A DNA stretch of 64,000 nucleotides from Robertkochia marina (GTDB taxonomy: Bacteria; Bacteroidota; Bacteroidia; Flavobacteriales; Flavobacteriaceae), in NCBI RefSeq assembly GCF_004799345.1, contig NZ_SSMC01000001.1:310001-374000 (forward strand), in the 5' to 3' direction. Each line of letters begins with the position of its first letter. Position 1 is the first letter of the stretch. Shown here piece by piece: positions 1-64,000 of the stretch. Both the position numbers and the translations under genes were made by a program. Under the pieces are notes generated by a model, which was not told the origin of the DNA, made no database searches, and saw nothing but the letters and a program-made list of their open reading frames with translations.

Positions 1-251
1 TTGTTCTAATAGCTACTCCTTAAAAGTCCTCATGTATGGAAGCCTCCATCCGCTTCGTTAAAACGAAGCACCTTCCCCCAAAGGGGGAAGGATCAAACTT
101 TTTAATGGCTTCCAGGGTTGATTGAAACTTGTTATTCCCCGCCCTTTGGGAGGGCCTGCCTGCCATCCGACAGGTAGGCAGGGATACCACGCCTTGGCGT
201 GGAGGGGAGGGCTTCTTTAAAAGAAAGCTTTCTCAGTTCTTAAGTGTCCGA
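1..251. repeat. Intergenic hairpin-repeat island A
   Basis: No gene is seen here. The stretch holds two palindromic repeat modules. Around 50-92 is a stem of the form GCTTCGTT/ACGAAGC flanked by CCTCC and a CCTTCCCCC/GGGGGAAGG hairpin. Around 138-216 a GCCCT/AGGGC hairpin contains a nested CCTGCCT/AGGCAGG hairpin (about 156-180), then GGGATA, a CCACGCC/GGCGTGG stem, and AGGGGAGGGC. The same modules, with different but still paired stem sequences, recur near 14900-15045 and 62614-62770. Confidence 0.75.
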
Positions 252-722
252 TTAACAACACCCCGACCCCGGCTCACAAGCGTTTGCCTGTGCCTGAAGT
301 TCTGACAATCTCACTCTTGGTTTTTCCGCAGGAATACCGCAGGCCTCCTTAGCCAGACAATCAGTTTGTTTAGAGGTCAACACAAAATGTTCTCCATTAA
401 ATTCGAGCCCGTATTTTTCTATGGTAACTCCCTGGTATTCCACCTCAACCTCGTGGTCATCTAAAAGCAGGTACTTTTCCGAAAGGGTAATAATATCTTT
501 CAACTTGGAGGCCTGCAGGCGATGATCGTAATCGGTGGCCGTAAAAAGCTGGAAATTGATCACTGTTTGTTTTCTAAGGGTACCTCCGCAATCAACAAAA
601 CGACGGGTTACCTCCCCGATCTCGGTTACATGAAAATGCGAGGGCACCTTACTGCCATCAGGCAATTCAAAATACAAGGCATCTATATGTGCTAAAGCTG
701 CTTTAACTTCTGATAATTTCAT
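252..722 (-). CDS. DUF6428 family protein
   Basis: A small cytoplasmic protein of about 156 residues that I recognise as the DUF6428 family of Bacteroidetes; no reaction is known to me. I place the start at the ATG ending at 722, giving MKLSEVKAAL; an upstream ATG would add about 20 poorly conserved-looking residues. The C-terminus is cysteine-rich (CEPGSGCC), which could bind a thiophilic metal or metalloid. My recollection is that relatives often sit beside ArsR and arsenate-reductase-like genes, but no such partner lies inside this window; one could lie past the left edge. The gene stands alone between two repeat islands. Family call fairly sure, function unknown. Confidence 0.7.
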   Translation of the reverse strand: MKLSEVKAALAHIDALYFELPDGSKVPSHFHVTEIGEVTRRFVDCGGTLRKQTVINFQLFTATDYDHRLQASKLKDIITLSEKYLLLDDHEVEVEYQGVTIEKYGLEFNGEHFVLTSKQTDCLAKEACGIPAEKPRVRLSELQAQANACEPGSGCC

Positions 723-818
723 ACTAAAAATATATTGTGATTGATTCATTGCAATATTACGATAAATAGATGAATGGGACAATAGTTTTCAAAAAGAGTG
801 AAAAGATGAACTATTTGG

Positions 819-1217
819 GAGACCTGTCTATCGTGGGATGCCAGGCAGGTCGCCACACCCTACTTTTGCCAGCGCCCAGGCTGGCTCCCCTGCCTGCCTT
901 TCGGTAATGGCAGGCAAGTTCACTAAAATGATTCAACGAACCATTTTTTCACGCTCGGTTATCGCGAGGTTTTTGAAATCCGGCTTTCTTGTGGAGGATG
1001 ATGACGAATTGAAAAATATAACAACAACTGGCTCCTTCCCCTGGTCAGGGAGGGCTGAGCGTGAAGAAAATGTCCTGAGGACATTTTTAGCGATAGAGCC
1101 AGCTGGCGGGAGTGAAGCGCCGCTGTAAGTAAGAGGGGAAGGGGTTGTTTGCCAGATGGCTTTTCCTGACCACCCACCCCGTCAGCGATTTTATCGCTGC
1201 CACCCCGCCCTGACTAG
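819..1217. repeat. Intergenic hairpin-repeat island B
   Basis: The 600-base gap between the DUF6428 gene and greA has no convincing gene. It holds an inverted copy (about 845-970) and a direct copy (about 1054-1130) of a repeat with a variable AAATG...CATTT hairpin, a TTTTAGCGA-like block and a GCCAG/CTGGC hairpin. A nested CCTGCCTGCC/GGCAGGCA hairpin lies at about 889-917, and a CCACCCCGTC module with a CAGCGAT/ATCGCTG stem lies at about 1180-1217. Short open frames here are translations of the repeat. Nothing is seen from about 1218 to 1324. Confidence 0.75.
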
Positions 1218-1324
1218 GGCTGGGAGCCACATTTTATATATCCATCTTATTATAATTATGAAATAAGTCATCGATAAGACGGGCCATCTATATCTTAATA
1301 CCAGGACATCAGCTGCTCTCCATA

Positions 1325-1356
1325 AAAAAACCTCCACTGAATAATGGAGGTTTTTT
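1325..1356 (-). terminator. Intrinsic terminator of greA
   Basis: A 12-bp perfect stem AAAAAACCTCCA/TGGAGGTTTTTT with an 8-nt loop lies 24 bp past the greA stop. The A/T tracts on both sides make it bidirectional. Confidence 0.9.
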
Positions 1357-1380
1357 CATCATACTTAAAATGTTATCTGA

Positions 1381-1854
1381 TCATCGGCTGATCTCAAGGA
1401 TCTCAAAGTTCAAGGTTCCGTTTGGTACCTTGATCTCGGCCACATCACCTACCGATTTACCCAGCAGTCCTTTCCCGATAGGAGAATTCACTGAAATCTT
1501 ACCGGTTTTCAGGTTGGCTTCACTTTCTGCAACCAGGGTATAGGTCATTTCCATGCCATTGGCCTGGTTTTTAATTTTAACTTTAGACAGTACCAGTACT
1601 TTAGAAGTATCTAACTGAGACTCATCGATCACCCTGGCATTAGACAGGGTTTCTTCCAGCTTGGCTATACGCATCTCCAATAGTCCCTGGGCTTCTTTTG
1701 CTGCATCGTATTCTGCATTTTCAGAAAGATCTCCTTTATCTCTTGCCTCGGCAATTGCCTGAGAAGCTTTAGGGCGTTCAATGCTCTTGAGATGATCCAG
1801 TTCTGCTCTTAATTTCTTTATGCCTTCTTCAGTATAATAAGATACGTTACTCAT
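1381..1854 (-). CDS. greA: Transcription elongation factor GreA
   Basis: GreA rescues backtracked RNA polymerase by stimulating cleavage of the transcript 3' end through the secondary channel. The 157-residue length matches the family. The N-terminal half is the antiparallel coiled coil (about 1-75) carrying the acidic tip motif DLSENAEYDAAKE, whose D and E residues are the functional ones. The C-terminal half is the FKBP-like domain with the typical GLLGKSVGD segment. The start is the ATG before SNVSYYTEEG. A TATATTTG -7 element on the minus strand (1915-1908) and a leader hairpin AAATCC.CTT/AAG.GGATTT (about 1879-1904) precede it. Monocistronic, with its own terminator. Confidence 0.97.
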   Translation of the reverse strand: MSNVSYYTEEGIKKLRAELDHLKSIERPKASQAIAEARDKGDLSENAEYDAAKEAQGLLEMRIAKLEETLSNARVIDESQLDTSKVLVLSKVKIKNQANGMEMTYTLVAESEANLKTGKISVNSPIGKGLLGKSVGDVAEIKVPNGTLNFEILEISR

Positions 1855-1907
1855 AGCTTCATGGTTTATAAATACAAAAAATCCCCTTTTCTCTAAGAGG
1901 ATTTACA

Positions 1908-1943
1908 CAAATATACAAAAATTTTACCCATCGTATATTTTTG
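1908..1943. promoter_or_regulatory. Divergent promoter region greA / lipoprotein
   Basis: Two TAnnTTTG -7 elements point outward: TATATTTG on the minus strand (1915-1908) for greA, and TATTTTTG on the plus strand (1936-1943) for the lipoprotein. I see no good TTG -33 element for either. Confidence 0.55.
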
Positions 1944-1966
1944 TAACTTGGCGCAAATAATCGCCC

Positions 1967-2416
1967 ATGTCACGACTCCTCATCATTGCAATATTCTTCA
2001 CTGTTCTGCTTAGTACAGGGTGCAGCAACAATACGTCTGAGCGCAATCCGTATTTACCGGAACCGCAATTCAGCATAGACATCAACCTCAACCTTCCGCA
2101 ATACGGAAGTCTTAACACCCCGGGCAGTGCTCTTTTAATTGAAGGTGGCAATATTGGTATCAGAGGAATTATTGTTTACAACCAGGGCTTCGGCACCTAT
2201 CTAGCCTGGGAAGCGAGTTGCCCCAACCATATTCCAAACAGCTGCTCTACGCTTAAGGTGGTTGACGGTATTACGGCGGTTTGCAATTGCGACGACTATC
2301 TTTACAGCCTGGTAAACGGGGCTTTGCTTTCTGAATTTCCCGAAAACCAGCGACCTTACCCCCTCTTGAACTACAGGGCCTCTGTACAGGGTTCGGTGGT
2401 TACCGTATTCAATTAA
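1967..2416 (+). CDS. Rieske-like lipoprotein with altered cluster ligands
   Basis: A 149-residue predicted lipoprotein. Residues 1-18 form a signal peptide ending in the lipobox LSTGC, with Cys19 as the lipidation site. The mature part has a Rieske-like arrangement: CPNH (Cys85, His88), Cys93, and CNCDD (Cys106, Cys108, Asp109) followed by YSL and a Gly-Ala turn. A normal Rieske centre uses CxH and CxxH; here the first box has one extra residue and the second histidine is missing. It may therefore bind a modified cluster, another metal, or just keep a disulphide. It is convergent with the TonB receptor and shares a bidirectional terminator. The fold call is my inference from the motif pattern. 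Confidence 0.7.
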   Translation: MSRLLIIAIFFTVLLSTGCSNNTSERNPYLPEPQFSIDINLNLPQYGSLNTPGSALLIEGGNIGIRGIIVYNQGFGTYLAWEASCPNHIPNSCSTLKVVDGITAVCNCDDYLYSLVNGALLSEFPENQRPYPLLNYRASVQGSVVTVFN

Positions 2417-2450
2417 GCCCCTTATCCAAAAGATAAAGGGCCTTTATTTT
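2416..2450. terminator. Bidirectional terminator
   Basis: Imperfect hairpin AAGCCCcTTATC/GATAAaGGGCctt between the convergent lipoprotein and TonB receptor genes, with T-rich sequence on the plus-strand side. Confidence 0.65.
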
Positions 2451-2468
2451 ACTTGGGGATACTTTAGA

Positions 2469-4850
2469 TCAAAATCTGACATTCATCCCCACCAGGAAAT
2501 TGATCCCGGCCTGGGGGTAATATCCTGTACCGCTAAGGGTACTTACTGAACCATCAGGGTTATCAATATCAAAGGTGTAGAAATACCCGTTGGAGATGTA
2601 TTCTACATCAAAAATATTGTTCACCAGACCGCTAAAAACGATCTCTTTAAAGAATCCTGCAGAGCTTAGGGTATACTGAAGGTTAAGGTCATTAATGAAA
2701 TAATCATCCAGTTTTGAACTTTCTGCATCAATATTCCCCAGGTATTGTTCTGACACATATTTAGAAAGGAAATTAACCTGAAGTCCTTTTGCTGGATACC
2801 AGCCCAGCATATTTCCGGCGATCAGGTTTGGAGAGTATGCAATATTGGTATTGCCCAGATCCTGAAGCACTCCATCTCTCTCGAAAAAGTAATCCAGGTT
2901 GCGGTTATCACTGATCGCAAGGTTCGGACGCATGGCCCAATGGTCACCAAAATGCACTGTTGCATCCAGCTCCAATCCGAGTCGATAACTATCGCCAACA
3001 TTTCTTCTAAGGGGAGCACCTACATCATTAAGCTCTCCGGTAAGTACCAGCTGATCCTGATACCTCATATAATAAACATTGGAATTGAGTTCGAACTTAT
3101 CTGAACGGTATCGCCATCCGAGTTCGAAATCATTGAGCCGTTCCGGTTTCGGATTACCGCTTTCATAGTCGTTTCGATTAGGTTCCCGGTTGGCCCTGGC
3201 AAAGGAAGCATAGAGTTGATTGGCCTCATTCAGCCTGTAGGTAAGTCCGACCTTGGGGTTGAAGAAGTTAAAGGTATCATCAACCAATCCCGTCTCATTT
3301 CCATTAGCCTGATAGTTAACCGTTCGGTACTGCAGATCTCCGAAGACCCCGAACCCGTTATCAAAGCGGTAGTTTATCTTTCCATAAACGTTAAAATCTG
3401 TTTTCAGGGAGGTATCGTCATAATAGCGGTCTTTGTATTGGCTTTGAGAAGCAAACTGTGCCCAGATCACCTCTCCGAAATGGTCTCCTTCGTATTTATT
3501 CCAGGCACCACCGAGGATCACCCTAAGGCGATCTTTATTATATTGAAAAGAATAGGTAGCCCCGTAGAAGTCGTTGTCAAGCCATCTTCTTCTTATCAGG
3601 TCTGTGGTATTCACCGTCTCCCCGTTTACCTGCAGGGGGTCAAAACCATAGGTGGCAAAATCATCATCCTGGCGGTATTGCTCAAAAAATCCTCGTCCGT
3701 AGGTATAATGCAGGGCCAGGTTAGAACTAAAGTTGGGGCTCCACTGCTCACTCCAATGCAATTGGGCGTGATCCTGCTTGTAATTATCAACCTCATTATC
3801 ATAAAAATCAACGATCTCGCCCTGGTCATTATAAATAGCTCCGGCTATATTGAAGGTTCTGTTATTCTCAAGAATATCCGGGTCTTCGATCCCGTACCAT
3901 GCCTGGTAGGTTACCTCCTGTCCGCCGAAAAGCAGGGCTTTGACAAGGGTATTATCGTCAACATAGGCTCCTTGCAGAAAGTACGATTCCAGATCGGAAC
4001 TCGCCCGGTCTATATACCCGTCTGATTGTATACGTGAAAGACGCCCTGAAATTTCCACATGATCGTTCATCAGGCCTGTTCCAAAACGCAGGTTGGTACT
4101 CAAGGTATTAAAACTACCTCCGGTAGCCGATACCTCGGCATAGGCCTCTTCCTTAACGGCATCGGTAAGCAGGTTCAAACTGGCCCCAAAGGCTCCGGCA
4201 CCATTGGTTGAGGTACCTACACCCCGTTGCAGCTGCAAACTTTCTACCGACGAGGCAAAGTCGGGAAGATTCACCCAAAAGGTACCCTGTGATTCTGCAT
4301 CGTTATAGGGTATCCCGTTAATGGTCACGTTTACCCTGGTGGCATCGCTCCCCCTCACGCGGATCCCGGTATAACCTACCCCGGCCCCGGCATCAGAGGT
4401 GGTCACCACCCCTGGAAGATAATTCATTAAGATGGGGATGTCCTGTCCGAGGTTTCTCGGTGCAAATTCCTCTGCACTGAGATCAGAATAACTCACCGGA
4501 GATTCTGTATCTACACGTACGGCAGAAACCAGGACCTCATCGAGGAGCACATCTTTTTCATCCAGCTGTACATCTACCTTTGTGGTTTCGTTTACGGTAA
4601 TTGACCTGTAAAGAGGCTTTGGAGCAGAGTAATAAAACACCAGTTCATAATTTCCGTTGTCCAAAAACAACTCCCAGGCGCCCTCTGTATCGGTAGTGGT
4701 TCCCGAAGATGTATTTCTCACCTTTACTGTAACTCCGGGTACCGGCTCGCCCAGTTGATCCTTGAAGGTACCATAAACACGGTATTCCTGGGCATTTACT
4801 AAACTAAGGACTCCCAGAAAAAGCCCTAAAAAATAGAATATGATTTTCAT
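2469..4850 (-). CDS. TonB-dependent receptor, thiamine-type (riboswitch-controlled)
   Basis: An outer-membrane active transporter of 793 residues. Residues 1-20 are a signal peptide (cut near VNA/QEY). Residues 22-105 form a carboxypeptidase-regulatory-like beta-sandwich common in Bacteroidetes receptors. A plug domain follows (about 115-230, with VRVRGSDATRVNVTINGIP-like plug sequence), then a 22-strand-type barrel ending in the expected terminal Phe (GMNVRF). No SusD partner is adjacent, so it is not a SusCD system. A TPP riboswitch in the leader points to thiamine or a precursor as the substrate, as known for the OMR1 receptors of Bacteroidetes thiamine regulons. A 21-bp hairpin overlaps the start codon. 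Function is inferred from regulation, not from the barrel. Confidence 0.88.
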   Translation of the reverse strand: MKIIFYFLGLFLGVLSLVNAQEYRVYGTFKDQLGEPVPGVTVKVRNTSSGTTTDTEGAWELFLDNGNYELVFYYSAPKPLYRSITVNETTKVDVQLDEKDVLLDEVLVSAVRVDTESPVSYSDLSAEEFAPRNLGQDIPILMNYLPGVVTTSDAGAGVGYTGIRVRGSDATRVNVTINGIPYNDAESQGTFWVNLPDFASSVESLQLQRGVGTSTNGAGAFGASLNLLTDAVKEEAYAEVSATGGSFNTLSTNLRFGTGLMNDHVEISGRLSRIQSDGYIDRASSDLESYFLQGAYVDDNTLVKALLFGGQEVTYQAWYGIEDPDILENNRTFNIAGAIYNDQGEIVDFYDNEVDNYKQDHAQLHWSEQWSPNFSSNLALHYTYGRGFFEQYRQDDDFATYGFDPLQVNGETVNTTDLIRRRWLDNDFYGATYSFQYNKDRLRVILGGAWNKYEGDHFGEVIWAQFASQSQYKDRYYDDTSLKTDFNVYGKINYRFDNGFGVFGDLQYRTVNYQANGNETGLVDDTFNFFNPKVGLTYRLNEANQLYASFARANREPNRNDYESGNPKPERLNDFELGWRYRSDKFELNSNVYYMRYQDQLVLTGELNDVGAPLRRNVGDSYRLGLELDATVHFGDHWAMRPNLAISDNRNLDYFFERDGVLQDLGNTNIAYSPNLIAGNMLGWYPAKGLQVNFLSKYVSEQYLGNIDAESSKLDDYFINDLNLQYTLSSAGFFKEIVFSGLVNNIFDVEYISNGYFYTFDIDNPDGSVSTLSGTGYYPQAGINFLVGMNVRF

Positions 4851-4869
4851 TCGTAATTATTTTACGAAT
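4849..4869 (-). promoter_or_regulatory. Hairpin covering the receptor start codon
   Basis: Perfect 8-bp inverted repeat ATTCGTAA/TTACGAAT with a 5-nt loop. On the minus strand its 3' arm ends on the AT of the start ATG (4850-4848), so the folded form would hide the initiation site. Confidence 0.6.
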
Positions 4870-4944
4870 AAAAAGGGGTCATTATTCTTACTATTAATAT
4901 TTAAAATTGATTTTCAAAAGATCAAATTCCGGCCGCGAATCTTC

Positions 4945-5050
4945 ACTTTGATTCCCTAAACAGCATTACCTGTTCCAGGTTCTATGGGTATGATCTCAGC
5001 CTTTAGGCCTCCGATACTCTTCGGAAACTTTCGAGGCACCCCTTTTGAGA
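4945..5050 (-). promoter_or_regulatory. TPP riboswitch (THI element)
   Basis: On the minus strand the sequence shows the conserved aptamer blocks in order: GGGGTGCC (about 5043-5036), GGCTGAGATCATACCC, GAACCTG, and GGTAATGC, followed by GGGAATC. These are the pyrimidine- and diphosphate-sensing parts of the TPP aptamer. It sits about 100 nt upstream of the TonB receptor start and should lower expression when thiamine pyrophosphate is abundant. Exact P1 boundaries are uncertain. Confidence 0.93.
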
Positions 5051-5128
5051 CAACGCAAAATTAAGAACTAAAACACAATTGGAAAGACAATTTTCACAAA
5101 ATATAACATCACGCGCTAATACTCTGAT

Positions 5129-5136
5129 TATCTTTG
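5129..5136 (+). promoter_or_regulatory. Promoter -7 element of the hybrid kinase
   Basis: TATCTTTG matches TAnnTTTG. Only 4 nt separate it from the ATG at 5141, so the predicted transcript would be leaderless or nearly so. No TTG -33 box is visible. Confidence 0.45.
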
Positions 5137-5140
5137 TTTT

Positions 5141-7582
5141 ATGGCCAGGCTTAAAAGAGATATTACCGCAAAAGTACTGATCAGCTACCTGATATTGCTG
5201 ATACTGACCGTTTCTGTGGGGTGGATCATCTATTCAGAGATCAACTCTTTCAGCAGGGCCCAGGAGGGTAATAATACAGAGAACAATATTGTATTTCGAA
5301 TAGGCGGACTTCTTACCCTGATGTATGAGAGTGAAAGTTATGCCCGCTCAGCCATTCAATCTAATAAAGAAGAACCATACATTTCGTACCTAAAGAAAAA
5401 TGATTCCATTAATATTGGTATTGATTCCTTAAAAGCTTCCACCTTAAATGAGATCCAACGTTCCTTGCTGGATAGTGTGAAATTACTTTTGGAGCAAAAA
5501 GTAACCAACATAGCTGAACTGAGGCAGATCAGGAATGATAAGGCATCAGACATTGCTCTTGACCGTGCCATCCAGAAATTTTCCAATATTGAACAAACCC
5601 TCGGACGACTCTCTCTCGAAGACTTTGTGCCGAACCCGGCAAACCTTGATCCGGAGAAGCGCAATCTTCTTTTAGAGCAGATCAATATCTATAACGAATA
5701 TATCCCAAGGGATTCCTCCAACACCGTAGATGAAAAGGTGCTCGATTCTATGGTCATTGCCTCCAGGGGTCTGTTAGAAAAGATCAGGCAGGAAACTGCC
5801 CGCAGGCGTTTATCGGCTGCAGTTAAAGAAAATGCTTTGCTACAGAATGATCTGACCACATCTCAACAGCTGCGGCAGATACTTTCTACCCTGGAAACAG
5901 AGTTGCTTGAAAATATCCGTAATGCAAACGCACAGCGACAGGCTGTTCTCAACCGAAGTATCAGGGTTTTAACCTGGGCGGCCATAATCGGCATACTCCT
6001 GGTTATCCTGTTCTCTTTGATCATCCTCAATGATTTCTTTAAGAATCAACAATACCGCGAACGACTGGAGAAGGCCAATCAAACTACCCAGTCTTTACTC
6101 AAAGGACGGGAACAACTTATTTCTATGGTGAGTCATGACCTGCGGACCCCCTTGAATACCATTCAGGGCTATACCGAACTCATGACTGAAAACACGAAAT
6201 CTCCCAGGGAAGCCTATTACGCCGGTAAAATAAAAACCGCCTCTTCCTACGTCACCAAATTGGTTGATGACCTGTTGGATTACACCAAATTGGAAGCCGA
6301 CAAGGTTACCATAGAGCCGGTTCCTTTTGATCTTGGCAGGGTGATCGAGGAGACTGCGGAAGGTATAAAAGCCATTTACAAGGAAAAGCCCATTACCCTC
6401 AACTACAAGATTAACGAAACCTTACCCGGGCAACTGATCAGTGATCCATTCAGGGTCAAACAAATACTGAGTAACCTGCTGGGCAATGCCTATAAGTTTA
6501 CCGATCAGGGAAGTATCAGTATTGAAACCAGTTATGACGAAAAGAACAACAGGGTAACCATTTCGGTGACTGATACCGGAATGGGGATTCCCAAGGAAAA
6601 GCAACCATTGATCTTTCAGGAATTTACCCAGGCAGAAGATTCACATGAAAAGAGATTCGGAGGCAGCGGATTAGGATTATTCATCTCCTGGAAGCTAGCT
6701 CAATTACTGGACGGTCAACTCACCCTGGATTCTGAAAAAGGAAAAGGCAGCCGCTTCACTCTCTGCTTACCGGCAAGATTCGGCAACCTTACAGCCAAAA
6801 TGGGTGATCGCGCTGATTCTGCAAAGGTTCTCACCAACAAAAATGTTCTCATTATTGATGATGATACCTTACTGCTGCAAATGCTGGAAGACTGGTTGGT
6901 TTCTAAAAAGGCCGGTGTACATCGGTTTACCTCAGCCAGCTTGGCATTGAACAAGATCGCCGAGCTGGATTACGACCTGATTATCACTGACATTCAATTG
7001 CCGGGTATGAACGGGTTCAGGTTTCTTGAATTACTGAGGTCAGGACAGGAATACGGGTATAAGGATCAACCGGTGATCGCAGTGTCAGGCCGAAAAGATC
7101 TGGATCCGGATAAATATCTCTCGAACGGCTTTTCTGCCTTTCTTCTGAAACCCTACACCCCCTCACACTTGCTGAAAGTGATCGCGGGCATCTATTCAGG
7201 GAAGCAGCCTCAGGTATTAAAAAAACCTAAAAGAGAAAAGAAAGAATTGCACAATGCCTTATACCGTCTCGATGACCTCCAAACCTTTCTTGATCATGAT
7301 ATGGAAGCCATCAGGGAGTTGTTGGACAACCTTTTGCAAACAACCGAAAATGACCTGGAAAAATTAGACAGAATGCTGGAAGAAGAAGATTATGAAGGTA
7401 TCGCTGATCTTGCTCACCGAATGAAGACCATGTTCCGGCAGATCCATGCCACACCTATTGTAGCGATCTTAGAACAAGCCGAGCTGCAGACGGCCTCAGA
7501 TCCTGAAAGCATGGGTGTCTTATTAAAAGGGCTTAGGACTGCATACCTGGAACTAAAGGCAGGAATTTTGAAACAGCACTAA
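5141..7582 (+). CDS. Hybrid sensor histidine kinase with REC and Hpt domains
   Basis: An 813-residue membrane kinase. Two transmembrane helices (about 12-31 and 275-296) frame a mostly helical, coiled-coil-rich periplasmic sensor. Next come HisKA with phospho-acceptor His332 in MVSHDLRTPLN, an HATPase domain with DTGMGIP and GGSGLGL boxes, a receiver domain with phospho-acceptor Asp617 (IITDIQLPG), and a C-terminal Hpt domain with His759 (LAHRMKTMF). It is thus a full internal phosphorelay. The likely output partner is the NtrC-type regulator encoded convergently, with which it overlaps at the stop codons. The start cannot lie further downstream without losing TM1. Signal unknown. Confidence 0.93.
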   Translation: MARLKRDITAKVLISYLILLILTVSVGWIIYSEINSFSRAQEGNNTENNIVFRIGGLLTLMYESESYARSAIQSNKEEPYISYLKKNDSINIGIDSLKASTLNEIQRSLLDSVKLLLEQKVTNIAELRQIRNDKASDIALDRAIQKFSNIEQTLGRLSLEDFVPNPANLDPEKRNLLLEQINIYNEYIPRDSSNTVDEKVLDSMVIASRGLLEKIRQETARRRLSAAVKENALLQNDLTTSQQLRQILSTLETELLENIRNANAQRQAVLNRSIRVLTWAAIIGILLVILFSLIILNDFFKNQQYRERLEKANQTTQSLLKGREQLISMVSHDLRTPLNTIQGYTELMTENTKSPREAYYAGKIKTASSYVTKLVDDLLDYTKLEADKVTIEPVPFDLGRVIEETAEGIKAIYKEKPITLNYKINETLPGQLISDPFRVKQILSNLLGNAYKFTDQGSISIETSYDEKNNRVTISVTDTGMGIPKEKQPLIFQEFTQAEDSHEKRFGGSGLGLFISWKLAQLLDGQLTLDSEKGKGSRFTLCLPARFGNLTAKMGDRADSAKVLTNKNVLIIDDDTLLLQMLEDWLVSKKAGVHRFTSASLALNKIAELDYDLIITDIQLPGMNGFRFLELLRSGQEYGYKDQPVIAVSGRKDLDPDKYLSNGFSAFLLKPYTPSHLLKVIAGIYSGKQPQVLKKPKREKKELHNALYRLDDLQTFLDHDMEAIRELLDNLLQTTENDLEKLDRMLEEEDYEGIADLAHRMKTMFRQIHATPIVAILEQAELQTASDPESMGVLLKGLRTAYLELKAGILKQH

Positions 7583-8943
7583 GAATCTATATCGTATTCC
7601 TTGATCTTGTTGTAGAGCGTTTTTCGGGTGATCTGAAGCATCTTTGCGGCTCTGGTCTTATTGTTATCAGCCTCTTTCAGCGCATTGAGAATAAGGGAGC
7701 GTTCATGGTCTTTTGTCGAAAAGGAAGCAGACCTGGCGGGTTGATGGTCGGCAAGGGCCATTTGTATGAACTCTTGTGGAAGGTCCTTTTTACCAATGAT
7801 GCCATTTCTGCATAGCAAGACCGCTCTTTTGACAATATTAAAAAGTTCTCTGAGGTTTCCAGGCCAATGGTATTCCTGAAAGATCCTGATCACCTCATCA
7901 GAGAAGCCAACCACTGATTTCTCTAATTGAGCATTGGAGTGTTGAAGGAAGTGATCTGCAAAGATCATCATATCTTCTTTTCGCTCCATTAGAGAAGGCA
8001 CCCTGACGGAGAACTCATTAAGGCGGTGAAAAAGGTCTTCTCTGAACCGGCCGTCTTTTACAGCCTCCTGAAGATCTTCATTGGTGGCCGAGATCACCCG
8101 GATATCCACCTCAAGTTCCTTACTGCTACCTATGGGCTTCACCCTTCGTTCCTGAAGGGCCCTCAGTAGTTGTACCTGCACCTCATAGGGCAGATTACCC
8201 ACCTCATCTAAAAACAGGGTACCCCCATTAGCTTCTTCAAAATGACCTTTTTTATCCTGGACGGCACCGGTAAACGATCCTTTTAAATGCCCGAAGAATT
8301 CGCTTCCCGCAATTTCTCTCGGAATGGCTCCGCAATCTACCGGTACAAAGGGCTTATTTCTTCGTTTACTTAGATTGTGAATACGCTGCGCCACCACCTC
8401 CTTCCCGGTACCACTTTCCCCGGTGATCAGCACCGACATATCTGTAGGAGCTACCAGAGAAACATATTCATTAAGCTTTTCTGATGCCTGGCTTATCCCT
8501 CTTACCTTTTCACCCGCGTCTTCCAAAATTGCTGCAGCCGGAGTATTAGACTGTTTGTTTGGCACTTCAGGCACGGTATCGGGCACTTTTTTAAGGGCAT
8601 TGCCAAGAACTTCCAGGACTTCTTCCTTATTGAAGGGTTTCGAGATGTAATCAAAAGCTCCTTTCTTCATGGCCTCAACAGCCGAGGCCACCTGGGCATA
8701 ACCGGTCATTAAAATGACCGGGAGGTGCGGATGATGATCCTTTATACGACTCAGAATATGAATACCGTCTTCATCCGGCAGTCTGAGATCAGTAAATACC
8801 AGGTCGTAAGACTCTGAGGTAAGGTGTTCAAACGCCGCCTCAGCATTCGTACATGCATCTACTGCATAACCGTGTCTTTCCAGGAATTGTTTAAACATCC
8901 TGGAGAAATTGATATCATCTTCAATAAGCAGCAGTCTTTGCAT
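7579..8943 (-). CDS. NtrC-family sigma-54-dependent response regulator
   Basis: A 454-residue activator of sigma-54 RNA polymerase. Residues 1-120 are a receiver domain with Asp52 (LVFTDLRLP). The AAA+ domain has Walker A GESGTGKE (175-182) and the sigma-54 contact loop GSFTGA (222-227; the usual form is GAFTGA, and the second position is Ser here). The C-terminus is a Fis-type helix-turn-helix (NNKTRAAKMLQITRKTLYNKI). I choose the ATG ending at 8943 because the receiver fold begins at MQRLLLIEDD; an upstream frame extension lacks family character. It is convergent with the hybrid kinase, with stops overlapping at 7579-7582, and rpoN lies at 53.6 kb. Confidence 0.94.
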   Translation of the reverse strand: MQRLLLIEDDINFSRMFKQFLERHGYAVDACTNAEAAFEHLTSESYDLVFTDLRLPDEDGIHILSRIKDHHPHLPVILMTGYAQVASAVEAMKKGAFDYISKPFNKEEVLEVLGNALKKVPDTVPEVPNKQSNTPAAAILEDAGEKVRGISQASEKLNEYVSLVAPTDMSVLITGESGTGKEVVAQRIHNLSKRRNKPFVPVDCGAIPREIAGSEFFGHLKGSFTGAVQDKKGHFEEANGGTLFLDEVGNLPYEVQVQLLRALQERRVKPIGSSKELEVDIRVISATNEDLQEAVKDGRFREDLFHRLNEFSVRVPSLMERKEDMMIFADHFLQHSNAQLEKSVVGFSDEVIRIFQEYHWPGNLRELFNIVKRAVLLCRNGIIGKKDLPQEFIQMALADHQPARSASFSTKDHERSLILNALKEADNNKTRAAKMLQITRKTLYNKIKEYDIDS

Positions 8944-9002
8944 ATATGATGGCTTGCCTCTATAAAAATATACATGTAAATATCTGTTATTTAAGTGATT
9001 AC

Positions 9003-9036
9003 ACAAAAAAAAGGATGGGCAAACCCATCCTTTTTC
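9003..9036 (-). terminator. Terminator of the PepSY-like gene
   Basis: Stem AAGGATGGG/CCCATCCTT with a 4-nt loop, flanked by A and T tracts, between the PepSY-like gene and the NtrC-type regulator. Confidence 0.85.
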
Positions 9037-9070
9037 TAAATCAAACTAACTAACTTACTATATGCAGACT

Positions 9071-9379
9071 TTACATTTGGATCCACTCTCCATTTTCATT
9101 TGCATAGAGGGTGGCTGTTTCTTCACCCATGGTAACTTCCAGCTTGTACTCATTAGCCTCGTTTACATAGGCTTTTGAGATCTCAGCTCCCGGATAGTCA
9201 TTGGCAAGTGCATCTTTTACTGCCTGAGGTACCTCATCGTGGGCAATCTCAGTAAATTCTTCCTGTACTACTTCCATATAGATATCTTCAGAGATACCAT
9301 CGTGGAAAATTACGGGAGTTGCCGCGAATGAAGTAAAACTTCCTAAAGCTAAAGCTGAAACTAATACTAGGTTTTTCAT
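9071..9379 (-). CDS. Small secreted PepSY-like protein
   Basis: A 102-residue exported protein. Residues 1-19 are a signal peptide (cut near SFA/ATP). The rest resembles one PepSY-like alpha/beta unit: VPQAVKDALANDYPGAEISKAYV, then a strand pair EYKLEVTMGEETATLYANENGEW. Such small periplasmic proteins are common in Flavobacteriia and are often transcribed next to two-component systems, but their role is not established. It precedes the NtrC-type gene on the same strand, separated by a terminator. No enzymatic residues are evident. Confidence 0.75.
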   Translation of the reverse strand: MKNLVLVSALALGSFTSFAATPVIFHDGISEDIYMEVVQEEFTEIAHDEVPQAVKDALANDYPGAEISKAYVNEANEYKLEVTMGEETATLYANENGEWIQM

Positions 9380-9464
9380 GATTGTTTTATTTTAAGTTAA
9401 ACGTGTTTGATTAGTATGTTGCCACTATCGTACCATTTGAAAAAACACTGATGCCAAAACATAA

Positions 9465-9500
9465 AAAACCCTTGTAAAGGCCTTATTTTACAAGGGTTTT
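9465..9500 (-). terminator. Terminator of the DUF4301 operon
   Basis: 14-bp perfect stem AAAACCCTTGTAAA/TTTACAAGGGTTTT with an 8-nt loop; a T tract follows on the minus strand. It lies about 100 bp past the DUF4301 stop. Confidence 0.85.
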
Positions 9501-9556
9501 AGAAATTTTGTCAAAAAATGTGATCTAAAGGATCACTGTGTAATTTGCGGGAACAG

Positions 9557-9573
9557 TGTGTAATAATTACACA
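9557..9573. promoter_or_regulatory. 17-bp palindrome between DUF4301 and the PepSY-like gene
   Basis: TGTGTAAT-A-ATTACACA is a perfect odd palindrome. A second half-site, CTGTGTAAT, lies at about 9536-9544. It could be an operator, a decay site or a weak hairpin; nothing shows which. Confidence 0.35.
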
Positions 9574-9600
9574 GTTTTCTGTATACCTGAAGCATCAAAC

Positions 9601-11163
9601 CTAGAGTGCCCTTACCTGATGCGGTTGTTTTAAAAGGTCAACCACGGTCTTGGCAGGATTAAAAGTAATGAGAGGCACCTCTACAAATATGGTGTTCCAA
9701 TGGGCCATGGCCCCATTCCATAGTCCTGGTAGCTCGAGGGCTTTCAGATCCTTCCCCTCTTTGGTCTTATTGGTTATAAAGGCCTGGTTGTGGTCAATGT
9801 ATTTCAAGAGGTCATATTTCTCTCCCTTATAATTTCGGATACTGCAAACAATATCAACCGGGTTAAAATGAGTAGACTCTTTAAAGATCTTTTGCTGGAA
9901 TTTACTTTTATCATCTATCTGTGCCGATTCTATGATCTGCAGAGAGATATTCCCATTTTCGTCCTTTGTCCAGAATGGTCCTCCTCCGGGTTCACCCTCA
10001 TTCTGTACCATACCACAGACGCGAATAGGAGCATCGAGCTTCTCTTTTAAAAACTCTATCTGGTAGATCTCCTTGTATTTATTTACATCTGGTTTTATGC
10101 GAACGTTGAGCTTTTCAGACAGAAATGTTTTGATCTCTTCAATAGTGGCTTCATCCGGAACCGTTTCATCCAGCAATTTAGAATAGGCGTACACCTGTTC
10201 TCTGAGCTCCAAAAGTTTACCGGCAAGCATTTTCTTGAAGTCGGCCATTTCGTGTTTAAACTTGTAAACCACTACATTGTCAATGTTCTTTATAAAGATC
10301 AGATCGGCATCTTGTTCATTGAGGTTTTCGATCAGGGCACCATGCCCTCCGGGCCGAAATAAAAGATCGCCGTTCTGTAATCTGAAGGGGTCGTCATCGG
10401 GGGTTACCGCAATGGTATCCGTAGAGGTCTTCTGGAAGGAGAACGAGATCTCAAAACTCACCCCGGTTTTTTCTTCCACGCTTTTCCTGATGTCTTTGAA
10501 TTCTTTTTCAAACTTCTTCAGGTGTTCCTCTGAAATGGTAAAATGCAGTCTTGCCTTACCCTTCGCACTACTGTACAGGGCAGCCTCGTACAGGTGCTCT
10601 TCAAAGGCGGTGGAAGCCCTGGTCTTATAGCGATGAAAAGGGAGTAATCCTTTAGGAAAGGAACCAAAATCGAACCCATCTTCAGAAAGCAGTAATTTGA
10701 CAAATAAATGCTTTTGATGGTCATAAGACAACTTCACATAATCGGGATAGCGCTTTTCCATTTCCTCCATCAATTCGTGGTAAAAAGGAAACTTCTCTAC
10801 TCCCACAAAAAAAGTACGAATGATCTGAGCATTGGTCCTGTTCACATAGGCATTTACGGTTTCCGATTCCGGGTTGTAATCATTCAGAAACTCAAACAGG
10901 GCCTTAAACATTCTCGTTGCAGCTCCGGAAGCGGGAACAAATTTTAAAAGATCCAACTGATCTCTTTCCTTTTCATACCGGTTTATATAATGTTCCTTGC
11001 GATCTGCGGTAACCAATTCAATACCATGATCAATGGTGGCGGCAGCTACAAGATTCACAAAAGGGATGCCCCTTTTAAAAACCTCGATTTGCTCTTTGAT
11101 CTTTTCAGGTTTTATTCCCCGGCTTGTTATTTGTCGCAGGTCGGCTTCCAGTAAGTTGATCAT
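9601..11163 (-). CDS. DUF4301 protein, nucleotidyltransferase-like
   Basis: A 520-residue cytoplasmic protein of the DUF4301 family, with no established function. I see motifs in the order of UDP-sugar/sugar-1-phosphate nucleotidyltransferases: a glycine-rich loop FVPASGAATRMF (75-86), PKGLLPFH (170-177), RPGGHGALIENL (270-281) and FIKNIDNVV (290-298). In the UDPGP enzymes the matching segments bind the nucleotide base, the phosphates and the metal. A GT-A-like nucleotidyltransferase is therefore a reasonable inference, though not proof of activity. Its start lies inside the 3' end of the NadR-like kinase gene (59-bp overlap), so the two products are probably made together. Last gene of the operon. 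Confidence 0.82.
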   Translation of the reverse strand: MINLLEADLRQITSRGIKPEKIKEQIEVFKRGIPFVNLVAAATIDHGIELVTADRKEHYINRYEKERDQLDLLKFVPASGAATRMFKALFEFLNDYNPESETVNAYVNRTNAQIIRTFFVGVEKFPFYHELMEEMEKRYPDYVKLSYDHQKHLFVKLLLSEDGFDFGSFPKGLLPFHRYKTRASTAFEEHLYEAALYSSAKGKARLHFTISEEHLKKFEKEFKDIRKSVEEKTGVSFEISFSFQKTSTDTIAVTPDDDPFRLQNGDLLFRPGGHGALIENLNEQDADLIFIKNIDNVVVYKFKHEMADFKKMLAGKLLELREQVYAYSKLLDETVPDEATIEEIKTFLSEKLNVRIKPDVNKYKEIYQIEFLKEKLDAPIRVCGMVQNEGEPGGGPFWTKDENGNISLQIIESAQIDDKSKFQQKIFKESTHFNPVDIVCSIRNYKGEKYDLLKYIDHNQAFITNKTKEGKDLKALELPGLWNGAMAHWNTIFVEVPLITFNPAKTVVDLLKQPHQVRAL

Positions 11164-11722
11164 GTTCTATTAGTTTATCGATTAGGTTGATAGCTTCATT
11201 AAATCGTTCATCTTCTGCACCCGCAAGCGTTACAAAGGGTTTCTTGTATTTCTTAAGCGCCTGCTTAAAAAGATGAAACATCTCTTCCCGCTGCTCCGGA
11301 CGATCCCGAAGGTCATCCGCTACCCAGGGGGTATCGATGTAGGTTAACAAATATAAATGGTATTTATTTTCTACAGCATATTTTTCGAGCAAAGGGTCTA
11401 CATACCCATCGTAATAAGCCTCAGAGTAGACCTTGGTAACTAAAAGATTGGTATCGAGAATCAGAACTTTATTGGCTGTTTCGGCCAAGGTGTTCTCTAA
11501 TTGCATTTGCCCCCTGGCGATGGGCAAAATGTCTTCCGGCTGACAAACCTCTTGTTCCCGGTTCCATTTTTCCTGGAGATATTCTCTGGCATATTCAGGA
11601 ACCCATTCCGTGCTGTAATGGGCCGCCAATTTTCTGGCCAGCGTTGTCTTTCCGGTCGATTCCGGTCCGTACAATACTACCTTAACAAGGTCTCCGGGCT
11701 TTTGTTCAAGTTTTGTCTCCAT
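11105..11722 (-). CDS. NadR-like nucleoside kinase (AAA ATPase)
   Basis: A 205-residue P-loop kinase resembling the ribosylnicotinamide kinase domain of NadR, without the NMN adenylyltransferase or DNA-binding parts. Visible motifs are Walker A GPESTGKTT (19-27), EYAREY, and an LDTNLL segment that matches the acidic Walker B/catalytic position. It probably phosphorylates the vitamin or nucleoside brought in by the adjacent PnuC-family permease: nicotinamide riboside in the classical case, or thiamine if the permease is PnuT-like. It overlaps the permease gene by 46 bp and DUF4301 by 59 bp. Confidence 0.82.
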   Translation of the reverse strand: METKLEQKPGDLVKVVLYGPESTGKTTLARKLAAHYSTEWVPEYAREYLQEKWNREQEVCQPEDILPIARGQMQLENTLAETANKVLILDTNLLVTKVYSEAYYDGYVDPLLEKYAVENKYHLYLLTYIDTPWVADDLRDRPEQREEMFHLFKQALKKYKKPFVTLAGAEDERFNEAINLIDKLIEHDQLTGSRPATNNKPGNKT

Positions 11723-12315
11723 GCTAAGTATCCATATACCGCTATGATGGTAAATATAAAATATTGAATGCTGGTTAGTGTTAATCCTTTGTAAAGATAC
11801 AGGGGCACAGAGATCAGGTCACCAATGATCCAATAGATCCAGTTTTCCAGTTTTTTCCTGGCCATTAACCACATGCCGACAAAAAACACAGCTGTAGTTA
11901 CCACATCTACATAAGAGACCCACCCATCCCATTTATCGAACAATTCATAAACCAGGCTCACCAGTCCCATGGTTGCCACAAACAGGAAGACCGACCATAA
12001 CTGTTCTTTGGGAGAGGTTACCGTTACAGGAGTAAAATGATCAGGATCTACTTTCCTTGTCCACACATACCAGCCATAGATGCTCATGACAAAGTAATAC
12101 CCGTTTATCAGCATATCCCCCAGCAGTCCCCAATACCATAAAATATAGACGAATATGGCCGTCGAGATGATCCCTGTTGGGTATACCAAAATGTTCTCTC
12201 TTTTGGAATATATCACGCTGAGAAATCCGAAAATGACGGCAATGGCCTCCAGCACAACCAGGTGAACAGGAACTTCGAGGTAGGGCTCAAAGAGCAAATT
12301 AAAAATGTGGTTCAT
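11677..12315 (-). CDS. pnuC: PnuC-family vitamin permease (possibly thiamine-type PnuT)
   Basis: An inner-membrane permease of 212 residues with about seven hydrophobic helices and the family signature region YPTGIISTAIFVYILW ... YGWYVWTRK. PnuC proteins carry nicotinamide riboside by facilitated diffusion, trapped by phosphorylation; the PnuT branch carries thiamine. The gene upstream (17-bp overlap) encodes a thiamine-binding protein and the gene downstream a small kinase, and a TPP-riboswitch receptor lies about 7 kb away. The thiamine reading is therefore plausible, but substrate residues cannot be settled by eye. Confidence 0.88.
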   Translation of the reverse strand: MNHIFNLLFEPYLEVPVHLVVLEAIAVIFGFLSVIYSKRENILVYPTGIISTAIFVYILWYWGLLGDMLINGYYFVMSIYGWYVWTRKVDPDHFTPVTVTSPKEQLWSVFLFVATMGLVSLVYELFDKWDGWVSYVDVVTTAVFFVGMWLMARKKLENWIYWIIGDLISVPLYLYKGLTLTSIQYFIFTIIAVYGYLAWRQNLNKSPETLLR

Positions 12316-12559
12316 AGGTACTGCGGTCCGATTTCACGATCTTCATATACAGAAGCCCCCTTTCTGTCATTTCAAAAGCTTCTTTAATTTCCCGGTTGAG
12401 AACGCTCATAACCTCGTCATAGTTTCCATAAACCTGTGTACTCAATGGATTTTCCATAACGGTGAGCCCTGATTCCCGCAATTTTTTGATCAGGTTAATG
12501 ATAGCAGGCTCATAATCGTCCTGTATAGGCGTCAGGGTTAATTCAACAGAGATCTTCAT
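12299..12559 (-). CDS. Thiamine-binding protein, MTH1187/YkoF-like
   Basis: An 86-residue protein of the MTH1187/YkoF ferredoxin-like family. It shows the typical opening MKISVELTLTPI, then an amphipathic helix and a strand reading GLTVMENPLSTQVYGNYDEV. Members bind thiamine or its pyrimidine part and are found beside thiamine transporters. It has no signal peptide, so it acts in the cytoplasm. It overlaps the PnuC-family gene by 17 bp and starts 16 bp after the phosphopantetheinyl transferase. Family call fairly sure; ligand inferred. Confidence 0.75.
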   Translation of the reverse strand: MKISVELTLTPIQDDYEPAIINLIKKLRESGLTVMENPLSTQVYGNYDEVMSVLNREIKEAFEMTERGLLYMKIVKSDRSTYEPHF

Positions 12560-12575
12560 ATGTTAACTACGTTTT

Positions 12576-13199
12576 TTATTTGTCCTCCAGGGCCCAGGCA
12601 GCTGTAAAGCCGTCGAATTCCATAAATTCAAGACGGTATTTTTCTGAACGGGAACGATATTTCACCCAGGCTTTTGCCTTTCCTTGTTTCAAGGCAAACG
12701 GAATTACACGGGTATGGTCTTTAAAGCTCAATCCTTCGGTGGCAAAAAGCTTGTACAGGCTTTCTTTTATACACCATACTACGGTGAGGTCTCTTACCTG
12801 TGTTTTATCGAGAAAGGCATATTCATAATCAACAAACTTATCGGCAATACGCCCAATCTTTTCTCGTTGTTTTTCTATATCAATACCTACAGGTTCATCG
12901 CTGACAATAATGCCGGAGAAAATAAAAGAATGGGTGATCGATATATGACGGCCGTCGGTGAGATGGGGTCTGCCCAGGTCGTTATAATACAACTGACGGG
13001 CATCATAGCCGGCCGCCTTAAGCAGATGACGTACACTGAGGAACCCACGTTGATGGATCTCTGACTTCATGTGCGAGAGACGCTCTCTGCAATTGGAGGT
13101 CAGCACGACATCTTTTTCAAGAGTTTCCACCTCCTCTTCTATCTTCCAAATCAGGACCTTAGTGTGCTCGTTTACTGTTATTGTTTTATAAAGAGGCAT
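12576..13199 (-). CDS. 4'-phosphopantetheinyl transferase superfamily protein
   Basis: Transfers the 4'-phosphopantetheine arm of coenzyme A to a serine of carrier proteins. The 207-residue length and motifs fit the Sfp/AcpT type: GIDIE (105-109) supplies the Mg ligand Asp, and WCIKE (142-146) is the WxxKE box. It is the first gene of a minus-strand run continuing into the thiamine-binding/PnuC/kinase/DUF4301 genes, only 16 bp before the next start. Its target (fatty-acid ACP or a secondary carrier protein) is not shown by the context. Divergent from ahcY. Confidence 0.9.
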   Translation of the reverse strand: MPLYKTITVNEHTKVLIWKIEEEVETLEKDVVLTSNCRERLSHMKSEIHQRGFLSVRHLLKAAGYDARQLYYNDLGRPHLTDGRHISITHSFIFSGIIVSDEPVGIDIEKQREKIGRIADKFVDYEYAFLDKTQVRDLTVVWCIKESLYKLFATEGLSFKDHTRVIPFALKQGKAKAWVKYRSRSEKYRLEFMEFDGFTAAWALEDK

Positions 13200-13220
13200 T
13201 AAATTCTTAAAGTTATTGTG

Positions 13221-13228
13221 TACCTTTG
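13221..13228 (+). promoter_or_regulatory. ahcY promoter -7 element
   Basis: TACCTTTG matches TAnnTTTG, about 80 bp upstream of the ahcY ATG. No clear TTG -33 box is visible. Confidence 0.5.
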
Positions 13229-13308
13229 CCCGGGTAAAATTTTAGGGGAAGCCTTGCATTTTCTGCACTTCACTGCCCTGTAAATGAACGTAAAAATAAC
13301 AAAGTAAT

Positions 13309-14625
13309 ATGAGTACCAAAACTATTCCTTACGTGCCGTACAAAGTAAAAGACATCAGTCTTGCCGAATATGGTCGAAAAGAGATCGAGCTTGCTGAAGC
13401 TGAAATGCCGGGATTAATGTCCTTGCGAGAGGAATACAAAGACGCACAACCCCTTAAAGGAGCACGAATTGCAGGGTGTTTACATATGACCATCCAAACT
13501 GCGGTTCTTATCGAGACCCTTGTAGCTCTTGGAGCGGAGGTAACCTGGAGTTCCTGTAATATATTCTCTACCCAGGATCACGCAGCGGCCGCTATTGCAG
13601 CAGCCGGTATCCCTGTGTACGCCTGGAAGAACATGACCGAAGAAGAGTTTGACTGGTGTATAGAGCAAACCCTTTTCTTTGGTGAAGATCGCAGACCTTT
13701 AAATATGATCCTTGATGACGGAGGCGACCTGACCAATATGGTATTGGATCAATACCCGGAATTAACGGCCGGAATCAAAGGACTTTCAGAAGAAACCACT
13801 ACAGGGGTTCACAGACTTTATGAGCGCATGAAAAAAGGTACCCTGCCTATGCCGGCTATCAATGTGAACGATTCTGTGACCAAGTCAAAATTTGACAACA
13901 AATACGGATGTCGCGAGAGTGCTGTTGATGCCATCAGAAGAGCAACCGATGTTATGCTTGCCGGAAAACGTGTTGTGGTATGCGGTTATGGTGATGTTGG
14001 AAAAGGTACTGCCGCTTCCTTCCGTGGCGCCGGTTCTATTGTAACCGTAACTGAGATCGATCCGATTTGTGCCCTTCAGGCCGCTATGGACGGGTACGAG
14101 GTAAAACGCCTGGAAACAGTTATAGGCAAGGCTGATATTGTAATCACCACCACAGGAAACAAGGATATCGTAAGAGGAGAGCACTTCGAAGCGATGAAAG
14201 ACAAGACCATCGTTTGTAATATAGGGCACTTTGATAATGAGATCGACGTTGCATGGTTAAAAGAAAACCATGGTAATACACATGTAAATATAAAGCCTCA
14301 GGTTGATAAATATACCGTGAATGGTAATGACATCATTCTGCTTGCAGAAGGGCGCCTGGTGAACCTTGGATGTGCCACAGGACACCCAAGTTTTGTGATG
14401 AGTAACTCATTTACGAACCAGACCCTGGCTCAGATCGAACTCTGGAATTACTCAGAAAAGTATAAGAACGAGGTTTATATGCTTCCGAAACACCTTGATG
14501 AGAAGGTAGCGAAACTTCACCTGGAAAAGATCGGTGTAGAACTTACCGAACTTCGTCAGGACCAGGCTGAGTATATCGGGGTAGAGGTTGAAGGACCTTT
14601 CAAACCGGAATATTATCGTTACTAG
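13309..14625 (+). CDS. ahcY: Adenosylhomocysteinase
   Basis: Hydrolyses S-adenosylhomocysteine to adenosine and homocysteine, clearing the inhibitor left by methyltransferases. The 438-residue length is normal. The substrate-domain motif LDDGGDLT (135-142) and catalytic His59 (GCLHMT) region are present. The NAD-binding Rossmann motif is GYGDVGKG (226-233). The C-terminus carries the family ending KPEYYRY. It has its own promoter and a strong terminator, so it is monocistronic. It faces ctaD convergently across repeat island C. Confidence 0.98.
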
Positions 14626-14646
14626 AGAACGATCAGTATAGAAGTA

Positions 14647-14675
14647 AAAGCCCCGCTAGTGCGGGGCTTTTTTTA
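14647..14675 (+). terminator. ahcY terminator
   Basis: Stem AAAGCCCCGC/GCGGGGCTTT with loop TAGT and a following T tract. The 8-bp repeat array starts immediately after it. Confidence 0.93.
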
Positions 14676-15116
14676 GTTATAGGGTTATACAGTTATGCCG
14701 TTATGCGGTTATAATGCTGATGTCTTCGCGAGGCCGCCCTTTGGGCCAACGTGGCGATCTCCCGTATTTGAGCACTAAATTTACTGCTGAATAAGAAGCC
14801 CTCCCCCTCAAAACCACCCCGTCTACCCAGCGCGCCGGCTGGCCCCCCTGGCTGCCGCCAGGCAGGTTCGCTAAAAACAGCCATTTTGGAATCGAATTCC
14901 CCTCCCCTTGGGAGGGGATACCGCGCTTTGCGCGGAGGGGAGGGCTTCTTCGCCGAAGTTTTACAGAAGTAACATCTCCTCTCCCTTAAGAACCACCCCG
15001 TCAGCGCCGAGGCGCTGCCACCCCTCCTTAGAAAGGAGGGGATTATTACGTTTTCGAAACGGATTAATTACTGGAAGGCTCCATCACATAACTTCATTAC
15101 CTCGTAACCTCATAAC
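14676..15116. repeat. Repeat island C with inverted 8-bp arrays
   Basis: This 440-bp convergent gap has no gene. It opens with five in-register 8-bp units related to GTTATGCG (14676-14715). A GTCTTCGCGAGGCC...GTGGCGATCTCC hairpin repeat follows (14722-14762), then an inverted TCGCTAAAA/CCAG..CTGG module (about 14827-14890) and a GGGATA-CCGCGC/GCGCGG-AGGGGAGGGC module (14915-14950). Next is a CCACCCCGTC-CAGCGCC/GGCGCTG-GCCACCCCTCC module (about 14993-15042). It closes with four in-register inverted units, ending in TAAC or TTAC, at 15085-15116. Confidence 0.8.
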
Positions 15117-15149
15117 AAAAAAAGGCCTCCGTCTGGAGGCCCTTTTTTT
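15117..15149 (-). terminator. ctaD terminator
   Basis: Stem GGCCTCC/GGAGGCC with loop GTCT, flanked by A and T tracts, 20 bp beyond the ctaD stop; it can work in both directions. Confidence 0.9.
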
Positions 15150-15168
15150 ATTATATCTGATTCACTTT

Positions 15169-16992
15169 TTAGTGATTCAATTCTTCTTCGTTTTCCTGAA
15201 GCGGAACTACCTGAGGCACGAAATCCTGTCCAGGGATAACATATTCCCCATCTTCTCTGGTCTTAGAGTAATCATAAGCCCAACGGTGTACGTGTGGAAT
15301 CTCTCCAGGCCAGTTACCGTGCATATGCTCTACAGGAGTAGTCCATTCAAGGGTGGTAGAGTTCCATGGGTTCTGAGGAGCTTTCTGTCCGTAGAACATA
15401 CTTCTTACGAAGTTGTATACGAAAAGCAGCTGAGCAAAACCGGCGATGATCGCAAATACGGTCATTACTACCTGTACGTCTGTAAGGTCGTCAAACATTG
15501 GGAAAGCCGTATTGGTGTAATAACGTCTTGGTACCCCGGCCATACCTACAAAGTGCATTGGGAAGAATACCCCGTAAGCACAGATCGCTGTGATCCAGAA
15601 GTGTGCATAACCAAGATTTTTGTTCAACATTCTACCAAACATCTTAGGGAACCAGTGGTATACCCCGGCAAAAAGTCCGTAAAGTGCAGAAATACCCATT
15701 ACCAGGTGGAAGTGTGCTACTACGAAATACGTATCGTGTACGTTAATATCAAGAGCACTGTCTCCAAGAATGATCCCTGTAAGACCTCCGGTGATGAAGG
15801 TAGATACCAGACCGATAGAGAATAACATGGCAGGGTTCATCTGCAGGTTACCCTTCCACAGGGTGGTGATATAGTTAAATGCTTTTACCGCAGAAGGAAT
15901 CGCGATAAGCAGGGTTGTAAAGGTAAATACTGATCCAAGGAATGGGTTCATACCTGACACGAACATATGGTGACCCCATACGATGGTTGAAAGGAATGCG
16001 ATAGCAAGGATCGAAGCTACCATTGCGCGGTAACCAAAGATCGGCTTTCTGGCATTCGTTGCGATCACTTCTGAGGTGATTCCAAGGGCAGGAAGTAATA
16101 CGATGTATACCTCAGGGTGACCAAGGAACCAGAACAGGTGCTCGAACAATACCGGAGATCCCCCCTGGTAGTGCAGCGCCTCTCCCTGAATAAAGATATC
16201 AGACAGGAAGAAAGAAGTTCCGAAACTACGGTCCATGATCAACAATAAGGCAGCTGAAAGCAGCACAGGGAAAGAAACAACCCCGATGATTGCCGTGATA
16301 AAGAACGCCCAGATAGTTAAAGGAAGACGAGTCATTGTCATTCCCTTGGTTCTAAGGTTCAATACAGTTACGATATAGTTCAGTGATCCAAGCAGGGAAG
16401 AAGCAATAAAGATCGCCATAGACACCAACCAAAGGGTCATTCCCATACCTGATCCGCCCTGGGCCTGTGGCAAGGCACTCAATGGAGGATAGATCGTCCA
16501 ACCTGCAGCGGCAGGACCAGCTTCCACGAACAATGAGATAACCATGATGATAGAAGACAGGAAGAATAGCCAGTAAGATACCATGTTCAGGAATCCGGAG
16601 GCCATATCTCTTGCTCCGATCTGTAATGGAATTAACAGGTTACTGAAAGTACCACTTAAACCTGCTGTTAACACGAAGAACACCATGATGGTACCGTGAA
16701 TGGTTACCAGTGCAAGGTAGATATTCGGGTCCATAACCCCTTCAGGGGCCCAATCTCCAAGAAGTACTTCAAAAACCTTGAAAGACTCTCCCGGCCAGGC
16801 TAATTGCATTCTGAAAAGCAAAGACATCGCGATCCCGATAGCTCCCATGATCAAACCGGTGATCAGGTATTGCTTAGAGATCATCTTGTGATCCTGGCTA
16901 AAGATATACTTGGTAATGAATGTCTCCTTATGATGATGCCCGTGATCGTGCGCGTGATCTTCTGCTTGTGCGTTTACTGCTGTTGCTGACAT
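15169..16992 (-). CDS. ctaD: Cytochrome c oxidase subunit I
   Basis: The catalytic subunit of an aa3-type haem-copper oxidase: reduces O2 and pumps protons in the inner membrane. The 607 residues give about 12-13 helices. Ligand motifs are intact: WGHHM for CuB, HPEVY with the His-Tyr pair and the proton-channel Glu (A1-type signature GHPEVY), and VAHFHLV for the haem His residues. The N-terminus is His-rich before TM1 (HAHDHGHHH). It is the last gene of the actABCDEF-coxB-ctaD operon, so electrons from alternative complex III probably pass straight to this oxidase. Subunit III is not in the window. Confidence 0.97.
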   Translation of the reverse strand: MSATAVNAQAEDHAHDHGHHHKETFITKYIFSQDHKMISKQYLITGLIMGAIGIAMSLLFRMQLAWPGESFKVFEVLLGDWAPEGVMDPNIYLALVTIHGTIMVFFVLTAGLSGTFSNLLIPLQIGARDMASGFLNMVSYWLFFLSSIIMVISLFVEAGPAAAGWTIYPPLSALPQAQGGSGMGMTLWLVSMAIFIASSLLGSLNYIVTVLNLRTKGMTMTRLPLTIWAFFITAIIGVVSFPVLLSAALLLIMDRSFGTSFFLSDIFIQGEALHYQGGSPVLFEHLFWFLGHPEVYIVLLPALGITSEVIATNARKPIFGYRAMVASILAIAFLSTIVWGHHMFVSGMNPFLGSVFTFTTLLIAIPSAVKAFNYITTLWKGNLQMNPAMLFSIGLVSTFITGGLTGIILGDSALDINVHDTYFVVAHFHLVMGISALYGLFAGVYHWFPKMFGRMLNKNLGYAHFWITAICAYGVFFPMHFVGMAGVPRRYYTNTAFPMFDDLTDVQVVMTVFAIIAGFAQLLFVYNFVRSMFYGQKAPQNPWNSTTLEWTTPVEHMHGNWPGEIPHVHRWAYDYSKTREDGEYVIPGQDFVPQVVPLQENEEELNH

Positions 16993-17032
16993 AATCTTTA
17001 AATCGTTTAATTTTTTTCTTTTAAATAGCTAA

Positions 17033-18094
17033 TTACTGAGCTGCGGCCATTTGCTCTCCAAAAGTCTGTTGAGCTTCCAGCCACGCATTAAATTCTTCCT
17101 CCTCTTCCACTACAATCTTCATTTGCATATTGTAGTGCGATGATCCACAGATCTTGTTACATAACAATACGTAATCAAACTCCCATGAATCTACGTCCTC
17201 TCCATTCGCTCTTCTATCTGCTCTTAGCTTGTTTATGTTCTGCACCTTGTCTTGAATACCCTTATCTGCTCTCATTTCCTGAGTAGTAATCGTTGGGGTA
17301 AACGAGAACTGGGTGATCATTCCGGGAACACAGTTCATTTGCGCTCTGAAGTGCGGCATATAAGCCGAGTGAAGCACGTCCTGCGAACGCATTTTAAAGA
17401 TCACCTTACGTCCTACCGGTAAGTGAAGTTCTGTTTGAGAAATGATATCATCCTTGGCATAAGGATCTGATTCATCAACTCCCAGCACATTGTTCTTATC
17501 AATTTCGATAAGACGAACGTTAGCACCTCCTAATACATTATCCTCTCCGGCATAACGGGCTTTCCAGTTAAATTGCTGAGCGTACAACTCGATAATAATC
17601 GGATCACCTTCTTCTTCATCAATATCCATAAGATTTGTCCAGGTATACAGTCCGTAAAGGATCAGACCGGCCAGGGTAATCACAGGAATAATGGTCCAGA
17701 TGAATTCCAATTTATCGTTGTCTGCATAAAATAAGGCTTTTTTACCTTTTTCGCCACGATATTTAAAAGCAAAATAATGCAACAGGGCCTGGGTAATGAT
17801 CTGCACAAAAAAGATCAGGGCAAAAGATATGAACATCAGGTTGTCGTATTCTGATCCGTGCGCAGAGGCCGGAGTCCCTAAAACTTTGTCACCCCATTTC
17901 CAGAATGAGAAAATAGTAAGCAGGTAAATAAATACCAGGAACCCAAACATCAGGTAACCATTCAGTTTGTTATCCTGATCATTGGCTACTTCACTTTTTT
18001 CCGATTTGACCTGAGAGAGTTCGAAAATCTTCGTCATCTGCCAGATCGCAATGGCTACAAGTACTAGTACTATAATTATCAATAAAGCCGTCAT
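17033..18094 (-). CDS. coxB: Cytochrome c oxidase subunit II
   Basis: Receives electrons from cytochrome c through its CuA centre. At 353 residues it is longer than the minimal form: the N-terminal part has about four hydrophobic helices instead of the usual two, including an extra one at residues 1-17. The periplasmic cupredoxin domain keeps the CuA set, with Cys312, Cys316, His320 and Met323 in CNKICGSSHYNM, plus the upstream His in DVLHSAYMPH. It lies 40 bp upstream of ctaD and 32 bp after actF in one operon. Confidence 0.96.
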   Translation of the reverse strand: MTALLIIIVLVLVAIAIWQMTKIFELSQVKSEKSEVANDQDNKLNGYLMFGFLVFIYLLTIFSFWKWGDKVLGTPASAHGSEYDNLMFISFALIFFVQIITQALLHYFAFKYRGEKGKKALFYADNDKLEFIWTIIPVITLAGLILYGLYTWTNLMDIDEEEGDPIIIELYAQQFNWKARYAGEDNVLGGANVRLIEIDKNNVLGVDESDPYAKDDIISQTELHLPVGRKVIFKMRSQDVLHSAYMPHFRAQMNCVPGMITQFSFTPTITTQEMRADKGIQDKVQNINKLRADRRANGEDVDSWEFDYVLLCNKICGSSHYNMQMKIVVEEEEEFNAWLEAQQTFGEQMAAAQ

Positions 18095-18126
18095 CTTAAA
18101 TATCCCGTTTTCGTTTTATTTATTAA

Positions 18127-19500
18127 TTAATAGTGAAAGTGCTTACTTTCTTCTATATATGGGTTTCTCTTCGCTAATAAAGGCGCCTTTGTCAGGGCAT
18201 TGAATACCACAAAGATAAACAAGCCTGCAAAGAACAATATACCACTGATCTCTGCGATACCAATAAACCATTGGTCTCCAACAGTAGCAGGCATGATCAT
18301 ATTGAAGATATCAATATAGTGCCCCAGAAGGATCACAATTCCAGCCATGATCACAAACCAGTTCAGACGTTTGTAATCGCTGTTCATAAGGATCAGTAAT
18401 GGGAAAATGAAATTCATAACCAGCATTCCGAAGAAAGGAAGCTTATAGTCCTCTATTCTGGTCACGAAATAAGTAACCTCTTCCGGAATGTTCGAATACC
18501 AGATCAGCATGAATTGAGAGAACCAAAGGTAGGTCCAGAAGATACTCACCCCGAACATGAACTTGGCAAGGTCATGAATATGGCTGTCATTTACGAACTC
18601 CAGGTATCCTTTTGATTTCAGGTAAATAGTGATCATTGCGATCACGGTAATACCCGATACGAACATACTGGCGAATACGTACCATCCAAACAGGGTAGAG
18701 AACCAGTGTGGATCTACGCTCATGATCCAATCCCATGACATCATTGATTCTGATACCAGGAAGAATACCAGGAATCCTGCAGAGATACGGAAATTCTTTT
18801 TGAAGTTACTATCATCAGAGGCGGTATCCTGGGCAATAGAGAACTTACGAGAGAAGTACTGGTAAGCAGCCCATCCACCAATATAGATCAACGCTCTGAT
18901 CAGGAAGAAAGGTACATTAAGGTACCCGGCTTTACCCTGAATAAGCTCATCGTGAGCAACTACTTCAGGGTCCATCCAAACAAAAAGGTGATTCATATGG
19001 AATCCGGAAAGTGCAAGGATCACAAAAACGATCAAGGCACCCGGTAATAAATATGCGGTGATCCCTTCCATAACGCGAAACAGTACGGGTGACCATCCTG
19101 CCTGTGCGGCTCTTTGGATCGCGTAGAAAGCAAGCACCCCTAAGGAGATCATCATAAAGAAAAATGCACTTACATAAAGGGCGGCCCATGGTTTATTTTG
19201 CAATTGATGCAAAAGGTGTTCTCCATGGCTCGTTCCATGCTCTTCTTCAGCGTGAGTTCCCTCACCGTGAGCCTCCTCACCATGTCCTGCTTCTTCATGA
19301 GCGTCCTGTCCGTGTTCTGCGGCAGCTCCGGCATCATGAGTAGCGGCACCGTGATCATCTCCATGGTGTGCATCGGCTACCATCGCCATGGCTTCTGCCT
19401 CTGTAGAAGGAGCTGAAAAAAATCCGTACACCAATCCAAGAGCACCAACTATCATTAAAACGAAAGCTGCTGTTCTTAATCTGTTTGAAAACGTATACAT
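18127..19500 (-). CDS. actF: Alternative complex III subunit ActF
   Basis: A membrane subunit of alternative complex III, a quinol:cytochrome c oxidoreductase unrelated to bc1. The 457 residues hold about ten hydrophobic segments of the NrfD/ActC-like fold. Between TM1 and TM2 is an unusual loop (residues 45-98) with 13 His and many Glu/Asp, in repeated HGxE/HExG-like units. Flavobacterial ActF proteins may share part of this; here it is long enough to suggest metal binding or buffering. Genes on both sides are close (actE about 30 bp upstream, coxB about 32 bp downstream). Confidence 0.92.
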   Translation of the reverse strand: MYTFSNRLRTAAFVLMIVGALGLVYGFFSAPSTEAEAMAMVADAHHGDDHGAATHDAGAAAEHGQDAHEEAGHGEEAHGEGTHAEEEHGTSHGEHLLHQLQNKPWAALYVSAFFFMMISLGVLAFYAIQRAAQAGWSPVLFRVMEGITAYLLPGALIVFVILALSGFHMNHLFVWMDPEVVAHDELIQGKAGYLNVPFFLIRALIYIGGWAAYQYFSRKFSIAQDTASDDSNFKKNFRISAGFLVFFLVSESMMSWDWIMSVDPHWFSTLFGWYVFASMFVSGITVIAMITIYLKSKGYLEFVNDSHIHDLAKFMFGVSIFWTYLWFSQFMLIWYSNIPEEVTYFVTRIEDYKLPFFGMLVMNFIFPLLILMNSDYKRLNWFVIMAGIVILLGHYIDIFNMIMPATVGDQWFIGIAEISGILFFAGLFIFVVFNALTKAPLLAKRNPYIEESKHFHY

Positions 19501-19529
19501 ATCCTGAATCTTCTTATTGATAGTTGCTA

Positions 19530-20090
19530 TTATTTTTCTAAGTCTTGTTTAAGCTGCATTACATACTCTGCCACCTGCCAGCGTTCCTTTTGATTCAGCT
19601 GATTGGCATAAGACCCCATAGAGTTCAGACCGTAATGGATCACGTGGTATACACTACCTACTGTAATGGCCCTTCCGGCATCATCATAACTTGGTACCCC
19701 AAGAATCTTTTCTCTCTCAACCAGGATCCCTTGTCCGTTACCTTTTGTACCGTGACATACTGCACAATAGATATTGTAAAGTTCTTTCCCGGTTTTCAGG
19801 TTATCTTCTTTGCTGAGTGAATCCAGCGGACTTTTAAGGTTAGCCTTCGCAAGAGCGTAATCTTCAAGGGTGTTTTCGTATTCGTATACTTCAAACCCTC
19901 TGGGAATACTTCCTTCTGCCGGCAATTGCCCTTCTTTACCATTTCTGAAAGCCCCTGTTTCCTGGTAGGTCTCATAACCTACAGACTCGTACATATTGGG
20001 CATGAATTGATAGTTAGGCTGGGATTTGTTCTGACAAGAGGCCAAAACTACCGCACTTAAAACAATTGCTATTTTGCTTATTACTTTCAT
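19530..20090 (-). CDS. actE: Alternative complex III subunit ActE (monohaem cytochrome c)
   Basis: A 186-residue lipoprotein cytochrome. The signal peptide ends in a lipobox with Cys19 (VLASC). One haem c site, CAVCH, has Cys109, Cys112 and His113, and a downstream Met in LNSMGSY is the likely sixth ligand. It should carry electrons from the complex to cytochrome c oxidase. It lies between actD (9-bp gap) and actF in the operon. Confidence 0.93.
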   Translation of the reverse strand: MKVISKIAIVLSAVVLASCQNKSQPNYQFMPNMYESVGYETYQETGAFRNGKEGQLPAEGSIPRGFEVYEYENTLEDYALAKANLKSPLDSLSKEDNLKTGKELYNIYCAVCHGTKGNGQGILVEREKILGVPSYDDAGRAITVGSVYHVIHYGLNSMGSYANQLNQKERWQVAEYVMQLKQDLEK

Positions 20091-20099
20091 TACGACTAA

Positions 20100-20624
20100 T
20101 TAATGCTTTTCAGTAATTTTTAGTTCCACGGCTCCGGTATCAGCCAGGAGTGCTTTTAATTCTTCTTCATTATCATGCAAGGCCACTTCCATCAAAAAGT
20201 GATCATCGGTGGTTCTTACATCCGGGTTCTCAGCCTCCTTAAATGGCCACATTTTACTTCTCAGGTAAAAGGTAATTACCATAAGGTGGGCAGCGAAGAA
20301 TACCGTTAATTCGAACATAATTGGCACAAATGCAGGCATATTCTCCAGGTAGCTGAAACTTGGTTTCCCTCCGATATTCTGTGGCCAGTCTTCGATCATG
20401 ATAAAGTTCATCATGGTGATCGCTACGGTAAGCCCAACACACCCGTAAAGGAATGAGGTGATAGCAATTCTGGTTGGCGCCAGCCCCATAGCCTTATCCA
20501 GACCATGGACCGGAAACGGAGTGTATATTTCTTCGATGTGGTGACGTTCAGCCTTGACGCGTTTAACCGCAGACATCAATACGTCGTCATCATTGTACAG
20601 TGCTTGAATAACTTTAGAAGCCAT
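20100..20624 (-). CDS. actD: Alternative complex III subunit ActD (DUF3341)
   Basis: A 174-residue membrane subunit of the DUF3341 type. The N-terminal cytoplasmic part contains IEEIYTPFPVHGLDKAMGL, a family hallmark. Two transmembrane hairpin helices follow (about 58-80 and 100-122), then an acidic tail. It carries no cofactor and probably helps hold ActC in the membrane. It is encoded 12 bp after actC. Confidence 0.93.
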   Translation of the reverse strand: MASKVIQALYNDDDVLMSAVKRVKAERHHIEEIYTPFPVHGLDKAMGLAPTRIAITSFLYGCVGLTVAITMMNFIMIEDWPQNIGGKPSFSYLENMPAFVPIMFELTVFFAAHLMVITFYLRSKMWPFKEAENPDVRTTDDHFLMEVALHDNEEELKALLADTGAVELKITEKH

Positions 20625-20636
20625 AGAATATCTTAT

Positions 20637-22124
20637 TTAATTTTCAGCCTCACCGGCCACATCATCTTTTTTGGTATCGTCAATAACCGTTACCGCATAA
20701 ACGGCAGTTCTTTTATCAGCTCCGGTACCGCTTAAGCTCTTACCAGACTCTCTGATGCTCTTGTAACGCTCTCCTGAAGATTTCAGAATGGTTTTCACCT
20801 CTGCCTGTGCGATCACAGGGAAGGTACGGGCATAAAGCAGGAACAACACAAAGAAGAATCCGATGGTTCCAACAAAGATCCCGATGTCTACAAAAGTAGG
20901 TGAGAACATGGTCCATGAAGATGGTAGGTAGTCTCTGTGCAGCGATGTAACGATGATCACAAAACGCTCAAACCACATTCCGATGTTCACGACGATAGAG
21001 ATAAAGAACGAGAACATGATACTGGTACGCAGTTTCTTGAACCACATGAACTGTGGTGAGAACACGTTACAGGTCATCATACTCCAGTAAGCCCACCAGT
21101 AAGGTCCTGTAGCCCTGTTAAGGAAGGCGTACTGTTCGTACTCTACTCCTGAATACCATGCAATGAACAACTCGGTAATATAGGCACAACCTACGATCGA
21201 CCCGGTGATCATGATCACGATATTCATTAATTCAATATGTTGTACAGTAATATAATCTTCAAGGTTACACACCTTACGCATAATAATCAGAAGGGTGTTT
21301 ACCATGGCAAATCCTGAGAAGATCGCTCCCGCAACGAAGTAAGGAGGGAAGATGGTGGTGTGCCATCCGGGAATTACCGAAGTAGCAAAGTCAAAAGATA
21401 CAATGGTGTGTACCGAAAGTACCAGTGGTGTTGCAAGACCCGCAAGTACCAGAGATACCTCTTCAAAACGCTGCCAGTCTTTGGCGCGTCCGCTCCAACC
21501 AAAACTTACCAGGCTGTAGATCTTTTTCTGGAATGGTCTCACAGCACGATCACGGATCATGGCAAAGTCAGGTAACAATCCTGTCCACCAGAACACCAGG
21601 GATACCGAAAGATAGGTTGAGATCGCAAATACGTCCCACAACAGTGGAGAGTTAAAATTCACCCACAGCGATCCGAATTGGTTAGGAATAGGAAGTACCC
21701 AATACCCAAGCCATGGACGTCCCATGTGAATAATCGGGAAAAGTCCGGCCTGTACTACCGAGAAGATGGTCATCGCCTCAGCAGATCGGTTAATAGCCAT
21801 TCTCCATTTCTGACGGAATAACAGAAGTACGGCCGAGATCAGTGTCCCGGCGTGACCGATACCTACCCACCAAACGAAGTTGGTAATATCCCAGGCCCAT
21901 CCAACAGTCTTGTTAAGTCCCCAGGTTCCGATACCGGTTGATACTGTATAAATTATACAACCCAGCCCCCAAAGAAAGGCTACTAATGCAATAGAGAATA
22001 CAATCCACCATTGCTTATTAGCTCTTCCCTCTACCGGAGCAGCTACCTCCACAGATACATCGTGGTAAGACTTCTCCCCGGTTACAAGGGGTTTACGTAT
22101 AGGTGCTTCGTAATGCGACGCCAT
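20637..22124 (-). CDS. actC: Alternative complex III subunit ActC (NrfD-type quinol site)
   Basis: A polytopic NrfD/PsrC-family subunit of 495 residues with about ten transmembrane helices. In this family the quinol is oxidised at the periplasmic side of a four-helix bundle and electrons pass to the Fe-S chain of ActB. Residues such as GIGHAGTLISAVLLL and the MWFERF segment are typical. The C-terminal tail is charged and cytoplasmic. It lies between actB (35-bp gap) and actD (12-bp gap). Confidence 0.95.
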   Translation of the reverse strand: MASHYEAPIRKPLVTGEKSYHDVSVEVAAPVEGRANKQWWIVFSIALVAFLWGLGCIIYTVSTGIGTWGLNKTVGWAWDITNFVWWVGIGHAGTLISAVLLLFRQKWRMAINRSAEAMTIFSVVQAGLFPIIHMGRPWLGYWVLPIPNQFGSLWVNFNSPLLWDVFAISTYLSVSLVFWWTGLLPDFAMIRDRAVRPFQKKIYSLVSFGWSGRAKDWQRFEEVSLVLAGLATPLVLSVHTIVSFDFATSVIPGWHTTIFPPYFVAGAIFSGFAMVNTLLIIMRKVCNLEDYITVQHIELMNIVIMITGSIVGCAYITELFIAWYSGVEYEQYAFLNRATGPYWWAYWSMMTCNVFSPQFMWFKKLRTSIMFSFFISIVVNIGMWFERFVIIVTSLHRDYLPSSWTMFSPTFVDIGIFVGTIGFFFVLFLLYARTFPVIAQAEVKTILKSSGERYKSIRESGKSLSGTGADKRTAVYAVTVIDDTKKDDVAGEAEN

Positions 22125-22159
22125 ATCCTTATATAATTGTTTCTTGTGTTATTTATTAT

Positions 22160-25100
22160 TTATGCTTCCTGAGTGTTACGAACCTTCACGTGATAGAATA
22201 CGTTTGGTTTTGTACCCACATGCTCCAACAAGTGGTACATACGGTCACTCTCCTTCAATTCGGCAACTTTGCTCTCCTTATCATTGATATCTCCGAACAC
22301 CATGGCTCCACTGCTACATGCGGCAGAACAAGCTGTCTGGAATTCACCGTCTTTGATCTCTCTACCTTCACGTTTTGCGTCAAGGATGGTCTTCTGGGTT
22401 TTCTGGATACACATAGAACACTTCTCCATTACCCCACGAGATCTTACAGTAACATCAGGATTCAACACCATCTTACCAAGATCGTCGTTCATATAGAAAT
22501 CAAACTCGTCATTGTTATTGTAAAGGAACCAGTTAAAGCGACGTACTTTATACGGACAGTTGTTCGCACAGTAACGAGTACCTACACAACGGTTATACGC
22601 CATATGGTTTTGACCCTGACGACCATGGGAGGTTGCAGCCACCGGACATACAGTCTCACAAGGCGCATGGTTACAGTGCTGACACATTACCGGCTGGAAC
22701 GCCACCTGAGGGTTCTCAGAAGCAAGCTCCATCTCTCCGAATGTACTCAGGGAATCACCAAGTCCGCTCATATTATCCTTGGTCTGATTATCACCTTCAA
22801 AGGTTTCTTCAGATGAATAGTAACGGTCAATACGCAGCCAGTGCATATCTCTTGACTTTCTCACCTCTGCCTTACCAACCACAGGAACGTTATTCTCCGC
22901 ATGACAAGCGATCACACAGGCACCACATCCGGTACATGCATTCAGATCGATAGAAAGGTTAAAGTGGTGACCGATAGATCTGTCAAATTCATCCCAAAGG
23001 TCAACGCTTACTGCATCAACTTCTTCGTGATTCAGCGACACCTGAGGTTGAGGATTCCAGTCTCTGGCATCTTTGGTATTGAAGATCTCAAGAGTCGTCT
23101 CTTTTACGATATCTCCTCTACCCATTAAAGTATTGTGAAGCTGAACACAAGCAAATTCGTGTTCTCCGGCAACCTTTTCTACGGTAACCGACTGCACATC
23201 ATTAAAGTTATTATAAAGTGTAAAGGCATTAACTCCGGTTCTCATTTCAGTCTTAAGACTTTCTGTACGTCCGTAACCAAATGATAAACCTACAGTACCT
23301 TTAGCCTGTCCGGGTTGAATGATCACAGGTACCCTGTCAATACTAACCCCGTTCACAGTTACCTTAGCATAGCTTCCGTTAAGTCCGCCATTGGCAACAT
23401 TACTATTCTCAAGTCCCATTTCATTGGCATCGGCCTGAGAAACGGTAAGGTAGTTATCCCATGAAACACGGGTAATCGGATCAGGGAATTCCTGCAGCCA
23501 TGGGTTATTGGCCTGCTGACCGTCTCCCATACCTGTTTTAGAATATAAAACCAATGACATTCCTTCCTGGGCGGCACCGGCTAAAGCTCTTGCAGCAGAC
23601 ATTCCTCCGCCTACAGCTGCAGCCTCAACACCTTCTGCACTCTCTTCTTCAGCTACCACTTCATCAGTCACCTCTTCTGAAGCCATGAACACCCCATCAT
23701 GCAGGGCCTGGTTCCATGCAGAGCCACCTAGAACAGAAGTCTCCCAGTTATTTTTTACATATCCATAGAAGTCCATTGAATTCCCGGTCCATTTCAGAAG
23801 CGAATCCTGGAACTGACGGGTATTGAACAACGGACGAATGGTTGGCTGCATAAGTCCAAAGTGACCCTTTTTGATCTCCACATCACCCCATGATTCGAGG
23901 TAGTGAGGAGCCGCAGCTATATAATTTGCCAATACGGCAGTTTCATCTTCTTTTTGTGAGAACACAACACTGTGATCTACACTCTTCATAGCCTCTGCAA
24001 AAGCAGCAGCATTTGGAAGCGTATACGCTGGATTTACTCCGGCGGTAATTAACACTCCAACCCTTCCGGCAGCCATATCATCTACAAGAGAAGCTACCTG
24101 GGCTGCATTACCCTGACGGGTCATTTTCGGCTGAGCAGTATCGAAAGCCTCACTACCAAGCATCTCATTGATCTCGAGGGCCAGGCTCTGAGCATTCACA
24201 TCTTTAATACCTGTAACCACTACAGCTTTTGCACCAGCCTTCTTCACCTGTTCGGCAGCATTTTTAACTGCAGCATCAACCAATTCAGGCAGCTCACCGC
24301 TTACAGAACTACCACTCAGGTATCCGTAAAACTTAGCCATAGCTACTTTAGCCTGGGCAGGTGTCACAGGAACACGCTTATCTGCATTAGCACCACTGAG
24401 GGTCATATTAGACTCGAACTGTACGTGACGCGACATCTTTCCATCCTGTGGTACACGTCCTTTAGCGTACCCGCTATCATATCCGCCTCCCTGCCAATCT
24501 CCAAGGAAATCAGCACCAAAGGAAACGATCACTTCCGCTTTTGAAAAATCATAATCGGCCATAGCACGTGATCCGTACTTAGCCTGGAAGGCTTTAACAG
24601 CCTCTTCTTCAGAAATGGCATCGTATACTACATGACGAGTGTTGCTGTAAGCCGCCTTAAACTCCTCAATAAGTTTAGAGGTAGACGGACTGGCAAAGGT
24701 TTGCGTCAGCAGCACGATCTGCTTTCCGGCAGCCTGGGCCGCATTGATAGCCTCCGCAGTTTTGGCATCAAGCTCATCCCATTCTATATAAGAACCATTT
24801 GCCTTAGGTCCTTGCACACGCTTACTGTCATAAAGTCCTAAAACAGACGCATGAACACGGGCATTAGCTCCGGCTCCGGCTTTCGCCTCCTCATTGTTCT
24901 CTACCTTGATCGGACGTCCTTCACGGGTTTTGATCAATACCGACGCGAAATCAAATCCGTCCGCAATATGCGTTGCGTAGTAATTGGCAACCCCCGGAAC
25001 GATCTCTTCGGGCTGCACTACATAAGGAATAGACTTTTTCACCGGTCCTTCACACGCAGCCAAAGAAGCTGCAGCTGTACTAAAACCAACGTACTTAAGG

Positions 25101-25264
25101 AAATCCCTTCTTGTGGTAGAAGACGAAGCCAACGACTCCTTATCCCCTAAAAATTCATCTACCGGGATCTCTTCAACAAACTCATTCTGTTTAAGCGTTT
25201 CTACAACAGAGCTGTCAGGGTTAAGCTCCTCAACACTTTTCCAGTATTTTTTGTTTGATGCCAT
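22160..25264 (-). CDS. actB: Alternative complex III subunit ActB (Fe-S / molybdopterin-like fusion)
   Basis: A 1034-residue fusion of a molybdopterin-oxidoreductase-like domain that probably has no Mo cofactor (about 80-740) and a ferredoxin domain. The Tat-type signal is unusual in lying after an N-terminal extension: RRDFLK (52-57), then a lipobox ending at Cys71. The C-terminal third has four cysteine clusters, starting near residue 773: CTGCGACVIAC, CQHCNHAPCETVC, CVGTRYCANNCP and CSMC, for three 4Fe-4S centres and one 3Fe-4S. It passes electrons from ActC to the haem subunits. An acidic, Ala/Gly-rich linker (VVAEEESAEGVEAAAVGGG) interrupts the first domain. Confidence 0.95.
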   Translation of the reverse strand: MASNKKYWKSVEELNPDSSVVETLKQNEFVEEIPVDEFLGDKESLASSSTTRRDFLKYVGFSTAAASLAACEGPVKKSIPYVVQPEEIVPGVANYYATHIADGFDFASVLIKTREGRPIKVENNEEAKAGAGANARVHASVLGLYDSKRVQGPKANGSYIEWDELDAKTAEAINAAQAAGKQIVLLTQTFASPSTSKLIEEFKAAYSNTRHVVYDAISEEEAVKAFQAKYGSRAMADYDFSKAEVIVSFGADFLGDWQGGGYDSGYAKGRVPQDGKMSRHVQFESNMTLSGANADKRVPVTPAQAKVAMAKFYGYLSGSSVSGELPELVDAAVKNAAEQVKKAGAKAVVVTGIKDVNAQSLALEINEMLGSEAFDTAQPKMTRQGNAAQVASLVDDMAAGRVGVLITAGVNPAYTLPNAAAFAEAMKSVDHSVVFSQKEDETAVLANYIAAAPHYLESWGDVEIKKGHFGLMQPTIRPLFNTRQFQDSLLKWTGNSMDFYGYVKNNWETSVLGGSAWNQALHDGVFMASEEVTDEVVAEEESAEGVEAAAVGGGMSAARALAGAAQEGMSLVLYSKTGMGDGQQANNPWLQEFPDPITRVSWDNYLTVSQADANEMGLENSNVANGGLNGSYAKVTVNGVSIDRVPVIIQPGQAKGTVGLSFGYGRTESLKTEMRTGVNAFTLYNNFNDVQSVTVEKVAGEHEFACVQLHNTLMGRGDIVKETTLEIFNTKDARDWNPQPQVSLNHEEVDAVSVDLWDEFDRSIGHHFNLSIDLNACTGCGACVIACHAENNVPVVGKAEVRKSRDMHWLRIDRYYSSEETFEGDNQTKDNMSGLGDSLSTFGEMELASENPQVAFQPVMCQHCNHAPCETVCPVAATSHGRQGQNHMAYNRCVGTRYCANNCPYKVRRFNWFLYNNNDEFDFYMNDDLGKMVLNPDVTVRSRGVMEKCSMCIQKTQKTILDAKREGREIKDGEFQTACSAACSSGAMVFGDINDKESKVAELKESDRMYHLLEHVGTKPNVFYHVKVRNTQEA

Positions 25265-25384
25265 GTTATGATATTACTGATTTAAATAACCCTTATCGGG
25301 CTGAAAAATATTCTTAATTAATAACGGAGTGCAAAACTCCAAAAATCCTGCAACCGGATATCCGACCGCAGGATCCGTATATTT

Positions 25385-26665
25385 TTAATAGTGACACTTA
25401 CCACACTCAAGTCCACCCATCTGAGCAGCTGTGAGCTTATCTACACCATATTTCTTAGATAATTCCTCGTGTATCTTTTCGTAATACTCGTTTCCTTCCA
25501 TTTTAACATTGGTCTCTCGGTGACAGTTGATACACCAACCCATGGTTAAGGGAGCATGCTGATACATTACCTCCATCTCCTCTACCGGTCCGTGACATTT
25601 CTGACACTCAATTCCGGCAACGGTTACGTGTTGTGAGTGATTGAAGTAAGCAAAATCTGGAAGGTTGTGAATTCTCACCCATTTTACCGGCTGCGTTTCT
25701 CCTGTATATGACTGCGTATTCATATCCCACCCCACAGCCTTGTAAAGCTTCTGGATCTCTCCGTCGTAGAACTCTTTTGAATACTCGGCAGTTGCAGTTT
25801 CTGGAGCAACTTCTACGATATTCTTATGACAGTTCATACAGATATTCAAAGAAGGTATTCCCGAATGTTTGGAAACACGCGCAGAAGAGTGACAGTACTT
25901 ACACTCGATCTGATTCTCACCAGCGTGAATTCTGTGAGAATAATGAATAGGCTGCACAGGCATATACCCTTGATCAACCCCTACCTGCATCAGGTATCCA
26001 TAAGCAAAATAAGCACCTCCAAGAAGCAGAAAGATAGACGTCACCAATACCAGGAACTGGTTTTGAGCAAAGGCTTTCCACAACGGCAATCTCTTCTCAT
26101 CTTCAGCCTGAGCAAATTCCACTCCATTAGCTTCAGCGATTCTTCTAAGGGTCTTATTAACCAGGAACAACATTACCACGAGCATACCAAACACCAAGGC
26201 CAAAGCAGCAAGGATCACCTCGTTACCGAGACCTCCGCCTCCACCTTGAGGCGCAGCTCCGGCAGGAACTTCAGCAACCTTAGGCTCTTCTTTCGGCTGC
26301 ATGGTGTACGCAATAATATTGTCGATATCTTCGTTAGAAAGCTGAGGGAAGGCAGTCATTACTGACGGCTGGTACTCTTCCCAGATGGCTACCGCCTGCG
26401 CGTCTCCGGACTTGATAAGTGCCTGACTGTTTTTGATCCATTCATACAACCATTCTTGCTCATACTTATCACCAACACCTCTCAAAGCAGGTCCTGTCAT
26501 GTTCCTGTCAAGATTATGACAAGCTGCACAGTACGTATTGAAGAGGCTTTTCCCGGCGGCCGGGTCGGCCTCCTGAGCCATAAGGGAAGTTGAAAATGAG
26601 AAGATTAACGCAAATCCAATACCTAAAATTCTCAAAGCAGAATTACGGTGAGTCACCTTTTTCAT
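25385..26665 (-). CDS. actA: Alternative complex III subunit ActA (multihaem cytochrome c)
   Basis: A 426-residue multihaem subunit. I start at the ATG ending at 26665, where a signal peptide (residues 1-30, ending SLMA/Q) begins; upstream residues are not signal-like. An N-terminal class I haem domain (CAACH, 46-50) is fused through two membrane helices (about 143-165 and 205-225) to the usual pentahaem part (CKYCH, CMNCH, CQKCH, CINCH and CGKCH at the end). That makes six CxxCH sites. It is the first gene of the operon and would pass electrons between ActB and ActE or the oxidase. Confidence 0.94.
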   Translation of the reverse strand: MKKVTHRNSALRILGIGFALIFSFSTSLMAQEADPAAGKSLFNTYCAACHNLDRNMTGPALRGVGDKYEQEWLYEWIKNSQALIKSGDAQAVAIWEEYQPSVMTAFPQLSNEDIDNIIAYTMQPKEEPKVAEVPAGAAPQGGGGGLGNEVILAALALVFGMLVVMLFLVNKTLRRIAEANGVEFAQAEDEKRLPLWKAFAQNQFLVLVTSIFLLLGGAYFAYGYLMQVGVDQGYMPVQPIHYSHRIHAGENQIECKYCHSSARVSKHSGIPSLNICMNCHKNIVEVAPETATAEYSKEFYDGEIQKLYKAVGWDMNTQSYTGETQPVKWVRIHNLPDFAYFNHSQHVTVAGIECQKCHGPVEEMEVMYQHAPLTMGWCINCHRETNVKMEGNEYYEKIHEELSKKYGVDKLTAAQMGGLECGKCHY

Positions 26666-26700
26666 ATTGAAACCTAAATTTTCTATCTTAATTGGCACGA

Positions 26701-26727
26701 TTTTTTCACCGTTAAACCGTGAAAAAA
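26701..26727 (-). promoter_or_regulatory. Palindrome in the actA leader
   Basis: TTTTTTCAC/GTGAAAAAA inverted repeat (9 bp) around a GTTAAAC core, between the actA -7 element and its start. It may be an operator or an RNA hairpin. Confidence 0.5.
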
Positions 26728-26747
26728 CGTTATTTCAAAATCAGGCA

Positions 26748-26755
26748 CAAAAATA
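26748..26755 (-). promoter_or_regulatory. actA operon promoter -7 element
   Basis: TATTTTTG on the minus strand matches TAnnTTTG, about 83 bp upstream of the actA ATG. No obvious TTG -33 box is visible. Confidence 0.5.
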
Positions 26756-26825
26756 CGACATTGACTTTATTTGGGAAATCTTAGAGAAGCGTTAATTATT
26801 AATTTATAATTATTCTAAATTAGTT

Positions 26826-26859
26826 TTGAAGGCCCATAAAACAATAAGGTTTACTTTTG
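26826..26859 (+). promoter_or_regulatory. Promoter of the SPOR gene
   Basis: TTG (26826-26828) and TACTTTTG (26852-26859) are separated by 23 bp, fitting the Flavobacterium TTG/TAnnTTTG consensus; the predicted leader is about 15 nt. Confidence 0.65.
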
Positions 26860-26877
26860 CACAAAACCCCATTCATT

Positions 26878-27285
26878 ATGAGATTTTTACCGAAAAATGA
26901 CATTATCCTCAGCGCTTTTTGCTGTTTAACTTTTACGGCATTTTCTTATGCACAGGAAATCAAAAACACCCCTGTTGCCAAGGGAAATATCAACATTGTT
27001 CAGGACGCCCGAATTGACCAGCTGCTGGCGGCGCAAAAAGACATGTTTAAACGCAATGAGGCTACCCTTTACAGAATACAGGTGTATAACGGAACCCTTG
27101 AAGGGGCACAGGACGCCCTGAAAGAATTCAGAAAAGAATACCCCGACTGGAAGGCCGACATCAGCTTTGAACTTCCCAACTACAAGGTCAGAGTCGGCAA
27201 GTTCAGAACAAGACTCGAAGCCGACCGAAGGCTCATGGAAGTAAAGAAGACACATCCCAGCGCCTTTTTGCTGGAACCGAGATAG
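26878..27285 (+). CDS. SPOR-domain secreted protein
   Basis: A 135-residue exported protein. The signal peptide ends near SYA/QEI (about residue 25). The rest is mostly one SPOR domain: YRIQVYNGTLEGAQDALKEF then YKVRVGKFRTRLEADRRL, the paired RNP-like strands that bind glycan strands lacking stem peptides. It probably acts at the septum or on peptidoglycan. I use the ATG at 26878, since an upstream in-frame codon would overlap the promoter. Divergent from actA and convergent with infB across repeat island D. No membrane anchor other than the signal. Confidence 0.88.
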   Translation: MRFLPKNDIILSAFCCLTFTAFSYAQEIKNTPVAKGNINIVQDARIDQLLAAQKDMFKRNEATLYRIQVYNGTLEGAQDALKEFRKEYPDWKADISFELPNYKVRVGKFRTRLEADRRLMEVKKTHPSAFLLEPR

Positions 27286-27314
27286 AAAAAAGCGACCCTG
27301 AGGGTCGCTTTTTT
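27286..27314 (+). terminator. Terminator of the SPOR gene
   Basis: Stem AAAAAGCGACCCT/GGGTCGCTTTTT starts right at the stop codon. The 8-bp array follows 3 bp later. Confidence 0.93.
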
Positions 27315-27316
27315 TA

Positions 27317-27428
27317 GTTATGCGGTTATGCGGTTATGCGGTTATGCGGTTATGCGGTTATGCGGTTATGCGGTTATGCGGTTATGCGGTTATGCGGTTA
27401 TGCGGTTATGCGGTTATGCGGTTATGCG
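27317..27428 (+). repeat. Tandem array: 14 perfect copies of 8-bp GTTATGCG
   Basis: Fourteen consecutive identical 8-bp units (112 bp) with no mismatch. Because 8 is not a multiple of 3, any reading frame through it repeats every eight residues (RLCGYAVM...); such frames are not genes. Degenerate arrays of the same unit and orientation occur at 14676-14715 and 62543-62598. Confidence 0.97.
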
Positions 27429-27889
27429 AGATTATGAAAACTTATTGTCTTCGCGGGGCCGAGCGTTTAGAAATGGTTCGGGGAACCATTTTAGCGATGG
27501 AGCCAGATGGCGCGCTGGCTAAAGCAGGTTGCGGCGATCTCCTGAAACTATCACTACAGATCCCGGAATTCATATAAAGAATAATAGGATGTAAAGAATT
27601 GGACACCTCCTTCCGGCTGGGACTATTACTTCTAAGCAACTCTTCATGAAAAAACCCTCCCCTCCGCGCAAAGCGCGGAACCCCCTCCCTAAAGGAGGGG
27701 AATTATCACAATTCAATGCTATTAAAAATAAGAATCCTGCCCCCACCGGTGGTAGGTGTCTGCAGTATTACTGCAGGCGGAAGGGGGCTTATTACTCGGA
27801 AGCTCTATAAAAGCCATTGAGCAAGATTCAGGAGATCGCCACGGCCATTATATGGCCTCGCGAAGACAAAGGGGGTATAACCTTACAAC
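27429..27889. repeat. Repeat island D (hairpin modules, inverted ends)
   Basis: This non-coding gap follows the 8-bp array. A direct GTCTTCGCG...GCGGCGATCTCC repeat (27447-27542) encloses an AAATGGTTC/GAACCATTT hairpin and a GCCAG/CTGGC hairpin. The middle has a CCGCGC/GCGCGG plus CCCCTCC module (about 27655-27705) and a TGCAG/CTGCA module (about 27740-27790). It ends with an inverted GGAGATCGCCAC...GGCCTCGCGAAGAC repeat (27831-27867) and two inverted 8-bp units (27874-27889). Confidence 0.78.
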
Positions 27890-27890
27890 A

Positions 27891-27921
27891 AAAAAAGCCC
27901 CGTAATTGCGGGGCTTTTTAT
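27891..27921 (-). terminator. infB operon terminator
   Basis: Stem AAAAAGCCCCG/CGGGGCTTTTT with A/T flanks, 16 bp past the infB stop. Confidence 0.92.
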
Positions 27922-27936
27922 TTATCACTCGTAATC

Positions 27937-30768
27937 TTACTTGAGCTTCTTCTTAACAGCTACTTCCTGGAAGGATTCTATAATATCACCCTCCTTAATG
28001 TCGTTGTAGCCTTTAACCTGCATACCGCAGTCGTATCCCTTGGAAACTTCCTTCACATCGTCCTTGAATCGCTTCAAAGAGGCCAGTTCACCTGTATAGA
28101 TAACCACCCCGTCGCGGATAAGACGAATACCGGCGTTTCTGAAAATCTTACCATCAGTCACCATACAACCTGCAATGGTACCAACTTTAGAGATCTTGAA
28201 GGTTTCTCTGATCTCGGCCGTACCGGTGATCTCCTCCTTCATTTCAGGAGACAACATTCCTTCCATCGCATCCCTCAGATCATTGATCGCATCATAGATG
28301 ATGGAATAGGTTCTGATATCGATCTCTTCCTTATCGGCAATTGATCGCGCATTACCCATTGGTCTCACATTAAATCCGATAATGATCGCATCTGAAGCAG
28401 TTGCAAGCAATACGTCAGATTCTGTGATCGGACCAACAGCCTTATGAATTATATTGATATGAATCTCCTCGGTACTCAGTTTCTGGAACGAGTCGGTCAA
28501 GGCCTCTACAGATCCATCCACATCCCCTTTCAGGATAATATTCAGCTCTTTAAAGTCGCCAAGAGCAATACGTCTTCCGATCTCATCAAGAGTAATATGA
28601 CGCTGTGTTCTTACAGACTGCTCTCTTTGCAGTTGAGTACGCTTGGCAGCGATTGATTTCGCTTCCTTCTCATCTTCAAATACGTGGAATTTATCACCGG
28701 CCTGAGGTGCCCCATCAAGACCCAATACAGAGATTGGAGTTGACGGCCCGGCAGCAACAATAGCCTTTCCACGTTCATCATGCATGGCTTTTACCTTACC
28801 ACTATGGGTTCCGGCTAGCATATAATCACCTACCCTCATTGTTCCGGCCTGTACCAGTACAGTAGCTACATATCCACGTCCTTTATCAAGGAAGGCTTCT
28901 ACTACGGTACCGTTAGCCAGTTTATCAGGATTGGCTTTCAATTCAAGAAGCTCAGCTTCTAACAATACTTTCTCCAGTAATTCCTGAACTCCCTGACCGG
29001 TTTTGGCAGAGATATCGTGCGACTGGATCTTACCGCCCCAGTCTTCTACCAGAAGATCCATATTGGCAAGGCTTTCTTTTACTTTATCAGGATTCGCTGT
29101 AGGCTTATCCACCTTATTTATAGCGAAAACAATTGGCACTCCGGCCGCCTGAGCGTGAGAGATCGCCTCTTTGGTCTGAGGCATCACGTCATCATCTGCT
29201 GCGATCACAATGATGGCAAGGTCAGTCACCTGCGCACCCCTTGCCCGCATCGCGGTAAAGGCTTCGTGACCGGGAGTATCCAGGAAGGTGATCTTTTGAC
29301 CGTTTTTCAGAGTAACTCCGTACGCACCGATGTGCTGGGTAATACCACCGCTCTCACCGGCGATCACATTTTCTTCACGAATATAATCCAGCAAAGAGGT
29401 CTTACCGTGGTCAACGTGACCCATTACGGTAACGATAGGCGCTCTGGCCTCCAAATCTTCCGGGAGGTCTTCCTCTTCCGGAATAGATTCTTCGATCTCA
29501 GCAGTTATAAATTCTACCTGGTAACCAAATTCTTCTGCAATAATAGATAGTGTTTCGGCATCGAGACGCTGATTCATGGTCACCATCATTCCCAGAGACA
29601 TACAGGCAGAGATCACCTGGGTTACCGACACATCCATCAGGGTTGCCACCTCACTTACGGTAACAAACTCAGTAACCTTAAGCACTTTGCTTTCGGCTTC
29701 TGCCTGCGCCATTTCCTCTTCGGTTTTCTGGCGGTGGATATCTCTTTTTTCTCTACGGTACTTCGCTCCTCTTGATTTAGAGGCTTTACCCTGTAATTTC
29801 TCAAGGGTTTCACGTACCTGCTTTTGTACTTCTTCTTCAGTAGGCTCTACCTTTTCTACCTGGGCCTTACGTCCTCTTCCGCGACCTTTCTGATCTTTCT
29901 GGAAACGACGTCCACCTCCTTGAGCTGGTCCTTTTCCGGTATCCTTACTGATACGTTTACGACGTTTTCTTTTATCGTCTGCGCCTCCCTTATTATCTGA
30001 AGGTTTGGCGGCTTCTTTTTTCTTCTTAGGCTTATCGAACTGAGAAAGGTCGATCTTCTTCCCGGTAAAACTCGGACCTGAGAGACGGGTATAATTGGTC
30101 TCGAGCTTTTCGCTCTTCACTACCTCATCATCAACAACCACCTCTTTGGTCTTTCCTGCCGGTTTAGCCTTTTTCTCTTCTGCCTCAGGCTTTTCTTCCT
30201 TTTTCTCAGCTTCCACTTTCGGAGCTGCAGGCTTGGCCGGTTCGGCCTTCTTTTCAGGAGCCTTTTCAGGCTTAGCTTCAGGCTTCTCAGCTTTTTCAGG
30301 AGTCGCAACCTCCTCTTTAGGCTTTTCCTCTGGCTGGGGCTTAACTTCAGGAGCCTCCTCCTTTACAGGAGTTTCAGCTGCAGGCTTCTCAGCAGGTGGG
30401 GCAGGAGTTTCTTCCTTACCACCATCAAGGTCGATCTTCCCTACGGTCTTCGGACCACTAAGGCTGGCTCGTGCCTTGATCACTTCCTGTTCTTTTTGAC
30501 GTCTCAGCTCCTGTTCCTTTTCCAACTCTTGACGGATAGCTTCCTTTTCCTTGCGCTTTTCTTCGCCCACCTCTTTTGAAGCCACCTTTTTACTCTTGTC
30601 TGTTTGAAATTCCTGCAGGAGTACTTCATATACCTCACCAGAGATCTTGGTGGTAGGTCTTGCTTCTATTTCTATCCCTTTAGATGCAAGAAACTCTACC
30701 GCCCTGTCCAGGGAGATATTGAATTCTCTAAGAACCTTGTTTAGCCTCAATTTTGCGTTTTCAGCCAT
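27937..30768 (-). CDS. infB: Translation initiation factor IF-2
   Basis: The GTPase that brings fMet-tRNA to the 30S subunit. At 943 residues it has a long, charged N-terminal region (about 1-440, rich in Lys/Glu/Pro/Ala) before the G domain. G1 is GHVDHGKTS (about 446-454), with DTPGHEA and NKVDK boxes following, then domains II, III and IV (the fMet-tRNA-binding C2). Third gene of rimP-nusA-infB, 39 bp after nusA. The length is typical for Bacteroidetes. Confidence 0.98.
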
Positions 30769-30807
30769 AAAATATTTGTTATCCTCTAATTTTTTCGTTT
30801 GCGAGTA

Positions 30808-32043
30808 TTAGTCCTCAAATTCCTCTTTCAGAATTCGGACTACCTCAGAAATGGTTTCCTCCTCAAGATCAGTTCTCTTAACCAGGTCTTTGATATCCTG
30901 CTCAAGAACACTTTTGGCGGTATCCAGACCAATTCTTCTGAATTCGTCTATAACCCACTGTTCTATCTCGTCAGAGAATTCCGTTAATTCAACATCCTCT
31001 TCTTCCATACCTTCACGCAACACATCGATCTCGTACCCGGTAAGTCTCCCGGCAAGTCGGATATTAAATCCGCCTTTCCCGATAGCTTTAGAAACCTCTT
31101 CAGGCTTCAGGGTTACCTCGGCATGCATGGTCTCGTCATTGAGCGATACAGAGGTCACGCGAGCGGGGCTTAACGCCCTGCTGATGAACAACTGAGGATT
31201 ATTCGTATAATTTATTACATCGATATTCTCATTCCCCAGTTCACGAACGATCCCGTGAATTCTGGATCCTTTCATACCTACACAGGCGCCTACCGGATCA
31301 ATGCGGTCGTCATAAGAGTCAACAGCCACCTTTGCCTTTTCTCCGGGAATACGCACCACTTTCTTCACAGTGATCAATCCGTCGAATACTTCAGGAATCT
31401 CCTGTTCAAAAAGTTTTTCAAGGAATTCAGGAGCTGTTCTCGACATGATGATCATCGGCTTATTACCTTTCAGCTCTACTCCTTCAATGATCCCTCTTAC
31501 ATTCTCTCCCTTTCTGAAAAAGTCAGAAGGTATCTGCTTCTCCTTAGGCAGGATGATCTCATTACCTTCATCATCTAGTAAAATTACAGCTTTATGACGA
31601 ATATGATGTACTTCTGCAGTGTAGATCTCTCCGATCAGGTCTTTAAACTGCTTATATATGGTTGTATTATCGTGTTCGTGAATCTTAGAGATAAGATTCT
31701 GTCTCAAAGCTAAAATGGATCTGCGGCCAAGGTCGATCAGTTTCACCTCTTCAGACACATCCTCTCCCACCTCAAAATCAGGCTCGATCTTTCGGGCCTC
31801 GGTCAGGGAGATCTCCTGGTTGTCATCTTCCACTTCACCATCTGCAACAACCACCCGGTTTCTCCAGATCTCAAGGTCACCCTTGTCGGGATTGATAATA
31901 ATGTCGAAGTTATCATCAGAACCGAATTTTTTCTTTAAAGCATTTCGGAAGACTTCTTCCAAAATAGCCATTAAGGTCACACGATCAATGAGTTTATCAT
32001 CTTTAAACTCCGAAAATGAATCGATCAATGCCAGATTTTCCAT
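30808..32043 (-). CDS. nusA: Transcription termination/antitermination factor NusA
   Basis: Binds RNA polymerase and nascent RNA and modulates pausing, termination and antitermination. The 411 residues contain the N-terminal polymerase-binding domain, an S1 domain (about 135-200), and KH1/KH2 (GACVGMKGSRIHGIVREL and AIGKGGFNIRLAGRLTG). The C-terminal acidic repeats of enterobacteria are missing, as is usual in this phylum. It follows rimP by 9 bp. Confidence 0.97.
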   Translation of the reverse strand: MENLALIDSFSEFKDDKLIDRVTLMAILEEVFRNALKKKFGSDDNFDIIINPDKGDLEIWRNRVVVADGEVEDDNQEISLTEARKIEPDFEVGEDVSEEVKLIDLGRRSILALRQNLISKIHEHDNTTIYKQFKDLIGEIYTAEVHHIRHKAVILLDDEGNEIILPKEKQIPSDFFRKGENVRGIIEGVELKGNKPMIIMSRTAPEFLEKLFEQEIPEVFDGLITVKKVVRIPGEKAKVAVDSYDDRIDPVGACVGMKGSRIHGIVRELGNENIDVINYTNNPQLFISRALSPARVTSVSLNDETMHAEVTLKPEEVSKAIGKGGFNIRLAGRLTGYEIDVLREGMEEEDVELTEFSDEIEQWVIDEFRRIGLDTAKSVLEQDIKDLVKRTDLEEETISEVVRILKEEFED

Positions 32044-32052
32044 GGTAATTGT

Positions 32053-32517
32053 CTAATTAAACGTTATCATCACTTTAGCTTCTACAATGTCTTCTAAAGC
32101 AACCTCTCTTTCTTTTTGAACGGTCACTTTTCCTTTCCCTACGGGTTTAGGCTCCCTGGCCTTCCACTTTAACAATATATGACTATTGTCGGCTTTTTCC
32201 AGTGTTCCTTCCAGAGTTTCTTCCTCCAGTTTCACCTTGAGCTTTCTCCCGATATTCTTCTGATATTGTCTTGCATGCACCAAAGGCTCGGTAGCACCCG
32301 GAGAACCCACCTCTAAAGAGAAGTCCTGTTCTTCCCGGTCCAGATTATGCTCTACTTTTCTACTTACTTCAATGCAATCGTTGAGTGAAACTCCCTTATC
32401 GCCGTCGATCACCACCATGATCTTATTATCCGGGGTTACTTTCAGGTCGATCAAAAAAAGATCCTTTCGCTCTTCAAATGCTTCTGCCAGCAGCTCTTCT
32501 ACCCTATCTTTCAACAT
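32053..32517 (-). CDS. rimP: Ribosome maturation factor RimP
   Basis: Needed for late assembly of the 30S subunit. A 154-residue protein with the N-terminal alpha/beta domain and a C-terminal SH3-like barrel; the VGSPGATEPL segment is the family's VSSPGxxRPL hallmark. I place the start at the ATG ending at 32517 (MLKDRVEELL). A longer frame upstream would run into the TATATTTG promoter element at 32592-32585, so it cannot be translated from that promoter. First gene of the rimP-nusA-infB operon. Confidence 0.95.
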   Translation of the reverse strand: MLKDRVEELLAEAFEERKDLFLIDLKVTPDNKIMVVIDGDKGVSLNDCIEVSRKVEHNLDREEQDFSLEVGSPGATEPLVHARQYQKNIGRKLKVKLEEETLEGTLEKADNSHILLKWKAREPKPVGKGKVTVQKEREVALEDIVEAKVMITFN

Positions 32518-32584
32518 TTGTTGTTGGTATAAAAAGAGGGGACACCTGTCCCCTCTGAATTCAATATCATCTCGTTCAACGCTG

Positions 32585-32592
32585 CAAATATA
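32585..32592 (-). promoter_or_regulatory. rimP-nusA-infB promoter -7 element
   Basis: TATATTTG on the minus strand (TAnnTTTG), about 68 bp upstream of the rimP ATG. It decides the rimP start. Confidence 0.6.
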
Positions 32593-32651
32593 CAACTTTT
32601 TTTAAACCTTAAATAAGAGTCTAATCGTAATTTGCTCAAACAGCGGGAAAT

Positions 32652-32681
32652 AAAAAAGCCTCTCGATTTGAGAAGCTTTAT
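32652..32681 (-). terminator. tRNA-Gln terminator
   Basis: Imperfect stem AAAGCTTCTC/GAGAGGCTTT and T tract on the minus strand, immediately after the tRNA. Confidence 0.7.
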
Positions 32682-32685
32682 TTTG

Positions 32686-32757
32686 TTGGCCTACAAGGAC
32701 TCGAACCTTGAACGACTGAACCAAAATCAGCTGTGTTACCAATTACACCATAGGCCA
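32686..32757 (-). tRNA. tRNA-Gln (anticodon UUG)
   Basis: A 72-nt cloverleaf on the minus strand. The acceptor stem is TGGCCTA/TAGGCCA with discriminator A, and the D arm is GTGT/ACAC. The anticodon stem GCTGA/TCAGT encloses loop TTTTGGT, giving TTG. The T arm CAAGG/CCTTG has loop TTCGAGT. CCA is not encoded. Confidence 0.96.
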
Positions 32758-32944
32758 TCACCAAATGCTTTTTTGAATGCGCTCATCCTCGAAAGCGGTT
32801 GCAAATTTAGTACAAACTTTGATATGCACAAACATTTTTAAAATTTATTTCAAACCGACTGCAATTTCTGTTGTTAAGGTTGATTAAAAGCCCTACCCTA
32901 TCTTATATTTATTCTTAAATTCGCCACCAATAGAAAATAAGTTC

Positions 32945-35900
32945 ATGACTGCACTACAGTTTAAAAAATGGGATACGATCCTTGGCTGGATCGTCTTCGC
33001 CATCGCCCTGACCGTTTACCACCTTACTGTTGAACCTACATCCAGCTTTTGGGACGCCGGAGAGTATATTGCCACCGCATCTAAATTACAGGTGGGTCAC
33101 CCCCCGGGAGCACCCTTGTTCCAAATGATCGGGGCCTTTTTCGGAAATTTCGCTTCCGGCCCTGAGAACATAGCCGTAACCGTAAACCATATGTCGGTTT
33201 TCTCCAGTGCCTTCACCATTTTATTCATGTTCTGGACCATCACCAACATTACCCTTAAACTGGCCAGGATGCAAGGGGAGATGAACACTCCTAAATATAT
33301 AGCCGTATTAGGAAGCGGCCTTACCGGCGCACTGACCTTCACCTTTACTGACAGTTTTTGGTTTAATGCTGTAGAAGCAGAAGTATATGCGATGGCTACC
33401 TTTTTAATGGCCTTAATGTTTTATCTCGGCTTAAAATGGTCTGATGAAATGCATACCCCCAGAGCCAACAGATGGCTCATCCTGATCGCACTGGTTACCG
33501 GGCTTTCCTTTGGGGTTCACTTTATGGCCCTACTTACCATTCCGGCCATAGGAATGATCTATTACTTCAGAAATTACGAGAATCCCACCACCAAGGGCTT
33601 TATACTTGCCAACCTGATATCGATCACCGTGCTGCTGTTTATTTTTAAACTATTACTGCCTAATGTGATGCGATTTTTCGGGTACCTCGAAGTTTTCTTC
33701 GTAAACAGTATCGGCCTTCCGTTTAACTCCGGAACCATCATCGCTGCACTGATCGTTGTGGCAGGCTTTTGGTACGGACTTAAATATACACGCACCAAGC
33801 AGTTCCCTATTGCCAACAGTATCGTACTGAGCACCCTTTTTATATTGATCGGATTCTCCACCTGGTTGATGATCCCTATCCGTGCCAATGCGGGAACAGT
33901 TATCAACGAGAACAGCCCAACCGATGCTCGTCAGTTACTGGCCTATTACAATATGGAACAGTACCCGGAGACTCACCTTTTCAACGGCCCCATGTTTACC
34001 GACGCATGGGCCGGACAAGACCCGGTTGACCCTTATCAAGATGACAAACCCAAATACGAACGTGATTACGAACAAGGCAAATACGTGATCGTAAACGATT
34101 ATAAAGATGCCGAACCCAATCCTCACGGCGACCATGTTGGTCTGCTGCCAAGAATGTGGAGCACCGATCACGCTGCTAATTATATGAACATTGCAGGGCC
34201 GGTTGAGATAAGCCTGAAGAGAGAGTACCGTTCAGAGCCCAGACTGGCCAACACCGTAGCCCAGATGAATACCGAACTGGCAACCGGTGCTATCGACACG
34301 GAAGACTATGTGCGCTTCATCGAACAGTTCTCTGATTATATCATCGTTGAAAAACCCACCTTCGGACAAAACCTGTATTACCTTTTCAACTACCAGATGG
34401 GGTATATGTACTGGAGATACTTTTTCTGGAATTTTGTGGGACGACAGGACGATATACAAGGTAGACTGGACGATCATGGAAACTGGCTGAGTGGTATCAA
34501 ATTTGTTGATGAATGGCGTCTTGGCTCACAAGACAACCTGCCATCTGACGTGCTGAACAATAAAGGAAGAAATACCTATTACTTCCTCCCGATGATATTA
34601 GGACTTATAGGCTTCCTTTTCCTTCTTAAGACCAGCAAACAAAAGTTCTGGGTTCTCTTCGTGCTATTCATGTTTACAGGACTTGCATTGAAGGTGTACC
34701 TGAACGAACGACCCTTTGAACCAAGGGAACGGGATTACGCCCTGGTAGGATCATTCTATGTATTCTCTATATGGATAGGGATGGGGGTTTATGCCCTTTT
34801 TGAAGAATTCAAGAAATACCTGACCCCTAAAATCCTCGCTCCTACCATCACCGCTGCCTGTCTTTTGGCAGTACCCACCCTGATGGCCACAGAAAACTGG
34901 GATGATCACGACCGATCTGACCGCTACACCGCACAGTCGATCGCCAAATCCTACCTGGAATCCATACAGGAAAATGCCGGCGCCATGCTGTTCACCATTG
35001 GAGACAACGACACCTTCTCGCTCTGGTATGCCCAGGAAGTAGAGGGGTATCGTACCGATGTAAGAACCATCAATACCAGTCTTTTTGCTACCGACTGGTA
35101 TATCGATCAGATGAAAAGGGCCGCTTATCAAAGTCCGCCCATACCATCACAGCTCACCCACGACAAATACGCCTACGGCGTACGCGAAGCTATTTATTAT
35201 CAGGACCTGACCGACGAGCGATGGGACATTAAACGCTTCATGAAGTGGATCGAAAATGACAAGAATACCATGGAACAGGTCATGAGAAGCAGAGGCCTGG
35301 ATCCTGCCCAGTATCCGGACAGCTACCGTAAACTTCTCATCTACCCTACTAACAAGATCAGGGTACCCGTCAATAAAGAAAATGTAATTAAGAGCGGCCT
35401 GGTAAAACCGGAAGACGAACACCTGATCGTTGATCATATCGATATAGATATTCCGGGACAAGTACTTACCAAAAACCGTATCCTGATGCTCGACATCCTC
35501 GCCAATAATGATTGGGAGCGTCCTATTTATTTTACCGGAGGAAGTTTTAGTCCGGCAGAATATATGTGGATGAAAGACTATCTTCAGTTAGATGGACTGG
35601 TGTACAAACTGGTGCCCATCAAAACACCTATTGATCCTAAAAACCCTTATGAAATGGGAAGGATCGATGAAGATCTTATGTATGATATTGTTATGGACTG
35701 GAAGTGGGGTAACTCAGGATCAACCGATATCTATCACGATCCGGAGACGAGGAAGAACAGTATCTCTTTCAGAGGAAACCTGGCCAGGCTTACCGAAAAG
35801 CTTCTCAACGAAGGCAAGACGGATAAAGCCCTTGAAGTGATCGACCTGGCTATGGAGAAAATGCCATTTGGCTACTTTGGCTATTACGTATTTCTCGAGC

Positions 35901-36283
35901 CATTCGTTGACGGCTACTACAAGGTAGGTGAGACCGATAAGGCCCGTGAGCTCTTCGAACAGGTTGCTGAGAAATACCAGGAATACCTGGAATACTACGG
36001 TAACATGAGCGATGATGAGCAACTGAACTACACCCAGGAGATCATCAATAACATGGAACGTTACCGAGGCCTCCTTGACATCGTGGTTCGAAATGACGTA
36101 GAGGAATACGGTCTTGACCAGGCTAAAAAATTTAATGATTACCTGCCCATGTTCGCTATTTATCGCGAAGCGCAGCAACAAGGAGCCCGGGAACAAAAAA
36201 ACGTTCCTGAAGGCCAGCCTGTAGAAGCTAAAATCGAAGCAGATTCAGCTCCGACACCGGCAGACAGTACAATGAACAATTAA
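32945..36283 (+). CDS. DUF2723 membrane protein (GT-C-like)
   Basis: A 1112-residue polytopic protein of the DUF2723 family. The N-terminal half has about 10-12 transmembrane helices, starting with an external loop carrying WDAGEYIATASKLQVGHPPG; this Asp/Glu loop resembles the catalytic loop of GT-C glycosyltransferases, and the family is distantly like the eukaryotic TMEM260 O-mannosyltransferase. The soluble C-terminal half includes TPR-like helices (about 945-1060). It may glycosylate secreted proteins, which is an inference from the family. The gene ends 6 bp before a strong terminator that sits in front of the deacetylase gene. Confidence 0.88.
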   Translation: MTALQFKKWDTILGWIVFAIALTVYHLTVEPTSSFWDAGEYIATASKLQVGHPPGAPLFQMIGAFFGNFASGPENIAVTVNHMSVFSSAFTILFMFWTITNITLKLARMQGEMNTPKYIAVLGSGLTGALTFTFTDSFWFNAVEAEVYAMATFLMALMFYLGLKWSDEMHTPRANRWLILIALVTGLSFGVHFMALLTIPAIGMIYYFRNYENPTTKGFILANLISITVLLFIFKLLLPNVMRFFGYLEVFFVNSIGLPFNSGTIIAALIVVAGFWYGLKYTRTKQFPIANSIVLSTLFILIGFSTWLMIPIRANAGTVINENSPTDARQLLAYYNMEQYPETHLFNGPMFTDAWAGQDPVDPYQDDKPKYERDYEQGKYVIVNDYKDAEPNPHGDHVGLLPRMWSTDHAANYMNIAGPVEISLKREYRSEPRLANTVAQMNTELATGAIDTEDYVRFIEQFSDYIIVEKPTFGQNLYYLFNYQMGYMYWRYFFWNFVGRQDDIQGRLDDHGNWLSGIKFVDEWRLGSQDNLPSDVLNNKGRNTYYFLPMILGLIGFLFLLKTSKQKFWVLFVLFMFTGLALKVYLNERPFEPRERDYALVGSFYVFSIWIGMGVYALFEEFKKYLTPKILAPTITAACLLAVPTLMATENWDDHDRSDRYTAQSIAKSYLESIQENAGAMLFTIGDNDTFSLWYAQEVEGYRTDVRTINTSLFATDWYIDQMKRAAYQSPPIPSQLTHDKYAYGVREAIYYQDLTDERWDIKRFMKWIENDKNTMEQVMRSRGLDPAQYPDSYRKLLIYPTNKIRVPVNKENVIKSGLVKPEDEHLIVDHIDIDIPGQVLTKNRILMLDILANNDWERPIYFTGGSFSPAEYMWMKDYLQLDGLVYKLVPIKTPIDPKNPYEMGRIDEDLMYDIVMDWKWGNSGSTDIYHDPETRKNSISFRGNLARLTEKLLNEGKTDKALEVIDLAMEKMPFGYFGYYVFLEPFVDGYYKVGETDKARELFEQVAEKYQEYLEYYGNMSDDEQLNYTQEIINNMERYRGLLDIVVRNDVEEYGLDQAKKFNDYLPMFAIYREAQQQGAREQKNVPEGQPVEAKIEADSAPTPADSTMNN

Positions 36284-36289
36284 CACACA

Positions 36290-36321
36290 GAAGGCCGGTA
36301 AAAATACCGGCCTTCTTTTTT
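36290..36321 (+). terminator. Terminator between DUF2723 and deacetylase genes
   Basis: 11-bp perfect stem GAAGGCCGGTA/TACCGGCCTTC with loop AAAA and six T. The next ATG (36326) starts only 5 nt after the T tract. Confidence 0.93.
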
Positions 36322-36325
36322 CATT

Positions 36326-36973
36326 ATGAAACCCTATCTGTTTAAAACCCCAGGAATTGTAAAGTGGTTCGCTCCACAATTGTTGTGGCGGGGTGACACA
36401 GACAGCAACAAGGTATACCTTACCTTCGATGACGGTCCTACCCCCGAAATAACCACCTATGTGTTGAACGTCCTGGAGCAATACCGGGCCAGGGCCACTT
36501 TTTTCTGTATTGGGAAGAATATAGAAATGCATCCGGATATTTTTAAAGAGGTGCTGCAAAGAGGCCACTCTATTGGCAACCACACCTATGATCACCTCAA
36601 CGCAAGTGAACACAAAGCAGCCACCTACCTTAACAGTATTCAAAAAACCACCGCTATCATCAGGCAATTTGAAGAGGCTTCCGGTTTTTTTGAAAACCCT
36701 TTGTTCAGACCACCCTACGGCCGCATAAACCGGAGAATCAGTAAAGCTGTCAGAACGGAAAACTACAGGATCGTCATGTGGAGCTTGCTGAGCGCTGATT
36801 TTGACCGGAAACTCGACCGGGAGCTCAGCATAAGAAAACTAAAGAAACATACAAGACCGGGAAGCATTGTCGTGTTTCACGACAGTGTGAAGGCATTTGA
36901 GAACCTGAAAAATATCCTGCCCGAATACCTGGACTATTTAAAAAAAGAAGGAATGGAAATGTGTAGTCTGTAA
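36326..36973 (+). CDS. Polysaccharide deacetylase (NodB) family protein
   Basis: A 215-residue NodB-homology enzyme of the carbohydrate esterase 4 type, removing N-acetyl groups from peptidoglycan or another glycan. Motifs are complete: TFDDGPTP (base and metal Asp), HTYDH (metal His residues), RPPYGR, and the closing VVFHDS. There is no signal peptide, so it may act in the cytoplasm or be exported otherwise. The start follows a terminator by 5 nt, so expression depends on read-through or on a promoter overlapping the end of the DUF2723 gene. It converges with the thioredoxin-fold gene, 3 bp apart. Confidence 0.92.
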   Translation: MKPYLFKTPGIVKWFAPQLLWRGDTDSNKVYLTFDDGPTPEITTYVLNVLEQYRARATFFCIGKNIEMHPDIFKEVLQRGHSIGNHTYDHLNASEHKAATYLNSIQKTTAIIRQFEEASGFFENPLFRPPYGRINRRISKAVRTENYRIVMWSLLSADFDRKLDRELSIRKLKKHTRPGSIVVFHDSVKAFENLKNILPEYLDYLKKEGMEMCSL

Positions 36974-36976
36974 AAG

Positions 36977-37273
36977 CTATATGTACTCCTGGAGAAGGCC
37001 GATCAGGGTATTGGCATCCTGCTCGCCACTCTGACGCCATACCATCTCGCCGTTTTTATAGATCATAAGGGTTGGCAGCCCTTTAACACGCAAGGCTTCA
37101 GATAATTCGCGGTTCTTTTCCACGTCGATCTTAATGACCTTCGCCTTGTCTCCCATGGCGGCAGCCACATCGCGCAACACCGGATGCATATTTACCGATT
37201 GATCATTCCATTCGGTATAGAAATCGAGAAGCACCGGAACTTTGACATCAATTAATTCGCCAAATTTTGACAT
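36977..37273 (-). CDS. Thioredoxin-fold protein lacking both active cysteines
   Basis: A 98-residue protein with the full thioredoxin layout: VPVLLDFYTEW, a helix, KVIKIDVEKN, and a cis-Pro loop GLPTLMIYKNG (Pro67). The catalytic WCGPC is replaced by WNDQS (Trp22 to Ser26), so neither redox cysteine is present; no other Cys exists in the protein. It cannot be a disulphide reductase and more likely binds a partner. No signal peptide is present. It is 3 bp from the convergent deacetylase stop and downstream of the metallophosphoesterase on the same strand, 73 bp apart. Confidence 0.93.
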   Translation of the reverse strand: MSKFGELIDVKVPVLLDFYTEWNDQSVNMHPVLRDVAAAMGDKAKVIKIDVEKNRELSEALRVKGLPTLMIYKNGEMVWRQSGEQDANTLIGLLQEYI

Positions 37274-37346
37274 ACGCTATTGAAATTTAACCACTTGATA
37301 GATCAAATGTAATAAAAAAACTAATAAACATAGGGAAAGTACTGTA

Positions 37347-38585
37347 TTATACAGTTTCTCGCTTTTTACGCAGCTCAATAACGCTGATTTCCGGCCATAT
37401 ACCCACCCTGCCCGGATATCCTATATATCCGAAGCCGCGGTTGACATTGATATATTGCCCCAGCTCTTTATAGATACCGGCCCAATACTTATAGCGATAT
37501 TTAACCGGACTCCACTTTATCCATCCGGGTATCTCCACCCCGAATTGCATTCCATGGGTATGCCCGCTAAGGGTAAGATGCACATGCCATGGATGATTGA
37601 TCACCTGACTCTCCCAATGAGACGGATCATGACTCATCAAGACCTTGAAATCATCTGCCGCCACCCCGCTCAGGGCATGATCGAGATCACCGGCTTTTTT
37701 AAATCCGCCGGCACCCCAGTTTTCCACCCCCACCAGGGCGATCTTTTGACCGTCTCTTTCCAGGTACCTGCTTTCATTGAGTAAGAGATCAAAACCCATT
37801 TCGCGCTGTATACGCTTTAAATCTTCAAGATTTGCAGCCTTATCATCTTCCGTATCCCATTCGGCATAATCGCCATAATCGTGATTACCCAATACAGAAA
37901 ACACCCCGTCTTTGGCCTGAAGCGCTGAAAACACCTCCTTCCAGGGGTGCATTTCTGAAGCCACATTATTGACCATATCCCCGGTAAAAAGGATCACATC
38001 GCTCTGCTGCTCATTAACCAAATTCACTGCGTACTTCACCTTTGCTGCATCATCAAAACTACCACTGTGAATATCAGAGATCTGGGTGATACGGTACCCG
38101 TTAAAGGCTTCCGGAAGGTCGTCAAACTCCAGCACGTATCGCAACACCCTGTAGTTATACTTTCCTTTATACATACCGTACAGCAAGGAGGCAAAAGGAA
38201 TGGAGGCCAAAACCAAAGCAACCTGGCTGACAAACTTTCTCCTTTCGGGAAAGTGCATCCCTGTGCCCGACCCCGCATTAACGATCTTTTTAAGGACCCA
38301 TCCAAAGAAACGGATAACATCTTCAATAAGCATGACCGAACCTGAAACAAAACCAAGGGTCATAAAAGCCAGAAAAACACCCACAGACAAACTCATGGCA
38401 GAAGACATTCCCTGGGAACGCTCATAGCCGGTAAACTGAAAATATATATTTCCGAGGACCAAAAGAAAGATCAAAATATAAGCTCCCTGTAACCAGGGAT
38501 TCTTGATCAGGGTGCGAAAGGCCTGAAAGCCATAAAAAGCTCCAATGAGGTAAACAATTCCAAGGAAGATGAAAAATCGAGACAT
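37347..38585 (-). CDS. Membrane-anchored metallophosphoesterase
   Basis: A 412-residue protein with four N-terminal transmembrane helices (within about 1-145) and a C-terminal calcineurin-like phosphoesterase domain. The binuclear-metal motifs are intact: DIHSGS, GDMVNN, GNHDYG, SHDPSH and SGHTHG. It resembles the YkuE/YaeI group that acts on membrane-linked phosphate esters such as lipid intermediates. Promoter elements TTG/TATTTTTG lie just upstream (minus strand, 38643-38612). Substrate unknown. Confidence 0.9.
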   Translation of the reverse strand: MSRFFIFLGIVYLIGAFYGFQAFRTLIKNPWLQGAYILIFLLVLGNIYFQFTGYERSQGMSSAMSLSVGVFLAFMTLGFVSGSVMLIEDVIRFFGWVLKKIVNAGSGTGMHFPERRKFVSQVALVLASIPFASLLYGMYKGKYNYRVLRYVLEFDDLPEAFNGYRITQISDIHSGSFDDAAKVKYAVNLVNEQQSDVILFTGDMVNNVASEMHPWKEVFSALQAKDGVFSVLGNHDYGDYAEWDTEDDKAANLEDLKRIQREMGFDLLLNESRYLERDGQKIALVGVENWGAGGFKKAGDLDHALSGVAADDFKVLMSHDPSHWESQVINHPWHVHLTLSGHTHGMQFGVEIPGWIKWSPVKYRYKYWAGIYKELGQYINVNRGFGYIGYPGRVGIWPEISVIELRKKRETV

Positions 38586-38611
38586 ATACTTAACAACTAC
38601 TTATGTTAACA

Positions 38612-38643
38612 CAAAAATATCTCTATAACACATGCCATATCAA
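38612..38643 (-). promoter_or_regulatory. Metallophosphoesterase promoter
   Basis: On the minus strand TTG (38643-38641) and TATTTTTG (38619-38612) are 21 bp apart, fitting TTG/TAnnTTTG; the predicted leader is about 23 nt. I see nothing else in the rest of this divergent gap up to polA. Confidence 0.65.
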
Positions 38644-38829
38644 AGTTTTAATAATCTTTAACGAAATTCTTCTACAGCACCTCCTTCCATCCTTAATAAA
38701 CACATGGAAAACTAATGGCTCACCCAGACTTTAAGCTCACAGATCCTGTTCCAATTTAATACCGGGAAATAGCCGAAATTCGATGAAAACTTCCTTATTT
38801 TTACCCGAAATAATCATCAAATTACCATT

Positions 38830-41649
38830 ATGTCAGAACAGAAACGTCTCTTTCTTTTAGATGCCTACGCTTTGATTTTCAGAGGATACTACGCTTTCAT
38901 TAAAAACCCGAGAATCAACTCTAAGGGGATGGACACCTCTGCCGTAATGGGATTTATGAACTCACTCTTAGACGTGATCAAACGGGAGCACCCGGATCAT
39001 CTTGCAGTAGCCTTTGACAAAGAGGGCAGTAAAGACCGCCTAGAGATGTTTGAAGAATACAAGGCCAATCGTGACGAAACACCCGAAGCTATTCGCATTG
39101 CGGTTCCCATTATCCAGGATATCTTAAAAGCCATGCACATACCGGTTATTGTTAAGCCCGGATATGAAGCTGATGATATTATCGGAACCCTGGCAAAACA
39201 GGCAGAACAGGCGGGTTATAAAACTTATATGGTGACCCCGGATAAGGATTTTGCACAATTGGTGAGCGAAAATATCTTTATGTACCGCCCCTCCAGAATG
39301 GGTAATGGCATTGAGATCTGGGGCATTCCGGAAGTACAGCAAAAATTTGAAGTAGAAAGACCGGAACAGGTGATCGACTATCTGGGGATGATGGGTGATG
39401 CAGTAGATAACATCCCCGGGCTTCCCGGAGTGGGCGATAAAACAGCCAAAAAATTCATCAAAGAATTCGGGAGTCTCGAAGGGCTTCTGGAGAACGCCGA
39501 ATCTCTGAAGGGCAAAATGAAAGAAAAGGTGATCGCCAATGCCGACCTGGGCAAGCTCTCTAAAAAACTGGCCACCATCATGACCGATGTACCTGTAACT
39601 TTTCATGAAGAAGATTTTGAATTAAATACACCCGATTTCCCAAAGGTGAGAGAGATCTTCCAGGAGCTCGAATTCAGAAGAATGGAAGAGAACCTGCTTA
39701 AAACCTTTAATGCAGAACCTGCGGAGGCCTCTCAAAATAAGGAAGAGGCAGGAGTTAACAGCAGTCTTGATGTGCAGTATGACCTCTTTGGCAGCAATGC
39801 CGATACCGCCTCTGCCACAACCGCAACTACGGGTTTTAAGACCATTGAAGAGGTACCTCACTTTTACCAATTGGTGAATACCGATAAGAGCAGGTCGCTA
39901 TTGCTTCAAAATCTCTTGAAACAAAAGAGCGTATGTTTTGATACGGAAACCACCAGCCTCAAATCACTGGAAGCAGAAGTGGTAGGTTGTGCGTTTTCAT
40001 GGGAACCCGGTAAGGGGTACTACCTGCCCTTTCCGGAAGACCAGGAAGAAACCAAAAAATTACTGGAAGAATTCAGAAGCTTTTTTGAAAATGAGGACAT
40101 CGAAAAGATCGGTCAAAACCTGAAATACGATATTAAAGTACTCTCGAGATACGACATCAAAGTAAAGGGCCCCATATTTGACACCATGATCGCCCACTAC
40201 CTGATCAACCCTGATATGAGACATAATATGGATGTACTTTCAGAAACCTATCTGAATTACAGCCCGGTGTCTATTGAGACCCTGATCGGAAAAAAAGGTA
40301 AAAACCAACGATCGATGCGAACGGTTCCGCTGGAAGAGCAAACCTCTTATGCAGTAGAAGACGCCGACATTACCCTGCAGCTGAAACATCTCTTTGAAAA
40401 AGAACTGCCCAACAGAAACGCAGCAGACCTGTTTAAAAATATTGAAGCCCCCCTGGTCAAGGTATTGGCCGAGATGGAGATCGAAGGCATCAACCTGAAC
40501 AGCGATTATCTTAAAGAACTTTCAAAAGCGATGACCGTTGAGATCGATCAGCTGGAGAAGTCTATTTTTGAACAGGCCGGAGAAAGCTTTAACCTGTCCT
40601 CTCCGAAACAGCTTGGGCCCATTCTGTTTGACAAACTCAAATTGGTTGACAAACCCAAAAAAACTAAAACAGGACAATATTCAACTGCCGAAGACGTATT
40701 ATCAGGTCTCGCCGGAGACCATCAGATCGTTGCGGATATCCTGGAATGGCGACAACTTAAGAAGCTTCAAAGCACCTACGTTGACTCCCTTCCACAGGAA
40801 GTCAACCCTAATACCGGAAGAATCCATACGATCTATTCTCAGGCAGTAGCCGCCACCGGAAGACTCAGTTCGAACAACCCGAACCTGCAAAACATACCCA
40901 TCAGAACCGAAAGAGGAAGACAGGTTCGAAAAGCCTTTATTCCGCGTGATGAGAATCACATTCTGCTGGCAGCCGATTACTCTCAGATCGAGTTGCGTAT
41001 TATTGCTGCCCTGAGCGAAGAGGAGACCATGATACAGGCATTTAAGGACGGACAGGATATTCACGCCTCTACCGCCGCCAGAGTATTTAATGTACCCCTG
41101 GAAGAAGTTACCCGCGAACAAAGAAGCAACGCCAAAACAGTGAACTTTGGTATTATATATGGTGTATCGGCTTTCGGACTATCCAATCAAACGAGCCTGA
41201 ACAGGACAGAGGCTAAAGAATTGATAGACACTTATTACAGCACCTACCCCAAGTTAAAGGAATACATCTCTAAACAGATACAATTCGCAAGAGAACACGG
41301 GTATGTGGAGACCATTCTTGGAAGACGTCGCTACCTTAAAGATATTAACTCCCGCAACCAGGTGGTAAAAGGCGCCGCAGAGCGCAATGCGGTAAACGCC
41401 CCAATACAGGGTAGTGCCGCCGATGTGATCAAGATCGCCATGTTACGCATTCAGGAGAAGCTAAAGGAAGGTAACTACAAAACAAGAATGCTGCTGCAGG
41501 TTCACGATGAACTGGTGTTTGACGCCCATAAAGAAGAGTTGGAAGCCGTGAGCAAAATGATCAAACACGAAATGGAACACGCCTACGAATTAGCAGTGCC
41601 CCTTGATGTAGAGCTGGGTACCGGAGAGAATTGGTTGGAAGCTCATTAA
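38830..41649 (+). CDS. polA: DNA polymerase I
   Basis: Repairs and fills gaps and removes RNA primers. The 939 residues hold three domains. The 5'-3' exonuclease (1-290) has AFDKEG and PGYEADD. The 3'-5' proofreading exonuclease is intact, with Asp371 and Glu373 in DTETTSL and a YAVEDADITL box. The polymerase has motif A DYSQIELR (from Asp716), the finger motif RSNAKTVNFGIIYG and motif C VHDELVF. It has its own gene unit and converges with the four-helix-bundle ORF. Confidence 0.98.
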   Translation: MSEQKRLFLLDAYALIFRGYYAFIKNPRINSKGMDTSAVMGFMNSLLDVIKREHPDHLAVAFDKEGSKDRLEMFEEYKANRDETPEAIRIAVPIIQDILKAMHIPVIVKPGYEADDIIGTLAKQAEQAGYKTYMVTPDKDFAQLVSENIFMYRPSRMGNGIEIWGIPEVQQKFEVERPEQVIDYLGMMGDAVDNIPGLPGVGDKTAKKFIKEFGSLEGLLENAESLKGKMKEKVIANADLGKLSKKLATIMTDVPVTFHEEDFELNTPDFPKVREIFQELEFRRMEENLLKTFNAEPAEASQNKEEAGVNSSLDVQYDLFGSNADTASATTATTGFKTIEEVPHFYQLVNTDKSRSLLLQNLLKQKSVCFDTETTSLKSLEAEVVGCAFSWEPGKGYYLPFPEDQEETKKLLEEFRSFFENEDIEKIGQNLKYDIKVLSRYDIKVKGPIFDTMIAHYLINPDMRHNMDVLSETYLNYSPVSIETLIGKKGKNQRSMRTVPLEEQTSYAVEDADITLQLKHLFEKELPNRNAADLFKNIEAPLVKVLAEMEIEGINLNSDYLKELSKAMTVEIDQLEKSIFEQAGESFNLSSPKQLGPILFDKLKLVDKPKKTKTGQYSTAEDVLSGLAGDHQIVADILEWRQLKKLQSTYVDSLPQEVNPNTGRIHTIYSQAVAATGRLSSNNPNLQNIPIRTERGRQVRKAFIPRDENHILLAADYSQIELRIIAALSEEETMIQAFKDGQDIHASTAARVFNVPLEEVTREQRSNAKTVNFGIIYGVSAFGLSNQTSLNRTEAKELIDTYYSTYPKLKEYISKQIQFAREHGYVETILGRRRYLKDINSRNQVVKGAAERNAVNAPIQGSAADVIKIAMLRIQEKLKEGNYKTRMLLQVHDELVFDAHKEELEAVSKMIKHEMEHAYELAVPLDVELGTGENWLEAH

Positions 41650-41683
41650 CTCATTGCAAAGTCAATGAGAAATGACCAAAGAT

Positions 41684-42233
41684 TCAAATTCCAAACCTAC
41701 AGGTATGTTGTAGCGCCCATTTCCGAAATAGCTCATAAGCCCGTATTTGGCCTATTGGAATATACAGCTATGATAACTTTATTATTATGCGGGATAAAAT
41801 ACGTCGCAACTCCCTCGCTTCTTTTAAAAGGAGAAATATGTTATCGCGATGAGAAGGATTCGTATCTGAAAGTAATTTTAACCAAAGCTCAGACTCTTTC
41901 ACTTCTTTTCTGGAAATTTTCATCCGGAATAATTTATCCCGGGCTCCCAAAGAATCATTGGCTTCAATATAATTAGCAGCAACAGAGCCTGACGACCTGA
42001 TCAATTGCTTTCCGTCCTCAATATTACAAACGAGTGAAGGCAACTCAGAATTTAAAGTTCTGCAATTTTTAGCAAATTGATAGGTGCGCTCCTCTAGTGA
42101 GTATGGCTTTTGTTCTTTTCCCATTTTATCAAACATCTTTCAAATATAGTAAATTTTCTATATATGGTTGATTATGATCTCACCAATTGAGAACCTGGAA
42201 TTCAGAACTAGGGTTTTGAATTTTGGAATTTGA
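41684..42233. repeat. 12-bp inverted repeats flanking the four-helix-bundle ORF
   Basis: TCAAATTCCAAA (41684-41695) and its exact reverse complement TTTGGAATTTGA (42222-42233) enclose the ORF at 41768-42136. Further GAATTTGG-like words follow at 42234-42250. This may mark an inserted unit, or be low-complexity chance. Confidence 0.45.
41768..42136 (-). CDS. Four-helix-bundle protein (23S intervening-sequence protein family)
   Basis: A 122-residue helical protein of the family first seen in 23S rRNA intervening sequences (TIGR02436 type). It shows the family features: YQFAKNCRTLNSELP, then IRSSGSVAANYIEAN and the KISRKEVKESELWLKLL segment. Its function is unknown; purified relatives form pentameric bundles. 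An alternative start at the fifth codon (MGKEQKPYSL, 42124) is equally likely. It lies between polA and rplM inside a pair of 12-bp inverted repeats and is AT-rich relative to its neighbours, which suggests an inserted element. Confidence 0.88.
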   Translation of the reverse strand: MFDKMGKEQKPYSLEERTYQFAKNCRTLNSELPSLVCNIEDGKQLIRSSGSVAANYIEANDSLGARDKLFRMKISRKEVKESELWLKLLSDTNPSHRDNIFLLLKEARELRRILSRIIIKLS

Positions 42234-42360
42234 GATTTGGAATTTGGATTTCGCCCCGACAATCCACTAAGAAAACCCCTCTGTAACAGCTATAAAGAGG
42301 CGTTAAGTCATGAAACCAGTCCACATTTCGTATTCCTTTCAAATATAAGCAAGTACACGT

Positions 42361-42390
42361 TTGCAATTATAAGAATAATATGTACATTTG
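42361..42390 (+). promoter_or_regulatory. rplM-rpsI promoter
   Basis: TTG (42361-42363) and TACATTTG (42383-42390) are 19 bp apart. The leader of about 60 nt contains a CCGAT/ATCGG hairpin at about 42406-42422. Confidence 0.7.
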
Positions 42391-42457
42391 CACCCCTGTA
42401 AATCCGATCAATACTGAATCGGGCAGGAATGGAATGTTTAATTTTAAATAAGTTAGT

Positions 42458-42913
42458 GTGGATACATTAAGCTACAAAACCGTATCAGCGAACAAGGCAA
42501 CTGTAAACAAGCAGTGGGTTCTTGTTGACGCTGAAGGACAGACGCTGGGACGTCTTTCTTCTAAGGTAGCCAAGCTGCTAAGAGGTAAGTACAAGCCCAA
42601 TTACACCCCGCACGTTGATTGTGGAGATAATGTGATCATTATCAATGCCGAGAAGATCAACCTGACCGGGAAAAAATGGCAAGCGAAAGAATACGTTCGC
42701 TACACTGGTTACCCAGGAGGTCAACGCGTACAAACTGCAACCGAGATCTTTGAGAAAGATCCTGCACGTTTGATCGAGAAATCAGTAAAAGGAATGCTTC
42801 CTAAGAACAAGCTGGGAGCTGATCTTTTCAGAAACCTTAAAGTGTATGCAGGAGCCGAGCACGATCAGGAAGCTCAAAAACCTGCTACAATTAATTTAAA
42901 CGATCTTAAATAA
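42458..42913 (+). CDS. rplM: Ribosomal protein L13 (uL13)
   Basis: A 151-residue large-subunit protein. The start is GTG at 42458 giving [16 protein letters not shown], the usual Bacteroidetes N-terminus; no ATG fits. The conserved [17 protein letters not shown] and GMLPKNKLG segments are present. It overlaps rpsI by one base in a TAATG junction. Confidence 0.97.
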
Positions 42914-43299
42914 TGGAAGTAATTCACAAAATCGGCAGAAGAAAAACTGCTGTTGCTCGTGTGTATGTTTCTGAAGGGAAAGGAAACATCACCATCAACA
43001 AAAAAGACCTGGAAAACTACTTCAAAACTCCTACCCTTCAGTACAAAGTGAAGCAGCCGCTTACTTTAACTGAGAACAACGAGGCTTTTGATATCAAGGT
43101 AAATGTATACGGTGGTGGTATCACCGGACAAGCTGAGGCTGTACGTTTGGCTATCTCAAGAGCACTGTGTGAAGTAGACGCAGAGAACAGAGGTGTTCTG
43201 AAGCCTGAAGGACTGCTTACCAGAGACCCACGCATGGTTGAGCGTAAGAAATTCGGTCAGAAGAAAGCCCGTAAGAAATTCCAGTTCTCTAAGCGTTAA
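42913..43299 (+). CDS. rpsI: Ribosomal protein S9 (uS9)
   Basis: A 128-residue small-subunit protein with the N-terminal [13 protein letters not shown], the central [19 protein letters not shown] and the basic C-terminal tail ending KKFQFSKR that reaches the P-site tRNA. The start overlaps the rplM stop. Confidence 0.98.
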
Positions 43300-43375
43300 T
43301 ATTATTCAGGAGAACGGTATCGTTCATACACTATTGAAAATAACAATGTCGTTGAACCGCTACGGCGGAGACTGG

Positions 43376-43439
43376 TTTAGCATCCAAATGCAGGAGGCAC
43401 AACCCTTCTGAAGAAGGTGACCACTTTTGCATTGCTAAA
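43376..43439 (+). promoter_or_regulatory. Structured rpsB leader (candidate)
   Basis: In the 169-nt gap before rpsB, TTTAGCA (43376-43382) and ATGCA (43388-43392) can pair with TGCATTGCTAAA (43428-43439). They enclose a CCTTC/GAAGG hairpin (43404-43417). It could be an autoregulatory ribosomal-protein leader. Confidence 0.4.
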
Positions 43440-43468
43440 TAAACAACGGAACGTAAACTATTAAGAAA

Positions 43469-44257
43469 ATGGCAAACAATATAGAAGTAAAAGACCTACT
43501 AGAGGCAGGTGTACATTTCGGACACCTTACCAGAAAGTGGAATCCAAACATGGCTCCTTATATCTACATGGAGCGTAATGGAATTCACGTGATCAATCTT
43601 TACAAGACTGCAGCTAAGATCGAAGAGGCTAACGAAGCCCTTAAAAAGATCGCTGCTTCAGGAAGAAAGATCCTTTTCGTAGCTACCAAAAAACAGGCTA
43701 AAGACATCGTTGCTGATAAAGCAGGTGCTGTAAACATGCCTTATATTACTGAAAGATGGCCGGGTGGTATGCTTACCAACTTCGTTACCATCCGTAAAGC
43801 GGTAAAGAAAATGGCTGCGATTGACAGAATGAAGAAAGACGGTACTTTTGATACCCTTTCTAAAAAAGAGAAACTACAAATTGATCGTTTAAGAGCTAAA
43901 CTGGAAAAGAACCTTGGTTCTATCTCAGACATGACTCGTCTTCCAGGTGCCCTGTTCATCGTAGACACTATGCGTGAGCACATCGCGGTTAAAGAAGCAC
44001 AAAAATTAAACATTCCAATTTTCGCTATGGTCGACACCAACTCTGACCCAAGAGAGGTTGACTACGTGATCCCTTCTAATGACGATGCTTCAAAATCGAT
44101 CGAAAAAGTGCTTTCTCACGTAACTGCTGCAGTAGCTGAAGGTCTTTCTGAAAGAAAGTCCGATAAGGATGCAGAGAAAGCTGCAAAAGAAAGTGAAGGT
44201 AAGGCAGAAGCTCCCGCAAAGGAAGCTGAGGCTGCAACCTCTGAAGACAACGAATAA
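43469..44257 (+). CDS. rpsB: Ribosomal protein S2 (uS2)
   Basis: A 262-residue small-subunit protein. Family segments HFGHLTRKWNP, RWPGGMLTNF and VDTNSDPREVDYVIPSNDDA are clear. A 38-residue Ala/Glu/Lys tail (about 225-262) extends past the core, as in many Bacteroidetes. It is followed by a hairpin and then tsf, the conserved rpsB-tsf order. Confidence 0.98.
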   Translation: MANNIEVKDLLEAGVHFGHLTRKWNPNMAPYIYMERNGIHVINLYKTAAKIEEANEALKKIAASGRKILFVATKKQAKDIVADKAGAVNMPYITERWPGGMLTNFVTIRKAVKKMAAIDRMKKDGTFDTLSKKEKLQIDRLRAKLEKNLGSISDMTRLPGALFIVDTMREHIAVKEAQKLNIPIFAMVDTNSDPREVDYVIPSNDDASKSIEKVLSHVTAAVAEGLSERKSDKDAEKAAKESEGKAEAPAKEAEAATSEDNE

Positions 44258-44273
44258 ATAATATTTCCTAAGG

Positions 44274-44312
44274 TCGTTGACCGGTCACAACACAAGCCGG
44301 TCAACGATTTTT
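44274..44312 (+). terminator. Hairpin/attenuator between rpsB and tsf
   Basis: 11-bp perfect stem TCGTTGACCGG/CCGGTCAACGA with a 12-nt loop and five T. It lies inside the rpsB-tsf transcript, so partial termination or RNA processing is likely. Confidence 0.75.
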
Positions 44313-44334
44313 AAATCATAAAACTTTAAGAGAA

Positions 44335-45159
44335 ATGGCAAAAATCACAGCCGCTGAAGTAAATAAGCTTAGAAAATCTACCGGTGCCGGTATGATGGAT
44401 TGTAAAAAAGCATTGGTTGAAGCCGAGGGAGATTTCGAAAAAGCTGTAGAGATCCTGCGTAAGAAGGGTCAGAAAGTTGCAGCTAAAAGAGCCGACAGGG
44501 AATCTTCTGAAGGTGCTGTTATCGCTAAGGTAAATGACGACAAGAACACCGGTGTTATCGTATCGCTGAACTGCGAGACTGATTTCGTTGCCAAGAACGA
44601 TACCTTCGTTCAACTGGCTAATGATCTTGCTACTCTTGCTTTGAACTACGATTCTAAAGATGCTTTCCTTGCAGCCGACTTTAACGGAATGACTGTATCT
44701 GAGAAGCTTATCGAGCAAACCGGAGTTATCGGAGAGAAGATCGAGATCGGAGATTACCGTACCCTCAATGCTCCTTTTGTAGGTTCTTACATCCACGCCG
44801 GAAACAAGATCGCTACCCTGGTAGGACTTTCTGCCAGTGTAGATGGTGCCGAAACTGCTGCTAAAGACGTAGCTATGCAGGCAGCCGCTATGAATCCTGT
44901 TGCCCTTAACGAAGAAGGTGTAGATCAGTCAGTGATCGACAAAGAGATCGAGATCGCTAAAGATCAGCTGAGAGCAGAAGGAAAACCTGAGGCTATGCTT
45001 GACAATATCGCTAAAGGAAAACTGAAGCGTTTCTTTAAAGACAATACTCTTGTGAACCAGGATTTTATTAAAGACAACAAGCAGAGTGTTGCCGATTACG
45101 TAAAATCAGTGAACGGAGACCTGACCATTACTGCTTTCGAAAGAGTAGCACTTGGTTAA
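44335..45159 (+). CDS. tsf: Elongation factor Ts
   Basis: Exchanges GDP for GTP on EF-Tu. A 274-residue protein with the N-terminal UBA-like domain ([19 protein letters not shown]) and the core signature [12 protein letters not shown] variant ([12 protein letters not shown]), then [12 protein letters not shown]. It is 77 bp after rpsB and has its own strong terminator. Confidence 0.98.
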
Positions 45160-45181
45160 TCCGTCAGGAACATATTTACAG

Positions 45182-45211
45182 AAAAGCCCCTTTTATCGAG
45201 GGGCTTTTTTA
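45182..45211 (+). terminator. tsf terminator
   Basis: Stem AAAGCCCC/GGGGCTTT followed by six T, 22 bp past the tsf stop. Confidence 0.9.
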
Positions 45212-45229
45212 TACGACTAATCCGGCAAT

Positions 45230-45257
45230 TTGCACTCAATTATTTTGCTTACTTTTG
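45230..45257 (+). promoter_or_regulatory. pyrH-frr promoter
   Basis: TTG (45230-45232) and TACTTTTG (45250-45257), 17 bp apart; the predicted start of transcription is near 45261. Confidence 0.65.
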
Positions 45258-45299
45258 CTGCGATCAAAATTATTATATCCCCATTATAACAAGCTATTC

Positions 45300-46007
45300 A
45301 TGCATTACAAGAGAATTCTTTTAAAACTAAGTGGAGAGGCGCTTATGGGTACGCGCCAATATGGAATTGACCCTGTCAGGTTAAAGGAATATGCCGAGGA
45401 GATCAAATCGATCACCGACAAGGGTGTTCAGGTAGCCATTGTAATTGGGGGCGGTAATATTTTCAGAGGCCTTGCAGGAGCCAGCAATGGCATGGATCGC
45501 GTACAAGGCGATCATATGGGCATGCTGGCCACCGTGATCAACGGACTGGCCCTGCAAAGTGCTTTAGAGGATGAAGGTATCGAAACCCGCCTGCAATCGG
45601 CCATTAAGATCAATGAAGTGGCAGAGCCTTTTATAAGAAGACGCGCCGTACGTCACCTTGAAAAAGGTCGCGTGGTTATCTTCGGCGGAGGTACCGGGAA
45701 CCCCTATTTTACGACCGATTCTGCTGCTGTACTCAGAGCTATTGAGATCGATGCAGATGTTATTTTGAAAGGTACACGGGTTGATGGTATTTACACCGCA
45801 GATCCGGAGAAAAATAAAGACGCTACAAAATTTGATTTTATCTCCTTCGAAGACGTTTTGAAAAAAGGTCTGAAGGTCATGGACACCACGGCTTTCACCC
45901 TTAGCCAGGAAAATGAATTACCGATCATTGTATTTGATATGAACAAATCGGGGAACCTGAGAAAGGTGGTCGCAGGAGAAAAAGTTGGAACTAAAGTAAA
46001 TCTTTAA
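45300..46007 (+). CDS. pyrH: UMP kinase
   Basis: Phosphorylates UMP to UDP in pyrimidine synthesis. A 235-residue amino-acid-kinase-fold protein. I start at the ATG at 45300 ([17 protein letters not shown]), since the upstream frame overlaps the promoter. Motifs are [17 protein letters not shown], and [13 protein letters not shown]. It is 48 bp upstream of frr, the standard neighbour. Confidence 0.97.
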
Positions 46008-46055
46008 CTAAATTAACGTATCAAAAAGCCTAAGCGATCTAAATCATAAATCATT

Positions 46056-46610
46056 ATGAACGAAGAAATTAAATTCATCCTTGACAGTGCCCGCGAATCA
46101 ATGAATGCTGCCTTGGCACATCTTGAAAAAGAACTTGTAAACATTCGGGCAGGTAAAGCCAGCCCTTCTATGGTAGGCAGTGTTATGGTCGATTATTACG
46201 GGTCTCAGACACCTTTGTCGCAGGTTGCTAATGTGAATACTCCTGACGCACGTACCATTTCTATCCAACCGTGGGAAAAGTCAATGCTACAGGAGATCGA
46301 ACGCGGTATCATGCTCGCCAATATCGGTTTTAACCCTATGAACAATGGTGAAATGGTGATCATCAATGTGCCACCGCTCACCGAAGAGCGCCGTAAAGAC
46401 CTCGTAAAACAAGCCAAAGGTGAAGCTGAAGATGCTAAGGTTTCTATCCGTAATGCAAGACAGGATGCTAATAAGGATATCAAAAACCTTGATGCTTCTG
46501 AAGATCTGAAATCGAATGCCGAGGTCGATGTACAGGAATTGACCGACAGCTACGTTAAAAAGGTCGATGTGATCCTGGCAAACAAAGAGAAGGAAATTAT
46601 GACGGTTTAA
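46056..46610 (+). CDS. frr: Ribosome recycling factor
   Basis: With EF-G, splits the post-termination ribosome. The 184 residues give the tRNA-shaped three-helix bundle; LVNIRAGKASPSM and PPLTEERRKDLVKQAK are diagnostic. It is cotranscribed with pyrH and followed by a terminator. Confidence 0.98.
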   Translation: MNEEIKFILDSARESMNAALAHLEKELVNIRAGKASPSMVGSVMVDYYGSQTPLSQVANVNTPDARTISIQPWEKSMLQEIERGIMLANIGFNPMNNGEMVIINVPPLTEERRKDLVKQAKGEAEDAKVSIRNARQDANKDIKNLDASEDLKSNAEVDVQELTDSYVKKVDVILANKEKEIMTV

Positions 46611-46626
46611 TGCTAACCGCATACTT

Positions 46627-46656
46627 TAAAAGCGATCCTCACGGATCGCTTTTTGT
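46627..46656 (+). terminator. frr terminator
   Basis: Stem AAAGCGATCC/GGATCGCTTT with loop TCAC and T tract. Confidence 0.9.
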
Positions 46657-46698
46657 TATTCTTTAAACTACCTACTGCGCTAATCACCCCTGAAGAAC

Positions 46699-49221
46699 GT
46701 GATCAAGTCAATCTCTTTTCTTTTCTGTATGCTCTTTATTTCTGTAGCCTTCAGCTACGGACAACAGACCGTAAGAGGAATCGTGACCGACATGAACACC
46801 GGGAAACACCTTCCCTTTGCCTCCGTCAATCATGAGAACGCCCACCTGGGAGTAACCGATATGACAGGAAACTTCACCCTGCAGATCCCTGAAAATGCAA
46901 CCCGATTTACCGTCACTTACCCGGGATATTTACCTAAAACAGTTTCCGTAGCTCAGGGAAAAATCCTTACTATTACTCTTCAGAAACACCCGAGCTCAAA
47001 CATTGAATCTCAAATAAAGAGCAATATTGCCGCCGCAAATTCACTGATGGAAAAAGTTATCCGCAAAAAAAAGGATAACTACCCCGAAAACATTCTTGAC
47101 AGCTATACATTCAGGTCTTACCAGAAATCTGTGATCACCGCCCATCCTGATTCTATTAACGACCGGATCGATTCCATCTTCAGGAAACAAAAAAATAATC
47201 TGGTATTGAGAAAGGTTGACAGCAGTAATTATTTCCTGAAACAACAATTACTGCGCACTCATTTATACCTGATAGAGACTTCTGTTAAAGTAGACTACAG
47301 CAGTAAAGAAGGAAGAAAAGAAACCATAGTAGCCAATCAAATGGCCGGCCTGGAGGAACCGCTATACCGGTTGTTGAAATTTCAACTGCAATCCTTCTCC
47401 ATTTACAAAGAGAGTTACACCCTTTTAGGAACCACCTACAAGAGTCCCCTGGCAGGAAACGCGCTCAAGACTTATAACTACAGGGTTATTGACACCGTAC
47501 TGAACGAAGGGAGGCCCGCATTTTTGGTTTATTTTTATCCGAAAAGAACCTCCAAAAAGGCCCAGCTTAAAGGAGCCTTATACATTGACACGGTTTCACT
47601 GGCACTGCAAAAAGGGCATATTCAACACAGGAACGGCCTTGACATCAGCGCCCGGCAGGACTACACCTATTTTGAAGAGGAAAACATTTGGTTCCCCACA
47701 CAGGCTAAACTAAATATCAAAAAGGGAGACGGCGACAAGCCCGTTGATCTTTTTGACCGCATGATCATTGAAGTAAATGAGCCTTCATCAGACAGTAAAC
47801 TCATTCATACCAACAATGATTTTCCCGATAAACAAATACGCTATACCGCCGAGCAATACAATACAGATATCGCCTTCAATATTCCGGTAACCATCGAAAA
47901 AAGAGCCAAGGATATCAGGGTTGCCCCAAATGCTTTTAGCCGGCAAGATCCCTTTTGGAACCTGCAAAGATCGGCACCTCTTACCCTTAGAGAATACCGC
48001 ACCTATAACGAACTTGACAGCATTGCTATAGCACAGCGCATCAACGAGCGTTTTGCTTTTCTCAGCAAGCTCTTTACCGGATATCTTTCAACCAGGTATA
48101 TTGATTTTGACCTGAAGTACCTCTTGAAATATAACAACTATGAGGCCTTCAGACTGGGTATGGGAGCCATTACCAATGATAATTTCTCCAAGCGCTTCAG
48201 GTTAAAAGCTTATGGGGTATACGGTACAAAAGACGCCGAATTTAAATACGGAGCTACCGGAAGTTATAAGCTTCTTCCTACCAATGAAACATGGATCGGG
48301 GTAGACTATAAGGACGACCTGGTTGAAACGGGAAGCGATAAATTCATAACCGATGGCAGAACCTTCTATGTTTTTGAACCGCGCCTGTTTAATATAACCT
48401 CCTTTCATCGCAATAAGGCGGTGAGCACTTATTTCCAGCATGAGATCAACCCCGCATTACGCATTCAACTGCAATGGTCGCATATAAAAACAGACCCCAC
48501 CTACCCTTATACCTACCTGTATAACCAGCAGTCTTTTGACAACTACACCACCAATACGGGTACATTCTCATTGTATTGGGCTCCCAACAACACCTATCTG
48601 ACCTTTAGAGACAGCAACAGCTTACTCAGTCCGGGATTTCCACAATTCAACCTGCAATTCACCCAGGGATTAAAGGGAGTTATGGGGAGCGACTTTGGTT
48701 TTACCAAAACACAGCTACGCATTCGTCATCGGATAAATACGTTCGGAGCCGGAGCCATTGACCTTAACATGACCGGTGGCCTCGCTTTCGGAGACCTCCC
48801 TATTACAGAACTGTATCACGCATCTCCCAATCAACCCAAGGCTCAGGCCTTGCTATCAAGGTTTTCTGTTGCCGGGCGCGATAGTTTTGAAACCATGTAC
48901 TTTGACGAATTTTTTTCAGATCGTTACCTGAGTCTTCAGGCCAAATACCTGGCCCCGCCTTTTAAGATCTCTGATAAGATCACCCCACAGGTAAGCTTTA
49001 TAACCCGTTTCGCCATCGGTGATATAAGAAACCCTGAAAACCACATAGGTATTCCCTTTCAATCACTCAAAGAAGGATATTATGAGAGCGGACTTGAATT
49101 CAACAACATATTCTCCGGATTCGGTCTCAGCACCATGTACCGTTACGGCCCCTATAACCTGCCACTGTTTACCGACAATATCTCATTGAAATTCACCTTC
49201 TATTTGTCTCTGGGAATTTAG
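46699..49221 (+). CDS. DUF5686 outer-membrane protein with regulatory-like domain
   Basis: An 840-residue exported protein. The start is GTG at 46699. A signal peptide (about 1-21, cut near YGQ/QTV) is followed by a carboxypeptidase-regulatory-like beta-sandwich (about 24-95: VRGIVTDMNTGKHLPFASV). A long DUF5686 region comes next and the C-terminal third reads as outer-membrane beta strands ending KFTFYLSLGI. No plug domain is present, so it is not a TonB receptor. Its role is unknown; the family is widespread in Bacteroidetes. It lies 45 bp upstream of the MMPL gene. Confidence 0.87.
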   Translation: MIKSISFLFCMLFISVAFSYGQQTVRGIVTDMNTGKHLPFASVNHENAHLGVTDMTGNFTLQIPENATRFTVTYPGYLPKTVSVAQGKILTITLQKHPSSNIESQIKSNIAAANSLMEKVIRKKKDNYPENILDSYTFRSYQKSVITAHPDSINDRIDSIFRKQKNNLVLRKVDSSNYFLKQQLLRTHLYLIETSVKVDYSSKEGRKETIVANQMAGLEEPLYRLLKFQLQSFSIYKESYTLLGTTYKSPLAGNALKTYNYRVIDTVLNEGRPAFLVYFYPKRTSKKAQLKGALYIDTVSLALQKGHIQHRNGLDISARQDYTYFEEENIWFPTQAKLNIKKGDGDKPVDLFDRMIIEVNEPSSDSKLIHTNNDFPDKQIRYTAEQYNTDIAFNIPVTIEKRAKDIRVAPNAFSRQDPFWNLQRSAPLTLREYRTYNELDSIAIAQRINERFAFLSKLFTGYLSTRYIDFDLKYLLKYNNYEAFRLGMGAITNDNFSKRFRLKAYGVYGTKDAEFKYGATGSYKLLPTNETWIGVDYKDDLVETGSDKFITDGRTFYVFEPRLFNITSFHRNKAVSTYFQHEINPALRIQLQWSHIKTDPTYPYTYLYNQQSFDNYTTNTGTFSLYWAPNNTYLTFRDSNSLLSPGFPQFNLQFTQGLKGVMGSDFGFTKTQLRIRHRINTFGAGAIDLNMTGGLAFGDLPITELYHASPNQPKAQALLSRFSVAGRDSFETMYFDEFFSDRYLSLQAKYLAPPFKISDKITPQVSFITRFAIGDIRNPENHIGIPFQSLKEGYYESGLEFNNIFSGFGLSTMYRYGPYNLPLFTDNISLKFTFYLSLGI

Positions 49222-49241
49222 GGTTAGTGGCTTTAGTTTGC

Positions 49242-49267
49242 TATTTTTGCTCCGAAATTTTTTCGGA
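49242..49267 (+). promoter_or_regulatory. MMPL promoter and overlapping palindrome
   Basis: TATTTTTG (49242-49249) is followed by TCCGAA/TTCGGA (49251-49267), whose last A is the A of the start ATG. The palindrome covers the predicted transcription start and could be an operator. Confidence 0.4.
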
Positions 49268-51672
49268 TGACTGACTGGATCAAAAGAACTTTCTGGCAAT
49301 ATGTAGCCCGACTTATTTTAAGAAACCGAATCTTCATTTTGCTATGCCTTGTGGCCGTTACGGTTCTAATGGCTATGCAATGGAAGCATATGCGCTTTAC
49401 ATACACAGAAGCCAACCTGCTTCCGGACGATCATCCTGTCAATCAAGCCTACAACGAATTTCTTGAAGTCTTTGGAGAAGAAGGTAACCTGATCGTGATC
49501 GCAGCCAAAGATTCCGCTTTGTTCACCCCGGAGAACTTCAACGCCTGGAACAAACTATCTAAACAACTGCAGGCAAAACCCGAGGTCTCTATGGTCGTTT
49601 CTACAGATAACCTGCAGAAACTTGTTAAGAACGTAGAAAAACAGCAATTCGAACTCCAGGACTTTAACTCTGCTGAAGTAAGCAGTGACAGGGAGGTAGA
49701 CAGCTTAAAGAATGAACTCTTCAACCGTCTCCCCTTTTATGAGAGCTTACTATTCAACAAGGAGACGCAAACCATCAGAACAGCCGTATATCTTGACAAG
49801 GAGATCGTGAACACCAAGGTGCGTAAGCATTTTATATTTAACGACTTCATTCCTCTTATTGAAGATTTTGAAGAAAGTACCGGGATCGATCTCAGAGTTT
49901 CAGGAATGCCATACATTAGAACTCTGAACTCACAGAACATCATTGATGAGATAGGAACGTTCATTGCAGCAGCGCTTTTAGTTACCTCACTCATCTTCTT
50001 TTTCTTTTTCCGTTCATTCCGCGCCACTCTCATTTCCATGGTCGTGGTAATTACAGGGGTTATGTGGTCTTTTGGAACCCTGGGACTGTTAAAGTACGAG
50101 ATCACTGTGCTTACTGCTCTCATTCCACCACTGATCATCGTGATCGGAATTCCGAATTGTATATTTCTCATCAACAAATATCAGCAGGAGTTTAACAAAC
50201 ACGGCAACCAGGCCAAATCATTACAACGGGTCATCTCCAAGGTAGGTAATGCCACCCTGATGACCAATATGACCACTGCGGCCGGATTTGCCACTTTTAT
50301 CATTACCAACAGCAAACTGCTTACAGAATTCGGAATTGTGGCATCGCTGAATATTGTGTTCATCTTTATTCTTTCGCTGCTTATCATCCCGATCATCTAC
50401 AGCTTCATGTCTATTCCAAAGACCAAACACCTGAAGCACCTGAATAAGCGATGGATCAACACCTTCGTGGGATGGATGGAAGACACTGTAAGAAACCACA
50501 GAATTGCTGTATTCATTGTTTCTCTTATTGCACTTATTGCCAGTATCATTGGTATCTATCAGATAAGGATTTCAGGATCTCTTATCGAAGACATGCCTAA
50601 GGGCGCTGCCTTTTTTGACGACATAAGATTCTTCGAAGAGGAGTTTGACGGGATCATGCCGGTAGAGATCATGATAGACACCAAACGAAAAAACGGGGTC
50701 ATGAAACCTTCTACGCTTAAGCGTATGGATGACCTGGAAGAGCTGATCAGAGAGATCCCGGAACTATCAGCTCCCATTTCAGTGACCAACCTGGTCAAAT
50801 ACTCAAAACAAGCCTTCTACAACGGCAACCCCGACTATTATCAACTTCCAAACAGCCAGGAGAACACTTTTATTTTGTCGTATGCTAAAAAGTCTTCTTC
50901 GAATGCTAACATGCTGAGCAGTTTTGTAGACTCTACAGGACAGGTGGCCAGGATAACCACCTTCATGAAAGACATAGGCACGGATAAGATGGAAGGGATT
51001 CAGGAAGACCTTGATAAAAAGATTAAAAAGGCACTGCCTGAAGAACGATATGACGTTACGGTTACAGGAAAGGCCCTTGTGTTTATGAAGGGTACCAAGT
51101 ACCTGGTTAACAACCTGATCATGTCTCTGTCGCTGGCTATTGTGCTCATTTCCCTGTTCATGGCATATATGTTCAGGTCGTTTAAAATGATCATCGTTTC
51201 TCTTGTTCCCAATATTTTGCCCCTGATCATTACCGCAGGGGTTATGGGTTACCTGGGAATACCGATAAAACCCTCCACCATTCTTGTATTCAGCATAGCC
51301 TTTGGTATTTCTGTTGATGATACCATTCACTTCCTGGCTAAGTACCGACAAGAACTGGCAGCCAATCACTGGCATATCAGAAAGTCGGTATATCGGGCCC
51401 TTCGGGAAACCGGGGTCAGTATGTTCTACACCTCCATTGTACTGTTCTTTGGCTTCTCTGTTTTCATGATCAGTAATTTTGGTGGTACCAAGGCCCTGGG
51501 AGGCTTGGTATCGATGACACTGTTGTTTGCCATGCTGGCTAACCTGATCCTGCTGCCATCACTTCTTCTCGCCCTGGAGCGTAACATTGCTAATAAGAAA
51601 GTACTTAAGAAGCCGTATATAGATGTATTGGCAGAAGATGAAGAGGAGGAGGAAACCACTGTGACTCCATAA
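49267..51672 (+). CDS. MMPL/RND-family transporter
   Basis: An 801-residue inner-membrane exporter. It has the RND layout: TM1, a large periplasmic loop (about 45-220), five helices, then a second loop and helices in the C-terminal half, giving about 12 in all. The proton-relay motif GISVDDTIHFLAKYRQEL in the second half is typical of the HpnN/MMPL group that carries hopanoids or other lipids. The C-terminal tail is acidic. Substrate not shown by neighbours. Confidence 0.9.
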   Translation: MTDWIKRTFWQYVARLILRNRIFILLCLVAVTVLMAMQWKHMRFTYTEANLLPDDHPVNQAYNEFLEVFGEEGNLIVIAAKDSALFTPENFNAWNKLSKQLQAKPEVSMVVSTDNLQKLVKNVEKQQFELQDFNSAEVSSDREVDSLKNELFNRLPFYESLLFNKETQTIRTAVYLDKEIVNTKVRKHFIFNDFIPLIEDFEESTGIDLRVSGMPYIRTLNSQNIIDEIGTFIAAALLVTSLIFFFFFRSFRATLISMVVVITGVMWSFGTLGLLKYEITVLTALIPPLIIVIGIPNCIFLINKYQQEFNKHGNQAKSLQRVISKVGNATLMTNMTTAAGFATFIITNSKLLTEFGIVASLNIVFIFILSLLIIPIIYSFMSIPKTKHLKHLNKRWINTFVGWMEDTVRNHRIAVFIVSLIALIASIIGIYQIRISGSLIEDMPKGAAFFDDIRFFEEEFDGIMPVEIMIDTKRKNGVMKPSTLKRMDDLEELIREIPELSAPISVTNLVKYSKQAFYNGNPDYYQLPNSQENTFILSYAKKSSSNANMLSSFVDSTGQVARITTFMKDIGTDKMEGIQEDLDKKIKKALPEERYDVTVTGKALVFMKGTKYLVNNLIMSLSLAIVLISLFMAYMFRSFKMIIVSLVPNILPLIITAGVMGYLGIPIKPSTILVFSIAFGISVDDTIHFLAKYRQELAANHWHIRKSVYRALRETGVSMFYTSIVLFFGFSVFMISNFGGTKALGGLVSMTLLFAMLANLILLPSLLLALERNIANKKVLKKPYIDVLAEDEEEEETTVTP

Positions 51673-51730
51673 AAAAAGCCTGCCGGACACCTAAGTGCCC
51701 AAACAGACTTTCGAGGTTCCCCCAAACCTA
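51673..51730 (-). ncRNA. Candidate structured element with terminator, antisense side
   Basis: On the minus strand: TAGGTTTG, which fits TAnnTTTG (51730-51723) and also forms one arm of an AGGTTTG/AACCT hairpin, then a stem AAAGtCTG/CAGgCTTT around a GGgCAC/GTGtCC helix, ending in seven T. The T tract is on the minus strand only, so the terminator faces against the MMPL gene. Function unknown. Confidence 0.4.
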
Positions 51731-51745
51731 CCTTGTATATATCGT

Positions 51746-51853
51746 ATAAAAATATCCTGAAGGTCCGGATAACAGACCTTCAGGATATTTCATTTATCAC
51801 ATAGGTTTAGGATACATAAAACGATTCATTTGGTTAAATCGTAACGCAAAACA
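51746..51853 (-). ncRNA. Candidate small RNA or tiny mRNA
   Basis: A possible self-contained minus-strand unit of about 105 nt: -7 element TATATTTG (51864-51857), a 10-codon frame MNRFMYPKPM with stop (51829-51797), and a terminator (51789-51751: 15-bp perfect stem AATATCCTGAAGGTC/GACCTTCAGGATATT, then T tract). A TTG lies 25 bp upstream of the -7 box, a little far. The rest of the gap up to the asnS promoter shows nothing else. Confidence 0.45.
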
Positions 51854-52030
51854 ATCCAAATATATCAATTTATTCAGTTAAAACTTACAAAAATGTGAGT
51901 TATTATCGACTATAGCCTTCATTATATCGAAAATAATATGCAAATCCATATGCTCACAACGCTTGGAACTATGAGTAATTACCCTTAGGCAATTCTTATC
52001 AGATAAGGCCGGGGATCAAGGGAAATATTT

Positions 52031-52038
52031 TATCTTTG
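52031..52038 (+). promoter_or_regulatory. asnS promoter -7 element
   Basis: TATCTTTG (TAnnTTTG) 24 nt upstream of the asnS ATG; no TTG box visible. Confidence 0.5.
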
Positions 52039-52061
52039 AGCCTTAAAATTTTCAAGAGGAA

Positions 52062-53501
52062 ATGGCGACAAACACATACAGCATTAAAGAGCTTTTAAAG
52101 GGAACAGCCTTACTCCAGGAGGTAACGGCAAAGGGATGGATACGAACATTTCGCTCCAATCGTTTTATTGCACTGAACGATGGATCTACCATACACAATA
52201 TTCAATGTGTGGTAGACTTTGAAAATACTCCCGAAAGCACCTTAAAAAGACTTACCACAGGTGCAGCTATCGCCGTAACAGGAACTTTAGTGGAAAGCCA
52301 GGGAAAAGGGCAGAAATTTGAGATCCAGGTTAAAGATCTGGAAGTTTTAGGTGATTCTGATCCGGAAACCTACCCTATACAACCTAAAAAACATTCTCTC
52401 GAATTTTTAAGAGAGAAGGCACACCTGAGAGTACGCACCAACACCTTCAGTGCGGTGATGCGTGTACGATCGGCCTTGTCATTTGCCATTCACCAGTATT
52501 TTCAGCAAAATGGATTCTATTATGTAAACACCCCGGTAATTACCGGTTCTGATGCTGAAGGTGCCGGAGAAATGTTTCGCGTAAGCACCCTGGATGCCAA
52601 GAATCCTCCGTTAACAGAGGAAGGATCTGTAAATTATAAAGAAGACTTTTTTGGTAAAGAAACCAACTTAACGGTTTCAGGCCAGCTGGAAGCAGAGACC
52701 TATGCCATGGGATTAGGAAAGGTTTATACTTTTGGTCCGACCTTCCGGGCAGAAAACTCCAACACATCCCGACACCTTGCTGAATTCTGGATGATAGAGC
52801 CTGAGGTAGCATTCATGGACCTGGACGGGAATATGGATCTCGCTGAAGATTTCATAAAATATGTTCTGGGCTACATTCTTGAACATTGTGCAGATGACCT
52901 TGAATTCCTGGAGAACAGACTGCTTCAGGAAGAAAAATCAAAGCCACAAAGCGAGCGCAGTGAAATGACACTCCGCGAGAAGATCAGATTCGTTCTCGAT
53001 AATAATTTCAAGCGTGTGAGTTATACAGAGGCAATCGACATTCTTAAAAGCTCGAAACCTAATAAGAAGAAAAAATTCCAATATCTGATCGAGGAATGGG
53101 GTGCAGATCTTCAGAGTGAGCACGAGCGCTATTTGGTGGAAAAGCACTTTAAAGCTCCGGTGATCCTGTTTGATTATCCCGCCAAGATCAAGGCATTCTA
53201 TATGCGTTTGAATGAAGACGGGAATACTGTTAGAGCCATGGATATTCTATTCCCGGGTATCGGTGAGATCGTTGGCGGATCTCAACGGGAAGAGCGCCTC
53301 GATGTACTCTTAGAGAAGGTGAAAGAAATGGGAATTGACGAAGAAGAGCTTTGGTGGTATCTCGACCTGCGTAAGTTTGGTACAGCGGTACACAGTGGTT
53401 TCGGACTTGGATTCGAGCGACTGGTATTGTTTGCCACGGGAATGACGAACATCAGAGACGTGATCCCTTTTCCAAGAACACCTCAGAATGCAGAATTCTA
53501 G
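52062..53501 (+). CDS. asnS: Asparagine-tRNA ligase
   Basis: Charges tRNA-Asn. The 479-residue class IIb synthetase has the N-terminal OB-fold anticodon-binding domain (about 15-105) and the catalytic core. Motif 2 contains [25 protein letters not shown] and motif 3 contains [12 protein letters not shown]. The signature EFWMIEPE and [11 protein letters not shown] distinguish AsnRS from AspRS. It has its own promoter and terminator. Confidence 0.98.
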
Positions 53502-53529
53502 GCCTGACCTTAAAGAAATTCTATAGAGA

Positions 53530-53571
53530 AAAACTAGTCGTTTGCAGGAATGCAATGACTAGTTTTTTTTT
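53530..53571 (+). terminator. asnS terminator
   Basis: Stem AAAACTAGTC/GACTAGTTTT with an inner TTGCA/TGCAA helix, followed by a long T tract. Confidence 0.93.
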
Positions 53572-53596
53572 ATTTTTATACAAAGCGAACTAACCC

Positions 53597-55051
53597 ATGT
53601 TAAAGCAACAGCTCCAGTTTAAGCTATCGCAAAAACTATCTCCTCAGCAGATCCAGTTAATGAAGCTGATTCAATTGCCTACCCAGGCCTTTGAACAGCG
53701 GATGAAACAGGAATTGGAGGAGAACCCTGCCCTGGAAAGTGGCAAGGAGGAGGTCAACGACCTGGACCGGGACACGCTTGAAGATAGCTACGACAATGAC
53801 AGCGAACAGATCAATGCTGATGATATCAATGTAGACGAATACCTGAGTGATGATGAAATTCCGGAATACAGGCTGCAAGCCAACAATTACAGCAGTGATG
53901 ATGAGGAAAAGCAGGTACCTTATGCTGCCGGCACCACCTTTCATCAATACCTTTTAAACCAACTGAACACCTTCCCGCTGGATGACCACCTGTTTGAGAT
54001 CGCAGAGTTTCTTGTGGGTAGTATTGACGAAAGCGGTTACATCAGGCGAGAACTTCCCGATATTGTAGACGACCTTGCTTTTACACAGAACATTTATACA
54101 GAAGAAGCCGAAGTTAAAAAGGTATTACAACTTGTTCAGCAGTTAGACCCTCCGGGGGTTGGCGCTTTACACCTTCAGGAATGCCTGTTGATCCAACTCA
54201 AAAGAAAAGACCCTACTCCGGCTATTGAATTGGCCATAGACCTTTTAGAAAGATCTTTTGAGGCCTTTACCAAAAAGCATTATAAAAAACTGTTGCAGCG
54301 ACACGATATCTCAGAAGATGAGCTGCGTGATGCCATCGGTGAGATCGAAAAGCTGAACCCTAAACCCGGAGGCTCCTATTCCGGGAATAACCGCATCATT
54401 GAGCATGTTGTACCCGATTTTACCATTCGTATTGCAGACGGAGAACTCGAATTGAGCCTCAACGGAAGAAATGCTCCGGAACTACATGTGTCAAGAGAGT
54501 ATAACAATATGCTCAAAGGGTATAAAGATGCTAAGGAAAAATCAAGATCGCAGAAGGATGCCGTTATGTTCATCAAGCAAAAACTGGATGCTGCCAAATG
54601 GTTCATAGAGGCAGTACGACAACGGCAGGAAACCCTTTACGTGACCATGAATGCCATTATGCATCATCAAAAGGAATTTTTTCTCACAGGAGACGAGCGT
54701 AAGTTAAAACCCATGATTTTGAAGGATATTGCCGATAAGATCAATATGGATGTATCCACCGTATCACGGGTTGCCAACAGCAAGTATGTAGACACTCCCT
54801 ATGGCACCAAACTGATCAAAGACCTTTTTTCTGAATCTATGAAGAATGAAGAAGGAGAAGATGTCTCTACCCGTGAGATCAAAAAGATCCTGGAAACCCT
54901 TATTGAGGAAGAGAATAAAAGAAAGCCTCTGACCGATGATAAACTGGCTGCCCTTTTAAAGGAAAAAGGTTACCCCATTGCCCGGCGCACGATCGCAAAA
55001 TACCGAGAACAACTCAACATACCTGTAGCCCGTTTAAGAAAAGAAATCTAA
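53597..55051 (+). CDS. rpoN: RNA polymerase sigma-54 factor
   Basis: The alternative sigma factor that needs an AAA+ activator such as the NtrC-type protein at 7.6 kb. The 484 residues have the Gln-rich region I (LKQQLQFKLSQKLSPQQIQLMKLIQLPT), an acidic region II, the core-binding region III, and the C-terminal RpoN box RRTIAKYREQLNIP (canonical ARRTVAKYRE). The start is the ATG at 53597. It overlaps the PAP2-like gene by one base. Confidence 0.98.
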   Translation: MLKQQLQFKLSQKLSPQQIQLMKLIQLPTQAFEQRMKQELEENPALESGKEEVNDLDRDTLEDSYDNDSEQINADDINVDEYLSDDEIPEYRLQANNYSSDDEEKQVPYAAGTTFHQYLLNQLNTFPLDDHLFEIAEFLVGSIDESGYIRRELPDIVDDLAFTQNIYTEEAEVKKVLQLVQQLDPPGVGALHLQECLLIQLKRKDPTPAIELAIDLLERSFEAFTKKHYKKLLQRHDISEDELRDAIGEIEKLNPKPGGSYSGNNRIIEHVVPDFTIRIADGELELSLNGRNAPELHVSREYNNMLKGYKDAKEKSRSQKDAVMFIKQKLDAAKWFIEAVRQRQETLYVTMNAIMHHQKEFFLTGDERKLKPMILKDIADKINMDVSTVSRVANSKYVDTPYGTKLIKDLFSESMKNEEGEDVSTREIKKILETLIEEENKRKPLTDDKLAALLKEKGYPIARRTIAKYREQLNIPVARLRKEI

Positions 55052-55656
55052 TGCAATTTTTCTCCAAGCTTATCAGTTTCGTATTTAACCCCCTCTTTAT
55101 GCCTTTTGGAGGCACCCTGGCGTACTTTCTCGTAACACCCAGATTCAGCCCTCCTGAAAACATAAGAGCCATTCTGGCGGCGGTTTTTATCATTACAGTA
55201 GCCATCCCCATTCTTTTCTTTTTCCTGCTCAGAAATGTGGGCTGGATACGATCTTCAGGGATGGAAGAGGTTGCCGAACGACGCATCCCGCTGGCCATTT
55301 ACATCGTTCTTACCTGGGTAGTATCGGCCAAGATCATTCCCTCGAGCTATTCTACCGAACTATACTTTTTCTTTGTTGGGGTTTTGGGTGCACTGCTTAC
55401 CTGTCTGTTCCTTGTTTACTTTAAGTACAAGGCCAGTATGCACATGATGGGCATCAGCGGCCTGACAACCTTTCTTATCGGATTGTCATTTCATTTTGAG
55501 AAAAATATTGTGGTAGCGCTTTCCTTGCTGGTATTGAGTATCGGAGCTGTGGCCAGTGCCAGGCTCTACCAGCGCGCTCATTCAACCCATGAGATCGTAA
55601 CAGGACTCTTCGTAGGATTCGTGACCCAATTGATCACTTTCGGACATTGGCTATAA
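55051..55656 (+). CDS. PAP2-like membrane protein
   Basis: A 201-residue protein with five to six hydrophobic helices. The pattern resembles a degenerate PAP2 lipid phosphatase: MHMMGISGL in place of the PSGH box, and ARLYQRAHSTHEIVTG resembling SRxxxxxHxxxD. The final Asp is replaced by Glu or absent, so activity is uncertain. It overlaps rpoN in a TAATG junction and overlaps the convergent PorT-like gene by six bases. Confidence 0.72.
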   Translation: MQFFSKLISFVFNPLFMPFGGTLAYFLVTPRFSPPENIRAILAAVFIITVAIPILFFFLLRNVGWIRSSGMEEVAERRIPLAIYIVLTWVVSAKIIPSSYSTELYFFFVGVLGALLTCLFLVYFKYKASMHMMGISGLTTFLIGLSFHFEKNIVVALSLLVLSIGAVASARLYQRAHSTHEIVTGLFVGFVTQLITFGHWL

Positions 55657-56349
55657 GATATAGAAGATCAAGCCCAGGTTTAGTGAACGAGAAGCTATTT
55701 CCTCTCCTTCCCCTGTGAAGACATTATCCTTAAAAAGCGGATTTAATTGATAATAGAGGTAGAAGTTCCAGGTATTATACCCAAAAGAAAGATAGGTGCC
55801 ATACATCAAGTCGTTCACATCATCATTAGAAAAACTTTCTTTCGTATCTGAAGTAACAAAAGTAGACCTGGCACCCAGGTTGTAGTTCAACTTTACACCA
55901 CCGTAAATTCTCCAAAACTTATACTTAACAGCAGTTGAGGCCCTCCAGCGAATTTCCAAGGGAATTTCTACAGAGGCAAAAGAAAGAGTGTTACGCCTGT
56001 AACTGAGTCCGGGCGCCACCTGGTTGTATACGATAAGACCTGTACTTAATTGGCGTGCCCTCAGGTCATTATTAATGCTCTGATAGGCCATACCAATGCC
56101 AAGTCCAAAACCAAATGACCGCCTTTTATTAACCGGGAGGTCCTTTATAAACCCTCCCTGGAAACCATACGACAGCTTACTTTGCCCGGTTTCTCCAGGT
56201 TGGTTCGTAAGGGCATTATAAAACATGCCAAGGTAGAACTGATCTTCAAAATAACGGGTGTCATTTATCTCTGCTGCCAGGCTGTCTAATTGAGCATGGG
56301 AAGCATAGCTGGCGGTAAGGAACAGCAAACACCAAAGTAACTTCTTCAT
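55651..56349 (-). CDS. PorT-like outer-membrane beta-barrel protein
   Basis: A 232-residue exported protein. Signal peptide about 1-19 (cut near SHA/QLD). The rest alternates amphipathic strands typical of an eight-stranded barrel of the PorT/OmpA-like group (FYLGMFYNALTNQ; YGFQGGFIKDLP; SLNLGLIFYIL at the end). PorT relatives are linked to type IX secretion, but this could be a general barrel. I prefer the ATG at 56349 over a GTG two codons upstream. It lies just after the exbD terminator. Confidence 0.78.
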   Translation of the reverse strand: MKKLLWCLLFLTASYASHAQLDSLAAEINDTRYFEDQFYLGMFYNALTNQPGETGQSKLSYGFQGGFIKDLPVNKRRSFGFGLGIGMAYQSINNDLRARQLSTGLIVYNQVAPGLSYRRNTLSFASVEIPLEIRWRASTAVKYKFWRIYGGVKLNYNLGARSTFVTSDTKESFSNDDVNDLMYGTYLSFGYNTWNFYLYYQLNPLFKDNVFTGEGEEIASRSLNLGLIFYIL

Positions 56350-56363
56350 AGGCACAAGATAGG

Positions 56364-56404
56364 ATAAAAAGAAAAACGCTTCTAACCTAAACAGGCAGAA
56401 GCGT
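56364..56404 (-). terminator. Terminator after the exbD genes
   Basis: Minus-strand stem ACGCTTCT/AGAAGCGT followed by a T-rich tract; the PorT-like ATG starts about 15 nt later. Confidence 0.75.
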
Positions 56405-56437
56405 CTTTCTAACTAATAAAAGTTTATTTGAAATGGA

Positions 56438-56920
56438 TTATTGCATATTTCTGAACGCATCTCCTGATCTCGTAGTATAGTTGATCTTCAATGCATTTAC
56501 TTTACGCAATTCCTGTTTGATATCGGAGATAAGTCCCATATTGGTTTCCATATCAACCTTAAGCGCAGTGGTCAGAACATTTTGAAGTTCTTCACGTTTC
56601 TTCGCTCTTTCAGCCAGTACATAGGCAGCAACGTCAGATACATCAGCAAACTTATCGTTCAACTGGATCTTAGCCGATGTACCATAGGTGTCCTGATAGC
56701 GTTGGCTTGGCTTACCTGCATAGATGTAGATAACCCTATCCTTCTTATCGAGTTTTTGAATTTCTGAAGCATATGGCAATTCATTCTGAACCATTAGCGA
56801 ACTGTCCTTCATTACTGTAACCGTCATAAAGAAGAATAGAAGCATGAACACGATATCCGGTAAGGATGCAGTTGACACTGCAGGTACCGCTCCATCTTTT
56901 TTCTTTTTAAATCTTGACAT
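56438..56920 (-). CDS. ExbD/TolR-type biopolymer transporter (second copy)
   Basis: A 160-residue inner-membrane protein with one helix (about 20-38) holding the proton-carrying Asp22 in LPDIVFMLLFFFMTVTV, then a periplasmic domain. With ExbB it uses the proton gradient to drive TonB at the outer membrane. It is 15 bp after the first exbD. The two different ExbD proteins in one operon are the Bacteroidetes arrangement. Confidence 0.93.
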   Translation of the reverse strand: MSRFKKKKDGAVPAVSTASLPDIVFMLLFFFMTVTVMKDSSLMVQNELPYASEIQKLDKKDRVIYIYAGKPSQRYQDTYGTSAKIQLNDKFADVSDVAAYVLAERAKKREELQNVLTTALKVDMETNMGLISDIKQELRKVNALKINYTTRSGDAFRNMQ

Positions 56921-56935
56921 AGTATTTAATGAATT

Positions 56936-57556
56936 TTAGTTACTCTTAGGTTCTGCTTCCGACAATTTCTGCGGATACATGGCCTGAATCCTTTCGATCT
57001 TTGGCTTCAACTCATCCTTTACCCCGTCAGAGGTTTTAGGATCCAGGTATTCAGCCTCCATAGCGGTAAAAGGACGGTTAAACAAACGCTGAGCTTCACG
57101 ATTTCGCAACTCGTTATAAGCTGCTACTAATTCGTTCTGCACAGCAATATACGTACTGTACTTCGTCATACGGTCATTTCTCAGAGAGATAACCGCCTTG
57201 TTAGGATGATCAGAAGACGAAGGGTCACGATCCCCTCTACAATAATCACATTGTTCTCCTGTTTCTCCTACACCCCCACCATTGTCGAGGAATTTCACTG
57301 CGGCAGCTCTAAGATCTTTAAGCTCCATCAGTTCTTCTTCAACCAATAGTTGGTTATTCTTATTCACCTCAACGGTAAATATGTTCTTTTGTTTAATAAT
57401 TACGTCTGTTTCCGGAGTATCAATGGGCGGCAGCTTTCGATCCAACCCTGAATCAGTCTCAATGGTCGTGGTAACCAGGAAAAAGATCAGGAGAAGGAAC
57501 GCAATATCGGCCATCGACCCTGCATTTACTTCCGGTGCTCCACCTCTTCTTGCCAT
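56936..57556 (-). CDS. ExbD-type biopolymer transporter with CxxC insert
   Basis: A 206-residue ExbD protein. The membrane helix (about 16-33) keeps Asp17 in SMADIAFLLLIFFLVTTT. The periplasmic domain has an insert of about 25 residues containing CDYC (Cys103, Cys106) between two strands, then AVISLRNDR. A second distinctive region is the helical tail RNREAQRLFNRPF. The paired Cys could form a disulphide or bind metal. It starts 1 bp after the 4TM gene stop. Confidence 0.93.
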   Translation of the reverse strand: MARRGGAPEVNAGSMADIAFLLLIFFLVTTTIETDSGLDRKLPPIDTPETDVIIKQKNIFTVEVNKNNQLLVEEELMELKDLRAAAVKFLDNGGGVGETGEQCDYCRGDRDPSSSDHPNKAVISLRNDRMTKYSTYIAVQNELVAAYNELRNREAQRLFNRPFTAMEAEYLDPKTSDGVKDELKPKIERIQAMYPQKLSEAEPKSN

Positions 57557-57557
57557 A

Positions 57558-57992
57558 TTAGTTGTTTAATATTTTTTTCACTCCAGCAAACACCATGGAA
57601 AGTACGGCGATCAGGGCGAGTAAATAAAATGCCCATAGACCTGCACCTACCATTTTTGAGGTTCCTTCATCTACAACGATCCCACGCTGTGCAAGGCTGT
57701 CAAGGTTAATGTTGGTCCCTGAAGCCAGTACCGCATAAGCGATAACAAGCACCACTGCGAAAGCTCCCAGTGAGATCAATGCTTTTTTCAATTTATCGGG
57801 ATGCGTAATCAATTGCCATACTGCGAAAGCGAATGTCACTACAGCAGTAATAATGGTCATGTAGTATCCCAGGTTGATCATTAGATCGACCATACCAGAT
57901 CCTGCCGGATTCTCGTCACGGGCAATCATTACCCATATAACGAGTCCCACAACTCCTAATATGATCGCTAATATTTTAGCTATTCTATACAT
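57558..57992 (-). CDS. Small 4TM membrane protein in exb operon
   Basis: A 144-residue protein with four hydrophobic helices (about 6-24, 37-65, 74-92 and 118-138) and no recognised domain. It is always seen by me in this place between exbB and exbD in flavobacteria, which suggests a fourth part of the motor or a chaperone, but that is inference. No signal peptide beyond TM1. Confidence 0.8.
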   Translation of the reverse strand: MYRIAKILAIILGVVGLVIWVMIARDENPAGSGMVDLMINLGYYMTIITAVVTFAFAVWQLITHPDKLKKALISLGAFAVVLVIAYAVLASGTNINLDSLAQRGIVVDEGTSKMVGAGLWAFYLLALIAVLSMVFAGVKKILNN

Positions 57993-58022
57993 ATTCTTCT
58001 TTTGTTTGGTCCGGTTAAAAAA

Positions 58023-58823
58023 TTACTTTTTGTGATCTACAAGCATATCTACCAAAGTGATAGACGCATCTTCCATCTCATTTACAATACTATCGATCTT
58101 AGCGATGATGTAGTTGTAGAAGATTTGAAGAATAATAGCCACAATAAGACCAAATACAGTAGTAAGAAGTGCTACTTTAATATCACCGGCGATAAGAGAT
58201 GCATCAAGTCCACCAGCGGCACTAATTTTATCGAAGGCCTGGATCATACCGATTACCGTACCCATGAACCCAAGCATTGGAGCAATGGCGATAAACAGCG
58301 ATAACCATGATACGTTTTTCTCAAGTTGTCCCATTTGAACACCTCCGTAAGCTACAACAGCTTTCTCGGCAGCTTCAACACCTTCATCTACACGGTCAAG
58401 ACCTTGATAATAGATAGAGGCAACAGGCCCTTTTGTATTTCTACATACTTCTTTAGCAGCTTCTACTCCGCCAGATGCAAGAGCGTCTTCTACTTTTTGG
58501 GCAAGTTTCTTCGTGTTGGTAGTTGCCATATTAAGGAAGATAATTCTTTCAATAGCTACTGCTAGACCAAGGATCAAACACAGAAGTACGATCCCCATGA
58601 ATCCTGCACCCCCCTCGATGAAACGATTCTTAAGCTCTTGGTGGAAGGTTCTGGACTCCTCAGCAGGAGCTTCATCTTGTACTAGAGCTACAGCAGCGTC
58701 ATCAAGTGCAACTATTTCTGAAATACCTTCAGATACGGCAGGAACCATGTCCTTAGCGTTGGCAGTTGTCGCAGTAAAAGCCAATAATCCGGCAATTGCC
58801 AGGATAGAGAATAGTCTTTTCAT
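58023..58823 (-). CDS. MotA/TolQ/ExbB proton channel protein
   Basis: A 266-residue channel subunit that forms the pentamer around ExbD helices. It has a signal-like N-terminus (1-23, ANA/KD), a periplasmic linker, TM1 (about 75-95), and TM2/TM3 in the C-terminal half with the conserved APMLGFMGTVIGMIQAF and GLIVAIILQIFYNY segments. It is the first gene of the cluster. The N-terminal signal peptide is typical of Bacteroidetes ExbB. Confidence 0.94.
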   Translation of the reverse strand: MKRLFSILAIAGLLAFTATTANAKDMVPAVSEGISEIVALDDAAVALVQDEAPAEESRTFHQELKNRFIEGGAGFMGIVLLCLILGLAVAIERIIFLNMATTNTKKLAQKVEDALASGGVEAAKEVCRNTKGPVASIYYQGLDRVDEGVEAAEKAVVAYGGVQMGQLEKNVSWLSLFIAIAPMLGFMGTVIGMIQAFDKISAAGGLDASLIAGDIKVALLTTVFGLIVAIILQIFYNYIIAKIDSIVNEMEDASITLVDMLVDHKK

Positions 58824-58898
58824 TTCTTCTAAACTTAAATTTGTTAGTTAATAGGGTTAAAGATAAAAAAAAATTGTTACTAAATATTAAATCTACTG

Positions 58899-58986
58899 CA
58901 GAGAGGAAGGGATTCGAACCCTCGATACGGTTTTGCCGTATACACACTTTCCAGGCGTGCGCCTTCGACCACTCGGCCACCTCTCT
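58899..58986 (-). tRNA. tRNA-Ser (anticodon GGA)
   Basis: An 88-nt class II tRNA on the minus strand. The acceptor is AGAGAGG/CCTCTCT with discriminator G. The anticodon stem CACGC/GTGTG has loop CTGGAAA, giving GGA. A long variable arm ATACGG/CCGTAT is present. CCA is not encoded (CAG follows). Confidence 0.95.
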
Positions 58987-59059
58987 ATAGGTTATTTAAC
59001 CGTTTTGGAGCGGCAAATAACGAATTTTTTTTCAGTTGCTAAAATTTAAAGAATTAAAA

Positions 59060-60088
59060 TTAAATCATCTCCCCCCTGAGGGAGGTTTCGAAGATAGTCT
59101 TGAAGACCTTGGGCCCCACATCGTTACCCAATAAATACATTAATTTAACCACTGCTGCCTCGGTGGTAATATCTTTTCCGTTGATCACCCCCAATTTTTT
59201 CAAATGGGCAGAAGTCTCATAATGCCCCATCATAACACTGCCTCCTGAGCACTGGGTCACATTAACAATATGTACTCCTTCCTTAATGGCCCTGGCCATC
59301 AGCTCGGTAAACCATTTTTCTGTCGGAGCATTACCTGCACCATAGGTTTCAATAATTACTGCCTTTACCCCGGAATTGAACAGGATAGGCGCGATGACCG
59401 CCTCTGAGATCCCCGGGAATAATTTGATCAGCGCCACACGGTTATCCATTTTTTTATGAACCCTTAGCTTTCTACGACCCGGATTAAGCAGGTTTTGATG
59501 GTTCACCTTTAAATGAACCCCGCTCTCTGCCAAAGGCGGAAAATTCAAAGAATTGAATGCCTGGAAATGCTCTGCATTGATCTTGGTGGTGCGGTTACCA
59601 CGTAAGAGCTTAAATTCAAAGTACAACCCCACCTCTCGTATCACAGAACGGTTATTCTTCTTTAAGGCAGCGATCTCTATGGCCGTGATCAGGTTTTCTT
59701 TGGCATCGGTCCTCAAGTCTCCAATTGGCAATTGCGAACCGGTAAAAATAACCGGTTTGGCCAAATTTTCGAGCATGAAGCTAAGGGCTGAGGCAGAATA
59801 ACTCATGGTATCACTGCCATGTAATACCACAAACCCATCATACTCCTGGTAATTATCTTCTACAAGGGTCGCTATTTTCACCCAATGATCCGGATTCATA
59901 TTAGAAGAATCAAGTGGCTCCTCAAAGGAGTAAGTATCTATATCGCAATCAAGGTGCGACAACTCCGGGATACGCATCAGCAGCTTATCAAAATCAAAGG
60001 CTCTGAGCACCCCGGTTTCGAAGTCTTTGATCATCCCAATGGTTCCGCCTGTATAAATAAGTAGAATACTGCTTTTTTGCTTCATCAT
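59060..60088 (-). CDS. ansA: Type I asparaginase
   Basis: Hydrolyses asparagine to aspartate and ammonia in the cytoplasm. The 342-residue length and lack of a signal peptide fit type I. The catalytic threonines lie in YTGGTIGM and LHGSDTMSYSA (usual GTDT, here GSDT), with the Lys in RTDAKENL. The start overlaps the upstream stop in ATGATGA (60088-60083; either ATG may be used), so translation is coupled to the acyltransferase gene. Confidence 0.95.
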   Translation of the reverse strand: MMKQKSSILLIYTGGTIGMIKDFETGVLRAFDFDKLLMRIPELSHLDCDIDTYSFEEPLDSSNMNPDHWVKIATLVEDNYQEYDGFVVLHGSDTMSYSASALSFMLENLAKPVIFTGSQLPIGDLRTDAKENLITAIEIAALKKNNRSVIREVGLYFEFKLLRGNRTTKINAEHFQAFNSLNFPPLAESGVHLKVNHQNLLNPGRRKLRVHKKMDNRVALIKLFPGISEAVIAPILFNSGVKAVIIETYGAGNAPTEKWFTELMARAIKEGVHIVNVTQCSGGSVMMGHYETSAHLKKLGVINGKDITTEAAVVKLMYLLGNDVGPKVFKTIFETSLRGEMI

Positions 60089-61209
60089 GACGATAATTTA
60101 TTGATCACAGGATTGGCATACATTTTTAAAAAGTTCTCTACTTCCACCGGGTCATCCTCACAAATCCTCCTGGTAATCCTACGCTCAAATTGCCGCTTCT
60201 CTTTATCGGTGTATTGCTCTTTAAAACGGTCACTCTTGTTCAGCAGGTCCCATGCAATGTAATTAGAAGGCCAAAGTTTATAGGTTTTCAGTATTTCTGC
60301 ATCAATCAGTTCGGTAAGGAGCTGAAATTGACGGTTACCCGATTCCCCGCAGGCAGCGATCTGGTCAAGAGCATCGTCAAGAGGGGCTGATGCCGCTATA
60401 TGAATGCGTTTTTTTTGACCGGTAACACCTTTAAGTATACTATTAAAATCTTCATTACCCGATTTCACATACTCCTGGTCGTAATGCTTAGCCATAAGCT
60501 CCGGCATCTTCAATACATCGGTAGGATCAAACTCATAAGAGATAGACACAGGCACTATCTTCAGTTTCTTCATATAGGGTATAAGCTCCTGCTTTTCCCT
60601 GGCCATCGCGATCATCTTCAACACTCCTTGCTGGGTGCGATCATCCCCGTCTTTGGTTCTACCTTCACGCTGGGCGATCCAAACCGACCTGTTCTCTTCG
60701 ATGATCAACCTTCTGATATAATCAGATACCAGGCGCGAACTTTGCAGCATCTCCCGGGCACTCAACCCTCTTCTGATAAGAAAATTCCGGTTTAATTTTG
60801 AAAGTGCTAATAAAAAAGACTTTTTAACCAGGTTATCTCCAATAGCCGAAGCCGTCATAATAAGCCCGTGATCGTACAAGGCAACATTGAGCAGGGAAGT
60901 GTCTAAAATAATATCCCGGTGATTTGAAATGAAGAGGTAGGAAGTATCAGGATCTAACTGCTCGAAACCCTCGGTGGTAAATCCTTCTGAACTTCGCTCC
61001 AATACCTGCTGTATACTGTGATAAACTACCTTAGATTGAAAATCGCGAATGGAGTGGCAATTATCAAGGATAGCATTAATTTCTGAAACCGACTTATCAG
61101 GAAAGGTAAACTGTAATAAGGCGCCGATCATAGGATGCCGGGCATACTCTTTCAATGCCGCGTTCACCTCCTCATCGTAATAGGGTCTTATAGTATCTAT
61201 TGTTGTCAA
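60085..61209 (-). CDS. PlsC-type acyltransferase
   Basis: A 374-residue glycerolipid acyltransferase-like protein. The acceptor motif reads NHRDIILD (His97, Asp103), an HX5D spacing rather than HX4D. The block III motif is REGRTKDGDD, similar to the EGTR box. The length and Arg-rich regions resemble PlsB more than small PlsC proteins. No transmembrane helices are strong. It follows tatD by 49 bp and overlaps ansA. Family-level call. Confidence 0.85.
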   Translation of the reverse strand: MTTIDTIRPYYDEEVNAALKEYARHPMIGALLQFTFPDKSVSEINAILDNCHSIRDFQSKVVYHSIQQVLERSSEGFTTEGFEQLDPDTSYLFISNHRDIILDTSLLNVALYDHGLIMTASAIGDNLVKKSFLLALSKLNRNFLIRRGLSAREMLQSSRLVSDYIRRLIIEENRSVWIAQREGRTKDGDDRTQQGVLKMIAMAREKQELIPYMKKLKIVPVSISYEFDPTDVLKMPELMAKHYDQEYVKSGNEDFNSILKGVTGQKKRIHIAASAPLDDALDQIAACGESGNRQFQLLTELIDAEILKTYKLWPSNYIAWDLLNKSDRFKEQYTDKEKRQFERRITRRICEDDPVEVENFLKMYANPVINKLSS

Positions 61210-61258
61210 TTGGCTGGTGTTTTCTGGTTCAAAAATAAGAGTTTACAGGCAAACAGCG

Positions 61259-62026
61259 TTAAACGCCAAAAACAGCTCGCGAATTCTCGGTGGTAATATG
61301 CGCCACCTCGTCAAGCGACAGGTCGTAAAGGGCAGCCATTTTGTTAGCAACATTAAGCAGGTAAGCGCTTTCATTCCGCTTTCCCCTGTAGGGTGTAGGT
61401 GACAGATAAGGAGAATCGGTCTCCAATACCATATGTTCTATGGGGAAATCTGCAAGAAATTGATCGATCTTCCCATTCTTAAAGGTAACAACACCTCCAA
61501 TGCCTAACTTCATATTACAGTCTATGGCACGCTGAGCATCTTTTGCCGTTCCCGTAAAACAATGGAATATACCGAACATCCGATCATCCTTTTCTGATTC
61601 AAGCACTTCAAACACCTCCTCAAACGCGTCTCTGCAATGAATTATTACAGGAAGTCCCCGTTCTTTTGCCCAATTGATCTGGATTCGAAAGGCCTCCTGT
61701 TGTTCTTTGAGAAAAGATTTGTCCCAGTAGAGATCAATCCCCGTTTCACCCACACCATACACCTTATAATCGTTCATCATTTTTTCGGCGGCGGCTAATT
61801 CTTCCAAATAATTCTCCTTGACATGGGTAGGATGCAAGCCGGCCATTAAATAAATATGATCCGGGTACTGAGATTGCAGGGCTAACATTGAGGGAATATA
61901 AGAAGCATCTATGGCAGGAATAAAGAACCGCTCCACCCCCGCGTCTAATGCTCTTTGCAGCATTTCCGGACGGTCTTCCTCAAAGGCTTCACTGTATAAA
62001 TGTGTATGTGTATCTGTTAAAATCAT
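61259..62026 (-). CDS. TatD-family metal-dependent hydrolase
   Basis: A 255-residue TIM-barrel DNase-like enzyme. Metal ligands are visible: DTHTHLY (His7, His9), GETGID, IHCRDA, FHCFTG and LETDSPYL. It probably degrades DNA or acts as a 3'-5' nuclease as in the family. First gene of the tatD-acyltransferase-ansA operon. A TATTTTTG element (62038-62031) lies 4 nt before the ATG. Confidence 0.95.
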   Translation of the reverse strand: MILTDTHTHLYSEAFEEDRPEMLQRALDAGVERFFIPAIDASYIPSMLALQSQYPDHIYLMAGLHPTHVKENYLEELAAAEKMMNDYKVYGVGETGIDLYWDKSFLKEQQEAFRIQINWAKERGLPVIIHCRDAFEEVFEVLESEKDDRMFGIFHCFTGTAKDAQRAIDCNMKLGIGGVVTFKNGKIDQFLADFPIEHMVLETDSPYLSPTPYRGKRNESAYLLNVANKMAALYDLSLDEVAHITTENSRAVFGV

Positions 62027-62030
62027 GGCG

Positions 62031-62060
62031 CAAAAATAAGCGTTTAATCATCTATATTTG
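62031..62060. promoter_or_regulatory. Divergent promoters tatD / protease
   Basis: TATTTTTG on the minus strand (62038-62031) for tatD and TATATTTG on the plus strand (62053-62060) for the protease, 14 bp apart. The tatD element leaves only 4 nt before its ATG. Confidence 0.5.
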
Positions 62061-62079
62061 CGAAAATTAAGTGAAGATC

Positions 62080-62517
62080 ATGACCAGCCTTAAAAAGTTC
62101 CTTGAAGACAAAGAATACACCCGCATCAAACTAAAGAGAACTAAAACCAATCACTTTGAGATCCATGCGAGTATTAATGGTGTAGAGGGAAATTTCATCC
62201 TGGATACCGGCGCCTCCAGCACCTGTATCGGACTGGACAGTGCCCGTAAATTCAAACTTATCTCTGAAGCCTCTGATATTAAGGCTGCCGGAGCCGGAGC
62301 CTCTAATATGGAAACTGAGATCTCTAAGAAGAATGAGCTCCATATCGGAAAATGGACCAGAAAAGGAATTAAAGTTGTGCTATTTGATCTCACCCATGTA
62401 AACCAGGCTCTGATCAACCACGATGCAGCCCCCGTGAACGGCATCATCGGAGCCGATATTCTTAAACGCGGAAAGGCGATCATCGATTATGATAAGAAGG
62501 CCTTGTTTTTAAAATAA
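62080..62517 (+). CDS. Retropepsin-like aspartic protease
   Basis: A 145-residue single-lobe aspartic protease of the retropepsin-like group. The active-site motif is LDTGASST (Asp42, Thr43, Gly44), and a flap-side GADIL appears late, as in these families. It must dimerise to act. No signal peptide. I use the ATG at 62080; a GTG nine bases upstream would leave almost no leader after the TATATTTG promoter. Substrate unknown. Confidence 0.88.
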   Translation: MTSLKKFLEDKEYTRIKLKRTKTNHFEIHASINGVEGNFILDTGASSTCIGLDSARKFKLISEASDIKAAGAGASNMETEISKKNELHIGKWTRKGIKVVLFDLTHVNQALINHDAAPVNGIIGADILKRGKAIIDYDKKALFLK

Positions 62518-62542
62518 GAGCAGCGCACTTATTTTAAAAACC

Positions 62543-62795
62543 GTTATACCGTTATGCCGTTATGCGGTTATGCGGTTATGCGGTTATGAAGTTATAAGGC
62601 TACAGGAGAAGAAGACCTCCTCCGATTCGGTTTCACCGAATCACCTCCTCGTTCAAGGAGGAGGATTATAACACAACAGAGCTATCTCGATTCTTTTCGA
62701 GTAAACACTTACTCCCCTCCCCCTGAGAGGGGATACCCTGCGGCAAGCAGGGAGGGGAGGGCTGCTCATACGGGAGCTTGATATAACACATAAAA
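62543..62795. repeat. Repeat island E with 8-bp arrays
   Basis: Seven in-register units related to GTTATGCG (62543-62598) open the gap. A CCTCC-GATTCGGT/ACCGAATC-ACCTCCTC module follows (about 62614-62668), then a GGGATA-CCCTGC/GCAGGG-AGGGGAGGGC module (62730-62762). One or two degenerate inverted 8-bp units (62780-62795) end it at the odhB terminator. No gene is seen. Confidence 0.78.
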
Positions 62796-62826
62796 AAAAG
62801 CCCCCTGAATTCCAGGAGGCTTTTTT
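62792..62826 (-). terminator. odhB terminator
   Basis: Stem AAAAAAGCCcCCTG/CAGGaGGCTTTTTT with loop AATTC, 20 bp past the odhB stop. Confidence 0.88.
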
Positions 62827-62846
62827 CACATAAATATCTTCAATGC

Positions 62847-64000
62847 TTAAAGCTCAAGAGCTTTTTTCACATCATTATCCATCAATAATTCTTTCGGATT
62901 CTCCAGGGCTTCTTTTACGGCTACCAGGAATCCTACAGACTCTTTTCCGTCAATAATACGGTGGTCATATGAAAGTGCTACATACATGATAGGTCTGATC
63001 TCTACCTTCCCATCAACGGCTACAGGACGCTCAACGATATTGTGCATTCCGAGGATACCGGATTGTGGTGGGTTGATGATCGGAGTAGATAACATAGAAC
63101 CGAACACCCCACCATTTGAAATAGTAAAGGTACCTCCGGTCATTTCATCAACCGTGATCTGCCCTTCCCGGGCTCTGATCGCTAATCTCTTGATCTCTTG
63201 CTCAACCCCTCTGAAACTAAGGTTTTCAGCATTTCGCATTACCGGCACCATTAAGCCCTTAGGACCGGATACCGCTACAGAGATATCGCAGAAATCATAG
63301 CTGATCATCTCTTTACCATCGATCATGGAATTTACAGCAGGATACATTTGCAATGCTCTTACCACGGCCTTGGTAAAGAAGCTCATAAACCCGAGACTCA
63401 CTCCGTGCTTGGCCTTAAACGCCTCCTTATGCTCATTTCTCAGGGCAAAGATCGGACTCATATCCACCTCGTTAAAGGTGGTCAGCATGGCCGTTTCATT
63501 CTTGGCAGCTACCAAACGTTCAGCAACTTTTCTCCTGAGCATTGATAACTTAGAACGGGTTGTACCCCGGTTTCCTCCACCCGGAGTCCCCATGGAAGGC
63601 ACCGCTTTTACAGCATCCTCCTTGGTAATTCGCCCATCCTTACCGGTACCTTTGATCTCCTTAGGATCAATTTCCTTTTCTGCCAGTATCTTTTTGGCAG
63701 CAGGGCTCGCCGTACCACTGGCATATGTTTCTTTAGCCGGTGCCGCTTCGGGAGCAGACTTAACCTCTTCTTTAGCCGGAGTCTCCTCTTTTGCAGGCGC
63801 CTCTTTTTTATCGGCAACTCCTGAAGGTTTTTCAGCACTGGTATCAATCAGACAAACTACCTCCCCTACAGCAACAGCATCACCTTCTTCAGCCTTAAGG
63901 GTAATGGTCCCGCTGGCTTCTGCAGGCAACTCCAGGGTTGCTTTATCAGAATCTACCTCTGCGATCGCCTGGTCTTTCTCTACATAATCACCATCTTCAA
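62847..64000 (-). CDS. odhB: 2-oxoglutarate dehydrogenase E2 (partial at right edge)
   Basis: Dihydrolipoyl succinyltransferase of the TCA cycle complex. The gene is cut by the window edge; its 5' end lies beyond 64000. The visible frame includes the lipoyl-lysine motif DSDKAT in the lipoyl domain, an Ala/Glu/Pro linker, the E3-binding domain ([33 protein letters not shown]), and the catalytic domain with the YDHRIIDG active-site motif and the C-terminal end. The linker contains EETPAKEEV repeats. The partner sucA is not in view. Confidence 0.95.

Follow-up and report, generated by a model that had tools for sequence, protein, structure and literature searches.

Our combined findings suggest that a gene cluster of Robertkochia marina serves the Flavobacteriaceae for taking up and activating thiamine, and that in it DUF4301, an uncharacterised Bacteroidota protein family, nucleotidylates a thiamine phosphate. 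We put the probability of this reading as a whole at about 55%. The evidence was obtained by computation and consists of a predicted fold, conserved residues, a riboswitch, gene order, gene fusions and the mutual exclusion of a NadR-like kinase and thiamine pyrophosphokinase (TPK). The cluster was analyzed within a stretch of 64,000 nucleotides (contig NZ_SSMC01000001.1, positions 310,001 to 374,000), hereafter the window.

Five genes of the cluster follow one another on the reverse strand. A 4'-phosphopantetheinyl transferase (12576..13199; PF01648, E 7e-9), a conserved neighbour with its gene order kept, is probably the first gene of the transcription unit. Next come a thiamine-binding protein of the MTH1187/YkoF type (12299..12559; PF01910, Thiamine_BP, E 4.5e-8), a PnuC-family permease that is a candidate thiamine importer PnuT (11677..12315; PF04973, NMN_transporter, E 1e-53), a homologue of the NadR kinase domain (11105..11722) and the 520-residue DUF4301 protein (9601..11163). 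The overlaps of 59 bp between DUF4301 and the kinase, 46 bp between the kinase and PnuC and 17 bp between PnuC and the thiamine-binding protein, reported in an initial annotation of this DNA, agree with the open reading frame coordinates. A terminator-like hairpin of 14 pairs after DUF4301 (9465..9500, reverse strand) is a possible end of the unit, detected by a consensus scan alone that found 12 such sites versus 8.4 expected.

A TPP riboswitch (THI element; 4936..5053, reverse strand) provides the first link to thiamine. Behind it lies a TonB-dependent receptor (2469..4850, reverse strand; PF00593, E 1e-24; Plug, E 3e-10), which we propose as a putative outer-membrane thiamine receptor; many relatives encode a homologue a short distance after DUF4301 or after a small ArfB-like gene. 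The riboswitch scored 69.8 bits (E 5e-23) with the R1 model and, with its THI core intact, 40.2 bits (E 2e-6) against RF00059, not reaching the gathering score of 54.3; no other TPP element was detected genome-wide at an E threshold of 0.01. TPP elements were detected by motif inspection and then with a model built on ten examples. They were found at 71 of 80 fetched loci and at 25 of 28 sampled loci from the same family, where the hits at L051, L053, L058, L067 and L083 arise partly by construction because these sequences were among the ten used to build the model. Neither the window nor the first 17 neighbourhoods gave a TPP match with Rfam at gathering scores; the elements there presumably fall under the cut-off, as the window copy does. 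No convincing TPP element was seen at 25 loci with a lone DUF4301 (some of them the same place), and kinase-PnuC pairs outside the Flavobacteriaceae mostly had none nearby. One TPP-like match beside a lone DUF4301 (L045, identical in place to L068; 17.8 bits) was rejected, as it shares sequence with the start of a radical SAM/HemN-type open reading frame, in a region where Rfam gives no TPP match.

The riboswitch, TonB receptor and PnuC together recall the OMthi-pnuT-tnr3 thiamine operon of Bacteroides, which, in the portion of its description drawn on here, has all three along with the TPK Tnr3 (PMC5613172). The same order also occurs at L101-L103 of family f11. Whereas the Bacteroides operon has Tnr3, the genome of R. 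marina has the NadR-type kinase instead, in addition to DUF4301, and neither TPK nor ThiC was found in it. ThiL, located away from the locus, and NadD are present. Among 395 Bacteroidota genomes, PnuC was found in all 90 that carry the kinase, and TPK in 1 of the 71 kinase genomes outside Flavobacterium; 70 of the 395 had kinase and PnuC without TPK, and kinase and TPK were found together in 19 Flavobacterium genomes. Several genomes also have NadR-kinase-like paralogues that match less well (E 4e-9 or worse); these were left out of the kinase counts. The split between kinase and TPK mostly follows family lines, and the 395 genomes are therefore not independent observations. Among 16 more genomes tested afterwards, six had the kinase and no TPK, seven had TPK and no kinase, and three had neither. 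The riboswitch, the kinase/TPK exclusion and the lack of ThiC point to thiamine as, very probably, the vitamin of this operon. The vitamin uptake operon proposed in the initial annotation is supported; of nicotinamide riboside and thiamine, whose phosphates it named as assay substrates, thiamine is by far the more likely.

The kinase matches AAA_28 in Pfam (E 2e-42) and solved NadR chains (E 8.5e-23). Only the kinase half of the NadR model TIGR01526 is matched (positions 164-324 of 325; 121.7 bits, short of the cut-off of 341), and the NMN adenylyltransferase domain is missing. Walker A was found in all 66 kinase homologues at the fetched loci. A single-sequence structure model was of low confidence (pLDDT 37.5), and a kinase tree, which gave no clean split of NadR kinases from stand-alone kinases, carries no weight here. 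Judging by its genomic context, this putative enzyme is probably a thiamine kinase making thiamine monophosphate (TMP), and as such it is a candidate for those Bacteroidota that have PnuC and the kinase but no TPK, where it would close a gap in reconstructions of vitamin B1 metabolism.

As the kinase is homologous to the kinase half of NadR, and PnuC is named after the riboside, the operon could in principle salvage nicotinamide riboside: PnuC would import it, the kinase would make NMN and DUF4301 would be a non-homologous NMN adenylyltransferase, so that a kinase-adenylyltransferase fusion would resemble NadR. Besides the TPP riboswitch context and the kinase/TPK exclusion, other observations oppose this. 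NadD was found in 17 of 17 genomes tested, and the operon PnuC sided with TPK-linked, TPP-riboswitch-linked PnuT, apart from NadR-linked PnuC, in a tree built by a quick method with a midpoint root (SH-aLRT 94 for the grouping). Three genomes (G182, G202 and G339) carry, in addition to the operon, a second PnuC beside a full-length NadR match (below the curated cut-off, which none of the 395 genomes reached), and the operon PnuC groups apart from this second copy. The kinase-linked PnuC of other families fell on the NadR-linked side in 8 of 12 cases. Following the riboswitch, TPK, NadR and NadD searches, we consider a route from nicotinamide riboside to NAD very improbable.

DUF4301 (PF14134) is matched over its full length (724.5 bits versus a gathering score of 27; positions 2-507 of 507). 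The proposal that it has the fold of UDP-sugar pyrophosphorylases was borne out by structure prediction. A Foldseek search with its AlphaFold (AF2) model (pLDDT 89.9) retrieved UDP-GlcNAc and UDP-glucose pyrophosphorylases (UAP/UGP; E 3.4e-11, TM 0.49/0.55), with 56 matches reaching E 0.001 and UAP/UGP chains making up 50 of 50 among the matches listed. On this model, most of the chain almost certainly adopts a UDPGP-type GT-A pyrophosphorylase fold, matching over nearly the whole length, with 10-16% identity in the Foldseek matches listed. Similarity in sequence to UDPGP is weak (best PDB match E 0.34), and the protein scored 15.6 bits against PF01704, where the cut-off is 22; it is therefore related in fold and not filed as a UDPGP member. 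UDPGP is nonetheless the sole other Pfam family detected in more than two of 60 aligned DUF4301 members (30 of 60, best E 5.7e-5). PF01704 itself was above cut-off in one of 32 genomes searched (G387) and was not found above it in the genome of R. marina.

The four motifs named in the initial annotation are present: PASGAATRM (77-85), PKGLLPFH (170-177), RPGGHGALIENL (270-281) and KNIDNVV (292-298). Their presence goes beyond chance because most of their residues stay unchanged across 60 aligned sequences, the window protein among them, with identity down to 32%. Invariant positions comprise P77, A78, S79, G80, R84, M85, P170, K171, F176 and H177 in the loop and PK motif, R270, P271, G273, H274, G275, L277, N280, K292, N293, D295 and N296 in the later motifs, and K505; conservation thus extends to most motif residues but not to all, with T83 and G272 among those that vary. 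The invariant set includes all the UDPGP-type site residues (G80, R84, G273-G275, D295 and K505), which we take to have the catalytic roles of their counterparts in UDPGP enzymes. PGxHG, xDN and FxPVKTxxDLL occur in the same order in both families, and in weak alignments to the yeast UGPase 2i5k PGGHG/DN faces PPGHG/DN and FNPVKTVNDLL faces FLPVKTCSDLL. In contrast to UDPGP, the nucleotide loop of DUF4301 is PASGAATRM, about 85 residues before the PK motif, and GEPGGGP and ELPGLWNG are particular to the DUF4301 family.

The predicted fold brings an uncharacterised family into a known enzyme class, and gene linkage ties it to one vitamin in the Flavobacteriaceae. Of the 36 Flavobacteriaceae genomes with DUF4301, 32 have it immediately after the kinase, and 21 of these encode the two as a fusion in one open frame. 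At the 80 fetched loci the two were fused in 19, adjacent in 47 and without a kinase in 14; the fusions fall in three parts of the DUF4301 tree. Seven kinase-less loci have DUF4301 beside PnuC, and the N-terminal stretch of DUF4301 at L055 contains no recognisable kinase. Linkage to the kinase was seen at loci of the Flavobacteriaceae type, natural fusions included. In other families no kinase or PnuC was found near DUF4301 at any of 16 loci; these represent 16 of the 30 genomes from outside the Flavobacteriaceae in which DUF4301 was detected.

This distribution bears on whether DUF4301 is instead a sugar-1-phosphate nucleotidyltransferase, namely a pyrophosphorylase for UDP- or other NDP-sugars whose only tie to the thiamine genes is co-transcription. 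Its nearest folds are of that kind, the loci examined in other families have neither kinase, PnuC nor TPP element nearby, and some kinase genomes have no DUF4301. Three Aquimarina genomes retain DUF4301 but have neither TPK nor a kinase match below E 1e-4, and PnuC and a TPP element are both missing from their DUF4301 loci. Kinase fusions that fall in three parts of the tree, together with the frequent adjacency, are, however, hard to explain without a shared function, and no sugar-nucleotide gene was noticed to recur beside DUF4301, most of whose neighbours outside the Flavobacteriaceae were compared by clustering. We regard the sugar role as a possible, though unlikely, explanation. That DUF4301 acts on a thiamine phosphate is itself a tentative assignment, short of even odds, and nucleotidyl transfer to a vitamin, as initially proposed, is plausible but unproven.

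The kinase might alternatively be a pyrophosphokinase that gives TPP directly, with DUF4301 as a non-catalytic accessory or regulatory subunit, as might be expected of a kinase that stands in for TPK across families and is fused to DUF4301 in many Flavobacterium genomes. ThiL, however, was above cut-off in all 41 Flavobacteriaceae genomes and likewise in each kinase genome of the 79 tested, and the five genomes with ThiL below cut-off all carry TPK. The many invariant residues of DUF4301 are unlike those of a dead subunit, and the protein persists without the kinase, so this alternative appears improbable.

In the thiamine reading that we favour, the riboswitch-controlled TonB receptor would let thiamine through the outer membrane, PnuC (PnuT), perhaps aided by the thiamine-binding protein, would carry it across the inner membrane, and the NadR-type kinase would trap it as TMP in place of TPK. 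ThiL, encoded elsewhere in the genome, would then convert TMP to TPP. DUF4301, overlapping or fused to the kinase, would convert TMP and NTP to NDP-thiamine and PPi, a step off the direct TPP route. We infer these transport roles, the kinase activity and the DUF4301 reaction as a whole from the genomic evidence. DUF4301 seems dispensable for TPP synthesis because kinase and PnuC occur without it in 5 of 41 Flavobacteriaceae genomes, three of which also have no ThiC; on the ground of these kinase genomes a requirement for it was rejected.

A vitamin kinase is joined to a nucleotidyltransferase in RibF. The same holds for NadR, with a homologous kinase domain, in the part of the literature source used here (PMC7221760). 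The R. marina pair differs from both in its transferase fold, its thiamine context, the lack of an NMNAT domain and its order of kinase then transferase. Kinase and DUF4301 could, rather speculatively, be the thiamine counterpart of NadR/RibF, with TMP adenylated or otherwise nucleotidylated to a dinucleotide such as adenosine thiamine diphosphate (AThDP), and lone DUF4301 of other Bacteroidota likewise acting on TMP or TPP as one part of a starvation signal. AMP-bearing thiamine phosphates (AThTP/AThDP) would be the products of a DUF4301-type reaction of TMP or TPP with ATP; in the sections of the source relied on here, AThDP synthesis has no in vitro demonstration, and the E. coli ThDP adenylyl transferase is a complex whose activity is lost when it is purified and has no gene named (PMC8615392). 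No enzyme attaching a nucleotide to vitamin B1 was assigned in the literature searched. If DUF4301 nucleotidylates a thiamine phosphate, a gene would be gained for the adenylated thiamines, and under the dinucleotide reading it would be the first. DUF4301 itself was mentioned in one paper of the literature searched. A link between a NadR-like kinase and thiamine kinase was not stated in the titles or abstract openings searched, a scope mostly outside the subscription literature that leaves novelty unproven. Searches of phage and plasmid records yielded three from faecal phages and four from Bacteroidales. Lone DUF4301 genes in Bacteroidales lie back to back with RelA/SpoT.

Open reading frame analysis of the window recovered all the genes, motifs and overlaps described in the initial annotation, and Pfam assigns the four operon proteins to DUF4301 (9601-11163, minus strand, as for the whole operon), AAA_28 (the kinase, 11105-11722), NMN_transporter (PnuC, 11677-12315) and Thiamine_BP (12299-12559). 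The kinase matches the NadR model only over the NadR kinase half, and its best relatives of solved structure are NadR chains. Upstream on the same strand, 16 bp from the thiamine-binding gene, a fifth gene encodes a 4'-phosphopantetheinyl transferase; it is followed by a divergent S-adenosylhomocysteine hydrolase gene. On the other side, genes for a histidine kinase, a sigma-54 response regulator and a PepSY-like protein (5141-9379) part the operon from a TonB receptor gene (2469-4850, minus strand). A similar insert is found in an Aequorivita locus (L157), and several PepSY copies occur in loci L059 and L061. Between DUF4301 and the PepSY gene (9465-9536) are two hairpins and an 11-of-12 sigma-70-like site, from a scan whose totals in the window were close to those of shuffled sequence.

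The TonB receptor stands behind a TPP riboswitch (4936-5053, minus strand), which scores 40.2 bits in Rfam (E 2e-6), below the cut-off of 54.3; the THI core is visible upstream of the receptor both here and in Flavobacteriaceae loci. A model built from ten examples scores the element 69.8 bits. It also detects a TPP element in 71 of the 80 loci fetched and, among Flavobacteriaceae loci, in 25 of 28, five of the 28 being model-building sequences. At Rfam's curated cut-offs, a TPP riboswitch precedes the TonB receptor in a Flavobacteriaceae locus with the kinase operon without DUF4301 (L083), and TPP-receptor-PnuC-TPK operons, with thiamine pyrophosphokinase (TPK), are found in family f11 (L101-L103). 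No second TPP element was detected in the whole genome (Rfam, E 0.01).

The window's genome encodes ThiL and NadD, with no match for ThiC or TPK. Its thiamine must therefore come from salvage of the vitamin or of its parts, and the usual thiamine-phosphorylating enzyme is missing. The 18 Flavobacteriaceae outside Flavobacterium without exception carry the kinase and lack TPK, and ThiC is absent from 15 of them; TPK is present in all 23 Flavobacterium genomes, together with the kinase in 19 and without it in four. Across the panel of 395 Bacteroidota genomes the kinase was found in 90, every time with PnuC. Outside Flavobacterium, PnuC is accompanied by the kinase only in 70 genomes, by TPK only in 54, by both in 1 and by neither in 11. 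Of these 11, seven belong to family f30 (G085, G239, G242, G293, G325, G332 and G360), and four encode a NadR-like protein that is matched across both domains. The kinase/TPK split falls mostly between families, and Fisher p-values therefore cannot count as independent evidence; switches also occur inside family f4 and inside Flavobacteriaceae. In a further set of 16 genomes behind fetched loci, of unstated completeness, TPK was present in all seven kinase-less genomes with PnuC beside DUF4301 (six Flavobacterium and one Flavobacteriia MAG) and in none of six with the kinase, and three Aquimarina had neither. ThiL was above cut-off in every kinase genome among 79 tested, the five below it being TPK genomes. 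The simplest reading is that the kinase turns thiamine into thiamine monophosphate (TMP), which ThiL turns into TPP. Titles and abstract openings in the literature searched, which included few subscription journals, state no thiamine role for NadR-like kinases, and DUF4301 is named in a single paper there.

The initial annotation suggested transfer to a vitamin or nucleoside and named the phosphates of nicotinamide riboside and thiamine as assay substrates; the TPP riboswitch, the exclusion between kinase and TPK and the lack of ThiC make thiamine the most likely vitamin. Several findings argue against nicotinamide riboside. Three genomes (G182, G202 and G339) carry, besides the operon, a second PnuC adjoining a protein matched over both domains by the NadR model, whose cut-off is reached in none of the 395 genomes. 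G182 and G202 each have their two PnuC proteins on opposite sides of the PnuC tree (quick method, midpoint root, SH-aLRT 94), the operon copy grouping with TPK-linked, thiamine-type PnuC (PnuT). All 17 genomes tested for NadD have it. Among PnuC proteins linked to the kinase in other families, eight of 12 lie on the NadR-linked side, making the cargo of these less sure. Kinase-PnuC pairs in other families (L071-L079, L085-L088) lack an adjoining DUF4301, and mostly have no TPP element or TonB-receptor relative close by; in family f9 (L076, L097) the pair is followed by an aldose epimerase gene, with a TPP element close.

The proposed resemblance of DUF4301 to UDP-sugar pyrophosphorylases is borne out by structure prediction. 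The model, from a 22-sequence alignment (mean pLDDT 89.9, pTM 0.89), retrieved only UDP-GlcNAc and UDP-glucose pyrophosphorylases (UGPases) among its best 50 Foldseek matches in the PDB (top match E 3.4e-11, TM 0.49 and 0.55). The sequences suggest a weak but consistent link: the window's protein matches Pfam UDPGP at E 0.0066, and so do 30 of the 60 members aligned, with E values of 0.1 or lower (best 5.7e-5); no Pfam family other than UDPGP and DUF4301 itself occurs in more than two of the 60. UGPases also rank first when a DUF4301 profile is compared with the PDB, at E values (0.34-0.49) not significant alone, and the printed alignments pair PGGHGAL, KNIDN and FNPVKTVNDLL with PPGHGDL, SNGDN and FLPVKTCSDLL. 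Most, though not all, of the residues in these motifs are invariant among the 60 sequences (32-60% identity to the window's), and DUF4301 thus looks catalytically intact.

DUF4301 is present in 66 of the 395 genomes, including 36 of 41 Flavobacteriaceae, where the order phosphopantetheinyl transferase-(PcrB)-(thiamine-binding protein)-PnuC-kinase-DUF4301-(ArfB)-TonB receptor, with the hydrolase beyond the transferase, is largely kept, some loci having inserts. The expected co-occurrence with the kinase holds in this family: by coordinates, 32 of the 36 genomes have the kinase immediately upstream of DUF4301, the two domains sharing one open frame in 21 of those 32, and the remaining four (G084, G154, G289 and G335) have no such kinase. 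It does not extend to 16 loci of other families (L031-L045, L050; 16 of the 30 DUF4301 genomes outside Flavobacteriaceae, one on a short contig), none of which has the kinase or PnuC nearby. Among 80 fetched loci the kinase was adjacent in 47, fused in 19 and absent in 14, the last comprising seven with PnuC adjoining DUF4301, three Aquimarina, one cut contig and three lone genes. A tree of 60 homologues has fusions at three places: Flavobacterium, Croceivirga together with G304, and G198. Fusion on several occasions explains this most simply, and fission is a possible alternative.

UDPGP-type enzymes join an NTP to a phosphorylated acceptor and release PPi. With TMP from the fused kinase as the acceptor, such a reaction would yield a nucleoside-diphosphate thiamine, AThDP in the case of ATP. 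AThDP is reported from E. coli and mammalian liver, with no demonstration in vitro of its synthesis (PMC8615392). The pairing resembles, by analogy only, NadR, a kinase joined to an adenylyltransferase. DUF4301 itself seems dispensable for TPP synthesis. Five Flavobacteriaceae have the kinase and PnuC without it, three of them without ThiC; DUF4301 stays beside PnuC in loci without the kinase; and Aquimarina keep it without salvage genes. Together, these cases suggest that DUF4301 is tied to thiamine in one family, off the main route. We give roughly a one-in-three chance to its acting on a thiamine phosphate, and a slightly lower one to its acting on a sugar phosphate. We rate the fold and the transport scheme as already known and their combination as new; for the proposed DUF4301 reaction we found no assigned enzyme.

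The Aquimarina loci (L129, L130 and L131) retain DUF4301 next to the phosphopantetheinyl transferase, with no PnuC, kinase, thiamine-binding gene or TPP element, and their genomes have no TPK match. In G335, which has TPK, DUF4301 (L055, 7504-9366) bears an N-terminal stretch of ~110 residues where the kinase would be, in which no kinase domain is recognizable. DUF4301 stands back to back with RelA/SpoT in three loci of families f11 and f12 (L031, L032 and L033), and a lone DUF4301 divergent from RelA/SpoT is also seen in Bacteroides finegoldii and Parabacteroides distasonis records (L190, L191). Finally, Flavo-1 RNA (RF01705) copies lie near the conserved region in several Flavobacteriaceae loci (L049, L051-L054 and L062).
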